Virus record (IMG/VR): IMGVR_UViG_3300006868_000042
Location: 1 to 37,650 of that record
Reading direction: 5' to 3' (one strand)
DNA: 37,650 nucleotides
Origin: a virus
Numbering within the stretch: position 1 is the first letter of the stretch; each line of letters starts with the position of its first letter. This document shows positions 1-37,650 of the stretch, piece after piece. Both the position numbers and the translations under genes were made by a program. The notes below the pieces were generated by a model. The model was not told the DNA's origin. It did no database searches and worked only from the letters and a program-made list of their open reading frames with translations.

Positions 1-80
1 TCGTTTACCGGAATAGATTCTACCATAGTCTTCATATCCGGATTCGTAGACCAAGTTACTACTACTTTACCAGCGTTCTC
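1..80. repeat. Terminal direct repeat, copy 1 (circular overlap)
   Basis: The first 80 bases are identical to the last 80 (37571-37650). The repeat lies inside the portal coding sequence, and the reading frame continues through it without a break. This points to the overlap left when a circular or circularly permuted genome is assembled, rather than a functional terminal repeat. The unit length without the duplicate is 37,570 bp. Confidence 0.95.
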
Positions 81-875
81 AGAACCGCTAAACTTATTAT
101 TAATAGACTTCTCTACCTTTCTTCTCTTTTCTCCGTCGCTTAAGTCCTCGAATAAATGGATATGCATAGATCCTACCATTCCATTATCTAAATTATTCTT
201 ATGAAATTCAGCTATCTGATTAGATATCTCGATGTAATTTAAAGCGCCTAAGTAAGAAGGCTCTGCATAAAATAACTTACCCGGAGAATAACACATTCCG
301 TTAACTAATTCCCCTCTTTCTCTAACTAACATTCTATCCGAAGATTGCCAAGACGCAATAGGTTTAGGCTTATAAATTTCGTCCTCTGGCTTAAAAGAAT
401 TTCTTTTAGTAGCAAATTTCCAATCTGGAGAAAAGTAATACTTATCTACTTCTCCGTTTTCGTTCATTTTACCGCTTCTAACATAAGAAAAGTCTACATT
501 TCTTAAATAAGCTACCTTACCGCTTCTCTCAAATTTAGATTGCCAATAAAAACCGTTAAAATAAGCCATATCTATAGCTGTCCTTCTTAAAAAGTCTTTA
601 TCTAACCCTTCTAAAAACCTTTCTGCTTGAGCTATTTGGTTATCTTCTCCTTCGAAGTAAAAACCTTCTCCTGAGATGAACTTAGATTTAGTCTCTATTA
701 AAGCTCTATGAATAGAACAGTTATCCGCTAAGTCGATTAAATAATCTGGGAAAAGATTATCCTTACCGAAGTAAATGTAATCCTTCTTCTTATTCTTTCT
801 TATATCTACGTCCGGAGTTACGCTTTTAGTCGTAAGGTTTACGAAAAAAATATTACTTGCTTTGTTCTCTTCCAT
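1..875 (-). CDS. Portal protein (N-terminal part; continues across the end of the window)
   Basis: An open frame begins at an ATG at 875 (MEENKASNIF) and runs to base 1 without a stop. It continues in frame at 37570 and ends at 37177, giving about 422 residues. The N-terminal half contains YIYFGKDNLFPDYLIDLADN, a typical portal opening, followed by a stretch with AYFNGFYWQSKFERSGK. The portal is the dodecameric ring at the capsid vertex through which DNA is packaged; this is family knowledge. The gene follows the glycosyltransferase cassette by 25 bp and precedes the tail-fibre gene. It sits far from the terminase genes, which is unusual because portal usually follows the large terminase. Confidence 0.88.
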   Translation of the reverse strand, partial: MEENKASNIFFVNLTTKSVTPDVDIRKNKKKDYIYFGKDNLFPDYLIDLADNCSIHRALIETKSKFISGEGFYFEGEDNQIAQAERFLEGLDKDFLRRTAIDMAYFNGFYWQSKFERSGKVAYLRNVDFSYVRSGKMNENGEVDKYYFSPDWKFATKRNSFKPEDEIYKPKPIASWQSSDRMLVRERGELVNGMCYSPGKLFYAEPSYLGALNYIEISNQIAEFHKNNLDNGMVGSMHIHLFEDLSDGEKRRKVEKSINNKFSGSENAGKVVVTWSTNPDMKTMVESIPVN

Positions 876-900
876 ATTTTATTAAAAATAATTTTTTATT

Positions 901-1653
901 CTATAATTCGATATTACGTAAATTAAATATATCCTCTGTCTCTACTATTTTGTGTTTAGGGTAGTAAGGAAATCTATCACCTAGCTTAAAGTTATTATAC
1001 TTATCTATAAACTCTTCTATCTTATCTAACCAATTTACTTTAGCTGCTGCGTTCTCTAACTTATTTCTAATATCCTTTCTAATCCACGAGAAATGGTGCA
1101 TTAAAACCTCCTCTTCTTTAAATACGTGAAAAGGTGCAAAAGGTCTAAAGCTACACGCAGGGTCTACTAAAACTGGCGATATATTACCGATATTAACCGA
1201 AGTACTACATATAAACGGCATATAATACTCTTCTAAAGGCTCTAACATTAAAGTAGGCTCTTTAAAGTAGGTTATCATTTTAGAATAGGTAGTTTTCACT
1301 CCAGTAGTTAAGACTACATTTATAGCGTATAATATCTCGTCTTCTTTATAGAAATGGTCTGTAGCAGATAGGAAAAAGTGAGTACAATTTAAACTTCTAG
1401 CGTATTCTATTAACTGCTGATGTTTTCTCTTTTCGTTAGTCTTAGAATCTACTTTTAAATCTGGTTCGTAAGAAAAGTAATTATAGTCAGGAAACCTATC
1501 CATAAAGTCTAAAATATCCTTACACTCGTTACCGTAGTTACTTACGGTCTGAAAAGATATTATTATTTCGTCTACGTGGTCTTTAACCGAGTTAATAGCG
1601 TGTTCTAATAACTCTACTCCGTTAAATACTGTATAACAAGCTGCTAACTTCAT
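901..1653 (-). CDS. Glycosyltransferase family 2-like protein
   Basis: A 250-residue protein that opens with KLAACYTVFNGVELLEHAI and then SVKDHVDEIIISFQ, the first beta-alpha-beta unit of a GT-A nucleotide-sugar transferase. A possible divalent-metal motif, SATDHF, lies near residues 96-101. It would transfer a sugar from an activated donor; donor and acceptor cannot be read from the sequence. The start overlaps the stop of the LpxA-like gene in an ATGA junction, so the two are translationally coupled. It is the last gene of a four-gene carbohydrate cassette and is followed by portal. It could modify virion proteins, host surface glycan or DNA; nothing in the sequence decides between these. 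Confidence 0.7.
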   Translation of the reverse strand: MKLAACYTVFNGVELLEHAINSVKDHVDEIIISFQTVSNYGNECKDILDFMDRFPDYNYFSYEPDLKVDSKTNEKRKHQQLIEYARSLNCTHFFLSATDHFYKEDEILYAINVVLTTGVKTTYSKMITYFKEPTLMLEPLEEYYMPFICSTSVNIGNISPVLVDPACSFRPFAPFHVFKEEEVLMHHFSWIRKDIRNKLENAAAKVNWLDKIEEFIDKYNNFKLGDRFPYYPKHKIVETEDIFNLRNIEL

Positions 1654-2240
1654 TCTCCGAACTCTCTACCTAGTTTTCTAACCTCTATCATAGATAAGTC
1701 AAGCTCTTTAATCTTCTTATCGTTATAACCGATTATTCTATTAACTCCTACTATTTTAATAAAAGGGTAAACGTCTTTAGTAATGGAACTACCCATACCA
1801 ATCATAGCACCCTGACCTATTTTTAGTCTTTGATGTATCTCCGCGTTTAGACCTACGTTGGCGTTATCATCTATAAAAACGTGACCTCCGATATTAGCGC
1901 CAGAAGATATGGTTACACTGTCATATATTTTAACATCGTGTCCTAAATGAGCCTTAGTCATTATAAAACATTTGTCTCCTATATAGGTAACCCCTTCAAT
2001 AGACTTGTCTATCGTTACGTGATGATTAATTAGATTATCATCTCCTATATAAATCCTACCTTTAAACTCGTTAGCTTTTCTAATCTCTCCTCTACCTCCG
2101 ATAACTACAAAACTACCTATTTCGTTGTTATCTCCTATTGTTACTCCGTCGTGGATAACCGAGTAAGGTCCAATAGTATTACCTTTACCTATTACTACGT
2201 TTTCGCTTATTATAGCTGTTTCGTGAATGTTATTTTCCAT
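1650..2240 (-). CDS. LpxA-like left-handed beta-helix acyltransferase
   Basis: A 196-residue hexapeptide-repeat protein with repeated IG-x(4) turns from residue 5 to about 165 (for example VVIGKGNTIGPYSVI and VTIGDNNEIGSFVVIG). These build the trimeric left-handed beta-helix of acyl-ACP or acetyl-CoA transferases. The segment KAHLGHDV aligns with the catalytic-histidine segment of LpxA (NAHIAHDC in E. coli) and keeps both histidines; EIHQRL matches the later AVHQF segment. It is shorter than LpxA (about 260 residues) because the C-terminal helical domain is largely absent. It is coupled by short overlaps to glycosyltransferase genes on both sides. It probably adds an acyl or acetyl group to a sugar or sugar nucleotide. 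True UDP-GlcNAc acyltransferase activity is possible but unproven. Confidence 0.78.
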   Translation of the reverse strand: MENNIHETAIISENVVIGKGNTIGPYSVIHDGVTIGDNNEIGSFVVIGGRGEIRKANEFKGRIYIGDDNLINHHVTIDKSIEGVTYIGDKCFIMTKAHLGHDVKIYDSVTISSGANIGGHVFIDDNANVGLNAEIHQRLKIGQGAMIGMGSSITKDVYPFIKIVGVNRIIGYNDKKIKELDLSMIEVRKLGREFGE

Positions 2241-2928
2241 AGTTTAATATCTTGTTTTTAAAGTTTGCTTCTAATAAGTTTAAGCCTTCCAAAGGATTAA
2301 CTATTACCGAGTTATCGAATTTACGAAATTTAGTTACATTTTCAGAGGTTTTTAAGTCTCCTATAAACATATCATCGAAAAGTATAGTTTTTATAATATC
2401 CGATCTATTTTTAATCTTTTGCCACATCGTGTAATCAATAGAGTGATGTTGGTTTGCCCAAAGCTCCCAGTTAAGCTCCTCTATAAGTTCTCTTTTAAAA
2501 CATCGCCAAGCTCCTATAGGTTCTCCGGCTCTTTCTCCTCTATAACCGTACCACTTGATCATATTGCGCTTTTCTAGATCATAGAAGTAACAATTAGTAA
2601 ATCCTACAAACTTATAATCGTGTTCGAAGCACGATATATAGAAATCTAATACCTTATCATTTAATACGTCGTCACTACCTAACATTAACATAGCATCGAA
2701 ATCTATTTTCTTAGCTTCTTTTAAAGCTACATTAAGCTTTTCTCCTAATATATTACGATGATTAACGTATCTATAACCTAATTCTTTAGCTATAGGTTCG
2801 TCTTTTAAGTCCCCTACGGCTAGAACTTCGATATTATAACCTTTTCCCTTTAAACTCTCTAAACCTTCGTTAAAAAGCCTTAAAACGCCGTAACGTCTAT
2901 AAATCGGTACAAGTACTAGAAATTTCAT
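2230..2928 (-). CDS. Glycosyltransferase family 2-like (GT-A fold) protein
   Basis: A 232-residue protein that starts MKFLVLVPIYRRYGVLRLF, a classical GT2 nucleotide-binding start. MLMLGSDDVLND near residues 81-92 provides the DxD-type metal and sugar-nucleotide motif. GAWRCFKREL follows near residue 140, like the acceptor-side region of GT2 enzymes. It overlaps the next gene (LpxA-like) by 11 bp and the preceding gene by 4 bp, so the cassette is translated as a unit. Donor and acceptor are unknown. Confidence 0.75.
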   Translation of the reverse strand: MKFLVLVPIYRRYGVLRLFNEGLESLKGKGYNIEVLAVGDLKDEPIAKELGYRYVNHRNILGEKLNVALKEAKKIDFDAMLMLGSDDVLNDKVLDFYISCFEHDYKFVGFTNCYFYDLEKRNMIKWYGYRGERAGEPIGAWRCFKRELIEELNWELWANQHHSIDYTMWQKIKNRSDIIKTILFDDMFIGDLKTSENVTKFRKFDNSVIVNPLEGLNLLEANFKNKILNYGK

Positions 2929-3602
2929 ATATGTTTAACGGTTTTATTTCTTAAGTAGCAGAAAATAGGGAATAAACGCTCTAATATAAACGGATGATAA
3001 GTATAATAAGGTCTATCGAATACCTTTTCGCATAACTCCGGAGATAACTTTTCCCTAGAGATGTAGTTAGCGTCTTGGTTACATAAGTCTCTAAGTACTT
3101 TAGATTCGTTTATCGTATCCATTACCGGTATAAGGAAGTCTAAACAGAACTCTTCGAAGGTATCCGTAGAAGCTATCCAATGATTAGAGTAGATAGGTTC
3201 CATTTTTAAACTCTTATCGCTAAAATCTATACCCCAATCTAATTTATCTGCTAAAAGTCTATAGATATCAGAAAATAAAGGATGCCAGTTATCTCCTTGT
3301 AAGACTAAATTAACCTTATCTAGTTTAGGAAAAAAGCTATAAACGTCGGCTTTATCTTCGTCGTTTTCTATAGTTCGTTTAACGTAGTTAGAGTCTTTTT
3401 TAAGTTTCTTGTAGAACTTATGGCTTACTACCCCAAAATATTCGTGATGTCTATAATCCTCTGATTCGAATAAACGTCTAATAACACCGCTTTCTAAGGT
3501 TTCGTCCGATAAAGGATTGAAATATGGAACAAAGTCTCTAGTTCGCTCCATATTAACAATTTTCTGTAAGCTCTGGTAGTAAATCTGTCTTACTTTAAGC
3601 AT
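2925..3602 (-). CDS. Hypothetical protein resembling a family from polysaccharide loci
   Basis: A 225-residue protein with no signal peptide or membrane segment. Features that can be seen are FVPYFNPLSD near residue 24, EYFGVVSHKFYKKL near 54, ADVYSFFP near 84, and a tryptophan- and histidine-containing GDNWHPLFSD. I associate the pattern YFG(V/F)xSxKF, then DVxxFxP, then HP with an unnamed family often found beside glycosyltransferases in bacterial polysaccharide clusters. That is recognition from memory, not a search. It is the first gene of the carbohydrate cassette and overlaps the next gene by 4 bp. It may be a glycosyltransferase or a partner of one. Confidence 0.55.
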   Translation of the reverse strand: MLKVRQIYYQSLQKIVNMERTRDFVPYFNPLSDETLESGVIRRLFESEDYRHHEYFGVVSHKFYKKLKKDSNYVKRTIENDEDKADVYSFFPKLDKVNLVLQGDNWHPLFSDIYRLLADKLDWGIDFSDKSLKMEPIYSNHWIASTDTFEEFCLDFLIPVMDTINESKVLRDLCNQDANYISREKLSPELCEKVFDRPYYTYHPFILERLFPIFCYLRNKTVKHI

Positions 3603-3835
3603 ATAAGGTCTCCTAATCCTTTTTCGATTAAAATCTCTGCTAATTTCTGATTATTCTCTAAATCGTAGTTGCTAATTACAGAACTACCTAAAAGAATCTT
3701 TCTGTTTACGTTCTTAAATACCCATTTTTTAGGTTTTAAGACGTTTTCTTGATCTTTATTAGTATTTAATTGGTTTTCATCTAAAAGTTCCTTAGAACGT
3801 CTCTTATAACTTCTCTTAGTTTTCTTCTCTTCCAT
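3590..3835 (-). CDS. Small basic hypothetical protein
   Basis: An 81-residue protein whose first 15 residues are strongly basic (KKTKRSYKRRSK). A charged linker follows, then a hydrophobic C-terminus (AEILIEKGLGDLI). I do not recognise the family. It is the first gene after the terminator at about 3.87 kb, so it opens the block of carbohydrate cassette, portal and fibre genes, and it overlaps the next gene by 13 bp. A TAAATTTG -7-like box lies about 18 bp upstream of the start. A small virion or head-joining protein is possible from position only. Confidence 0.6.
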   Translation of the reverse strand: MEEKKTKRSYKRRSKELLDENQLNTNKDQENVLKPKKWVFKNVNRKILLGSSVISNYDLENNQKLAEILIEKGLGDLICLK

Positions 3836-3852
3836 AAAAATTAGTTGTTATT

Positions 3853-3860
3853 CAAATTTA
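3853..3860 (-). promoter_or_regulatory. Possible -7 promoter element (TAAATTTG)
   Basis: On the minus strand TAAATTTG fits the Bacteroidota -7 consensus TAnnTTTG. It lies directly downstream of a terminator hairpin and about 18 bp before the ATG of the 81-residue gene. I see no convincing -33 element because the hairpin occupies that position. It lacks the 26-bp palindrome present at the four other promoters. Confidence 0.35.
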
Positions 3861-3862
3861 AT

Positions 3863-3887
3863 AAAAAAGAGGGCACTATGACCCTCT
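3863..3887 (-). terminator. Intrinsic terminator after the tail tube gene
   Basis: Read on the minus strand, AGAGGG and CCCTCT form a 6-bp stem around an 8-base loop, followed at once by six U residues. It lies about 110 bp beyond the tail tube stop and before the 81-residue gene, separating the capsid/tail block from the carbohydrate/portal block. Confidence 0.8.
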
Positions 3888-3900
3888 AAATTATCTTAAC

Positions 3901-3995
3901 TTAAATTAAGTTTAAATTATATTATATTAAATTAAATTTCTAAAGCGTTTGCTAATGCTTTTAAACCATTAATTAATGCTTAAGAACTATTAACT
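3901..3995 (-). repeat. AT-rich tract with three 20-21-bp repeats (set A)
   Basis: Bases 3954-3974 and 3975-3995 are adjacent 21-bp units that both begin AATGCTT and share AAC-x-ATTAA. 3934-3953 is a weaker third unit. Bases 3901-3933 are almost pure A/T. The same arrangement, with four closely related 20-bp units and the same kind of AT tract, occurs at 15.65-15.77 kb. No reading frame accounts for either region. Binding sites for a phage protein (replication initiator or late activator) are one explanation. Confidence 0.6.
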
Positions 3996-3997
3996 CA

Positions 3998-4549
3998 TTA
4001 TAATAAGTAACCAGCTAACGTTGAGTCAGTTGTAGTTGCGTCAGTAGCAAAGAACTTCTTAGCTTTACCTCTGTTAACTCCCACAAAAGTTAAAACGTCT
4101 CCCGTATCGTCTCCAGGTGCTGCCCCAGATCCTTTAGTTTGCTCTGATAACTCTACTCCGTCAGTTTCTCCGATAACAGTCCATTTACCGTTCTTATCTT
4201 TAACAATAAATACTAAAGAAGTACCTACCATATCCTCGATAGCGTTTCTAACCGCTGTAGAAGAGTCGATAGTTCTAAAAGTTAAAGTTTCGTTATAGTA
4301 ATAACCTGAGTTAGCTCCTACTTGTAACTCCTCCGTCCAAGATGCTGTATCCTTATGAACCGTTAAAGCATATAAACCTTTATACGTTTCGAAAGTGATA
4401 GCGTCGATTTCTCCGGCAACAGTTTCAGTAAAAGCAGTAATTTCTGACTTATTCCCTACGTAAATCTTATCTTTTTCGATTCCTGGTACGTTAAAAGTCT
4501 CGTCGCAAGAAGGTCCTACCCAACCCGCTGTAATTAAACATTCTGCCAT
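3998..4549 (-). CDS. Major tail (tail tube) protein
   Basis: A 183-residue protein. It opens ECLITAGWVGPSCDETFNVP followed by GIEKDKIYVGNKSEITAF. The pattern of a Cys near the start, a second Cys, then G(I/V)xxxIYxxNxxxI is one I associate with tail tube subunits of Bacteroidota siphophages. The middle is rich in beta strands and the C-terminus is Ala/Thr-rich. It lies immediately after major capsid, behind an 18-nt leader topped by a strong GC hairpin (4568-4585), and is followed by a terminator. That arrangement suits a highly expressed, separately controlled structural protein. Confidence 0.7.
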   Translation of the reverse strand: MAECLITAGWVGPSCDETFNVPGIEKDKIYVGNKSEITAFTETVAGEIDAITFETYKGLYALTVHKDTASWTEELQVGANSGYYYNETLTFRTIDSSTAVRNAIEDMVGTSLVFIVKDKNGKWTVIGETDGVELSEQTKGSGAAPGDDTGDVLTFVGVNRGKAKKFFATDATTTDSTLAGYLL

Positions 4550-4567
4550 TTTAATATCTTTTTAAAA

Positions 4568-4585
4568 GGGAGGCGCGAACCTCCC
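4568..4585 (-). promoter_or_regulatory. GC-rich hairpin in front of the tail tube gene
   Basis: GGGAGG and CCTCCC pair around a TTCGCG loop on the minus strand. The hairpin ends 18 nt before the ATG at 4549. Only four U residues follow, so it may be a partial terminator after major capsid or a 5'-end-stabilising hairpin. The same hairpin-to-ATG spacing (15-18 nt) is seen at four other genes in this genome. Confidence 0.6.
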
Positions 4586-4605
4586 ATTAATAAATCTTAT
4601 TTCTA

Positions 4606-5556
4606 CTAGTAGTTAGATACTACAACTTGAGAAGGGAAGTGAATTTGGAAACCTGCAGCGAATCTACCTTTAACCCAGATATTCTCCATATACTGGTCCA
4701 TTCCTACTTTTAATTCCATTTCTTCTCCTTCTACGTCTACAGCTAGTACTAAATCAGACTCTTTGATAAGCACTAAGTAATCTGTTCCGTTTAATCCTGG
4801 GATACCTTCAATAGCGATGTTAGTACCGTCTACGAATCTCTTCTCGAATCCTTGGTTATAAACTACAGTACCTTTGTTATCTCTGTATCCTCTTTCGTAC
4901 ATTTTAGCCTTATCGTCTCCCATTAACACGTACCATCTCTCGTCTTGGATAGTAGAGTAAGCATCTACTGGTAAAGCGTCGTATAAATCTTCTACTTTCT
5001 CAACGATGTTAGACTCAGTTAAAGCACCTGCAGTTAAAGATTGAGCAGCAGGAATACCTCCACTTGCAATCTCGTCTGCGATTACTTTGTTTAGTCCGTT
5101 TAAGTGGTCTAAAGAACCTAATGCGTTAGGTGCAGTAGCTTTGTTACCCTTAACTAAAACTTGCTCCATCATCTTACCAATAGCTCTATCTAAAGAAGCC
5201 ATTAACTCAGCCTCTAAAGGTGCTAATCCTTCGTAATCTTGTCCAGAAGGCATAATTTGACGAGTAAACTTCTTCTCTAAATCTCTAACGCAGTAAGAAG
5301 TGTTAATCTTTAAAGACTCTACAGTAATGTCTCTCTGTTCGATGTTTAAATCACCTGAAGCGTTGAATCCGCAAGCTTCTCCGTTTTGTAATAGGTCGTA
5401 GTCGTGTTCTACGTCTGGTAATTTGTGCGCACCCGGTTTGAATCCAGTATACACAGTAGCTAATCCTGCAAGTCTTGATTTCATTACAGACTTAGCGAAA
5501 AATGTAGATGCGTGTTCAGTAGTATAATCTGATAACGCTGTTAAATCAAATGCCAT
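4606..5556 (-). CDS. Major capsid protein
   Basis: A 316-residue protein, in the size range of HK97-fold capsid subunits. It follows directly after the protease-scaffold gene, which is the standard protease-capsid order. The N-terminus (DLTALSDYTTEHASTFFAKS) is helical. The centre contains EAELMASLDRAIGKMMEQVL, comparable to the long spine-helix region. The C-terminus (GFQIHFPSQVVVSNY) resembles the closing strands of capsid proteins. It forms the icosahedral shell. Identification rests on size, position and recognised pattern, not on a search. Confidence 0.82.
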   Translation of the reverse strand: MAFDLTALSDYTTEHASTFFAKSVMKSRLAGLATVYTGFKPGAHKLPDVEHDYDLLQNGEACGFNASGDLNIEQRDITVESLKINTSYCVRDLEKKFTRQIMPSGQDYEGLAPLEAELMASLDRAIGKMMEQVLVKGNKATAPNALGSLDHLNGLNKVIADEIASGGIPAAQSLTAGALTESNIVEKVEDLYDALPVDAYSTIQDERWYVLMGDDKAKMYERGYRDNKGTVVYNQGFEKRFVDGTNIAIEGIPGLNGTDYLVLIKESDLVLAVDVEGEEMELKVGMDQYMENIWVKGRFAAGFQIHFPSQVVVSNY

Positions 5557-5562
5557 TTTTTA

Positions 5563-6654
5563 TTATTTTTTTAAGTTTCTAAATACGTCTTTAGCCGTTT
5601 CTTTTTTGTTCTCGATAGCTGGCTCTACTACCGGAGTTAAATCTTCTCCTACCTCTTCTGTTAACTTTTCGTTTAAGTCCTTTACTTCGTTCTTAAAAGA
5701 TTCGTTAAGCTCTTGAGATTTCTTAAGCATTTCAAAAGTTTCCTCTAAAGTAGCTTTCAAGTCTTTGTTCTCAGATTCTAAATCAGCTTTAGCTTCTTTT
5801 AAAGACTTAACCTCGTTAGATACTTCCGCGTAACGCTCGTTAAGTTCGTTAGAAGCGTTTTCTAACTTGTTTGATAAGAAAGCCTTAACCTTAGCTAAGA
5901 TTCCTTCTTCTTTCTCTTCGATAACTTCCTCAACTTCTTCTTCAGTAGCTTCGTTAGTTACCTCTTGAGTCTCCTCTAAAGTTTCTTCCGTAGCATCTTC
6001 TAAATTAGCTTCAACAGTTACCTCTTCAGTAGTTTCCTCTACTTTTAATTCTTCTGCCATTTCTAAATTATTAGGTAAATTTTTAAAATTCTTAACTAAA
6101 TCAGTAGTAGCCTTTGCAGCTACAGCTAGACCTTCCGTTAATCTAGTAGCAAAACCGTACTCTAACGCCTCTGCACCAGTTAACCAAGTCTCTTCGTTCA
6201 TTAAAGCAGTTAAACGCTCTCTAGATAGGTTAGAGTTCTTTTCGTAGATACTTAAGATAGTCTCTTTAATCTTATCTAAAACGTCCGCTTGTTTTCTTAA
6301 GTCCTCTGCTTCTCCTCCTGCCATTGTCCACGGATTGTGAATCATAAAGAAAGCACTTTCGCTAATCTCTAACTCATCTGCCCCTAAAGCAATAACAGTA
6401 GCGATACTTGCAGCTAAAGAATTAATCTTAACAGTAACTTTATTAGGTAAACCTTTTAAGTAATTGTAAATCTCGATTCCTTCGAAAACAGAACCACCCG
6501 GAGAGTTGATATTAACTAAAACCTCTTCAGTAGGATTACCTATCATAGAAGAAAGTTCGTCTTTTAACTCTTTAGCATAGATACCCCATCCTCCGATCTC
6601 GTCGAATAAATCTACCTCTACTTGATTATTAATCTTTTGTGCTTTATACCACAT
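5563..6654 (-). CDS. ClpP-like head maturation protease fused to a scaffold domain
   Basis: A 363-residue protein with two parts. Residues 1-180 are a ClpP/S14-type serine protease: VNINSPGGSVFEG, then SLAASIATVIALGA with the nucleophile Ser83, then FFMIHNPW with catalytic His106. Residues about 195-350 are extremely acidic and then coiled-coil (long runs of Glu, Leu and Lys), which fits an internal scaffold. In many phages these are separate genes or nested products; here one reading frame holds both. The scaffold part would guide capsid assembly and be cleaved away by the protease. It lies directly before major capsid. Confidence 0.88.
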   Translation of the reverse strand: MWYKAQKINNQVEVDLFDEIGGWGIYAKELKDELSSMIGNPTEEVLVNINSPGGSVFEGIEIYNYLKGLPNKVTVKINSLAASIATVIALGADELEISESAFFMIHNPWTMAGGEAEDLRKQADVLDKIKETILSIYEKNSNLSRERLTALMNEETWLTGAEALEYGFATRLTEGLAVAAKATTDLVKNFKNLPNNLEMAEELKVEETTEEVTVEANLEDATEETLEETQEVTNEATEEEVEEVIEEKEEGILAKVKAFLSNKLENASNELNERYAEVSNEVKSLKEAKADLESENKDLKATLEETFEMLKKSQELNESFKNEVKDLNEKLTEEVGEDLTPVVEPAIENKKETAKDVFRNLKK

Positions 6655-6699
6655 ACGTTGTAAAATATTATTAATTACGATTTTTAAAAATTACGTTTT

Positions 6700-6939
6700 T
6701 TAAATTTTTTTATAATTATTAACCCATTTGTAAACAGTAGACTCACTTACTCTATGTTTTTCAGCTAAGTCAAAATAGATATCAGAATTAGGTATGTTAG
6801 GGTTTTTAGCCTTTAACTCTTTAAAATCTGCGCATAAACAGAATCTAACTGCGTTTCTTGGCTCTATTAGTCCTTCTTCTAATAACATATTAACTTGATT
6901 AATAGTTAAACCGGTGATTGATGAGATTTGTTCTTTCAT
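6700..6939 (-). CDS. Small helix-turn-helix protein
   Basis: A 79-residue protein. The C-terminal third, IYFDLAEKHRVSESTVYKWV, has the spacing of a helix-turn-helix: helix, turn at RVS, recognition helix ESTVYKWV. The N-terminal part (SSITGLTINQVNMLLEEGLI) is helical and could hold a second such unit. It is placed between tape measure and protease, where a structural gene would be expected. It may be a late regulator that binds DNA. No partner or target is visible. Confidence 0.6.
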   Translation of the reverse strand: MKEQISSITGLTINQVNMLLEEGLIEPRNAVRFCLCADFKELKAKNPNIPNSDIYFDLAEKHRVSESTVYKWVNNYKKI

Positions 6940-6945
6940 TTTTTT

Positions 6946-9333
6946 TTATAAAGTTGAGTTGTTTTCTATTTCTGATATTCTAGTTTGAGCCTCGTTGATC
7001 TCTACTACGGATACTGTAGGAGACATATTTATACTATTAATAGCTCTAATGATATCTAAATTTGAATTATTTGGAGCGTTAGATACATTAGGTACTCCTA
7101 AAACTCCTCCTCTAGCGAACCTTTTACCTCCTTCAGCTTCATTAATAGCAGATAAGATACCTCCGTATTTCTTAGTAGATTTCTTATTAATAACCGCTTC
7201 TCCACCTTCTAACTCTCCAAAAGGCGTTTTAATACCTCCGTTAGCGTGGCTTGGACCGTTTAAAATACCTCCTTTAGCGAACTTTTGTTGTGTTACAATA
7301 GCCGCACTGGTTATACCTTGAGCTATAATAGCAATCTTTTGAGCTGTACCTACTGTTAAACCGGCTAAACCTCCTGTAAAAAGGTTAGGTAAGAATAAAG
7401 GCGATTTTTCGTTAACCTCTACATTCATTAAAGCTTTTTGTGTATTAATAGCTATTTCAGCTAAAGCTAATGCTTTAATTAACTTACCGTTCTTTTTTCT
7501 AGACTCTTCATCTCTAGATAATAAAGATATGGTAGAACCTACTAAAGCAGCTTGAGACTCTAACCTAGCGTTATCCATCATCTTAATCTGTTCGGTAGTC
7601 ATCTTTTCACTCTCTACCTTTTCATTATTAGCATCTTTAAGGTTAGCTACTTGTTTTTTAGATTCTTTTTCTAGAGCTATTGTTTGAGCTTTAGCAAACT
7701 GAACCGCTGCACTATCCTCTGCGGTAGTAGCTATATCTATAGGTCCTTTAGTGCTATCTGTTTTGGTAGATAATTTAGTTGTTATTGTTTGAGTTACATC
7801 AGTAGGTTCAACACCTCCAAATAATGACTTAACCAAATCTTGTCTTTGTTTTTGCAGTTTATTAGCCTCTTCGGTAGCCTCATTAACGTCTTCTTGAGCT
7901 GACTTTAAAGTAACTAACGACAATGTGAGGTCATTATTAGCTTTACCTTGAGCATTAGTAGTCACTATTCCAGTCTTAATATTATCTATAACTTCTGTTT
8001 GAGCATCTAGCCCTTCTTTAGCTTTAGTTATTTGTTCCTCTAAAGTAGTATTAACAAAGTCTATACCTAATCCATACTCCTCATTTAACTTAATTAAATC
8101 ACTTCTTATCTCTTGCTCTTGCTCAAATACTATATTCTGTAATCTTGCTGCCTCTGTTAATTTCTCTTGAAGCTTCTCATCTTGTAACTGTAAAGCAATC
8201 TTATTAATTAACTCTTGATTAACTTGTTTAAGTCTATTAGCTATCTGTTCGTTAGTAGCTTTTTCCGCTTCTAAATTGCCTAAAAAGTCAGGATAAACAC
8301 TATTTAATTCTTTTACAAGTTTCAACCTCTCTGACTCCTTAATATTAGCATCTGTTATTCTAGCTACTAATAAATTAAGCTCCATTCTCTGCTTTTGTAG
8401 CTTATCGCTACCTTTTTCAGTCTCCGTAAAGAACTTAATAACAGAAGACGATAGATTCACAAACCCTCTTATAATTTTACCTAAAAAGCTATCCGTAGTA
8501 CCTAATGATACTAAAAAACTATCCCAAGCATCACCTAGATTAGATATAGCACCGCCTAATGTTTGGCTAATCTTTTGAGTAGAACCGCTAACCCCCTGCA
8601 AATCTCCTAAAGCTAGTATATAACCTTGAATCGCTTTCTCTGTAAATTTAACCTGAGTCTCTACTCCTTTAAAAGTAAACTTAACATTATCTCCTTCTTT
8701 CTTTGCCCTAATACCAAATTCTTTTAATCTCTCGAACTCTCCTACTTGAGCATCTATAATAGCCTCCGTTAATTGGTCGAATGACTTACCAGTACTATTT
8801 GCTAAATCTGCTAAGTTCTCAATTTCTGATATAGTAGGTTTGAACCCTTGATTAACTAACTTAACATAAGCATCTGTTAATTCAAGTACACTAAAGTTAG
8901 TTCTAGCGGCAAATTTTTGTATCATTTGAAAGCTCTTTTGAGCCTCTGATTTAGAGCCTAAAGCAGTCTCTAATACTGCCTCTAACTTTTCAAACTTTGA
9001 AGTAATGTTAGCTACCTCTTTACTAAATTCAACAAGTTTACTAACCGCAAAAGCACCCGCTAAAACACCTCCTACTCTTTTAAAAGCCGTAGTAACTCCT
9101 TGACCTACTCTAGTAGCTAAAGATTTAGTGTCTCTTAAAGATCTATTAAACCTTCTTATAGTAGCTTGGTTAGCTGTAATCTCTTTCTTAAGCTCTTCAA
9201 ACCTTTTAGTACCTACATTAGTACCATCTAATTCCTTCTTTAATTCTTTAGTCCTTTTCTTTAAGGTTCCGAAGTCTTTTATTACTTCACCGGTATCTAT
9301 ATTAATACCAAAAAATATTTCCTCTCTAGCCAT
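6946..9333 (-). CDS. Tail tape measure protein
   Basis: A 795-residue protein and the longest gene in the window. The first 100 residues are coiled-coil (KKRTKELKKELDGT, FEELKKEITANQATIRRFNR). Gly/Ala-rich hydrophobic segments follow, such as GGVLAGAFAVSKLVEF, then NFSVLELTDAYVKLVNQGF and repeated SxGKS-like helices that are common in tape measures. Long helical regions continue to about residue 690, and the C-terminus has GGLAGLTVGTAQKIAIIAQG. It sets tail length and threads through the tail tube. The gene overlaps the neighbouring tail gene by one base. Confidence 0.9.
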   Translation of the reverse strand: MAREEIFFGINIDTGEVIKDFGTLKKRTKELKKELDGTNVGTKRFEELKKEITANQATIRRFNRSLRDTKSLATRVGQGVTTAFKRVGGVLAGAFAVSKLVEFSKEVANITSKFEKLEAVLETALGSKSEAQKSFQMIQKFAARTNFSVLELTDAYVKLVNQGFKPTISEIENLADLANSTGKSFDQLTEAIIDAQVGEFERLKEFGIRAKKEGDNVKFTFKGVETQVKFTEKAIQGYILALGDLQGVSGSTQKISQTLGGAISNLGDAWDSFLVSLGTTDSFLGKIIRGFVNLSSSVIKFFTETEKGSDKLQKQRMELNLLVARITDANIKESERLKLVKELNSVYPDFLGNLEAEKATNEQIANRLKQVNQELINKIALQLQDEKLQEKLTEAARLQNIVFEQEQEIRSDLIKLNEEYGLGIDFVNTTLEEQITKAKEGLDAQTEVIDNIKTGIVTTNAQGKANNDLTLSLVTLKSAQEDVNEATEEANKLQKQRQDLVKSLFGGVEPTDVTQTITTKLSTKTDSTKGPIDIATTAEDSAAVQFAKAQTIALEKESKKQVANLKDANNEKVESEKMTTEQIKMMDNARLESQAALVGSTISLLSRDEESRKKNGKLIKALALAEIAINTQKALMNVEVNEKSPLFLPNLFTGGLAGLTVGTAQKIAIIAQGITSAAIVTQQKFAKGGILNGPSHANGGIKTPFGELEGGEAVINKKSTKKYGGILSAINEAEGGKRFARGGVLGVPNVSNAPNNSNLDIIRAINSINMSPTVSVVEINEAQTRISEIENNSTL

Positions 9334-11342
9334 TAAACTATTTGTATAAATTCACACTTAACCGACTCAAAAACTCCGGCTTTATAATCTTCTACCTTAT
9401 TAAGATAATAATAAACTCCGTTAATCAGCTTAGGCTTTCTAAAATCTAAGTTAACTATATCTACTCCGGTTAATCTCATATACGCAGTATATAATCTAGC
9501 GTTATTAAATTGCCTTATCTGTTCTCCGTAATACCTACTAACTAACCCTCTATCATTTTCTTGGATAGACTTATCTACCTCGTTTAAATCCTTAAAGCTT
9601 AAAGATACGTCGAAAGGACCAGAAACCCTTTTAATGAAGTAAGCTGAAGGGTACTGAGTTTTTAACACAGACTCGAAAGTAAAGTTACCGTCTTTTAAAC
9701 CTTCGTAGATTAATAATCTAGGATTTAATTCTATTTCTTTTCCTGTAGATTTAAAGTTATTAATCAGTTGAGGCAGATATAAACTTCCACCTGCTGACTG
9801 GATAATAGTACCACTTCCCACACTTCCAGAGAAGCGAACACTTGCGACTTTTTTCTCATCTTTTAAAAATTCGTTATCTAATAGTCTACTATCGTCCGTA
9901 AGATTAGTTTTCCAAATATCTTCAAAGTTCTTTAATAACTGGTCGTTATCGTCTTCTTCGTACTCAAAGACTAAATCTCTATTTAACTTATCATCTAACT
10001 GCTCTATAGTCTGAGTCTTAGATACGTCTATTTTCTCGCTCCAATCCTCTGCCTCTTCTATAGTCTTATAAAAGTCGTCTCTATGGAAAAACTCTACCGT
10101 CTTAGCTCTATCGTTTGTAATATGAACTAAGTTGAATAGCTGAACGAAGTACTTGATAAACGAGTCTTGTCTCATATCGTAAACAAAGTCCTTAATACTT
10201 ATCTCTTCTCCGTTAGATAAAGGCGCATAAACCGGAGTAATATTTAAGTTATTAGAACCTACATCTATCTTAGGGTTAGGATTGTCCGAATGAACTACTA
10301 CTCTAATGTAATTACCCTGAGATATAGCAGTCTCATCGAAAGCTGTCGATAATTCTACGTTATTAGAGTTAGAAGGTAGGCTTATAGTCTCCGAAGCTAA
10401 CTCACTTACAAACGATAGAGCCGGAGTAACCTCTTCTATCCTTAATACTATATTATTAGATATAATCTGCGAGTTCTTAAGTATAACCGAAGCCGTACCA
10501 GTATAAGTACCGTTTAAGAAAGGCGCTACGTAGTAAGTACTAGATAGCATATTAGAACCCCCGTCGAAGTCTGTATCTGTAAATAGTAAGTTAGTATCTT
10601 GGTTTTCTAACCTTCTAGGAAAGTATAAACCATAAAAACTACTAACCTCTACTCTATTCTCATTTAAGGTATCCGAAGAAGCAGTTAAACCGGTCTTAAT
10701 AGCCGGTAAGATTAAGTCTCTAAACTCTTGACGAGCAAAGAACCCTTCTTTTAAAGTATAACCTATATTTCTAAATATCTTTCTAAATACATCATAAACG
10801 AAAACAGATGGTAAAAACTCCTCTACTTGCTGATTATCAGACTCGGTATTACCGTTAAAATAACCGTAATTAATAAGAGGGAAAGTATAACCGTTATCAC
10901 GTCCATTATGAGACCAAGAACTTTCAATATTAGTAGAGTTATAGGTAAAAGTATCATAGTTTAAATCTCTTATGTTTTTATCCTTAATAAGACTACCCCA
11001 ATCGGATAAGTCAGAGTAAAGGATAATATTATAAACCCAATTCTTACCGTCGCTAATATCAATACTTTTAAGCTGCATAGAACCGTCTAAGTATCTAATA
11101 CCGTCCTTTTCTATAATTGCAGGTACTCTCTGATTCCTATCGAAGAATCCCTCCGCATTAATCTTAAAACTATGCCCTAACAAAGAATCGTTCTTTTTAG
11201 TTCCCGGTATCTTAACCGTCTTACTATAAGTTCCGTTACGAGTCGATATATCTCTAAAGTCATTTATAGAAAAAGTTAAAGGTATAAAGAAGTCGTAAGG
11301 ATTAAACTTATCTAACTCGTATATGTTTAAAGGTGTCGCCAT
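9333..11342 (-). CDS. Tail structural protein (tail tip or baseplate-like)
   Basis: A 669-residue protein beginning PLNIYELDKFNPYDFFIPLT. A segment near residue 37 (GTYSKTVKIPGTKKNDSLLG) and SMQLKSIDISDGKNWVYNII near residue 87 match a pattern I associate with large tail proteins of Bacteroidota siphophages located next to the tape measure. The rest is beta-rich with no clear enzyme motif. It is probably part of the distal tail or baseplate hub. The stop and start codons of adjacent genes touch, so it is co-translated with its neighbours. Confidence 0.65.
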   Translation of the reverse strand: MATPLNIYELDKFNPYDFFIPLTFSINDFRDISTRNGTYSKTVKIPGTKKNDSLLGHSFKINAEGFFDRNQRVPAIIEKDGIRYLDGSMQLKSIDISDGKNWVYNIILYSDLSDWGSLIKDKNIRDLNYDTFTYNSTNIESSWSHNGRDNGYTFPLINYGYFNGNTESDNQQVEEFLPSVFVYDVFRKIFRNIGYTLKEGFFARQEFRDLILPAIKTGLTASSDTLNENRVEVSSFYGLYFPRRLENQDTNLLFTDTDFDGGSNMLSSTYYVAPFLNGTYTGTASVILKNSQIISNNIVLRIEEVTPALSFVSELASETISLPSNSNNVELSTAFDETAISQGNYIRVVVHSDNPNPKIDVGSNNLNITPVYAPLSNGEEISIKDFVYDMRQDSFIKYFVQLFNLVHITNDRAKTVEFFHRDDFYKTIEEAEDWSEKIDVSKTQTIEQLDDKLNRDLVFEYEEDDNDQLLKNFEDIWKTNLTDDSRLLDNEFLKDEKKVASVRFSGSVGSGTIIQSAGGSLYLPQLINNFKSTGKEIELNPRLLIYEGLKDGNFTFESVLKTQYPSAYFIKRVSGPFDVSLSFKDLNEVDKSIQENDRGLVSRYYGEQIRQFNNARLYTAYMRLTGVDIVNLDFRKPKLINGVYYYLNKVEDYKAGVFESVKCEFIQIV

Positions 11343-12856
11343 TAATTACGTTGTATTATTTTTTCATAAGCTAACTCGTACTCCATAGTTACGTTGTAAG
11401 AATACTCCGCTAACTTCTCTACTGCGAAAGTAGTGTTAACTTGGACAGGTAATCTATATCCGTCTACGATTAAGTAAACCTCAGGAGATTCTACTAAAGT
11501 TAGTAGCCAGTCTCTCTCTTTCTTAGATACGATTCCGCTATTAACTGTGTAAACGTCTTTAGTCTCTACTCCGAAAGTAGTTACTGAACGCTCAGGAATG
11601 GACCTAACAGAGTTTAAGATTCTTTTAAAAGTTCTTTTCTCTACATCTATATCTCTAACCTCTTTACCCTTAAAAGTAAAAGCGTCTAATCCTCCTAAAG
11701 AATTAACCCATTCGAAGCGCCTCTCTACTCTAGTAGGTGAACAATCGTCTTCTATAATAAACGTTCTTAAATCAGCTAAGATAAACTCGTCTATTCTAGT
11801 TTGAACCGTATACTTAACTACGTCGCTAGTAATATAAGTTGATAGGTTACTTGGTCCTACTGGTACGTTATAAACTCCTTCTAAATTAGTCGTAGTATCC
11901 GTATCTATTACTATGATATTAGTAGCTATTAAAGATCCTTGATTATCGTAAGTCCTTAATACGTAATCTAAGTTAACTGCTATAGGATTAGTACCTCCAT
12001 TATAAGTCTGAGTAGCATTAATAAAACTCATCTGATAAGAGTCGTTACTACTTAACCTAACCTCGTCTGGTTGAAGAGTAAGCCAATTATAAGCCGAAGC
12101 ACCGTTAAATAGAGCGTTAGTACTATAAAAGTCGCTAAGGTTATAGTTAGCAGAACTTATAGAGAAGTCGTTCATAAATACGTAAGGAATAGTACTATTT
12201 ACTCCTATAAAAGTATTAGTGCTATCATCTGTAAAGCTAGTTAAAGTTAACGTAGCAATACCGTTACTAATTACATCGTATTCCTCCGCGTACTGAATAT
12301 AAACCTCTTTACTTAAGTCTACCGAAGTAGATGTAGTAGAAGTACCTAAAGTAAGTAAGTCAGAACCTAAATACTCTTGGATAATAGAGCTTAAATCGAA
12401 TATAAACTCGTTATCGAAGTTACGTCTAGTTCTAAGTCTTACGACGAAGCTACCAGAGATATAAACGTCTACTACTGCGTTATAGTTGTTATAGTATTTA
12501 CTAACCTCTACAGCTTGTTTAAGGATACCCGGTAAGGTAGTCTCTGTAGTTACTGGAGTATCTATAAAGAACCCCGTTACGCTTACTCCTTCAGTACCGT
12601 TATTAATAGAGCTAACTCTATGCACTCCGTTATAAACTCCTGCGTTCTCTAAGTAAACGTAATCACCTACTACTAAAGGCAAAGGCTGAGTACCTACTAA
12701 GACATCATCTCCTGAGTTATCCGTACCAAATAATGTACCGTTAGAGTCCGACTCTCCAGATATTGAATTAGGAGATAAGTCTGATGTAAATTTGTATTCT
12801 ACCGGTAGATATGCTGCGCTATAGCTATCCGGTCTACTTAAAACCGTTAAAGCCAT
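11342..12856 (-). CDS. Tail structural protein, beta-rich
   Basis: A 504-residue protein rich in Ser, Thr, Asn and beta-strand pattern. It starts ALTVLSRPDSYSAAYLPVEY, contains VSKYYNNYNAVVDVYISGSF near residue 118, and ends YSYNVTMEYELAYEKIIQRN. It has no Cys clusters, membrane segment or enzyme motif. Its place between a 141-residue structural gene and the 669-residue tail protein makes it a tail or tail-tip component by context. I do not recognise a named family. Confidence 0.55.
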   Translation of the reverse strand: MALTVLSRPDSYSAAYLPVEYKFTSDLSPNSISGESDSNGTLFGTDNSGDDVLVGTQPLPLVVGDYVYLENAGVYNGVHRVSSINNGTEGVSVTGFFIDTPVTTETTLPGILKQAVEVSKYYNNYNAVVDVYISGSFVVRLRTRRNFDNEFIFDLSSIIQEYLGSDLLTLGTSTTSTSVDLSKEVYIQYAEEYDVISNGIATLTLTSFTDDSTNTFIGVNSTIPYVFMNDFSISSANYNLSDFYSTNALFNGASAYNWLTLQPDEVRLSSNDSYQMSFINATQTYNGGTNPIAVNLDYVLRTYDNQGSLIATNIIVIDTDTTTNLEGVYNVPVGPSNLSTYITSDVVKYTVQTRIDEFILADLRTFIIEDDCSPTRVERRFEWVNSLGGLDAFTFKGKEVRDIDVEKRTFKRILNSVRSIPERSVTTFGVETKDVYTVNSGIVSKKERDWLLTLVESPEVYLIVDGYRLPVQVNTTFAVEKLAEYSYNVTMEYELAYEKIIQRN

Positions 12857-12857
12857 A

Positions 12858-13283
12858 TTAGTAAGCTAATAATAGTTCTACATCACAAGCAGCAGTATCC
12901 GCCTGAGCTTTAATATTGTCGATATTAGAGAAAGAAGCAAAAACACCCTCTGTAGCTGATACACTTAATTCCCTTGAATTAAATACGAAAGCCTTTCCTG
13001 CTTCTAACTTAACGTCCATAGTAGCGCCTCCCGTATCCGATAGCCTTAGTCTTACGAAGTTCGTTCCGTCTCTATTAATTACTACTAAGTAGCTTAAGTC
13101 CGTTAAAGAAGCTGGACCTACAGCTCCTAAGTTAGCTAAAGTAGTCTCCGAAGTAGGTACGTTTACTGTTTGTAATACCGCGTCCTCTCCCGTTAATGTT
13201 ATACTCTCGTTATTACTTACCGCGTAAGTAGTTCCGTTAATCGTTACCGTAGCACCGAAAGTAGTTGATAATATTGTACTCAT
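12858..13283 (-). CDS. Hypothetical virion-associated protein
   Basis: A 141-residue beta-rich, Thr/Ser-rich protein (TFGATVTINGTTYAVSNNES, then SYLVVINRDGTNFVRLRLSD). The regular alternation of short strands suggests a compact jelly-roll or Ig-like fold. It sits in the tail block with a 4-bp overlap to the gp10-like gene. A tail or decoration role is inferred from position only. Confidence 0.45.
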   Translation of the reverse strand: MSTILSTTFGATVTINGTTYAVSNNESITLTGEDAVLQTVNVPTSETTLANLGAVGPASLTDLSYLVVINRDGTNFVRLRLSDTGGATMDVKLEAGKAFVFNSRELSVSATEGVFASFSNIDNIKAQADTAACDVELLLAY

Positions 13284-13738
13284 CTATTTAAAATTTTTCT
13301 TATTTCTAAAGTTACGTCGTTTTTACCCGTATTTAATATAAGGCTTTTTAAGTTACCTTTAAACTTATCTATATTATTTCTAAAGATATAAGTAGGCTTA
13401 ATACCTCTCTTCTTAATCTTATTAGCGATAGCAAAAGCTATAGACCTTACACTACCTTCATCTGTTATTCCTAGTTTAGCCGTTACCCACCTCTCTAAAG
13501 GTGCTATAGGAGGTCGTTTACCCGGTTTACGTCCTTTATCTACAAACTTCCAATAACTCTTAGCTTTAAACCTTACAGATACTATACCTCCTAACTCGGA
13601 AGCTTCTACCCTTAAAGACTTAGCTAAGTCTCCGGTAGCGTTTTTCTTTTCTTTATTAAGATCGTTTATAATATCGTCTATCATATCGAATCCGGCTATC
13701 TTAACTCTAATAAAAGTCTGTGAGAAAGGTCTAGGCAT
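13280..13738 (-). CDS. HK97 gp10-like neck/tail completion protein
   Basis: A 152-residue basic protein. The pattern is an N-terminal helical region (IDDIINDLNKEKKNATGDLA), then SVRFKAKSYWKFVDKGRKPG followed by KRPPIAPLERW. The motif Y(W/A)xFVxxGxxP(G)xxPP resembles HK97 gp10-type proteins, which complete the head-tail neck. It overlaps the preceding gene by 8 bp and the following one by 4 bp. Confidence 0.68.
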   Translation of the reverse strand: MPRPFSQTFIRVKIAGFDMIDDIINDLNKEKKNATGDLAKSLRVEASELGGIVSVRFKAKSYWKFVDKGRKPGKRPPIAPLERWVTAKLGITDEGSVRSIAFAIANKIKKRGIKPTYIFRNNIDKFKGNLKSLILNTGKNDVTLEIRKILNR

Positions 13739-14225
13739 CGAATACGTCGTCGTTACAACAAGTGCTAAAACGTACTTGCTCGGTTATTGTAAATGATACC
13801 TGCCATCCAGTATGATTCTTATCCTCGTCGTCTATTAAAGGTAAAACAGTAAAGTTATCTTGAATGGTCCAATCTGCTCTCTCGCTCTCGTTATCGTAGG
13901 TTAAAATAGTATCGTTAAAGTCCGTAATAAAACGGCTTATAACTTGGTCTAATATCCTCTGAGTAGAATCTAAGGTAGAGTTAACCTCGTCCATAGTTCG
14001 CTCTTCAGATAGGATATCTATAATCTCTACGACTAGATTCCAATTGTTAACAAAGAATCCTTCTCTAGCTGACTTAGTTATACTAACTGGGTCCACTACT
14101 AAAGCCGGATAAGTTAACTCGAAGTCAGGATTAAACTCCGAAGCTAACCCCGTGTAAAAAGTTTTAATAGCTTTATGCTTAGTAGCTAAGTCTTTAAAGA
14201 TATTCTGTACTGTATTTAAGTTCAT
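13731..14225 (-). CDS. Tail terminator-like / tail completion protein
   Basis: A 164-residue protein: a helical N-terminus (LNTVQNIFKDLATKHKAIKT), a central beta region (YPALVVDPVSITKSAREGFF), and a helix (TLDSTQRILDQVISRFITDF) before a final sheet. That alpha/beta layout with central proline and the position just upstream of a gp10-like gene fit tail terminator or tail completion proteins. The ATG overlaps the TAA of the -1 frame of the previous gene (TAATG), which is what shows that the -1 frame is real. Confidence 0.5.
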   Translation of the reverse strand: MNLNTVQNIFKDLATKHKAIKTFYTGLASEFNPDFELTYPALVVDPVSITKSAREGFFVNNWNLVVEIIDILSEERTMDEVNSTLDSTQRILDQVISRFITDFNDTILTYDNESERADWTIQDNFTVLPLIDDEDKNHTGWQVSFTITEQVRFSTCCNDDVFDA

Positions 14226-14491
14226 TACTTGTTATATTTTATATCACATTCGTTTTTCTCTTGCTTAAGCATAAGGTAAGTAAACACCTCTCCTACGCTG
14301 TAATCTGTTATCTTCTCTTTCTCTCCAAATATGGCGCTAATAATCGCTTTATCCTGTGCCAAACCGTAGACGGTAAGTAAACTACCATATTTACGACTAA
14401 GCGTATCGTAACCTGCTTTAAGTTCTTTAGCGTCGTATTCTTTATCGAAGAGCGCTGAGAATCTAGTAAATATAAGACCTGACTGCTCAAA
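14225..14491 (-). CDS. -1 frame extension of the 14308-15015 gene
   Basis: Reading after a -1 slip at the nine-T run gives 88 further residues before a TAA that overlaps the next ATG by one base. The sequence (FDKEYDAKELKAGYDTLSRK, then GSLLTVYGLAQDKAIISAIF) looks like genuine protein, unlike the zero-frame tail. The fused product would be about 263 residues. Either ribosomes or RNA polymerase slip here, as at G/GT tail chaperone genes, or the assembly is short by one T. Confidence 0.72.
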   Translation of the reverse strand, partial: FEQSGLIFTRFSALFDKEYDAKELKAGYDTLSRKYGSLLTVYGLAQDKAIISAIFGEKEKITDYSVGEVFTYLMLKQEKNECDIKYNK

Positions 14492-15015
14492 AAAAAACTA
14501 CGAAGTTTAAAAGCTGTCTCTACGTCTAACTTAGCTAAGTCCTCGTAAGTTTGTTTAACGTTCGAATAGTCGTATTCGTTATCCTTCTCTAACATAAGGA
14601 TAGATAAGATATGTCTAATACCTTCTACCGGCTTATCTTGGTACATCTGTTCTACTTTCTTAACGTCCCACCATTGTCCTGCTTTCATCCCTAAAAGCTC
14701 TGTAGTAATCGTGTAAGTCCTTCCGTTTAACTCAACCTCTTCTACAACACCTTTAAGATCACTTAACGCCTCATAATCGAATAAGCGAGATAGTTGTTCA
14801 ACGATGTAACTAACCTCTTCAGCTTTACAAGATTTAACTAACTCTAAATCTAAGTTAGATAACACACTGAATATCTCTAATTCATCGCTATCCTCTTTAA
14901 TCCTTTCAAAGGCTTCTAAAGTAATCTCATTCCATTGTTCAGGGATACTAAAATCTATTCGTTCTTTCCCTCTGTATAAATGCCCTTTAATCATATAGTT
15001 CGCTTGTATCTTCAA
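14308..15015 (-). CDS. Tail assembly gene, zero-frame product (possible G/GT-type chaperone)
   Basis: A 235-residue zero-frame protein (FSIPEQWNEITLEAFERIKE, DYEALSDLKGVVEEVELNGR, then GMKAGQWWDVKKVEQMYQD). It is mainly helical and acidic up to about residue 175. After the T run at 14489-14497 the zero frame reads like out-of-frame sequence (KNTTLKNLKQVTIRLVVNMV), and it stops at 14308 without relation to the next gene. Lying between small genes and tail terminator/completion genes, it may be the chaperone that loads the tape measure. In known siphophages that role uses a -1 frameshift. The family assignment is tentative. Confidence 0.6.
   Translation of the reverse strand: MKIQANYMIKGHLYRGKERIDFSIPEQWNEITLEAFERIKEDSDELEIFSVLSNLDLELVKSCKAEEVSYIVEQLSRLFDYEALSDLKGVVEEVELNGRTYTITTELLGMKAGQWWDVKKVEQMYQDKPVEGIRHILSILMLEKDNEYDYSNVKQTYEDLAKLDVETAFKLRSFFLSSQVLYLLDSQRSSIKNTTLKNLKQVTIRLVVNMVVYLPSTVWHRIKRLLAPYLERKRR
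14489..14497 (-). other. Nine-T homopolymer: frameshift or slippage site
   Basis: On the minus strand AGT TTT TTT TTG offers T-TTT-TTT, a fully slippery heptamer for -1 shifting. Nine identical bases also favour transcriptional slippage and assembly error. The switch from plausible protein in frame 0 to plausible protein in frame -1 occurs here. Confidence 0.75.
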
Positions 15016-15205
15016 TAATGTCTATAGGTTCGTATTCTAAAACCTCGTAAAATATAAATGCTAAACCACTCTTAGGTAATCTTGCGTCGTGCCAGTCTCC
15101 GTTATCATCTAAATAAGCTTCGAATGGCTTAGGTTCGTAGTCTGGAGAATAGATTAGGTAAGTCCTATCCGTCTCAGGTAATCCGTGTTCTTTAATCGAT
15201 ATCAC
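14987..15205 (-). CDS. Small DUF551-like hypothetical protein
   Basis: A 72-residue acidic protein, SIKEHGLPETDRTYLIYSPD then GDWHDARLPKSGLAF. The pattern LPexxxxxLxY...WxxA..P resembles DUF551-type phage proteins of unknown role. It overlaps the genes on both sides (14 bp upstream, 29 bp downstream), so it belongs to the late operon. Confidence 0.5.
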   Translation of the reverse strand: MISIKEHGLPETDRTYLIYSPDYEPKPFEAYLDDNGDWHDARLPKSGLAFIFYEVLEYEPIDIIEDTSELYD

Positions 15206-15440
15206 TTTTATAATCGTTTTTATAATACTCTAATGCTTTAACGTAAGCTCTAAAAAGCTTATTAACGTAAACCTTAAACAATACAGGGTTTATCCTATTA
15301 CGACCTGTAATAGAATCGGAGTACATGTCAATATCAACTGATCTACCAGTCTTTTCTTTAACGTACCATTCAACTATAGCTACCATTTGCTCTGTAGTGG
15401 CTTGATAGCTAGTCTTTTGCATTAACTCCTTTATGTTCAT
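15192..15440 (-). CDS. Hypothetical protein, first gene of the late block
   Basis: An 82-residue, mainly helical protein (ELMQKTSYQATTEQMVAIVE then RINPVLFKVYVNKLFRAYVK). Family not recognised. It is the first gene after the 490-bp non-coding stretch and overlaps the DUF551-like gene by 14 bp. Confidence 0.55.
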   Translation of the reverse strand: MNIKELMQKTSYQATTEQMVAIVEWYVKEKTGRSVDIDMYSDSITGRNRINPVLFKVYVNKLFRAYVKALEYYKNDYKSDID

Positions 15441-15788
15441 GACATAAATATAACCTTTTAATTCCTAAAACTAAAGCATAAAACATTATCCTTAAACTAA
15501 AAATAAAGCTCCAAACAAAGCTTCTAATGTATTATAAATATAAAATAGTGTTATCTATAACCAGGTTGTTTAAAAACGCTTTAAATGGGCTCTTTTGTAA
15601 TTTGTAGTTTGTAATTAGGTCTATCAAGTCTTATTACTTACTAATTAACTTAGATTAAATTATATTAAAATTATATTTAATTTAACTTTCGGAACCATTC
15701 CTTAATGCTTTTTAACCCTTTAAAAGACTTCTAAACCCTTCTTAAGTCTTCCGAACCATTAAACTAATTGATAGTAAAGTACTTAAAC
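15441..15788. other. Non-coding region with repeat set B and AT-rich tract
   Basis: No convincing gene lies between 15441 and 15930. The stretch holds the terminator at 15789-15816, four 20-bp repeats at 15684-15763, an AT-rich tract at 15645-15683, and two TATATTTA sequences on the minus strand (near 15446-15453 and 15535-15542) that could be weak -7 elements for the late block. It is a candidate late promoter region, replication origin or packaging site; the sequence alone does not decide. Confidence 0.5.
15684..15763 (-). repeat. Four tandem 20-bp repeats (set B)
   Basis: Units at 15684-15703, 15704-15723, 15724-15743 and 15744-15763 share the plus-strand pattern AAnnCTTnnnAACCmTTnnn with exact 20-bp period. 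The related set A is at 3934-3995. A 20-bp period places each unit on about the same face of the helix. The units are diverged rather than identical, as expected for protein binding sites rather than recent duplication. Confidence 0.65.
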
Positions 15789-15816
15789 AAAAAAGAGAGG
15801 CTGGTTAAACCTCTCT
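15789..15816 (-). terminator. Intrinsic terminator of the P1 operon
   Basis: On the minus strand AGAGAGG and CCTCTCT form a 7-bp stem with a 9-base loop and are followed by six U residues. It lies about 115 bp after the stop of the 125-residue gene and ends the transcript begun at P1. Confidence 0.85.
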
Positions 15817-15930
15817 AAACATTAAAAAATAAAGTTATGAATAAACGTCTTTTAACCTATTTTAAATTGTATTGTTTATAATACATTAACACGCTTTTTA
15901 GCTTGTTTTGTATCGTTTATCATACAGTTT

Positions 15931-16308
15931 TTACTCATAATCTTCCACTTCGATTTCAGTGTAATCTAATCGGATGAATTTATCACAATCATAATCTTTC
16001 TGAAAAGTTTGGTCATCTTTGTAGTAAGAGTTTGTTTCAAGCCAAGTAAATGAACTAAACCAAGCATACTTATAAATCTTAACCATTTTCTTTGGTTCTT
16101 GGTAAGGTTGTAAGTTCCAACTATTATAAGCGAAATCATAATCACAAGTATGTTGAGTATGTTTAGTACCTCTGTCTAACTCATAAACGAAAAAACTATC
16201 CGCTAAGTATTTAATAGTCATATACTCATAATCCTCCCAGCTATTTCCAATATACTTCTTTCCAACCTCTAAAATAGTCCCGTTTTCTAATTTGTGTTCT
16301 GTTTTCAT
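15931..16308 (-). CDS. Hypothetical protein
   Basis: A 125-residue protein rich in aromatic residues (Tyr, Trp, Phe), for example KKYIGNSWEDYEYMTIKYLA and YKYAWFSSFTWLETNSYYKD. It probably forms a small beta-rich fold. Family not recognised. It is the last gene of the P1 operon, 33 bp after its neighbour and before the terminator at 15.8 kb. Confidence 0.6.
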   Translation of the reverse strand: MKTEHKLENGTILEVGKKYIGNSWEDYEYMTIKYLADSFFVYELDRGTKHTQHTCDYDFAYNSWNLQPYQEPKKMVKIYKYAWFSSFTWLETNSYYKDDQTFQKDYDCDKFIRLDYTEIEVEDYE

Positions 16309-16341
16309 AGTTTATAGTTTTTCGATTTCGTTTTTAATTAA

Positions 16342-16824
16342 TTAACTAGCCCAATCATCTATTAACTTGTTTGCTAGATCTATCTCAATAGACTCTAAGT
16401 CTACTAAGTCAGTAATATTGGTATCTCCTAGCATTACATATTTTAAAGTAAACTCAAACTCATTAAAGATATAATAGCAATCTATTAGAACTCCTTTATA
16501 CTTTATAGAGCAAAGCTCTAAATTCTCTTTATTTTTTCTTATTAAGTAGCTCATTAACTCGCTATAGTCTACTATCTTTTCCTCTACTCCGTTACCGTTA
16601 TAAGAAGGAACTGGCTCTTCTTCGTTAAAACCCGGTATAATAAGTTCGTCGTTTAAATAATAGATACTATCACAAGTTAGAATTAATTTCTTATCGTATA
16701 AAGACTTTAACTCTTCGTTAATCTTAATACCGTTAAGCATAGCTAAATAAACTAAGTGCATTTTATCCTCTTTACTCTGGTTAACACTAGCTACTCTTGC
16801 TCTGTTTTTAATCTCGTTTTTCAT
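16342..16824 (-). CDS. Hypothetical protein
   Basis: A 160-residue acidic protein. The N-terminal part (RARVASVNQSKEDKMHLVYL) is followed by LIIPGFNEEEPVPSYNGNGV and a helical C-terminus (DLVDLESIEIDLANKLIDDW). Family not recognised. A GCCC-TACG-GGGC hairpin lies 18 nt before its ATG, followed by an A-rich leader. It is the second gene of the P1 operon. Confidence 0.6.
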   Translation of the reverse strand: MKNEIKNRARVASVNQSKEDKMHLVYLAMLNGIKINEELKSLYDKKLILTCDSIYYLNDELIIPGFNEEEPVPSYNGNGVEEKIVDYSELMSYLIRKNKENLELCSIKYKGVLIDCYYIFNEFEFTLKYVMLGDTNITDLVDLESIEIDLANKLIDDWAS

Positions 16825-16842
16825 AATATCGTTTTGTTTGTG

Positions 16843-16854
16843 GCCCCGTAGGGC
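16843..16854 (-). promoter_or_regulatory. UNCG-type tetraloop hairpin in the 5' leader
   Basis: GCCC and GGGC flank a TACG loop on the minus strand, a UNCG-class stable tetraloop closed by C-G. It ends 18 nt before the start codon at 16824, and the leader between is A-rich. No U tract follows, so it is not a normal terminator. Confidence 0.5.
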
Positions 16855-16860
16855 TATTGG

Positions 16861-17076
16861 TTAACTAAAAATTTTGTCGTTTTGTAAAATAAACAATTCT
16901 CTCACGCTTAAACTATAATCGAAAACCACTTTCGCTTTAAGGCAGCCTATTTGCTGTAAATAATAAGAGGGTTTTTTAATCTCGAAACCAACACCTAACC
17001 TATTTAGAGTTGATAATACTTTTTCTTCATTATCTAAATGAAAAGTAGCTTGACTGTCTGAAATAAAATGTAACAT
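16861..17076 (-). CDS. Small hypothetical protein, first gene after P1
   Basis: A 71-residue protein (MLHFISDSQATFHLDNEEKV, then LNRLGVGFEIKKPSYYLQQI). No recognised domain. The -7 element of P1 lies 25 bp upstream of the ATG, and the leader ends in ACAAAACGAT. As the first product of a separately regulated operon it may be an early takeover or regulatory protein; that is inference only. Confidence 0.6.
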   Translation of the reverse strand: MLHFISDSQATFHLDNEEKVLSTLNRLGVGFEIKKPSYYLQQIGCLKAKVVFDYSLSVRELFILQNDKIFS

Positions 17077-17101
17077 ATCGTTTTGTTTTTGTTCGTTGTT
17101 T

Positions 17102-17145
17102 CAAATATACATCTTTTAATGTTAATAAATGAAACTTTTTTAACA
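17102..17145 (-). promoter_or_regulatory. Promoter P1 with 26-bp operator-like palindrome
   Basis: On the minus strand a TATATTTG -7 element (17102-17109) lies 10 bp downstream of a 26-bp imperfect palindrome (17120-17145). Its arms are TGTTAAAAAA and TTTATTAACA around GTTTCA. Nine of ten arm positions are complementary. The identical 26 bp occur at P2, and related copies at P3 and P4. It directs the three genes down to 15.9 kb. Confidence 0.82.
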
Positions 17146-17173
17146 AAAAAAAGACAGTTATTTTCTAACTGCC
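17144..17173 (-). terminator. Intrinsic terminator after the large terminase gene
   Basis: GGCAGTTA and TAACTGTC form an 8-bp stem (one G-U) with a GAAAA loop, followed by nine T residues on the minus strand. It begins 25 bp beyond the terL stop, and its T run abuts the P1 operator. A conserved 16-base box (TTCTCATTGAAAATCA) lies just before the stem and recurs before the terminator at 23.58 kb. Confidence 0.9.
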
Positions 17174-17197
17174 TGATTTTCAATGAGAATAATTTTA

Positions 17198-18517
17198 TTA
17201 GATTAAATCATCAATCCAAGATTTAGAACCTACGAGTTCGAAATAGCTACGCATCATTATCGTGTCTGCAATATCTGGAGATCTACCTAGCATAGTTTTA
17301 ATAGTCTCCTTACCTTCTACCGCCCATTTAACGTCTTTATCCATATCCTTTCTACGGATTAAAGATAACTCTTCGTTTAACTGTTCTTTAAAAGTACTAT
17401 CTATTAAGTAAACCTCTTTCTTTTTAAACTTCTCAGCTAAATGGAAGTAACATTGACTTTTTAAATTACTAAAGTTTTGCTTAGACCCTTCTACTTTAAC
17501 CGGAGTCGAGTTATTTACAAAACTCTTGCATCTTAACTGGTCCACTACTCCTCCTCCAATTCCGTCGGCATCAGCTATAACCCTACTCATAGGGATGTAG
17601 TTTTCCGTAGCTAACTTTCTAATCTCTTGTGATGTTTGGACTGTATCGTATTTATCAAGCTTAATAACCCTCTCTAATCTCCATCCGTTCCATAAAGCTA
17701 TTACGGTACTATCATTACCAAAACGAGCTATATCCGCAGTTATATACTTTTCTCCTTCAGGTACAAATTCGTTAGTATAAGCGTCTACTATATTCTCAAA
17801 AGGGAATAGTTTAGCTAAATCATCATCATACTGCCAATTCCCGTATAAAAGTCTTTGTTTAGAAGCTTCGTCCAATCTTTTTAAAGATTCTATATAAGAA
17901 GGATGTAAATGCTTATTATCTGTTGCTAAAGCTTGGATAAACTTTCTATGCTTAGGTAAACGGTTTTCTACGCTAGGTTTAAAGAATGAAGTAAAAACCC
18001 AATTCTTAGCAGGGTTACAAGTCATTAATAACTTAGGAGTTAAGTTATATTCATTTAACTTATAACGAATCCTTGATACTACAATGTTCTTAGCTTTTTC
18101 TACCACTTGGTTAGCCTCATCTATCATAGCGCCGGTAATCTCAAGAGAACCTAAACTATCGAAGTTAGGGTCTGAAGGATATAGAAACAAATCCTTTAGA
18201 ACTATCTGCGACTTATTTTTAAAAGTTATAGTTTTCTCGTTAGCGTTATAATTATACTCCGAATCAATACCTAACATTCCGGTAACGTCAAAAAAGGAGT
18301 TAAGAGTGGTTTTCTTAAGAGCATCTAATTTAGAACGTCCCATTAACCACCTAGTACCCGGATACTTTACACAATTATGTATTAACCAAAGAACGCCGAA
18401 GAAGGACTTACCCCCTCCGGCACTCCCGCCGTATAGCACCTCTATAGTCTCCTTGTCATTTAGGTATTTAAACGCTAATGCTTGTTTCTTAGTTAATTTA
18501 ATATCATTCTTCACCAT
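17198..18517 (-). CDS. terL: Terminase large subunit
   Basis: A 439-residue packaging motor and nuclease. ATPase: Walker A GGSAGGGKS (residues 30-38), Walker B ITGAMIDEA (127-135) with catalytic Glu, and the coupling motif TCNPAKNW (166-173). Nuclease: RNase H-like domain with ADIARFGNDS (Asp262), ADADGIGGG (Asp316/318) and a C-terminal DIADTIMM. Length and motif order are normal. It pumps DNA through the portal and cuts the concatemer. The gene overlaps a small upstream reading frame by 14 bp and is closed by a strong terminator. It is transcribed with the small subunit and endolysin, apart from portal. Confidence 0.96.
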   Translation of the reverse strand: MVKNDIKLTKKQALAFKYLNDKETIEVLYGGSAGGGKSFFGVLWLIHNCVKYPGTRWLMGRSKLDALKKTTLNSFFDVTGMLGIDSEYNYNANEKTITFKNKSQIVLKDLFLYPSDPNFDSLGSLEITGAMIDEANQVVEKAKNIVVSRIRYKLNEYNLTPKLLMTCNPAKNWVFTSFFKPSVENRLPKHRKFIQALATDNKHLHPSYIESLKRLDEASKQRLLYGNWQYDDDLAKLFPFENIVDAYTNEFVPEGEKYITADIARFGNDSTVIALWNGWRLERVIKLDKYDTVQTSQEIRKLATENYIPMSRVIADADGIGGGVVDQLRCKSFVNNSTPVKVEGSKQNFSNLKSQCYFHLAEKFKKKEVYLIDSTFKEQLNEELSLIRRKDMDKDVKWAVEGKETIKTMLGRSPDIADTIMMRSYFELVGSKSWIDDLI

Positions 18518-18656
18518 AAGTACGTGTTCTTCTAAATTTAGCGCCTACGTATCTAAACGAGCTACTATATCTAATCTCGAAAGGCATAGCGCTAACCCTA
18601 GTTCTAAACTCCTTTCTCTTTCTTCTATTTTCTTCTAATAATTTACTCCTCATTAT
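18504..18656 (-). CDS. Small basic protein between the terminase subunits
   Basis: About 50 residues from the ATG at 18656, very rich in Arg and Lys (RRKRKEFRTRV, then YVGAKFRRTRTYGEE). It overlaps the end of the small terminase gene and the start of terL by 14 bp each, in the manner of coupled genes. A longer start at 18731 exists but would lie deep in the small terminase gene. The strong basic charge could mean DNA or RNA binding; function unknown. It may also be spurious. Confidence 0.45.
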   Translation of the reverse strand: MMRSKLLEENRRKRKEFRTRVSAMPFEIRYSSSFRYVGAKFRRTRTYGEE

Positions 18657-19062
18657 CTTCGTCCGGTTCAATTCCAATATTAATCTGTATTCTTTCTCCT
18701 TCGCTAGTAACGTCCTTCTTATCTGGTTCATTTACTCCAGTAAGCTTTGCTATATCTGCTAAGATCTTTCTAGCTATTTCCATTTCACCTTCTTTAATAG
18801 CTTCCATATATAACTTAAAAAGTCTAGCGTGATGTGATTCAGCCATAGCTTCTCTATCTTTAGCGAATTTTTCTTTCACATGATCTTTAGCTTTCTTCCA
18901 ATAAGTATCAGATTGTCTTGACTCAATACCATACTTCTTCTTACAGTGAATAACCCATTCACCTCTACTCATATTCTTGTTAAGCAAAAAATCTATTGCT
19001 TCAGCTATTCTATTATCGACTTCTACTGAGTCTGCTACGTATTCTTTTTTCTTTCCTGCCAT
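18643..19062 (-). CDS. terS: Terminase small subunit-like protein
   Basis: A 139-residue protein just upstream of terL. The N-terminal third (EAIDFLLNKNMSRGEWVIHC) and the following RQSDTYWKKAKDHVKEKF fit a helix-turn-helix DNA-recognition domain. The middle is helical (HARLFKLYMEAIKEGEMEIA, then ARKILADIAKLTGVNEPD), as in the oligomerisation core. The C-terminus is acidic. The subunit would recognise the packaging site and recruit the large subunit. Assigned from position and layout. Confidence 0.75.
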   Translation of the reverse strand: MAGKKKEYVADSVEVDNRIAEAIDFLLNKNMSRGEWVIHCKKKYGIESRQSDTYWKKAKDHVKEKFAKDREAMAESHHARLFKLYMEAIKEGEMEIARKILADIAKLTGVNEPDKKDVTSEGERIQINIGIEPDEDNEE

Positions 19063-19077
19063 AATTATTATATGCTT

Positions 19078-19530
19078 TTAAACATCAAATAGATACACTT
19101 TCGACTTAGATTCGTCTTGGATACAATCAAGATGACACCAAGAAATCGGCTTCCCTTTTAAATTCCTTTCTAACCTAATCTGACAAGGAAATAAGTCAGC
19201 ATTAGCTACTATCCATTCTCTAACTTCTATAGCTGTCATTCCTTCAACGTCGAAGTCTACCGCTTTACCAAACATATGAGCTGATAAGTAAGCCTTAGTT
19301 TTCTTTTTAACCATAGGGCTATTATTATGCCTTAATCCTCTTTGAGAGAACTCACCTCTCCACGCCCAATTATTAACCGTTATAGGTTTTCTTAAGTTAT
19401 GTCTAATAATGAATAAACAATCTAATAAGTTTTCATCTAAAAACTTCCAAGCACCATTACCAAATCTGTTAAACACCTCTTCGTCTACTAACTCTTTAAT
19501 AGAGAAATAATCTTTTATTGTCTTACTCAT
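19078..19530 (-). CDS. Peptidase M15-like endolysin
   Basis: A 150-residue protein with the zinc-ligand pattern of M15 (VanY/L-Ala-D-Glu type) peptidases. SAHMFGKAVDFD gives His85 and Asp92, and ISWCHLDC gives His133 with Asp135. It has no signal peptide, so release would need a holin. It would cut peptidoglycan cross-bridges at lysis. It lies between a DUF1737-like gene (ATGA overlap) and the small terminase gene, far from the holin-like candidates of the late block. Confidence 0.82.
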   Translation of the reverse strand: MSKTIKDYFSIKELVDEEVFNRFGNGAWKFLDENLLDCLFIIRHNLRKPITVNNWAWRGEFSQRGLRHNNSPMVKKKTKAYLSAHMFGKAVDFDVEGMTAIEVREWIVANADLFPCQIRLERNLKGKPISWCHLDCIQDESKSKVYLFDV

Positions 19531-19700
19531 CTTTCTTTTTTTCTTTTTAATGGTATAGTAAAATAGGTCTGCTCACCTCCAGAACCTCTACCTCTATAGG
19601 GATTTATATTACCTGCTAACTCCCAACCTAACTCTGTAGCTTTCTCCAATTTATTAACAAAATTGTACTCACTACATTTTATAAAATTAAATTCGTACAT
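19527..19700 (-). CDS. DUF1737-like small protein
   Basis: A 57-residue protein from the ATG at 19700, ending in an ATGA overlap with the endolysin gene. It contains FVNKLEKATELGWELAGN and ends QTYFTIPLKRKKER, which follows the DUF1737 pattern of a helix, then GWxxxG, then a C-terminal strand. Function unknown; such proteins are common in phages. Coupling to the endolysin gene suggests only shared expression. Confidence 0.65.
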   Translation of the reverse strand: MYEFNFIKCSEYNFVNKLEKATELGWELAGNINPYRGRGSGGEQTYFTIPLKRKKER

Positions 19701-19703
19701 GAT

Positions 19704-20108
19704 CTACCATTTACCTCTAGGACAAGAGAACATTTTAAACCTAGCCTTAACATTAATAACACATCCGCAAGTTTTGTTTTTACCGTTAGAAGGTTTACCT
19801 AACTTACCGCAAGTGTATATTGGTCCTTCTTGATCTTTTGTAGCTGTACAATCCAGACAAATAGCTTTTCTAGTTTCGTAATCTCTAGCGACTTCAATTC
19901 TTTTAGGTAAATTAAACTTGATCACTAAGTCGTTAAGCATAGAGACGTAACAAGAGCTACACGTACGACTTTCGTAATATGCACTACTCTTATTGAAAAC
20001 GTTTCTGTGTAAATTAATTAACTCTTTTTTGTCAATTTGAGTCATACTCCTATAAGGATAACCTATTGACTCTATAAGCTTAATAAAGCTCTCTTTCTGT
20101 GAATCCAT
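19704..20108 (-). CDS. Zinc-ribbon-like hypothetical protein
   Basis: A 134-residue protein with several Cys pairs: CSSC near residue 50, CLDC near residue 84, then CGKLGK, CGC and a final CPRG. These suggest one or two zinc-binding knuckles. The N-terminal 45 residues are helical (SFIKLIESIGYPYRSMTQID). It might bind nucleic acid. It is two bases downstream of the PD-(D/E)XK gene. Confidence 0.6.
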   Translation of the reverse strand: MDSQKESFIKLIESIGYPYRSMTQIDKKELINLHRNVFNKSSAYYESRTCSSCYVSMLNDLVIKFNLPKRIEVARDYETRKAICLDCTATKDQEGPIYTCGKLGKPSNGKNKTCGCVINVKARFKMFSCPRGKW

Positions 20109-20110
20109 AA

Positions 20111-20524
20111 TTAATTAAATAATTTTTGTTGTAATAAATCCTTTGCATAAACAAAAGTGTTCTTATACTTATAACTCTCTTTTATATTTGCTTTTACATA
20201 GTCTTCACTGTAAATACCTTCAATATAAGCGTATTTATCCTTAATTTGAATAAATACATAGAAGTCTGCCCTTAAATGTTTAGAGAGACTTTCTAAAGAG
20301 CAATTAAAGGTGTAGGTTTTTTTAGAAGTAGCTTTGACTTGGTAAGTGTAACCTTTATTACAAGCAAAATCAATTCCCATGTAATCTCTATCTAACGACT
20401 GATCATGAATAGTTTCACCTTGAAAGTTCTTAAGGAACCAGCTTTTGAAAGCTAGCTCCCCAAGTTCCCCGGTAGATCTATTATTAAAATCAGACAAATC
20501 TATTTTAGCAACGTATCTTCTCAT
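20111..20524 (-). CDS. PD-(D/E)XK nuclease-like protein
   Basis: A 137-residue protein. STGELGELAFKSWF supplies Glu20 and Glu23, GIDFACNKG supplies Asp52, and YTYQVKATS supplies Gln62 and Lys64. This order (E, then D-x(9)-QxK) is the restriction-endonuclease fold core with Q in place of the usual second acid, as in several resolvases and phage nucleases. It overlaps the MazG gene by one base. A role in recombination, host DNA cleavage or DNA processing is possible. Confidence 0.62.
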   Translation of the reverse strand: MRRYVAKIDLSDFNNRSTGELGELAFKSWFLKNFQGETIHDQSLDRDYMGIDFACNKGYTYQVKATSKKTYTFNCSLESLSKHLRADFYVFIQIKDKYAYIEGIYSEDYVKANIKESYKYKNTFVYAKDLLQQKLFN

Positions 20525-20844
20525 TAGGCTTCTTTTACAAATGTTCCGTTTTCCATTTTACCTTTACGCTTAGCAATAACACTATAAGCCTCATTAACAC
20601 AAGATTCTAAAGTAATATCAATTCCATACTTGATCTTAGCTAACTCAGCTACGTTAGTTAGTACTACAACACAATCACCAATAGCATCAATGATCTCTGG
20701 AATATCATCTTTTAGCACTGCTTTTGATAATTCTCCAGCTTCTTCATAAAGCTTTAAAGTTTGTGTCTTTACATCTCCTTTTTCGAAGATTCCTTTGTCT
20801 TTTGCCCATTCTCTAATTGAGCTAAATTCGTTTTTTAATTCCAT
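20524..20844 (-). CDS. MazG-like nucleoside triphosphate pyrophosphohydrolase
   Basis: A 106-residue all-alpha NTP pyrophosphatase. KLYEEAGELSKAV holds the EExxE metal motif, and IIDAIGDCVVVLTNVAEL holds the paired D/D motif. ESCVNEAYSVIAKRKGKM is the usual C-terminal signature. It would cleave an NTP or dNTP to the monophosphate and pyrophosphate. It lies 12 bp downstream of the predicted dCMP-specific ThyA homologue, so a dCTPase role feeding that enzyme is an attractive inference. Lowering of ppGpp or general dNTP cleaning are alternatives. Confidence 0.82.
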   Translation of the reverse strand: MELKNEFSSIREWAKDKGIFEKGDVKTQTLKLYEEAGELSKAVLKDDIPEIIDAIGDCVVVLTNVAELAKIKYGIDITLESCVNEAYSVIAKRKGKMENGTFVKEA

Positions 20845-20856
20845 AATTTTTAATTT

Positions 20857-21636
20857 TTATTTTTTCACTTTTACTTCTAATCTTGAATCCGGATTATAGT
20901 TTTCTAAAATCATCTTATCATAGCTGAACTCACTAAACTTTGGACAGTTTACTAAAGTTGGTAAGGCTTTCTTTTTACGCCCCGCATAAATCGCTGCTTT
21001 TGAAACATGCTCCTCGTATAAATGGCAAGCTGCTGCGTTTATAATGACTTCACCAGGTTTTTTATTAAGTTCTTTAGCTATTATAGATAAAATAGTGGCG
21101 TACATTCCTACATCATAAGGCAATCCAATAAATAAATCTAAAGACCTCATTGATACGACAATATCAATATGGTCCGGGTAAGTAACTAATTGAAAAGCAT
21201 AATGACAAGGAGGTAGTTCCATCTCGTTAATTCTAATAGGGTTCCACATACTTATTAGGTGTCTTCTTGAAGTATAGTTAGACTTAAGATCTTTAATAAG
21301 GTTTTTAAGTTGGTCAACCCCTTCAAAATCCCTGATTTGTTTACCATAAACTGGTCCTAAATCACCATCTTCTTTTGCCCATTGATTCCAAATGGTAACG
21401 CCCCTTTCTTGAAGAAACTTTACATTTGTTTCTCCTCTTAATAACCACTCAACCTCAACAAATATACTTTTAGGAAAAATCTTTTTACCTGTTACAATGG
21501 GAAAACCTTCCCTTAGATTGGCCCTAATCTGGATTCCTGTTAATTGGCGAACCTTTCCATTCCTGGAATTTATTTTTTCTCCTTTCTTAGCCACTAAGTG
21601 TATAGCTGCCGAATAGTTTTCTTCGTAAGTATTCAT
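20857..21636 (-). CDS. Thymidylate synthase homologue, predicted dCMP hydroxymethylase or methylase
   Basis: A 259-residue ThyA-family protein of full length. Conserved parts are EVEWLLRGETN (Glu61), GDLGPVYGKQ, SRRHLISMWNP (Arg pair), the nucleophile in LPPCHYAF (Cys144), MRSLDLF (Arg164, Ser165) and CHLYEEH (His205, Tyr207). The dUMP-specifying Asn of thymidylate synthases (LPFNI) is Asp175 here (LPYDV), the same change found in T4 dCMP hydroxymethylase and in synthase mutants that accept dCMP. The KQWRAW tryptophan is Ile101, which may open the site to water. I therefore predict a folate-dependent 5-hydroxymethylation or methylation of dCMP. Overlap with DUF6378-like and MazG genes places it in a nucleotide module. 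Confidence 0.8.
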   Translation of the reverse strand: MNTYEENYSAAIHLVAKKGEKINSRNGKVRQLTGIQIRANLREGFPIVTGKKIFPKSIFVEVEWLLRGETNVKFLQERGVTIWNQWAKEDGDLGPVYGKQIRDFEGVDQLKNLIKDLKSNYTSRRHLISMWNPIRINEMELPPCHYAFQLVTYPDHIDIVVSMRSLDLFIGLPYDVGMYATILSIIAKELNKKPGEVIINAAACHLYEEHVSKAAIYAGRKKKALPTLVNCPKFSEFSYDKMILENYNPDSRLEVKVKK

Positions 21637-21637
21637 A

Positions 21638-22039
21638 CTACCTATGTCTATTACTCATTTTATACCCCAATGTCTTTTCGTAATCCTCATCAAACTTTTC
21701 AAAAGCTGTTTTAGGCCTCAAAGTTTTTTCGTAGGCTTCGTCGTATTCTTCATCACTTAGTCTGTTATTAGGGCTCCCTTCTTTTTCTAAGAAGTTATTT
21801 AAGGACCCTAAATAAGCCACAGCGTCAAGTAAGTTATCTTCTTTATGGGCATAGCTCTGACGAGCCATTTTAAGAGCCACTAACACATTATAAGCATCTA
21901 CTATAGAAATCTCTTTATTGCTCATTATAGAGGCTAATTTAGCCGTTTTAAGCATACACTGCTGAAACGGTCCATACTGTCTTTCTTTTTCTTCTGATCG
22001 TTCGTTCACGATCTCATTTGCTTTTTCTAAAATATTCAT
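21638..22039 (-). CDS. DUF6378-like helical phage protein
   Basis: A 133-residue helical protein. RSEEKERQYGPFQQCMLKTA, then ISIVDAYNVLVALKMARQSY and EDNLLDAVAYLGSLNNF match the DUF6378 pattern (RxxxYGxxxxxF..., KxAR, DNxxDxxxY). The C-terminus is charged and repetitive (DEEYDEAYEKTL and DEDYEKTL). Function unknown; the family tends to lie near nucleotide enzymes in phages, as it does here. Its stop is one base from the ThyA-homologue start. Confidence 0.7.
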   Translation of the reverse strand: MNILEKANEIVNERSEEKERQYGPFQQCMLKTAKLASIMSNKEISIVDAYNVLVALKMARQSYAHKEDNLLDAVAYLGSLNNFLEKEGSPNNRLSDEEYDEAYEKTLRPKTAFEKFDEDYEKTLGYKMSNRHR

Positions 22040-22048
22040 ATTGGTTTA

Positions 22049-22282
22049 TTAAGCTGTTACAAATTCCGTGTTAACTGATAGACATCTCCAGTTATCTTTT
22101 TCTAAATCGAAGTAAGCTAAAACTTTGTCACTCGCTTTCCCTGTTCCTTTTGGATGTTTTTCTACTGGAACAAAGGTTAAATTCGTAGTACCTTTAGCTA
22201 TTCTTACTGAACCGTCCTTTTTAATAAATGCAAAGTCTGTGATTCCGTTTGACAATTCTTTTCTTAGATCTTGTACTTTCAT
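22049..22282 (-). CDS. WYL_2 / SH3-like beta-barrel protein
   Basis: A 77-residue protein. The core, ELSNGITDFAFIKKDGSVRI then AKGTTNLTFVP and FDLEKDNWRCLSV, matches the small Sm/SH3-like WYL_2 (DUF2693) proteins seen in Bacteroidota phages and plasmids. It is the first gene after P2; the -7 box lies 24 bp upstream, and the leader contains AAAAACGAATA. Nucleic-acid binding is plausible for the fold but unproven. Confidence 0.7.
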   Translation of the reverse strand: MKVQDLRKELSNGITDFAFIKKDGSVRIAKGTTNLTFVPVEKHPKGTGKASDKVLAYFDLEKDNWRCLSVNTEFVTA

Positions 22283-22306
22283 AATTATTCGTTTTTGTTA
22301 TTGATT

Positions 22307-22349
22307 CAAATATAAGTATATTCTGTTAATAAATGAAACTTTTTTAACA
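22307..22349 (-). promoter_or_regulatory. Promoter P2 with 26-bp operator-like palindrome
   Basis: The -7 element TATATTTG (22307-22314) lies 9 bp after the 26-bp palindrome (22324-22349), which is identical to the P1 copy. The palindrome overlaps the stop codon of the DnaA-like gene, and no terminator lies between, so read-through from P3 can add to P2 output. It directs the nucleotide, endolysin and terminase genes. Confidence 0.82.
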
Positions 22350-23039
22350 ATTTAATTGTAATAGTGTTCTTTTTATTTGATCTTCAATCTCTTTAACAGC
22401 TACTCTAAGTTTAGAGTCATAAGGCATACCTTCTGCGATTTTTTTATTACCGTGTATAAAGGTTGTTCTATCCCTATTAATAATGTTAGTTAATATAGGA
22501 CCAAATTGAGAGTAAGAAATGTATCTCTCAAAACAAAAGTAACTGATCAAGTGTCTAGCTACTGGGAGTGGGTTTTTTCTACTCTCTCCACATAAAGCAT
22601 TTACAGTTACATCAAAGTAATTAGCAACACAGTCAACAACAGTTGTTACATATTTCTCAACCTCAACGTCAATGTCCTTAACTCTTTTATTTGGATCAGT
22701 TACTGCTCCATCATACTGAATAGAGTAAGATAAAGCTCCTTTGATCCTATCTCTAACTTCATATTCTCCGTTCTTGATAAAATTGATATGTTCATCGTTG
22801 ATAACTTCAAATATAGGGCTCATTTCTAATCCGTGTTCAACAGAACAGGATAAAACAGCGTGTAGAATACTACCTAAATGATGAGCAACCCCGATAATAT
22901 CGTTAGCTTCTTTAGCATGTTTATAACCTTTTATATCAAAGTTAATTACGTTCAAATCAAAATTTGATTTAGTGATAGGTCTATTACTAATTTGTTGACC
23001 GTTAGCTTTGTTGAATTTTTCTATTTCTTTCCTTTTCAT
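22344..23039 (-). CDS. Degenerate MazG-like domain fused to DnaA domain IV-like DNA-binding domain
   Basis: About 231 residues from the ATG at 23039, which lies 2 bp after the preceding stop; an ATG at 23072 would overlap that gene. Residues 41-90 (AKEANDIIGVAHHLGSILHA, then GLEMSPIFEVINDEHINFI) follow the last two helices of MazG-like pyrophosphatases, but the catalytic Asp of the LGD motif is Ser57. Residues 138-205 (VANYFDVTVNALCGESRK, ARHLISYFCFERYISY, INRDRTTFIHG) match the C-terminal helix-turn-helix of DnaA, including the RDxxTxxHG signature. It is probably a phage origin-binding or regulatory protein. The AAA+ domain of DnaA is absent. Confidence 0.68.
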   Translation of the reverse strand: MKRKEIEKFNKANGQQISNRPITKSNFDLNVINFDIKGYKHAKEANDIIGVAHHLGSILHAVLSCSVEHGLEMSPIFEVINDEHINFIKNGEYEVRDRIKGALSYSIQYDGAVTDPNKRVKDIDVEVEKYVTTVVDCVANYFDVTVNALCGESRKNPLPVARHLISYFCFERYISYSQFGPILTNIINRDRTTFIHGNKKIAEGMPYDSKLRVAVKEIEDQIKRTLLQLNC

Positions 23040-23041
23040 AT

Positions 23042-23209
23042 TTAATTGTTTTCTATTTTTCCTACTCTCCAAAGTTGTTCTTTAATAAACCATAAATCGT
23101 CAAAACCTTGTTTCAATGATCTATTATCCTTTTGTGTACAAAGTCTAGCTTGATAAGCTTCTAAAAGAACATCTATTTTTTCTATTGCTTGTAAAATTCC
23201 ATCATCCAT
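23042..23209 (-). CDS. Small helical hypothetical protein
   Basis: A 55-residue protein from the ATG at 23209 (MDDGILQAIEKIDVLLEAYQ, then FDDLWFIKEQLWRVGKI). It fits exactly between the 91-residue gene (1 bp gap) and the DnaA-like gene (2 bp gap), which supports its being real. Largely amphipathic helix; it could be a binding partner of the DnaA-like protein. Family not recognised. Confidence 0.6.
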   Translation of the reverse strand: MDDGILQAIEKIDVLLEAYQARLCTQKDNRSLKQGFDDLWFIKEQLWRVGKIENN

Positions 23210-23210
23210 A

Positions 23211-23486
23211 TTACCAAAGTTTAACAGTTATACGTTCAATGTCTTCTTCGTTAACTATCTCAATAGAGTTACCCTCCTTATCGAATCCTACACAATAATC
23301 TAAACAAGCTATTAAGGTTAAACCACTTTCTACTACTGGAGCTACTTTTAAAGAGTACTGTAAGTCTAAATCTAAACCAGTTAATGTTACATAAGAGTTA
23401 AGACCTCTAGTACCGTACTCTAATTCTTTTACTTCGTTGATGATTGCTCTTTTAACATCTTGAATTTGTCCGCTTCTTAATTTCAT
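23211..23486 (-). CDS. Hypothetical protein, first gene after P3
   Basis: A 91-residue protein from the ATG at 23486 (MKLRSGQIQDVKRAIINEVK, then YSLKVAPVVESGLTLIACLD). The open frame extends up to 23558, but that part contains promoter P3, so the downstream start is preferred. The leader AAAACGAATAAAT matches the other promoter-proximal genes. Family not recognised; an alpha/beta layout ending in EEDIERITVKLW. Confidence 0.65.
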   Translation of the reverse strand: MKLRSGQIQDVKRAIINEVKELEYGTRGLNSYVTLTGLDLDLQYSLKVAPVVESGLTLIACLDYCVGFDKEGNSIEIVNEEDIERITVKLW

Positions 23487-23515
23487 ATTTATTCGTTTTT
23501 TAATTATTGATATAT

Positions 23516-23557
23516 CAAATATACAGACTTTTGTTTGTAACTGAAAACTTTTTAACA
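23516..23557 (-). promoter_or_regulatory. Promoter P3 with diverged operator copy
   Basis: The -7 element TATATTTG (23516-23523) lies 8 bp after a 26-bp element (23532-23557) with arms TGTTAAAAAG and GTTACAAACA around TTTTCA. The outer TGTT and AACA and the central TTTCA are conserved with P1, P2 and P4. It directs the 91-residue, 55-residue and DnaA-like genes. Confidence 0.78.
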
Positions 23558-23586
23558 TAAAAAAAGCACCTAATTTCTTAAGTGCT
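23558..23586 (-). terminator. Intrinsic terminator of the P4 replication operon
   Basis: On the minus strand AGCACTTAA and TTAGGTGCT form a 9-bp stem (one G-U) with a GAAA tetraloop, followed by seven T residues. It lies 25 bp after the rusA stop and touches the P3 operator. The box TTCTCATTGAAAATCA precedes it, as at 17.17 kb. Confidence 0.9.
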
Positions 23587-23610
23587 TGATTTTCAATGAG
23601 AAAAAATTAA

Positions 23611-23961
23611 CTATAAACTCTCTAGAACTAGATTGAATGATGGTTTTTCTAAGTCTGGATGAGGTTCTATAGTGATACCTTTACAGTATTTAGGTGAATC
23701 ATCTATAATATAACCTAGCTTTTTAAGAGTGTCTTCAAATATCTTGATCATTGTTATAACATTAGAAGGATCATGCCTAGAATTAACATGCATCTTGATC
23801 CTATACTCTTTCTTTATATTAGGGATGTTATTATCTAAAACTTCTTTAAAAATAGCGTACCACCTATCTTTTTGTTTCTTCCTAACTGTCCAATGTTTCC
23901 CGGCGTACCAATCGTTTAATGATATTGGATTCTCTTTAATTGTATAGTGATAATGAGCCAT
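23611..23961 (-). CDS. rusA: RusA-like Holliday junction resolvase
   Basis: A 116-residue protein. Key segments are NPISLNDWYAGKHW near the start, HDPSNVITMIKIFEDTLKKL (Asp64, Asn67, Asp77) and GYIIDDSPKY (Asp87/Asp88). These are the conserved acidic residues and layout of RusA, a homodimeric endonuclease that resolves branched DNA before packaging. Normal length. Its start touches the metallophosphoesterase stop, and it closes the P4 operon. Confidence 0.85.
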   Translation of the reverse strand: MAHYHYTIKENPISLNDWYAGKHWTVRKKQKDRWYAIFKEVLDNNIPNIKKEYRIKMHVNSRHDPSNVITMIKIFEDTLKKLGYIIDDSPKYCKGITIEPHPDLEKPSFNLVLESL

Positions 23962-25037
23962 TAAAATAAGTGAGTTAAACTAGCTATTCTTCCAAATAAC
24001 TTATGATGTAAAAATCCTTCGACAGCTTTAGGAGCATGTTGAAACCCATTTCGATGATGCCAGGAGTCAGTTCCAGAAGGAGATCTTAATGTCTCAACAT
24101 TCACATTCATATAGTCTTTAGAAACTTTATGATGTAGATGTTTAGTATAGATATAATAATGATCACAATCTACCCAATGTTCTTTAGCTTCAATACTCAT
24201 AAGTTGAGGTAACTTATCAGCTTTAGCTCCATCTCCGTGAGTAGTTCCAATTAAGTTTTTACCGTACTTGTAGTATTTTCTATGAGCAATTGAAACATCA
24301 AATGTTACATTCTTAGATTTTCTAAACCAAGCTTCAACCCCTTGAGCTAACATAAATCCGCTCATGTAATCGTGATTAGATGGATCATAAATAACGTGAA
24401 CATCAGCAACACTAGAACAAATCTCAATCAATTCAACCATTAGTTTAAAAGCCATTCTAAAAGCATCATACCACATAAGAGAAGCATCTTGCTGTGTTCC
24501 AGATGTAGTAGTGTTTTTAGGGGTATCAACGTGAAGAACATCGTTACCCATATTAAAAACTATCTTATCAATGTTGAATCCAGAAGATTTATCTAATAAA
24601 CCTATAATTCCTTCTTTAGCTCTATCTTCAGCGATCATGTGATTATAAGGATCACCAGTTTCAAAAGCACTTGATAATTTCCCTAAATGTAAATCAGCTA
24701 ATCCGATAAACAAAAGATGATCATCCTCTGATGCTTTTCTTTTGATTTTAGGGAACTTTGGGGCTAGTGACTTAATCTCATCTAGTATTTCAGCTTTTAT
24801 CTCATCTAATGACTTAACATCGTTCTTTGCGAACATCGAAAACTTTTCAGATTTATACCAATAATGCTTAATATCTTTTAAGTCGATACCTGCTTGAGTA
24901 GCTTCTTCTTTTAATAATGATTCTCTTTCGTTCTTATCATTTTTGAACTCTTTCCAAACTTGATATTCTTCAGGGCTCATCCTAACTTGATGAGGGTTTT
25001 TCTTTCTATAATCCATTGTGGCTTTTTTACTAGGCAT
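23961..25037 (-). CDS. Calcineurin-like metallophosphoesterase
   Basis: A 358-residue protein. Residues 1-100 are basic, helical and coiled (HQVRMSPEEYQVWKEFKNDK). The phosphoesterase domain follows: ADLHLGK (Asp115, His117), GND (164-166), SNHD (220-223), THGDG (His267) and TKHLHH (His300, His302). That is the complete dinuclear-metal motif series. Relatives act as nucleases (SbcD/Mre11) or phosphatases. Its position with exonuclease, helicase and resolvase favours a DNA substrate. The extra N-terminal region may bind DNA. Confidence 0.8.
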   Translation of the reverse strand: MPSKKATMDYRKKNPHQVRMSPEEYQVWKEFKNDKNERESLLKEEATQAGIDLKDIKHYWYKSEKFSMFAKNDVKSLDEIKAEILDEIKSLAPKFPKIKRKASEDDHLLFIGLADLHLGKLSSAFETGDPYNHMIAEDRAKEGIIGLLDKSSGFNIDKIVFNMGNDVLHVDTPKNTTTSGTQQDASLMWYDAFRMAFKLMVELIEICSSVADVHVIYDPSNHDYMSGFMLAQGVEAWFRKSKNVTFDVSIAHRKYYKYGKNLIGTTHGDGAKADKLPQLMSIEAKEHWVDCDHYYIYTKHLHHKVSKDYMNVNVETLRSPSGTDSWHHRNGFQHAPKAVEGFLHHKLFGRIASLTHLF

Positions 25038-25072
25038 TCTTATTTATTTGTGTGTAAAATATTAAAAATTAA

Positions 25073-25369
25073 TTAAATAGAGTCGTATAAAACTTCTTTA
25101 ATCTCATTAAGTTCCTTCTCTTGTACTCTTAACTTTCTTTGATAAGACGTAATCGCCGCATCTCTTCTACAATCTTCTAACTCCATTTTCTGTAGTTTAT
25201 GCTGACACATCTCTAAAGTATTCTGTAAGTACATTATATGAATTCTAACATTCCTTAGATCATTTAATGTTTTTTTAACCGATTCGCTTTTATCTTGTCT
25301 GGCATCTAACTTTGCTATGATAGTTCCTAAAACTCCATAACTGTATAATGTATTTCCTTCTATATTCAT
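25073..25369 (-). CDS. Coiled-coil hypothetical protein
   Basis: A 98-residue protein, almost entirely helical with heptad-like spacing (LQNTLEMCQHKLQKMELEDC, then YQRKLRVQEKELNEIKEVL). Family not recognised. It lies between the helicase (2-bp gap) and the phosphoesterase, so a small accessory factor of the replisome is possible. Confidence 0.6.
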   Translation of the reverse strand: MNIEGNTLYSYGVLGTIIAKLDARQDKSESVKKTLNDLRNVRIHIMYLQNTLEMCQHKLQKMELEDCRRDAAITSYQRKLRVQEKELNEIKEVLYDSI

Positions 25370-25371
25370 TT

Positions 25372-26415
25372 TTAAAATGGTATTGAATCCTCATCTCTAT
25401 TAAATGTTGTTCCTTTGTTAAATGCTTCAGTGGTTTCTTCTTTATCAAAGCTCATTTCTTCTTGAATCCCACACCTTTCTTTAAGCTTAGTCCTATCAGC
25501 GTAAATATCCACTCCGTCCCAATCTTTACAGTAGTAAGCGTTCATTTCCTTATTGTAAAAGAAAGTATAATCTCCTTTCTTAGAAGCACCTTTGGGCTTT
25601 TCTTTAGCTATCCTTATAATAGCCTCGTTTGCTTCGTAAGTTCCTTGTCCGTTATCTCTAGTAACTCCGTAAGGAGGTCTCCATACTATAATCATCTGTT
25701 CACCTTTTCTAAACCACGCTTGACCTCCGGCAAACTCTCTTGGAGTCGGTATTGGGCAAAATCTCTTACCATCTTTTTCGATGATAGGCTGGTCTCTAAC
25801 GTGAGTGATTAAGCAGTTATGTCTACCGGTTTTTCTAGCGTTTCTTCTACACTTACCTAAAAGTTCTTCAACATACAAATCTTGTCTACCGCTAAAATCA
25901 TGCTTAACTTCGTTAAATGGATCAATTGTTGTAGTATTGAATTTCCATCCAAGTTCTTCTTCAACTTGATCAACCATTTCATAATATTGATCTAAAGTCA
26001 TAGTATCGTCTTTAGGGTCGATAACTACAAAGTGTTCACCTATAAAATACTCCGCTTGGCTTTTATCCGCTTCAGTCATTTTAACATCATCTTTACCGAA
26101 GTAAGGCTTGTTAACGTACTTATGGCAAAGTTCAGCGAAAACCTCGTGTACTTCTCCAGTCTCAGGAGTAAATATAATATGCTTATCTCCGTATATACAA
26201 GATAGGTTAACTAATATCTCTAACCACCATTCTGACTTACCCGAAGCAGGTGCGCCTGCGATATAAGTAGTACAACCTTTTTTAATAGACATTCCGCACT
26301 TATCGAAGTCAAATCCGATTTCTTTACCTCTCGTTAATCCTTTTTCTCTTAGCTTAAATAATTCATTAGAAACGTCCTTAAGCTCGTAATAGTGTTTTGG
26401 TTTGTTCGTTTTCAT
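25372..26415 (-). CDS. DnaB-like replicative helicase (RecA-fold ATPase) with SSB-like tail
   Basis: A 347-residue protein. IAGAPASGKSEWW (residues 52-64) is the Walker A loop, TTTIDPFNEVKHDF the Walker B strand, and GRHNCLITHVRDQP plus EFAGGQAWFRKGEQMIIVWR match later DnaB/Twinkle-type motifs. It lacks the DnaB N-terminal domain and any primase part, so it is short. It would unwind DNA at the fork. The last residues, NRDEDSIPF, copy the acidic peptide tip of SSB proteins, an unexpected feature for a helicase. It sits 6 bp downstream of the PP-loop gene. Confidence 0.8.
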   Translation of the reverse strand: MKTNKPKHYYELKDVSNELFKLREKGLTRGKEIGFDFDKCGMSIKKGCTTYIAGAPASGKSEWWLEILVNLSCIYGDKHIIFTPETGEVHEVFAELCHKYVNKPYFGKDDVKMTEADKSQAEYFIGEHFVVIDPKDDTMTLDQYYEMVDQVEEELGWKFNTTTIDPFNEVKHDFSGRQDLYVEELLGKCRRNARKTGRHNCLITHVRDQPIIEKDGKRFCPIPTPREFAGGQAWFRKGEQMIIVWRPPYGVTRDNGQGTYEANEAIIRIAKEKPKGASKKGDYTFFYNKEMNAYYCKDWDGVDIYADRTKLKERCGIQEEMSFDKEETTEAFNKGTTFNRDEDSIPF

Positions 26416-26421
26416 ATTATT

Positions 26422-27297
26422 TTAATTGTTATTGTCGTCTCCGCACATTGAGAAAATATCACAGCTTTCTTCAAATAAATCAAGCTGCTCTGATGTTTCA
26501 GAACTATCATCTTTAACAATTAAGTCAACGGCATTTTCAATATACCATTCAGCAGATCTGTTTTTTCTAAAGAATGTTATCTTATAATTATCAGATTTGC
26601 CTTCAAGACTTCTTGATTCAGGGATAAAATTTGAATACTCTTCTTCAAGGATCTTAAAAGAATTAAATTTTTCAGGAGCTTCAAAAGCAATCTTTAGAAG
26701 TTTTTTTTCTGACTTCTTCCAACACGTTTTGCAATTGCCTTGATAACCTTTTAACTCTAATCTAAAAGGCTGTTCATCCCACCATGAGTTCACTTTTGTC
26801 TTTGTTGTTTTTACTTCTGTTACTAATGGATAAAGAAGTTTGTGTTCTTTTCTTTTACTGTTTATTCTGTCAATCTCATCATACCTTATTCCAATTGCAG
26901 TATAGTAATCTTTCCAACCTATACTTCTTAAATAGCTTTTAATTGGCTGGAGTTTTAACTCTCTATTACAATGAGGATAAGAATTGTTTGGTATTCCATA
27001 AACCTGAATCATTTCTTCAAAAAGTCTATTTGACCTTGTAGCCGTTTCAAAGTTTACTATTTTATGTGTAGTTCCTTTACCGTGTTCTTTATGAAAAACT
27101 CCCTCAACCCAAATAACTTCAATATTAAATAGATTAGCGCATCTTTCTACAAATAAAAGAGTCTCTTCATTTTCTTCTCCAGTATTAGCAAAAACAACTT
27201 TTATCTCATACTTATCTTGCCAATTGTTTAAAATCCAATAAAGCATATATCCTGATGTTTCTCCACCGCTAAAACTTACAAGTAACTTCTCTTTCAT
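26422..27297 (-). CDS. PP-loop (PAPS reductase/DndC-like) family enzyme
   Basis: A 291-residue protein. LLVSFSGGETSGYML is the adenylate-binding PP-loop (SGGxxS), VVFANTGEENEETL the following strand-loop, YPHCNRELKLQPIKSYL a Cys-containing motif, and YYTAIGIRYDEIDRI the second nucleotide contact. CKTCW near residue 199 and a Cys-containing C-terminus could bind metal. Relatives reduce PAPS, thiolate tRNA or act in DNA phosphorothioation. No partner of those pathways is visible, so the substrate is unknown. Its position between replisome organiser and helicase suggests work on nucleotides or DNA. Confidence 0.75.
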   Translation of the reverse strand: MKEKLLVSFSGGETSGYMLYWILNNWQDKYEIKVVFANTGEENEETLLFVERCANLFNIEVIWVEGVFHKEHGKGTTHKIVNFETATRSNRLFEEMIQVYGIPNNSYPHCNRELKLQPIKSYLRSIGWKDYYTAIGIRYDEIDRINSKRKEHKLLYPLVTEVKTTKTKVNSWWDEQPFRLELKGYQGNCKTCWKKSEKKLLKIAFEAPEKFNSFKILEEEYSNFIPESRSLEGKSDNYKITFFRKNRSAEWYIENAVDLIVKDDSSETSEQLDLFEESCDIFSMCGDDNNN

Positions 27298-27308
27298 ATT
27301 ATTCTATT

Positions 27309-28007
27309 TTAAAAGTGTTCGTTAAATCCTGTAGAGTAAGATTCGTTTTTAATTATCTTAACGTCGTTCTTTTTAACTTCCTGGTCTCGTTTAAGCCAAT
27401 TAAGTATAGTTAGGTAAACGCTTTTTACTTGCTTATTCTTTTTCCAACCTTCAATCTTAGCTATGTAGTGATCAATAGTAGCAGAATCATAGTGTTTCAA
27501 AAGTTTATCGTAATCTTTCATTGATAATATCAAATGACCATTTTCGTAATAATTTGATGGATCTTCGACTTCAGTTGTTATAGTAGCAATTCCTTTAACA
27601 CTAGAATAATTATCTATCAAAAAATTGAATGATTTATCTACATCAGTTTTATCTAAAACATCAATATTGTCTCTAACAGAAGATGGCAACTCATTGAATG
27701 TTTCAATAGCACTCTTCTTCATGTTTGTATTGTATTTCTGATGCTTCATATAATTAACTAAAATAATGTAGTTATCAACGTACTTCACTTTGCCTAATCT
27801 TTGAAAAACATCTAATGCATCCTTTATGCATTCAATAGATAATCCTGTTTCGAATGACATCTTTCTTTTAGATGCTTCATAAATCCCTAACATATTTGTC
27901 TTCTCATTTGTGATCAAATAAAGGAATAACAGTTTGTACTCTGGAGCTATATCCTCTATAAAAGGGTCACTCCAAAAGGCAGTATTAACGCTTCTTTTTT
28001 TGCTCAT
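27309..28007 (-). CDS. DnaD-like replisome organiser
   Basis: A 232-residue protein. The N-terminal part, RSVNTAFWSDPFIEDIAPEY then LLFLYLITNEKTNMLGIYEA, is a pattern common to phage replication-initiation proteins with a winged-helix domain. LGKVKYVDNYIILVNYMKHQ follows. The C-terminal third has helices like a DnaD/DnaB2-type domain, with VYLTILNWLKRDQ near the end. It would bind the origin and help load the helicase encoded two genes downstream. It overlaps the membrane-protein gene by 23 bp. Confidence 0.7.
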   Translation of the reverse strand: MSKKRSVNTAFWSDPFIEDIAPEYKLLFLYLITNEKTNMLGIYEASKRKMSFETGLSIECIKDALDVFQRLGKVKYVDNYIILVNYMKHQKYNTNMKKSAIETFNELPSSVRDNIDVLDKTDVDKSFNFLIDNYSSVKGIATITTEVEDPSNYYENGHLILSMKDYDKLLKHYDSATIDHYIAKIEGWKKNKQVKSVYLTILNWLKRDQEVKKNDVKIIKNESYSTGFNEHF

Positions 28008-28368
28008 AAGTTTGTTTTTTAAGTAAGTGTCTGTAAAATAAATTAAAAAAAGTGTTCCAAGTAAGACCTAAGATTAAAAAATCTATTAACGGGTTAATCA
28101 TAACATCATATAATACTATCGCTAAAGTCAAGTTAATAATCATAGAACTCTTAAAGAAGTGGAAAGCATCCGTAAACCATACTGGTATACTAGTTCTACC
28201 CTGCTTAACGTCTCCGTTAATGTATTTATTCCTCCAAGATACTTGACCATTCCACCATCTAGCTCTAAATAAATCGTTATTAAATATTGATCTATGAAAA
28301 TGGAATTGAGTTACGTCCATTATAGCATTACAGATAGAAGCTAATAGAACAAAAATAAAACTAATCAT
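27985..28368 (-). CDS. Membrane protein of unknown function
   Basis: A 127-residue protein. A hydrophobic N-terminus (ISFIFVLLASICNAIMDVTQ) and a second long hydrophobic stretch (INLTLAIVLYDVMINPLIDF, continuing to residue 113) give about three membrane segments. A conserved-looking loop, SIFNNDLFRARWWNGQVSWR, holds several His, Trp and Arg residues. I recall similar proteins in other Bacteroidota phages but no function. It overlaps both neighbours (4 bp upstream, 23 bp downstream). Confidence 0.6.
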   Translation of the reverse strand: MISFIFVLLASICNAIMDVTQFHFHRSIFNNDLFRARWWNGQVSWRNKYINGDVKQGRTSIPVWFTDAFHFFKSSMIINLTLAIVLYDVMINPLIDFLILGLTWNTFFNLFYRHLLKKQTYEQKKKR

Positions 28369-28571
28369 CTTCTTAAGTCTTTAATAAAGTTAACAATTCC
28401 GGCTACTACGAATACGGATATGTAAAAGGCTATAACAATAGCCATAACTACCATAATCGGATAGGTCCAAGAAAACCAATTAGATAATATTCCAGATGTA
28501 ATCATAATGACCAAATAAGTAAATAACTGAGTTAATACGTTTTTTCTAAATCTTTCAAAAAATCTGTTCAT
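28365..28571 (-). CDS. Small two-segment membrane protein
   Basis: A 68-residue protein with a basic N-terminus (NRFFERFRKN), two transmembrane helices (about residues 13-33 and 36-60) and a basic C-terminus (KDLRR). This fits a class II holin-like or superinfection/membrane factor, but it is in the replication operon and far from the endolysin. A UUCG hairpin and A-rich leader precede the start by 17 nt. Confidence 0.6.
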   Translation of the reverse strand: MNRFFERFRKNVLTQLFTYLVIMITSGILSNWFSWTYPIMVVMAIVIAFYISVFVVAGIVNFIKDLRR

Positions 28572-28588
28572 TTTGTTTTGGTTTTAAA

Positions 28589-28602
28589 GCCTCCGAAGAG
28601 GC
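28589..28602 (-). promoter_or_regulatory. UUCG tetraloop hairpin in the 5' leader
   Basis: GCCTC and GAGGC flank TTCG on the minus strand; one further A-T pair extends the stem. It ends 17 nt before the ATG at 28571 and is followed by TTTAAAACCAAAACAAA, with no useful U tract. Probably an mRNA-stabilising or translation-related element, or a weak terminator. Confidence 0.55.
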
Positions 28603-28608
28603 TAGTTA

Positions 28609-28779
28609 TTAAATAAAGAATACCCAAAGTAGACCTTTTAATTCTGCTACTATCGGACCAGCGAATATAATCGCTAATAAGTTATCCCAGTCTTTACAAA
28701 TATCAATAAAGAACACTATTGACATTATCTGGCTAATAATAAAATAAACTGCTAATAAAATTTCTCCTAATTTTCCCAT
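28609..28779 (-). CDS. Small hydrophobic protein
   Basis: A 56-residue protein from the ATG at 28779 (MGKLGEILLAVYFIISQIMS, then WDNLLAIIFAGPIVAELKGL). It has two likely membrane segments joined by a short acidic loop (IDICKDWD). A hairpin with GAAA loop stands 15 nt upstream of the ATG, the same leader design as the next membrane gene. Function unknown. Confidence 0.6.
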   Translation of the reverse strand: MGKLGEILLAVYFIISQIMSIVFFIDICKDWDNLLAIIFAGPIVAELKGLLWVFFI

Positions 28780-28794
28780 TTTGTTTTGTTTTTA

Positions 28795-28816
28795 AGAGGA
28801 GCGTTTCCACCCCTCT
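28795..28816 (-). promoter_or_regulatory. GAAA tetraloop hairpin in the 5' leader
   Basis: AGAGGGGTG and CGCTCCTCT pair over 9 bp (two G-U) around a GAAA loop on the minus strand. It ends 15 nt before the ATG at 28779; the spacer TAAAAACAAAACAAA has no U tract. It has the same layout as hairpins at 4568, 16843, 28589 and 29437. Confidence 0.55.
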
Positions 28817-28850
28817 ATAATTTCTAAATCTAATTCTTTGATCAATTTAC

Positions 28851-29117
28851 TTAAAAAGGCAGATCATCTGTTACCTCTTCATTTGCTTGTTCAGCACTTC
28901 CTTCTGGCTTCCAAGTGTTAACCACTACCGAATGAGTCTTACCATATTGATCTGGTGATTCTCTTTTTTCAGAGATAGTTAAATTAATGTACTTCTTACC
29001 TTTGAACTCAGTGATGTGTTCTTGCGGCAAATCTGATAAACAGATTGAAAAGTTAATAAATCCGTACTGATCATTCTTTTTTCCGTTTCCTACGAAAATC
29101 TTGTCTTGTTGTGACAT
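28851..29117 (-). CDS. Small SSB-like protein with acidic tail
   Basis: An 88-residue protein. The body is beta-rich (QYGFINFSICLSDLPQEHIT, then FKGKKYINLTISEKRES). The end, NEEVTDDLPF, is the acidic peptide tip typical of single-stranded-DNA binding proteins, with which partner proteins dock. Canonical SSB is about twice as long. Its position between exonuclease and helicase fits a role in coating ssDNA for ERF-type annealing. The OB fold is inferred. Confidence 0.62.
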   Translation of the reverse strand: MSQQDKIFVGNGKKNDQYGFINFSICLSDLPQEHITEFKGKKYINLTISEKRESPDQYGKTHSVVVNTWKPEGSAEQANEEVTDDLPF

Positions 29118-29144
29118 ATTATAAAATTTAATTAATTACTGTTT

Positions 29145-29166
29145 AAAAATAGGCATTAAAACGCCT
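29145..29166 (-). terminator. Possible intrinsic terminator or attenuator
   Basis: AGGC and GCCT form a short stem with an 8-base loop and are followed by ATTTTT on the minus strand. A second, related hairpin (GAAAGC/GCTTTC, 29181-29200) lies just upstream; both loops resemble GTTTnAAT. The weak stem makes partial termination more likely than full. Confidence 0.4.
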
Positions 29167-29210
29167 TTTAACGGTCTTTAGAAAGCATTTAAACGCTTTC
29201 TACTTTAGCG

Positions 29211-29420
29211 TTAGCGGTTATTAGTCCGCTGAATAGTGGCGTGGTCAAATGGTATCAAATCTTGCCCATAATCAGCATATACCCCGTAGTGTCTTTCTTC
29301 AACGTCAACCATAGCCACTTTTGCACTAAATGTTTTACCTCTAAACATTTTACTTTCTGTCGGGGTGTCGTCAAATGTCCAGCTTATTGTATCGCCTATT
29401 TCAGCAATTAATTTATCCAT
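29211..29420 (-). CDS. Hypothetical protein
   Basis: A 69-residue protein from the ATG at 29420 (MDKLIAEIGDTISWTFDDTP, then KTFSAKVAMVDVEERHYGVY). It looks like a small beta-barrel. The frame is open to an ATG at 29447, but that would place a 6-bp hairpin (29437-29452) in the coding region. The downstream ATG has the 16-nt hairpin spacing seen at other genes here. Family not recognised. Confidence 0.55.
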   Translation of the reverse strand: MDKLIAEIGDTISWTFDDTPTESKMFRGKTFSAKVAMVDVEERHYGVYADYGQDLIPFDHATIQRTNNR

Positions 29421-29436
29421 AAGTAAGTAAATAACA

Positions 29437-29452
29437 ACCGCTAACAAGCGGT
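29437..29452 (-). promoter_or_regulatory. Hairpin in the 5' leader
   Basis: ACCGCT and AGCGGT form a perfect 6-bp stem around a TGTT loop, ending 16 nt before the preferred start at 29420. No U tract follows. It is the fifth example of this leader arrangement. Confidence 0.45.
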
Positions 29453-29532
29453 CATAGTTAATAAAGCCAATTAAAGTTTGTATTTTATAGGTTGCGGTAG
29501 TAGGTGGCTTTACTAACCATACCGCAAGCCCG

Positions 29533-30147
29533 TTAAATAAATGCGGTTACTACCTCTAAATGGTTTCTAATCTCGATAACCCTTTTCCTAATCTCGTCTA
29601 TTACGTCTTCGTCTCTTTCGATGTCGAAAACCTTAATTCTATACTTCGGGTCTATCTCGTCGTAATTATGGCTCATTAAATCGTATTTAACTAAATCCTC
29701 TGGAGTATTCATTAGAGTATAAACTAATTTAGCTTTCTTTTTACCAGTTAACGCCATATAACATTGTAACTGATAAAAGTAGTCTTTATTAGGTATCTCG
29801 TTATCTAATAAAGGAAAAGTAAAGCAATCCCAAGAGTTTTTCATATCGATTACAGTGTCCTTAGTGATAACATCGGGAGTACCTACTATAAAATCATTTT
29901 CAAACTTCTTTTCGTTTTTTTTGATCCCTTTAAGGTTTAAATGTTTAGCGATAAAATCAATTGATTCATCTTCAACTTGATTACCTTTATCTAAATACTT
30001 ACTACTGATTTCGTTTCGATAACCGTAGATTCTCTCTTTTATCCATTGATCAACGTAAGATTTAGCTGTTTTAGAAAGCCCTCCTTTTTTACGAGAGCTC
30101 GCCATAATTTTACCACATTGACTTGGTCTGATTTTAAATTCTTCCAT
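29533..30147 (-). CDS. YqaJ/lambda-exonuclease-like PD-(D/E)XK exonuclease
   Basis: A 204-residue protein. IRPSQCGKIMASSRKKGGLS is the opening typical of YqaJ-type recombinases. GNQVEDESI supplies Glu59, FIVGTPDVI supplies Asp92, and VIDMKNSWD supplies Asp101 and Lys103. FYQLQCYMAL is the following Q-containing helix. It would resect double-stranded ends and hand ssDNA to the ERF protein encoded directly upstream (one-base overlap). Exonuclease plus annealing protein is a standard phage recombination pair. Confidence 0.88.
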   Translation of the reverse strand: MEEFKIRPSQCGKIMASSRKKGGLSKTAKSYVDQWIKERIYGYRNEISSKYLDKGNQVEDESIDFIAKHLNLKGIKKNEKKFENDFIVGTPDVITKDTVIDMKNSWDCFTFPLLDNEIPNKDYFYQLQCYMALTGKKKAKLVYTLMNTPEDLVKYDLMSHNYDEIDPKYRIKVFDIERDEDVIDEIRKRVIEIRNHLEVVTAFI

Positions 30148-30722
30148 TATTCGTCTTTTAGCTTATTTAACTCTGCTTCGATCTCAGCTGATACATTGTA
30201 CTTTTTCTTAACTTGGTCCATAGAGTAACCAGATTTAAGTCCTACTACTACATTCTTCCAAGCTTTATGATCTTGATTTAAAACCTCTTTAGGTTTAGGT
30301 TTTGGAGTTTGTCTTTTTTGAGCTGGTTTCTCTTGTTCCCCAGATGCGTCTGTATCTTTATCAGTAACTAAACCTAAAATAGCTGATAACGAGTAACGTC
30401 TGTAATAAGTGATCGCTGAACCCATGATCTGAAAGTCATTCATTCCTTTTAACTTAACATCGTCTGGAATGATCATCGTACTATCAATAGACTCTCCTGA
30501 TTCAGCATGAAATATAACAGTAGTTATAGTTGTAAACCCTAAATCGTTGTTACCTAATTGCTGAGTGAATCCTAACCCATTCTTTTTCATTAATGGATTA
30601 ATCGTTTCAAAGATCTGAGCTAAGTTAGCGTAAGTGTAACTAAACCCTTTAGTGTTTTGGTGAATAGCTGGAACTTCTTGTTGAAAGCTAGCTAATGCTT
30701 TAAATAAATTCGTCTTTTCCAT
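30147..30722 (-). CDS. erf: ERF-family single-strand annealing protein
   Basis: A 191-residue protein. LASFQQEVPAIHQNTKGFSY, YANLAQIFETINPLMKKNGL and MGSAITYYRRYSLSAILGLV are hallmark ERF segments, including the Y-R-R-Y helix. A Lys/Pro linker (about 132-146) leads to a C-terminal helical tail. It anneals complementary strands in phage recombination. It overlaps the exonuclease gene by one base. Confidence 0.93.
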   Translation of the reverse strand: MEKTNLFKALASFQQEVPAIHQNTKGFSYTYANLAQIFETINPLMKKNGLGFTQQLGNNDLGFTTITTVIFHAESGESIDSTMIIPDDVKLKGMNDFQIMGSAITYYRRYSLSAILGLVTDKDTDASGEQEKPAQKRQTPKPKPKEVLNQDHKAWKNVVVGLKSGYSMDQVKKKYNVSAEIEAELNKLKDE

Positions 30723-30765
30723 AATGTTTTAAAGTTTGTTTAATAAAAATAAGTAAATAATTGCC

Positions 30766-30942
30766 TTAAGATCCGCAACCAATACATTCAATCGGTGCAT
30801 CAATCTGTACTTTGTACTCTCTTCCTTGGTCATAAGCTTCTAAGTGTTTCTTCATTTCAAATTTAATACTCGATGCCATTAAACCATTTTCAGCATTAGC
30901 AATTTGGTCTTCATACATCTTAACAATTTGTTCTCTTGTCAT
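30766..30942 (-). CDS. Small hypothetical protein with CxxC end
   Basis: A 58-residue protein from the ATG at 30942 (MTREQIVKMYEDQIANAENG, ending DAPIECIGCGS). Mostly helical, with a C-terminal CIGC pair that could bind a metal. Overlaps the upstream 61-residue gene by 23 bp and precedes erf by 43 bp. Family not recognised. Confidence 0.55.
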   Translation of the reverse strand: MTREQIVKMYEDQIANAENGLMASSIKFEMKKHLEAYDQGREYKVQIDAPIECIGCGS

Positions 30943-31105
30943 CTTCTACGTTATTTAAAGTTAAAAATCTAATTCTCCACATCGTTTCGTTAAATCTCTT
31001 TTCTGTGTGGCTATCTAACCACTCTTTGTGATTAGTGTAGCTACCCGGGTAAGTGCTTTTACTTATCCCTTTCGCTAGTCCTTTGAATTGGTTCTCGTTT
31101 CTCAT
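30920..31105 (-). CDS. Small hypothetical protein
   Basis: A 61-residue basic protein (FKGLAKGISKSTYPGSYTNH, then RFNETMWRIRFLTLNNVEDD). No recognised domain. Its ATG overlaps the stop of the upstream gene by one base, so the two are translated together as the first two genes of the P4 operon. Confidence 0.5.
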   Translation of the reverse strand: MRNENQFKGLAKGISKSTYPGSYTNHKEWLDSHTEKRFNETMWRIRFLTLNNVEDDKRTNC

Positions 31106-31434
31106 TATCTTACAGTCTTTAATTGTTCTTTAATTTGGTTAGTAATTCTTAATTCAAACTCTTGCTCAGTTTCTTTATCAAAAGCTATAATTTGACAAGG
31201 AACTATCTCGCCAGAGAAATTAATTAAAATAGGGTCATTGTAGTCACACCAACCAGCACTAGAAGAAACGTTACTCCCATTAACTTCGAAAGTTATATCG
31301 AAATAATAGTTATCTGATTCTAATTCTTCTAAAACTGGGTAAAAGTCTTCAGACTGTTCGAAGTCTGAAACTAGAGTATCAAAATCGATTTCTAATTCCA
31401 ATACTTCTTGCTTTGCTAATTCTTGAGTTTTCAT
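31105..31434 (-). CDS. Acidic hypothetical protein, first gene after P4
   Basis: A 109-residue very acidic protein (LELEIDFDTLVSDFEQSEDF, then YYFDITFEVNGSNVSSSAGW). The first 55 residues carry about twice as many acidic as basic residues. As the first product of the replication operon it could be an early host-takeover or DNA-mimic protein; that is speculation from charge and position. The P4 -7 box lies 30 bp upstream of the ATG. Confidence 0.6.
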   Translation of the reverse strand: MKTQELAKQEVLELEIDFDTLVSDFEQSEDFYPVLEELESDNYYFDITFEVNGSNVSSSAGWCDYNDPILINFSGEIVPCQIIAFDKETEQEFELRITNQIKEQLKTVR

Positions 31435-31464
31435 ATTCGTTTAATTTATTCGTTGTTGTTGATA

Positions 31465-31506
31465 CAAATATATAGAGCATTGTTTAAATCTGAAAGCTTT
31501 TTAACA
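31465..31506 (-). promoter_or_regulatory. Promoter P4 with diverged operator copy
   Basis: The -7 element TATATTTG (31465-31472) lies 8 bp after a 26-bp element (31481-31506) with arms TGTTAAAAAG and GATTTAAACA around CTTTCA. The spacing and the TGTT/AACA ends match P1-P3. It directs the replication and recombination operon down to the terminator at 23.57 kb, about 7.9 kb. Confidence 0.8.
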
Positions 31507-31562
31507 AATTATTTTGCAATAAAAAGTTAAGTACTTGAAAATCAACGAGAATAATTTAGGCG

Positions 31563-31584
31563 AAAAAAGGGACCGAAGCCCCTT
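31563..31584 (-). terminator. Intrinsic terminator of the late operon (UUCG loop)
   Basis: On the minus strand AAGGGGC and GTCCCTT form a 7-bp stem (one G-U) capped by TTCG and followed by a T tract. It lies 26 bp after the stop of the 87-residue gene, so it ends the late transcript before P4. Confidence 0.88.
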
Positions 31585-31609
31585 TAATCAACAAACCAAA
31601 ACAAAAACA

Positions 31610-31873
31610 CTATGAAAAAAACGAAAATAGGTTTAATTTCTTAATCAGCTCTTTAGCTGTTTCTATATCAATCTTACCGAAGACAACTGCTAATATTATA
31701 ACAAACATAATAGAATAACCTGCAATCTTAGCGTAATCTACTTTCCCTATACTTGAATGAGGTAGTCTAACCGACCTAGACTCCTTAATCTCTTTAGCTA
31801 CATTCCCTACAACTGGTATAGCACTAATTGCTCCAGTTAATAATGATGATAGTATACTTTTTAATTTACTCAT
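31610..31873 (-). CDS. Holin-like small membrane protein
   Basis: An 87-residue protein with an amphipathic N-terminus (LKSILSSLLTGAISAIPVVG), a basic/polar middle, and one clear membrane helix (YSIMFVIILAVVFG, about residues 52-67). One-helix small proteins at the end of the late operon are often holins. No other evidence links it to the endolysin gene, which lies 12 kb away. It is the last gene before the late terminator. Confidence 0.45.
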   Translation of the reverse strand: MSKLKSILSSLLTGAISAIPVVGNVAKEIKESRSVRLPHSSIGKVDYAKIAGYSIMFVIILAVVFGKIDIETAKELIKKLNLFSFFS

Positions 31874-31915
31874 ATTACTAATTTACTTATTTATCTACTC
31901 ATTGTTATTTACTAA

Positions 31916-32269
31916 TTATAAAAAAGATCTATCAAGGTCTTCATCAGAATATACATAAGCTTCTCCCTTAAATAATTCAGAGTTAGCTAAAGTGTAATCT
32001 AAATTTGTAGAGCTTAATTGATCATACAAATATAAATCATAAGAACCAGTATCTATCTTAATAGAAGCGTTTAGAGGATCCTCAGATCCATCTTTCCCTA
32101 CTTCTAATAGTTCTAATTGAATAAACGGACAAACAACCATAGATTGATCTAAACAAACAAATTCTTTAGCTGTAATCTTATTAACTAATCTAATTAAAAA
32201 ATAAGGTGACTCTAAAGCACTTTGTTTATAAAAAAGTAAGTCGTTAGTTGAATCTTGTAGTATAGTCAT
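31916..32269 (-). CDS. Hypothetical late protein near fibre genes
   Basis: A 117-residue protein (DSTNDLLFYKQSALESPYFL, then MVVCPFIQLELLEVGKDGSE). Beta-rich with an acidic C-terminus (YSDEDLDRSFL). It is joined to the fibre gene by a one-base overlap. A fibre-associated, tail-tip or chaperone role is inferred from position; family not recognised. Confidence 0.5.
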   Translation of the reverse strand: MTILQDSTNDLLFYKQSALESPYFLIRLVNKITAKEFVCLDQSMVVCPFIQLELLEVGKDGSEDPLNASIKIDTGSYDLYLYDQLSSTNLDYTLANSELFKGEAYVYSDEDLDRSFL

Positions 32270-33654
32270 TAGTCTAAAGATTTACAAATAAAGTTTAAAA
32301 ATTCAACCGTAATGTCATCAGCATTAGAGTCGTTTTCTATCCAAAGTTCTACGTAGTCGTTTTCATCCATTTCAAAAATAGTTTGAACGTGTATAGCTTC
32401 AGCTCTACCACTACCCGAAGTCGTCGCGTACATTTCAGAGTCAGCTATAATAGCCCCATTCTTAGCTACGTATAATCCTATAAGTCTATTATTCCCCGAA
32501 GTAAAAGAAGCTGTAGCTGATACTTGGAAGTTTCTCGTTAACCCTCCTGTATAAGTTAACCTATTATCTGAATGGCTGAATTTCTGATTAATAGCGTTAG
32601 CTGTTGACGTACCCTCTATCTTAACTGGTACACCTGCTGAAGTTATAGTCGTTACTGTGGCATTATTAAGCATATAATAGTTCCCTATCTCTGCTGTGTT
32701 TTTAACTCCTCTAGAGTTATCTATCCTAGTTCTATTATCCGTTTCCGTTATACCTGAAAGATAAGTTGACCCACCAGAGAAGTTAACAGTATCGAAAATA
32801 TATCCTTCTGTCGGAATTGTAGCACTTACATTAGCGTCAATACCTACAGTAGCACCAAAAGCAACTATAGAAGAATAAATAACTCTAAATCTTCGTGTAA
32901 CATTTAAAGTAGAACTAAGCTCTATAATACCCCCAGCAGAACCGTCTCCTACAAATATAGAGTTATCAATACCTATTGTACCTACAGTACCGCTAAAAAT
33001 AAACCCTTTAGAGTTTAAAAAAGCACCTTTAGAATATATCCAGTTATCACAAGTACTAATCTCTCCAATATTAGGGATGTTTAAAAAATTAACACCAGTC
33101 CAATCTAAAGCTACCGGAGCATTAGTTACTCCGTTAATATCAAGACAAGTATCAACGTCTCTAAATGTTATATGTCTTATAGGTGTAGTCCATTCAGTAG
33201 TAAATAAAGCTACCCCAGTCCCTAAACCTGTTGAAGTTATAGAGCAATTTTCTGAAGATGCACCAAGAATAACAGTGTCTTGACTTCCTACAAGTCTATC
33301 TCCCTCTAAATCCACATCAGCAGTGAAATAATAAGTATGCTCTGCTAATAGAGTTATAACACCTCCTATAGGAGATGGTAAATCACTTTTAGAAGCTACA
33401 AAGGTTAAGTTAGTTATACCACTATCATTAACATCTATAAGTACTCCTATCTGGTCTATCAAGTTCTCTACACTAGTAGAAGTAGGAACAGTAATAGTAC
33501 TCCTTTCTAATTCTACTACAGGCGCAGTACATTGCTTAAATACTACAGAATCAACTCCTTTTGATTCCATTATCACATCGTCTAAAGGGATAGTATCTAT
33601 GTCGTTACCATAAACTATCTTTAATTGTCCTCCTTCTACCGTTATCGTAGCCAT
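32269..33654 (-). CDS. Tail fibre / receptor-binding protein, beta-helix type
   Basis: A 461-residue protein. Residues 1-75 (TITVEGGQLKIVYGNDIDTI) resemble the whole of the 76-residue protein encoded just upstream. The middle (about 110-330) has stacked short strands and Ser/Thr/Asn-rich turns, as in a parallel beta-helix (HITFRDVDTCLDINGVTNAP, VGTIGIDNSIFVGDGSAGG). The C-terminal 130 residues (FQVSATASFTSGNNRLIGLY, YVELWIENDSNADDITVEF) look like a TNF/C1q-type jelly roll often found at fibre tips. It probably binds the host surface. Confidence 0.65.
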   Translation of the reverse strand: MATITVEGGQLKIVYGNDIDTIPLDDVIMESKGVDSVVFKQCTAPVVELERSTITVPTSTSVENLIDQIGVLIDVNDSGITNLTFVASKSDLPSPIGGVITLLAEHTYYFTADVDLEGDRLVGSQDTVILGASSENCSITSTGLGTGVALFTTEWTTPIRHITFRDVDTCLDINGVTNAPVALDWTGVNFLNIPNIGEISTCDNWIYSKGAFLNSKGFIFSGTVGTIGIDNSIFVGDGSAGGIIELSSTLNVTRRFRVIYSSIVAFGATVGIDANVSATIPTEGYIFDTVNFSGGSTYLSGITETDNRTRIDNSRGVKNTAEIGNYYMLNNATVTTITSAGVPVKIEGTSTANAINQKFSHSDNRLTYTGGLTRNFQVSATASFTSGNNRLIGLYVAKNGAIIADSEMYATTSGSGRAEAIHVQTIFEMDENDYVELWIENDSNADDITVEFLNFICKSLD

Positions 33655-33884
33655 TATGTTAAGTTATTTAGTTTAGTTAATAAATCGTTTAAATCAGTAG
33701 CAGAAGGCGTAGTAACCTCACTTACATTACTTATAACGGCAAATCTAAAGTTTGCGCCTTTAACGATAGATAAATCATTTCTTAAAACAAATCTAATATC
33801 GTTTTTAGCTATCGCTTTTACCTCGTTAGTAATAGTGTTTTTTATCTTAAAAAAACCCCCTGAATTAGTTATCTCAAACGCCAT
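33654..33884 (-). CDS. Short protein related to a fibre N-terminal domain
   Basis: A 76-residue protein (MAFEITNSGGFFKIKNTITN ... DLNDLLTKLNNLT). It aligns by eye with the first 75 residues of the 461-residue fibre: GG-x-(F/L)KI near the start and VTxPSxTxxxxLxxxLxxL near the end. It may be a free-standing fibre-anchoring domain or the remains of a duplicated or shortened fibre gene. It overlaps the fibre gene by one base. Confidence 0.55.
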   Translation of the reverse strand: MAFEITNSGGFFKIKNTITNEVKAIAKNDIRFVLRNDLSIVKGANFRFAVISNVSEVTTPSATDLNDLLTKLNNLT

Positions 33885-33887
33885 ATT

Positions 33888-34472
33888 CTATAAAGGTTTG
33901 AATCCGTCGTTATCTCTTCTATAAAAATCTAAATAGTCCTCGTCGTCGGTAATAATACCTGAGTTACCGTAACCGTCGAAAGCTAAGTTAGTACAACAAG
34001 AATCAGAATCTCTAAATAGAGGATAATCAGTCTCGTTATCTCTTAAGTAGCAAATAAGTTGGTCGATATAATACTCCGCTTTTTTCTTAGCCATATTCTT
34101 ACGGATTTCCAGTGATCTAGAATCTATACTAACCGCTTGGTCGGTAGATTTAGATTGTATTCCTGTAGGGCTAATCTTAGAGTGTAAGTAAGTATAAGAC
34201 TCGTAAGCAATCCACCAAGCTAAACCGGGCTTAATACCTCTAAAAAGCCTATCGTTACCGTTAAGTAAAGTAGTATTTAAAGCCGTTAAAGTATCAGTAG
34301 CTACTTGACCTACTAACTCTTCGTAAAGCTTCTCTCCTAGAGCCGTCCTTACGTATAAATCTTGGCTAATAGTAATAGCAAAAGCTAAACTACTACTCTG
34401 AACGTTATTACTAATATCAGTCCAATTCTTAACCTCCTGCTCTGTTATTATCTTTGTCTCTGCTAAACTCAT
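33888..34472 (-). CDS. Head-tail connector (DUF6712-like) protein
   Basis: A 194-residue helical protein. SSLAFAITISQDLYVRTALG near residue 28, FRGIKPGLAWWIAYESYTYL near residue 77 and KKKAEYYIDQLICYL near residue 128 follow a connector pattern I associate with DUF6712-type proteins of Bacteroidota phages: helices with a YVxxxLG(E) motif and an acidic, Cys-containing C-terminus (DSDSCCTNLAFDGYGN). It would join portal to tail. Its position after the fibre genes is unusual for a connector. Confidence 0.6.
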   Translation of the reverse strand: MSLAETKIITEQEVKNWTDISNNVQSSSLAFAITISQDLYVRTALGEKLYEELVGQVATDTLTALNTTLLNGNDRLFRGIKPGLAWWIAYESYTYLHSKISPTGIQSKSTDQAVSIDSRSLEIRKNMAKKKAEYYIDQLICYLRDNETDYPLFRDSDSCCTNLAFDGYGNSGIITDDEDYLDFYRRDNDGFKPL

Positions 34473-34777
34473 ATTATACTTTTTACTAATTCTTGAATAT
34501 TCTTATTTATAGAGTTAACATAACTTTTCAACTCTCCTATCTCTTGATGTAATTGATCGAACTGTATCTTACTAAGGTCCTCTAACTTCTCTATTTGAGC
34601 AGAGTTATTGTTATCTATCAATTCTACTTTGTTTTCTAATTTAGATATCTCATTCTGCATATTAGCAACTTTATCTTCTTGGTCTTTAAAACTCTTGTGG
34701 ATACTTTTAAAGAAGTAAGCAATTATAGCGCCTCCCCCAGTTACTATATACTTAAACAAGATATCTAAATCTAACAT
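34469..34777 (-). CDS. Membrane-anchored coiled-coil protein
   Basis: A 102-residue protein with one membrane helix (residues about 8-25, YIVTGGGAIIAYFFKSI), then a long coiled coil (QNEISKLENKVELIDNNNSA, QLHQEIGELKSYVNSINKNI). This layout occurs in some holin-like and spanin-like phage proteins and in the Bdr/XhlA type of lysis accessory protein. It overlaps the connector gene by 4 bp. Lysis function is a reasonable guess. Confidence 0.5.
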   Translation of the reverse strand: MLDLDILFKYIVTGGGAIIAYFFKSIHKSFKDQEDKVANMQNEISKLENKVELIDNNNSAQIEKLEDLSKIQFDQLHQEIGELKSYVNSINKNIQELVKSII

Positions 34778-34791
34778 AATTCTATAAAGGT

Positions 34792-34956
34792 CTACTTTTC
34801 TACTTTAAGTTTTTCGTTTTCTTCTTTAGGAGTTAATGCGTCTAAAACCTTTCTCTTAAGGTTAATAATTTCTACTAACTGAGTCTCGTCTAACGCTAAT
34901 TCTTTTCTAGCGATTGCGAATACTACCTCGATGTTTTTTAAGTCTTGTTCTGTCAT
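34792..34956 (-). CDS. Small helical hypothetical protein
   Basis: A 54-residue protein from the ATG at 34956 (MTEQDLKNIEVVFAIARKEL, then LVEIINLKRKVLDALTPKEE). It fills the gap between the DUF1353-like and coiled-coil genes with 3-bp and 14-bp spacing. Highly charged helices, no recognised family. Confidence 0.55.
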   Translation of the reverse strand: MTEQDLKNIEVVFAIARKELALDETQLVEIINLKRKVLDALTPKEENEKLKVEK

Positions 34957-34959
34957 TTT

Positions 34960-35328
34960 TTATCGTTTAAATAGTTTAAATGCAAGGGTTGCCAATATCG
35001 GATAAACCCAAGTCTTTAAGTTACTAAAATTATATATCTCCATTAGCTTTTTAAGGGTTAAATTAGTATCCCTTACGTAAGATTCTAAATCTTTAGAACC
35101 TCTTAACTTTTCTCTGTTCTGCATAGCGTAATCGTGCCATACAAAAACTGGATGAAATTCGTTAGACCACTTAGTATTAAAAAAGGTTAACCCGTCTGAT
35201 TTAATATAGTAATCCCAAAAATCAGAAGTAAAAGCCTCGATTATCATAACTCTATACCTTTTAGGTACATCGAATACAGTAAACGAAGCTCTAGTAACCT
35301 TCTCTATATTTAACCTATCGTTATTCAC
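34960..35328 (-). CDS. DUF1353-like phage protein
   Basis: A 122-residue protein. The segment KSDGLTFFNTKWSNEFHPVF followed by VWHDYAMQ resembles the DUF1353 core (tDxxS...P...HDxxY), and the C-terminal helix WVYPILATLAFKLFK is hydrophobic. DUF1353 proteins are common late phage proteins, sometimes near lysis or tail genes, of unknown function. One-base overlap with the upstream gene. Confidence 0.5.
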   Translation of the reverse strand: MNNDRLNIEKVTRASFTVFDVPKRYRVMIIEAFTSDFWDYYIKSDGLTFFNTKWSNEFHPVFVWHDYAMQNREKLRGSKDLESYVRDTNLTLKKLMEIYNFSNLKTWVYPILATLAFKLFKR

Positions 35329-35645
35329 TATAAAATAATTTCCGTATCTGTTCCAACTTCTGATAAGCTCTCTAAATAAGTTTGGTAGAAAGTATTAACC
35401 GCTACCGGATTTAGATTAGCAAACTCCTCATCCGTTGGTTTATAAACATAAGCAAGTTCTTGAATAAAAGAAGGATAAACTTGAGCCTTACCTTCTGTTC
35501 TTGCTAATTCGCTTATGTAAACCTTTGGAGAATAATGAAGCTCTTTAGTGTTATCTGGGATAACCATATCAAACCCTATTAAATACCCTGAAGGAATAAT
35601 TAAACCTTCTTTGCTTTCTGCTGTGTTATTTACTTTAATCGCCAT
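35328..35645 (-). CDS. Hypothetical late protein
   Basis: A 105-residue protein (KEGLIIPSGYLIGFDMVIPD, then YISELARTEGKAQVYPSFIQ). It is probably beta-rich in the first half and helical toward the end. It lies two bases after the fibre gene, so it may be a fibre-assembly or tail-tip protein. Family not recognised. Confidence 0.5.
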   Translation of the reverse strand: MAIKVNNTAESKEGLIIPSGYLIGFDMVIPDNTKELHYSPKVYISELARTEGKAQVYPSFIQELAYVYKPTDEEFANLNPVAVNTFYQTYLESLSEVGTDTEIIL

Positions 35646-35647
35646 AA

Positions 35648-37177
35648 TTAACTATCTGTTACTATTGTTTTTACTGTTCCGTCTCCGAAAACTATTTTTA
35701 AATCTCCATCCGCTGTATCTACGTATATCTTAGCCTTACCTACTGTTGCACTTGGTGCTGTCATCCCGTCTGTAATAGCTATATCTCCAGCTACATCTAA
35801 TTTAGAATTAGGCGTTGAACTACCTATTGCAAAATTACCCGTAGAATTTAACCAACCGTCAACAGATTTTCCAAATCTAAAAGTCGAAGTTGTTTCATTA
35901 AAGTTAACTTCAAAACTATCATTTGTTGAGTTAGTTCTGTATCCTGTTCCATTACCTATAATATACGCTCTTGTTGCTGAAGATGTAACTCTATGACCAA
36001 GTGCTATTCCTGAAGTGTTATTTACAGTTGTCTGTCTACCTAAAGCTAAACCAAAATTACCGTTAACCGTTACGTCAGTACCTATACCTAAACCTTGTAT
36101 AGTAGTCCCCGTTGCACCGTCACCTATTAATATAGTTTCTGTTCCTAATGTCGTTACACCCGTAGCTGTATTATTACCTATTAATATTGCAGAATTACCT
36201 CCAGAAGTAACGCTGTTACCCGCTTGAAAACCTATTGCTATTGTGTTCTCACCAATAGATTTCGATGATTTACCTATTGCAATATTGCTACCTGCTGAAC
36301 CTACACCAATAGCTGTAGCCGCATCTCCAATAGCTACTGCACCTGAACCTCCACCACTTCTATTAGTGTTAGCGTCTTGCCCAATAGTTACACAACTTGG
36401 GTCAGGTTCATAATTAGCATTTTTACCCAAAGCAAAACCTCCTGAATCATCAATTTTAAGTAATTGAGTTGCGGAGCTGTTTTCTACTAATAAAGCTGTT
36501 GATGAACTTGTGGCTGTTCCACCCGTAATGTGTACTCTCGTATTTGCTGCTGGATAGTTTCCGCTTGAGCTACTAAATCTAACATCATAACCGAAAGAGG
36601 TTTCCCCGTTAAATAGAAATCTAACAGCTGACCTTGTTCCATTGTTAGCTAATAAATTCCAAGTATAAAAAGACGTATTCATATAAGCCGACCCCGCATC
36701 CCAAAAAGCTAAACCGTTGTTAATATTTCCTATTCCGTTCCAAATTCTAAATCTATTATTCTGGCCTGTCTGAAATATTAAATCGTTACCGTTGAAATCG
36801 TGACTCCTATCACCCGTTAAGGTTAAATCAGCAGTAGCCATATTGTCAGCAGAAACAGTACCCCATCTTAAACCAGTAACCTCTGCGGAGTCAGCTAATA
36901 AAACCTGACCGTCTGTACCTACTCCTAATCTTTGATTACCTGTGTCGTAAGTAAATAAATCGCCTTTAGTAGTTAAAGGAGAAGATATACCACCACCACC
37001 CGAAGCGGTTAAATTAATAGTTTCTACCCCTCCGTCGTTAGTCTCCGTAATAGTTACCGAACCGTCTGAACTTACAAGCTTATCTATTAAGTATTGAGCT
37101 TGTTGGTCGTTCTCTGATACCTTTACCTTAAAAGTACTCTGAGCGCCTTCTAAAAATATACCTAAATCTAAAGCCAT
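35648..37177 (-). CDS. Tail fibre with YadA-like head repeats
   Basis: A 509-residue Gly/Ser/Thr/Asn-rich protein. Residues 1-110 would attach to the tail (DLGIFLEGAQSTFKVKVSEN). Residues about 275-410 hold YadA-like AIG-x(n)-AIG repeats (VAIGDAATAIGVGSAGSNIA, IGENTIAIGFQAGNSVTSG), which fold as a trimeric left-handed beta-roll in adhesins. The tip ends GKAKIYVDTADGDLKIVFGD, a common phage fibre end. It is likely a trimeric receptor-binding fibre. It overlaps the portal stop by one base. Confidence 0.78.
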   Translation of the reverse strand: MALDLGIFLEGAQSTFKVKVSENDQQAQYLIDKLVSSDGSVTITETNDGGVETINLTASGGGGISSPLTTKGDLFTYDTGNQRLGVGTDGQVLLADSAEVTGLRWGTVSADNMATADLTLTGDRSHDFNGNDLIFQTGQNNRFRIWNGIGNINNGLAFWDAGSAYMNTSFYTWNLLANNGTRSAVRFLFNGETSFGYDVRFSSSSGNYPAANTRVHITGGTATSSSTALLVENSSATQLLKIDDSGGFALGKNANYEPDPSCVTIGQDANTNRSGGGSGAVAIGDAATAIGVGSAGSNIAIGKSSKSIGENTIAIGFQAGNSVTSGGNSAILIGNNTATGVTTLGTETILIGDGATGTTIQGLGIGTDVTVNGNFGLALGRQTTVNNTSGIALGHRVTSSATRAYIIGNGTGYRTNSTNDSFEVNFNETTSTFRFGKSVDGWLNSTGNFAIGSSTPNSKLDVAGDIAITDGMTAPSATVGKAKIYVDTADGDLKIVFGDGTVKTIVTDS

Positions 37178-37650
37178 TAATCTAACTCGTTATTATTATC
37201 GTTTAAAAATTCGTCTCCTCCTTCTTCTAAAGCCTCGATACCTAAAACACTTGTCCTAATCTCGTTAATAGTCATTACTCTACTCATTAACTCCTCAGAA
37301 CCTAAAATATCAATAGGCTTAAGAGGTTTAATCTTAGATTTAACGTTGATACCGTTACGCTCTAATACTTTATCTAAATTCTCTTCTATAACTGCCTGAG
37401 AAGGTCTAATTACCGTATTCTGATAGTACTCCATATTAGCACGGGTTAAACTATCCTCCGATTGTAAACCGGTAGCTACTTTAATACCTGCTAAAGCCAT
37501 AGGAGTACGATGAGCCATTATAATCTCTTCAGATACTTTTCCGTTAAGTAGAGTAAACATTTCGTGAGAGTCGTTTACCGGAATAGATTCTACCATAGTC
37601 TTCATATCCGGATTCGTAGACCAAGTTACTACTACTTTACCAGCGTTCTC
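37177..37650 (-). CDS. Portal protein (C-terminal part, continues from the start of the window)
   Basis: This is the C-terminal third of the portal gene. From 37650 the frame is continuous and repeats the 80 bases at 1-80; the nonredundant part ends at 37177. The segment NTVIRPSQAVIEENLDKVL is a typical portal C-terminal helix, followed by an acidic end (EALEEGGDEFLNDNNNELD). Joined to bases 875-1 it makes the roughly 422-residue protein. The first internal ATG at 37605 is not the real start. Confidence 0.88.
   Translation of the reverse strand, partial: ENAGKVVVTWSTNPDMKTMVESIPVNDSHEMFTLLNGKVSEEIIMAHRTPMALAGIKVATGLQSEDSLTRANMEYYQNTVIRPSQAVIEENLDKVLERNGINVKSKIKPLKPIDILGSEELMSRVMTINEIRTSVLGIEALEEGGDEFLNDNNNELD
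37571..37650. repeat. Terminal direct repeat, copy 2 (circular overlap)
   Basis: Identical to bases 1-80. See copy 1: it closes the circle inside the portal gene. Confidence 0.95.

Follow-up and report, generated by a model that had tools for sequence, protein, structure and literature searches.

Which nucleotide does a phage thymidylate synthase homologue act on when the residue that selects the base has been exchanged, and does its product end up in phage DNA? We address this question for the IMG/VR record IMGVR_UViG_3300006868_000042; the whole stretch analyzed, 37,650 bases at 33.6% G+C, is called the window here. Its first and last 80 bases (1-80 and 37571-37650) form a direct terminal repeat, over which the contig circularizes to 37,570 bases; the joint falls inside an ORF that matches a portal protein. 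The large terminase subunit is closest to those of Flavobacterium phage 11b (52%) and Cellulophaga phage phi10:1, which makes a Bacteroidota host likely.

The locus itself is a closely spaced run of minus-strand genes for a DUF6378 protein, a ThyA-like protein, a MazG-like protein, and a protein of 137 amino acids. The same strand also carries a gene for a PAPS-reductase-like protein in the replication region (26422-27297; PF01507, PHROG 424) and one for a phage protein whose C terminus is a DnaA DNA-binding domain (22344-23072; PF08299), a possible replication initiator. A preliminary description had singled out positions 20524-21636, a span that combines the MazG and ThyA genes.

With somewhat more confidence than doubt, we propose that this run is a conserved phage cassette in which a cytosine-specific methylase is fed by MazG.

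The ThyA-like protein and its relatives

The ORF at 20857-21636 (minus strand) encodes a full-length, 259-residue member of the thymidylate synthase (TS) family, as evidenced by a match to PF00303 over residues 7-257 (241 bits; E=1.4e-71), Cys144, Arg124/125/164, and the RSxD motif (Ser165 and Asp167). The catalytic set is intact (Arg25, Glu61, Arg124/125, Cys144, His145, Arg164, Ser165, Asp167, His205, and Tyr207). When this protein, hereafter the query, is aligned with E. coli ThyA (a reference sequence with checked length and key residue numbers), T4 gp42, and phage TS, Asp175 (codon 21112-21114, minus strand, computed from the ORF start at 21636) falls on E. coli Asn177 and T4 gp42 Asp179. 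The preliminary description, which had read the gene as a complete ThyA homologue with an Asn-to-Asp change and had proposed alignment to ThyA and T4 gp42 as a check, was correct in this respect. It had also placed Ile101 at the Trp of KQWRAW; this holds for the first Trp (E. coli Trp98), but that residue is not the solvent-gating Trp. Phe104 occupies the position of the second Trp of the motif (E. coli Trp101), and the solvent-gating Trp80 and Trp83 of E. coli TS are kept as Trp83 and Trp86.

Two hallmarks of a canonical dUMP-specific TS are replaced: Asn at E. coli position 177 is Asp175 in the query and Asp clade-wide, and the C-terminal -P-x-A-V/I tail reads VKVKK in the query and VNVIK or PEVVL in relatives. 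The residue set of the dCMP methylase type (Asp177 together with Trp80, Trp83, Leu143, and Asp169) is present as Asp175, Trp83, Trp86, Leu141, and Asp167. According to work cited in PMC8670742, the single change N177D/N229D turns TS into a dCMP methylase.

Relatives were collected by two pattern scans and one alignment-based scan of IMG/VR, which yielded ~70 loci (31 distinct proteins) more than 45% identical to the query. The ~30 distinct relatives, all from uncultured phages, are 47 to 62% identical to it, and every one has the Asp, a count to be read knowing that the search patterns of the first two scans themselves contained this residue. Asp is likewise found in 69/69 fetched loci (31 distinct proteins) that match [VI]V[ST]MRSLD, a motif that excludes the base-selecting Asp. 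Because the catalytic residues are all kept and all 69 motif-matched loci share the Asp, the change is not a chance event. Further marks of the clade are Leu/Ile at E. coli position 98, Phe at 101, the changed C-terminal tail, and Met at 165; 19/19 clade members share the Gln165-to-Met exchange with T4 gp42, and Gln is kept in 39/41 Asn-type proteins. The preliminary description had assigned the enzyme to cytosine nucleotides, and Asp175 with the coupled Gln165-to-Met change, both common to T4 gp42, agrees with this assignment. A cytosine nucleotide is thus the predicted substrate, with high confidence.

Identity to normal TS is 34 to 40% overall, and the best named-phage matches are ~39% identical, with those aligned being Asn-type. 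Given this resemblance and the intact catalytic residues, the query might be regarded as an ordinary dUMP-specific TS that tolerates the Asn-to-Asp exchange. We consider this highly improbable: the Asp is invariant in the clade and coupled to Gln165Met and to the changes at W98 and W101, and the MazG/DUF6378 gene context described below was not seen within 1 kb of Asn-type ThyA genes at the main threshold. A role as a CMP (ribonucleotide) hydroxymethylase of the MilA/BcmA type is less probable still. Those enzymes too carry the Asp (PMC5175136), but Lys133 and Ala176, to which MilA owes its ribose preference, correspond to Arg124 and Ser165 in the query, as in deoxyribonucleotide enzymes, and MilA-type CMP specificity was therefore rejected.

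In trees built with FastTree and with iqtree (61 taxa) after removal of the Asp/Asn column, the query clade has support of 1.0 and 100, respectively, and is placed among other Asp-type proteins (n=17, support 100). A large marine group of Asp-type proteins has an Asn-type protein as its sister (support 100), and another Asp group, the third, branches elsewhere in the tree. This scattering indicates either repeated gain or repeated loss of the change. A further Asp-type lineage (L029, L036, L041, L052, and L116) has a PFD motif and mostly TS-like tails, with MazG absent nearby; its members are possible dCMP methylases. Origin from a bacterial prophage was rejected: among 84,980 bacterial and archaeal genomes scanned, 80 loci at 34 to 45% identity were retained, of which Bacillales supplied the majority and none was a clade member.

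MazG, DUF6378, and a nuclease candidate

The MazG gene (20524-20844, minus strand) begins 12 bp downstream of the ThyA-like ORF and encodes 106 amino acids. Its product belongs to the MazG nucleoside triphosphate pyrophosphohydrolases, as evidenced by a PF03819 match above the cut-off (31 bits versus 22; E=2.4e-7), a PHROG MazG match (E=7e-33), and an intact metal site, E34E35xxE38 ... E50xxD53, of which EExxE/ExxD is invariant in 16 relatives. An adjacent MazG-like gene had been reported in the preliminary description, together with a functional tie to ThyA; comparison across genomes bears out both. The order DUF6378-ThyA(Asp)-MazG recurs in all 27 distinct clade loci with adequate flank (>400 bases on both sides of ThyA), whereas neither MazG nor DUF6378 lies within 1 kb of ThyA at any of 79 Asn-type viral loci at the main threshold (Fisher p ~1e-25, with related loci treated as independent) or at any of 23 T4-like loci. 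At a looser threshold, a MazG-like neighbor appears at 2/86 Asn-type loci, both in very large phages. MazG is also widespread in phages without ThyA relatives of the query kind, which is a caveat to this association.

The pairing returns in the marine Asp-type lineage, which arose separately from the query clade, where MazG is found within 1 kb of ThyA in 78/81 cases. There it forms the C-terminal part of a protein of 250 to 290 amino acids whose N terminus resembles T5orf172/MUG113, which we take to belong to the GIY-YIG clan. Such fusions lie directly downstream of the Asp-type ThyA gene (e.g., L224:1112-1906, L146:4066-4869, and L155:5972-6766, with ~90 similar marine loci). Taken together, the clade-wide Asp, the fixed cassette, and the marine pairing of Asp-type ThyA with MazG make a dedicated dCMP chemistry fed by dCTP breakdown a well-supported prediction. 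It is quite probable that MazG acts in the ThyA(Asp) pathway, and its genomic context suggests that it prefers dCTP.

The constant upstream partner of ThyA, a DUF6378 protein (21638-22039, minus strand; PF19905, E=2.6e-10), is directly adjacent in 27/27 distinct clade loci. The idea that it is a hidden MazG was rejected, since profile comparison gave a probability of 1% and its low-confidence model (pLDDT 62) had no fold match in Foldseek.

The 137-residue neighbor (20111-20524, minus strand) often comes next after the cassette, being no more than 1 kb away in 18/27 clade loci. An alignment shows E23, D52, and Q62-x-K64 to be invariant in 8 relatives, and Foldseek matches its AF2 model (mean pLDDT 78) with probability 1.00 to the BisI-family enzymes Eco15I/NhoI, followed by PvuII and Hjc, although the matches are weak (E ~1e-3, TM 0.47). 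The invariant residues and the modeled fold point to a probable PD-(D/E)XK nuclease; any role in cutting unmodified DNA is speculative. Hydroxymethylated DNA is spared by the endonucleases of T4, and on this model the cassette might represent a widespread strategy of uncultured phages that combines a nuclease with a dCMP methylase and a dCTPase, so that phage DNA would contain 5-methylcytosine throughout and the nuclease would cut plain-cytosine DNA of the host or of competitors. The linked nuclease would then be the PD-(D/E)XK protein in the query clade and the GIY-YIG-like domain fused to MazG in the separate lineage. We regard this extended reading as tentative and rather unlikely.

Predicted product and possible fate of the modified nucleotide

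The study of the T4 ternary complex (PMC6400193) links hydroxymethylation to an Asp at the third residue ahead of the catalytic Cys, a Ser-x-Tyr motif, replacement of Trp83 by a small residue, and the absence of a TS tail. The query has the Asp of hydroxymethylases at the base-selecting position (Asp175, equivalent to T4 gp42 Asp179), but the signature just described is missing. Rather than a water-activating Asp or Glu, Leu141 stands three residues ahead of Cys144, as does Leu in 19/19 clade representatives, whereas T4 gp42, SPO1 gp29, and 10/10 T4-like proteins have Asp. Pro95-Val96-Tyr97 replaces Ser/Thr-x-Tyr, a weak feature because Ser is missing from the aligned column in SPO1 gp29 and in most T4-like proteins too. 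E. coli position 83 still has a Trp (Trp86), and the protein ends in a tail as long as that of TS but altered in sequence. At E. coli positions 143, 83, and 147, the proven hydroxymethylases T4 gp42 and SPO1 gp29 have Asp, Val/Phe, and Thr/Asn, whereas 19/19 clade proteins agree with TS in having Leu, Trp, and His. SPO1 gp29 hydroxymethylates dUMP and came by the Asp, and by Phe at 83, independently.

The TS-type gate is thus intact in the whole clade (Leu141, Trp83, Trp86, and His145 in the query). The sole departure from TS among the product-deciding features, and a point against methylation, is the C-terminal end (..PVAI) by which TS is sealed for hydride transfer; this end is KVKK in the query and VNVIK/PEVVL in relatives, and T4 gp42 has no TS-type C-terminal tail. 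Because the residues for hydroxymethylation are absent and the gate is kept, methylation is the better prediction. Of the two products offered in the preliminary description, 5-hydroxymethyl- or 5-methyl-dCMP, the residues speak against the first and for the second, and we moderately favor a methyl product.

A T4 gp42-style dCMP hydroxymethylase, leading to 5-hydroxymethylcytosine in DNA that is possibly capped by two glycosyltransferase-like gene products, would fit Asp175 and the MRS motif common to T4 gp42, the altered C-terminal tail, and two ORFs at 901-1653, glycosyltransferase-like by eye only, and 2230-2928, which has a weak GT2 match (E=0.015). However, beyond the missing signature and the clade-wide TS gate, these ORFs lie in the structural-gene region, away from the cassette; the 901-1653 protein was found in no other clade record, and PF00535 glycosyltransferases had no match in 17 clade records. 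Glycosyltransferases were accordingly rejected as part of the system, not being shared within the clade, and a hydroxymethylase of this kind seems to us the less likely reading. In the window, the two ORFs flank a hexapeptide acyltransferase gene (1650-2240; minus strand across 901-2928).

On the methylase reading, MazG would break down host dCTP, which yields dCMP and leaves less ordinary dCTP available. ThyA(Asp) would bind dCMP via Asp175, Cys144 would attack C6, and a one-carbon unit from methylene-tetrahydrofolate would be added at C5. Since the TS-type solvent gate is kept, this unit would most likely be reduced by hydride transfer, giving 5-methyl-dCMP, which host kinases may raise to the triphosphate for entry into phage DNA. 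The preliminary description had seen no dedicated kinase, and the phage-type dNMP kinase PF21448 was indeed absent in 17 clade records. TS-type methylation yields dihydrofolate, and the finding that the clade records encode no dihydrofolate reductase therefore counts against a methylase, as does the missing kinase for its product.

We think it reasonably probable that the modified product is incorporated into phage DNA, where modified cytosine perhaps protects it. DNA methyltransferases of the C5, N6/N4, and D12 families were found in none of 11 clade records, while at least one occurs in 3/3 cultured flavobacterial relatives (p=0.003, from a tiny sample of partly incomplete records), a contrast that fits nucleotide-level modification taking over that role. 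Restriction-site counts are harder to read. The window avoids C-containing palindromes (GGCC, CGCG, and CATG at 0.25, 0.38, and 0.38 of expected), whereas GGCC is near neutral (at least 0.75) in 6/11 clade records and at 0 to 0.20 in three flavobacterial relatives without the cassette. T4 has GGCC and CGCG at 1.02 and 0.97 of expected; since these sites are still avoided in the window, unlike in T4, protection may be incomplete, recent, or absent. SPO1, with GGCC at 0.04, avoids the site as well. With T4 unaffected, SPO1 avoiding, and the clade mixed, avoidance was rejected as a readout of modification for being ambiguous; the counts are compatible with partial relief from restriction-site avoidance. 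In the record of a clade mate (L065; L435, L436), GATC, CATG, CTAG, and GCGC stand at 0.05 to 0.06 of expected, pointing to strong restriction pressure.

The persistence of this avoidance, together with the low G+C content of the genome (33.6%), would also suit a nucleotide-pool device in which MazG converts dCTP to dCMP, ThyA(Asp) methylates it to 5-methyl-dCMP, and dCMP deaminase makes dTMP, supplying thymidylate to an AT-rich phage. 5-Methyl-dCMP is a substrate of dCMP deaminase, and deaminase-like genes lie near Asp-type ThyA in two related contigs (L043:5176-5568 and L201:600-1034, both minus strand). Yet such a gene was found in only 1 of 11 clade records searched and not in the window, an ordinary TS would be a more direct source of dTMP, and Asp177 enzymes track modified DNA in the MetaGPA study (PMC8670742). 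We judge this scheme doubtful.

Significance and comparison with known systems

To our knowledge, full replacement of cytosine by 5-methylcytosine has been documented for very few phages (Xp12). If our reading is correct, an Asp-type clade that retains the methylation gate would turn the dCMP methylase route from a rarity into something common. The clade also permits a direct test of the residues that decide between methylation and hydroxymethylation, and its enzymes are candidates for making 5-methyl-dCMP. Moreover, the repeated linkage of Asp-type ThyA to MazG, seen in two lineages, could provide a genomic rule by which cytosine-modified phages are predicted from their sequence.

The query has the TS fold, the base-selecting Asp, Met in the xMRS motif, and the catalytic Cys in common with T4 gp42, to which it is 27% identical over 162 residues. 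T4 gp56 is a dCTPase, and partnership with a dCTPase is a further presumed likeness. The two differ in that the query lacks the hydroxymethylation features of T4 gp42 (Asp145, Ser94, Val85, and the missing C-terminal tail) and has its partner, MazG, in its own cassette, without a dNMP kinase of its own. The predicted product, 5-methyl-dCMP, links the query to the E. coli N177D and L. casei N229D mutants of TS and, by description, to the Xp12 dCMP methylase, which like the query have Asn changed to Asp in a TS-like site. Unlike the mutants, the query form is natural and clade-wide, with an altered tail, Gln165Met, Trp98Leu/Ile, and Trp101Phe.

For MazG, the comparison is with human DCTPP1, an all-alpha, MazG-like dCTP pyrophosphatase of the same superfamily whose substrates include 5-modified dCTP (PMC4491611, PMC7162842), whereas dCTP hydrolysis by the phage protein is only proposed; no DCTPP1 chain appears among the PDB sequences that the phage MazG profile matched. 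Our literature search found no paper that treats dCMP hydroxymethylase together with MazG.

A precedent is MetaGPA (PMC8670742), in which Asp177 is found in most environmental contigs whose cytosine is modified, and TS domains co-occur with PRA-PH, a MazG-like pyrophosphohydrolase, and with dCMP deaminase. Position 147 also differs there between modified and unmodified contigs; the query clade keeps His at 147, and, unlike the MetaGPA contigs, the window has no carbamoyltransferase among its annotated genes. We did not find the fixed DUF6378-ThyA-MazG order reported for the MetaGPA proteins. The association of Asp177 with cytosine modification was thus already known (PMC8670742); new here are the fixed cassette, its recurrence in two lineages with different nuclease-like partners, and a clade whose active site is of the methylase type.

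Follow-up and report, generated by a model that had tools for sequence, protein, structure and literature searches.

MazG enzymes act as dimers or tetramers (PMC10014863; PMC2954211), and in Mtb MazG three Glu residues and one Asp residue bind Mg and are required for activity (PMC10014863). One relative, DR2231, was reported in a 2016 FEBS J article, as cited in PMC10014863, to be dUTP-specific. On the DNA-binding side, the DNA-contacting residues of DnaA include R399, D433, H434, T435, and H439 (PMC7561715), and the DnaA R399A and T435M variants are defective in box binding (PMC5742627). Fusions of a DNA-binding domain to MazG are already known in dairy phages (HTH_3-MazG); the variant that we describe here, in which MazG is joined to DnaA domain IV (MazG-DnaA_C), appears to be new. 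The original prediction for this DNA knew of no described protein with such an architecture, and we likewise found no description of one in the literature searched. The fusion lies in a 37,650-nucleotide stretch of viral DNA, analyzed as a whole and called the window below.

Architecture of the fusion protein

The gene and its parts are as follows.

22344..23039, minus strand: fusion gene, 231 aa, a degenerate MazG/PRA-PH fold plus DnaA domain IV (Pfam, profile, and relatives)
22785..23039, minus strand: MazG-like all-alpha domain, residues 1-85 (profile, BLASTP, and model)
22659..22784, minus strand: linker, residues 86-127 (alignment with sisters)
22437..22646, minus strand: Bac_DnaA_C, the DnaA domain IV helix-turn-helix, residues 132-201 (Pfam and model)
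22452..22472, minus strand: DnaA signature DRTTFIH, residues 190-196, with Arg at the position of the base-contacting E. coli His434 (alignment)

The open reading frame starts with the ATG at 23039, and the same MKR[KR]EI start is found in relatives. The presence of a C-terminal DnaA domain IV, which had been proposed from the letters alone, was borne out by a Pfam match of Bac_DnaA_C (PF08299) to residues 132-201 (E=3.2e-9; 37.1 bits, cut-off 31.5) and by the match of residues 129-227 of the structure model to 3pvp (Z 10.4, rmsd 2.7, 96 residues). The model also matched 1j1v (Z 9.6, rmsd 2.7, 93 residues), and the top PDB sequence matches of the fusion were DnaA chains with domain IV (3pvp, 1l8q, and 2hcb). 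NCBIfam DnaA models aligned to the fusion at their C-terminal end only. Pfam returned no match to AAA+ domain III in the 231-aa protein, and the predicted absence of this domain was likewise upheld.

The N-terminal half gave no match with Pfam alone. It was found over residues 2-85 (E=2.9e-11) by a MazG profile that was built without the window protein from 89 relatives, namely 80 MazG proteins from bacteria and 9 MazG halves from phages, of which 8 are fused; the best of 2000 shuffled controls reached 0.002. BLASTP of the window fusion against the intact sister L010 aligned 127 columns at 32% identity (E=9e-19, single comparison). Given these profile and BLASTP matches, MazG homology spans the whole domain, beyond residues 41-90, to which it had originally been assigned; the assignment to MazG/PRA-PH therefore stands, and its extent is corrected to residues 2-85. 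The structure model has a mean pLDDT of 61 and a pTM of 0.47, and its low-pLDDT stretch covers residues 70-116. Helices run over residues 5-88, with matches to PRA-PH 1yvw (Z 8.4, rmsd 6.4, 75 residues, at low pLDDT) and, for the N-terminal half, to iMazG (Z 7.5, rmsd 3.8, 68 residues, at low pLDDT and with intact sisters in the alignment). Because the alignment behind the model included intact sisters, the retained MazG fold is partly assumed, and the model supports, without proving, that fold.

The fusion family in related phages

Sister phages were drawn from IMG/VR through the RDRTTF[IVM]HG DNA pattern, the terminase, and the family alignment. The full fusion was present in at least 11 further contigs from IMG/VR that belong to the same group of phages (G003-G006 and G302-G308), and the sister locus L037 also encodes it. 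In the intact sisters, a single open reading frame matched PRA-PH (E 1e-15 to 1e-18), MazG, and Bac_DnaA_C (E 1e-9 to 1e-11). Where flanks were present, the neighbors of the fusion were largely common to the sisters and comprised RusA-like resolvase, exonuclease-like, helicase-like, WYL_2, and TerL genes. The nearest PDB entries to the sister MazG half were 3nl9 and DR2231. Its closest cellular relatives (best 80 loci) were stand-alone MazG proteins, mostly of Flavobacteria, from which we infer that the host of these phages is probably flavobacterial.

The fusion was not recovered elsewhere. Among 50,697 named phage records, 778 matched the intact sister protein and none covered 80% of it, and a query with the window protein gave four matches to phage records, three to full-length DnaA-type open reading frames and one to a stand-alone MazG. 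In bacteria, the match of the best 80 loci was confined to the MazG half, and the motif RDR[TS]F[IVM]HG was absent from all 296 genomes surveyed in one flavobacterial order.

Loss of the active site in the window lineage

The EExxE...ExxD metal ligands and the next Asp are missing from the window fusion. Residues E36, E37, E40, E52, D55, and D59 of the sisters are replaced by F34, D35, G38, G50, H53, and S57; five of the six carboxylate positions have thus become F, G, G, H, and S, and one Glu has become Asp. All six ligands are invariant in the 8 aligned fused sisters and in the 80 bacterial relatives. The Asp-to-Ser change that had been spotted at the outset is S57, one of these six altered positions. 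The substrate-loop motif of the sisters, SNMSKLxxDG..REDGKVLKGxNY, is degraded and partly deleted in the window linker, and the loop residues S85, N86, K89, D101, G102, K103, and K106 are altered or deleted. Among the sisters aligned, the window lineage alone is a pseudoenzyme within the fusion family, as judged by sequence. The earlier description of the fusion as catalytically degenerate consequently holds for the window lineage and not for the sisters, whose active site is intact where aligned. The intact active site in the sisters' fusions points to the conversion of an enzyme into a DNA-binding scaffold.

We ruled out a frameshift or an assembly artefact as the source of the degeneracy: homology is continuous in a single frame, and two other contigs are identical to the window DNA over 9.8 and 10.7 kb. 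The IMG/VR copies of the window fusion are 100% identical.

We considered that the dead MazG half might still bind an NTP or an alarmone and thereby switch the DNA-binding half. Some pseudoenzymes retain ligand binding. The staphylococcal phage dUTPases, put forward in PMC4914113 as dUTP-responsive regulators, would offer a precedent. However, the changes at each of the six metal-ligand positions, together with the altered or deleted residues of the substrate loop, leave no canonical Mg-NTP site, and a cyanophage MazG showed neither binding nor hydrolysis of (p)ppGpp (PMC6850273). The suggestion that the protein senses nucleotides is weakened by these changes as far as the old active site is concerned, and we give a sensor little credence.

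Evolutionary rates of the two halves

Identity among the sisters is 70-100% in the MazG half and 60-98% in the DnaA half, with the exception of L036 (23-26%). Between the window and the sisters it falls to 32-37% in the MazG half and is 51-58% in the DnaA half, again with the exception of L036 (23%). The window branch of a fixed tree had a length of 2.35 for the MazG half and 0.56 for the DnaA half, a rate about four times faster for the MazG half. Most relatives show slower evolution in the MazG half than in the DnaA half, as in L010 (0.09 versus 0.31) and L036 (0.41 versus 3.84). We take the branch lengths to indicate that catalytic constraint was lost in the window lineage and that the DNA-binding half is still constrained. 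At positions invariant among the sisters, the window MazG half retained 17 of 38 hydrophobic residues versus 5 of 28 polar ones (Fisher P=0.03), and this preferential hydrophobic retention weakly fits a kept scaffold.

The same rates bear on the idea that DnaA domain IV is the only functional part and that the MazG half is a decaying, tolerated, inert N-terminal extension. The long MazG-half branch (2.35), the low pLDDT of residues 70-116, and the loop deletions would all agree with inertness, as would the frequent occurrence, in other phage loci, of AAA+-less DnaA_C proteins that have no MazG attached. An inert extension is nonetheless unlikely in our judgment, given that the frame is open across the whole MazG half, that the hydrophobic core is preferentially retained, and that the domain is recognizable at E=2.9e-11.

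Two fusions, L036:5410-6096 and L193:841-1527, pair a conserved MazG half with a strongly diverged DnaA half; L036 shares 70-74% identity with the other fusions in the former and 23-26% in the latter. This sequence divergence suggests that the DNA target differs among sister phages or that the DnaA half was swapped.

Neighboring genes

Near the fusion the window carries three further genes.

20524..20844, minus strand: separate 106-aa MazG with the six ligands intact, the sole Pfam-detectable MazG of the window
20857..21636, minus strand: thymidylate synthase (Pfam), missing from 11 related fusion-bearing contigs
21638..22039, minus strand: DUF6378 protein (Pfam), missing from the same 11 related fusion-bearing contigs

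In all 12 contigs scanned, PF03819 was detected once per contig, located within the fusion in 11 of them and, for the window, in the stand-alone gene; Bac_DnaA_C was likewise detected once per contig in 12 of 12. Thymidylate synthase (ThyA) and DUF6378 were matched in the window only, an absence that holds for the related contigs, which may be fragments, and not necessarily for the whole viruses. Around the fusion, slots in the sisters examined are often taken by methyltransferase-like or helicase-like genes, as identified by reading the sequences, and in several sisters such genes occupy the slot that in the window (20524-22039) holds ThyA, DUF6378, and MazG. It is possible that this slot is a cargo hot spot.

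Directly downstream of the fusion, at 22049-22282, the window encodes a WYL_2 Sm-like protein (PF10902, E=2e-19), whose gene is near the fusion in most sisters and located elsewhere in L036 and L098. The replication region of the window includes a PAPS-reductase-family gene (PF01507) at 26422-27297; sister L097 has this gene too, and L010, L030, and L098 lack it at the corresponding position.

DNA binding and candidate target sites

From the 3pvp alignment and the spacing of the E. coli residues, we take R154, R162, D190, T192, T193, and H196 of the window protein to correspond to E. coli R399, R407, D433, T435, T436, and H439, and H163 and R191 to occupy the positions of Q408 and H434, which are altered in close sisters too. 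Plausibly, then, the window fusion can bind DNA, with a specificity predicted to be altered. In the 37.65-kb window, which may be an incomplete genome, the DnaA box TTWTNCACA occurred at 1 site versus 2.8 expected, with no clustering, which weakens the idea that the fusion binds canonical boxes within the phage. A search for enriched 7- to 9-mers common to the window and four sister-locus sets yielded no convincing target. The repeats at 3.9 and 15.7 kb, which had been singled out for binding assays (15.7 and 3.95 kb), were rejected as a target given that they are AT-rich and unlike DnaA boxes. The repeats that flank transposases with a Bac_DnaA_C-like domain are also unlike DnaA boxes (PMC6006769).

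The protein could instead act on the host, occupying host DnaA boxes (TTATCCACA-type) without AAA+ and thereby stopping host replication. A domain IV that lacks AAA+ could sit on DnaA boxes without melting the origin, and six of its residues align with presumed DnaA contact positions. Set against this are the contact changes Q408 to H and H434 to R in the window and close sisters, as well as the fast divergence of the DnaA half between phages (23-26% for L036 versus the others), which is not what a conserved host target would lead us to expect. We therefore regard a host-initiator decoy as improbable.

Proposed mechanism

We lean modestly toward a reading in which these phages encode a DNA-tethered MazG family and in which, in the window lineage, a stand-alone MazG took over catalysis and the fusion is now a dimerizing, DNA-binding scaffold. 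The ancestral fusion, like that of the sisters, would have been a MazG-type NTP pyrophosphohydrolase tethered to DNA through DnaA domain IV. A second, stand-alone MazG would then have arrived together with thymidylate synthase and DUF6378 and taken over catalysis, after which the fused MazG half would have given up its metal ligands and its substrate-loop motif while keeping much of its hydrophobic core. Arrival of the new MazG before decay of the fusion is the order suggested by a single lineage. Given that MazG folds form dimers or tetramers, the MazG half would bring two DnaA-type domains together, and the resulting dimer would probably place both on DNA and regulate phage replication or transcription. 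For replication, the window phage encodes a replisome-organizer/DnaD-like protein (27309-28007) and a helicase-like one (25372-26415) of its own, which makes a regulatory or accessory role likelier than that of an initiator; control of replication initiation by the fusion, as first suggested, is possible.

More specifically, the sister enzyme may act on dUTP or another dNTP, as its resemblance to DR2231 would imply. That it is a DNA-tethered dNTP house-cleaner, and the window protein a dead DnaA-type scaffold left after the job moved to the new MazG, is a tentative proposal that we hold with some reserve.

Within one phage group, fusions that are intact, one that is dead, and a candidate for the replacement enzyme make up a natural series, through which the reason for tying a nucleotide pyrophosphohydrolase to DNA can be tested directly. 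If the more specific reading is true, control of the nucleotide pool would be coupled to a particular DNA site in the replication cycle of the phage, and the window would hold a phage enzyme in the course of turning into a regulator that binds DNA.

Comparison with known systems

DnaA domain IV travels among phages as a portable unit for binding DNA, detached from its AAA+ motor. We observed AAA+-less DnaA domain IV proteins of about 120-207 aa at L213:9335-9928, L216:6258-6857, L242:18-560, and about 27 other places; such genes were present in 11 of 52 TerL-selected versus 19 of 76 MazG-selected loci. In L216, L253, L254, and L273 the DnaA_C gene lies directly 3' of a stand-alone MazG, an adjacency for which we claim no functional link because DnaA_C is frequent in TerL-selected loci too. 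Compared with DnaA itself, the window fusion matches domain IV above the Pfam cut-off, lacks AAA+ domain III, has H and R at the Q408 and H434 positions, and has a MazG fold attached. A DnaA-domain-IV-like C-terminal module is also found in HuH transposases (TnpA-REP subclass 2.1), where it is joined to an unrelated enzyme (PMC6006769).

The window protein, with both domains in one open reading frame, belongs with the phage fusions of DNA-binding and MazG domains. A known precedent, the HTH_3-MazG protein of Streptococcus thermophilus phages (e.g., P0091 gp38; HTH_3 E=1.5e-14, MazG E=0.005, the latter below the Pfam cut-off), likewise carries DNA-binding and MazG domains in one protein. It differs in its N-terminal Cro/CI HTH_3, in its other MazG subfamily, and in keeping most ligand positions. 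Its locus, L281:509-1021, is annotated "DNA binding protein," which hides the MazG, and many related records are annotated likewise. On the enzyme side, the closest comparison is with DR2231-like MazG/PRA-PH proteins: the sister profile matches DR2231 at E=1e-8, DR2231 is the best fold match of the L010 model (Foldseek E=2.5e-4, Z 6.9), and the N-terminal half of the window protein is homologous to the sisters. The window copy departs from the DR2231-like enzymes both in the absence of metal ligands and substrate-loop motif and in its C-terminal DnaA domain IV.
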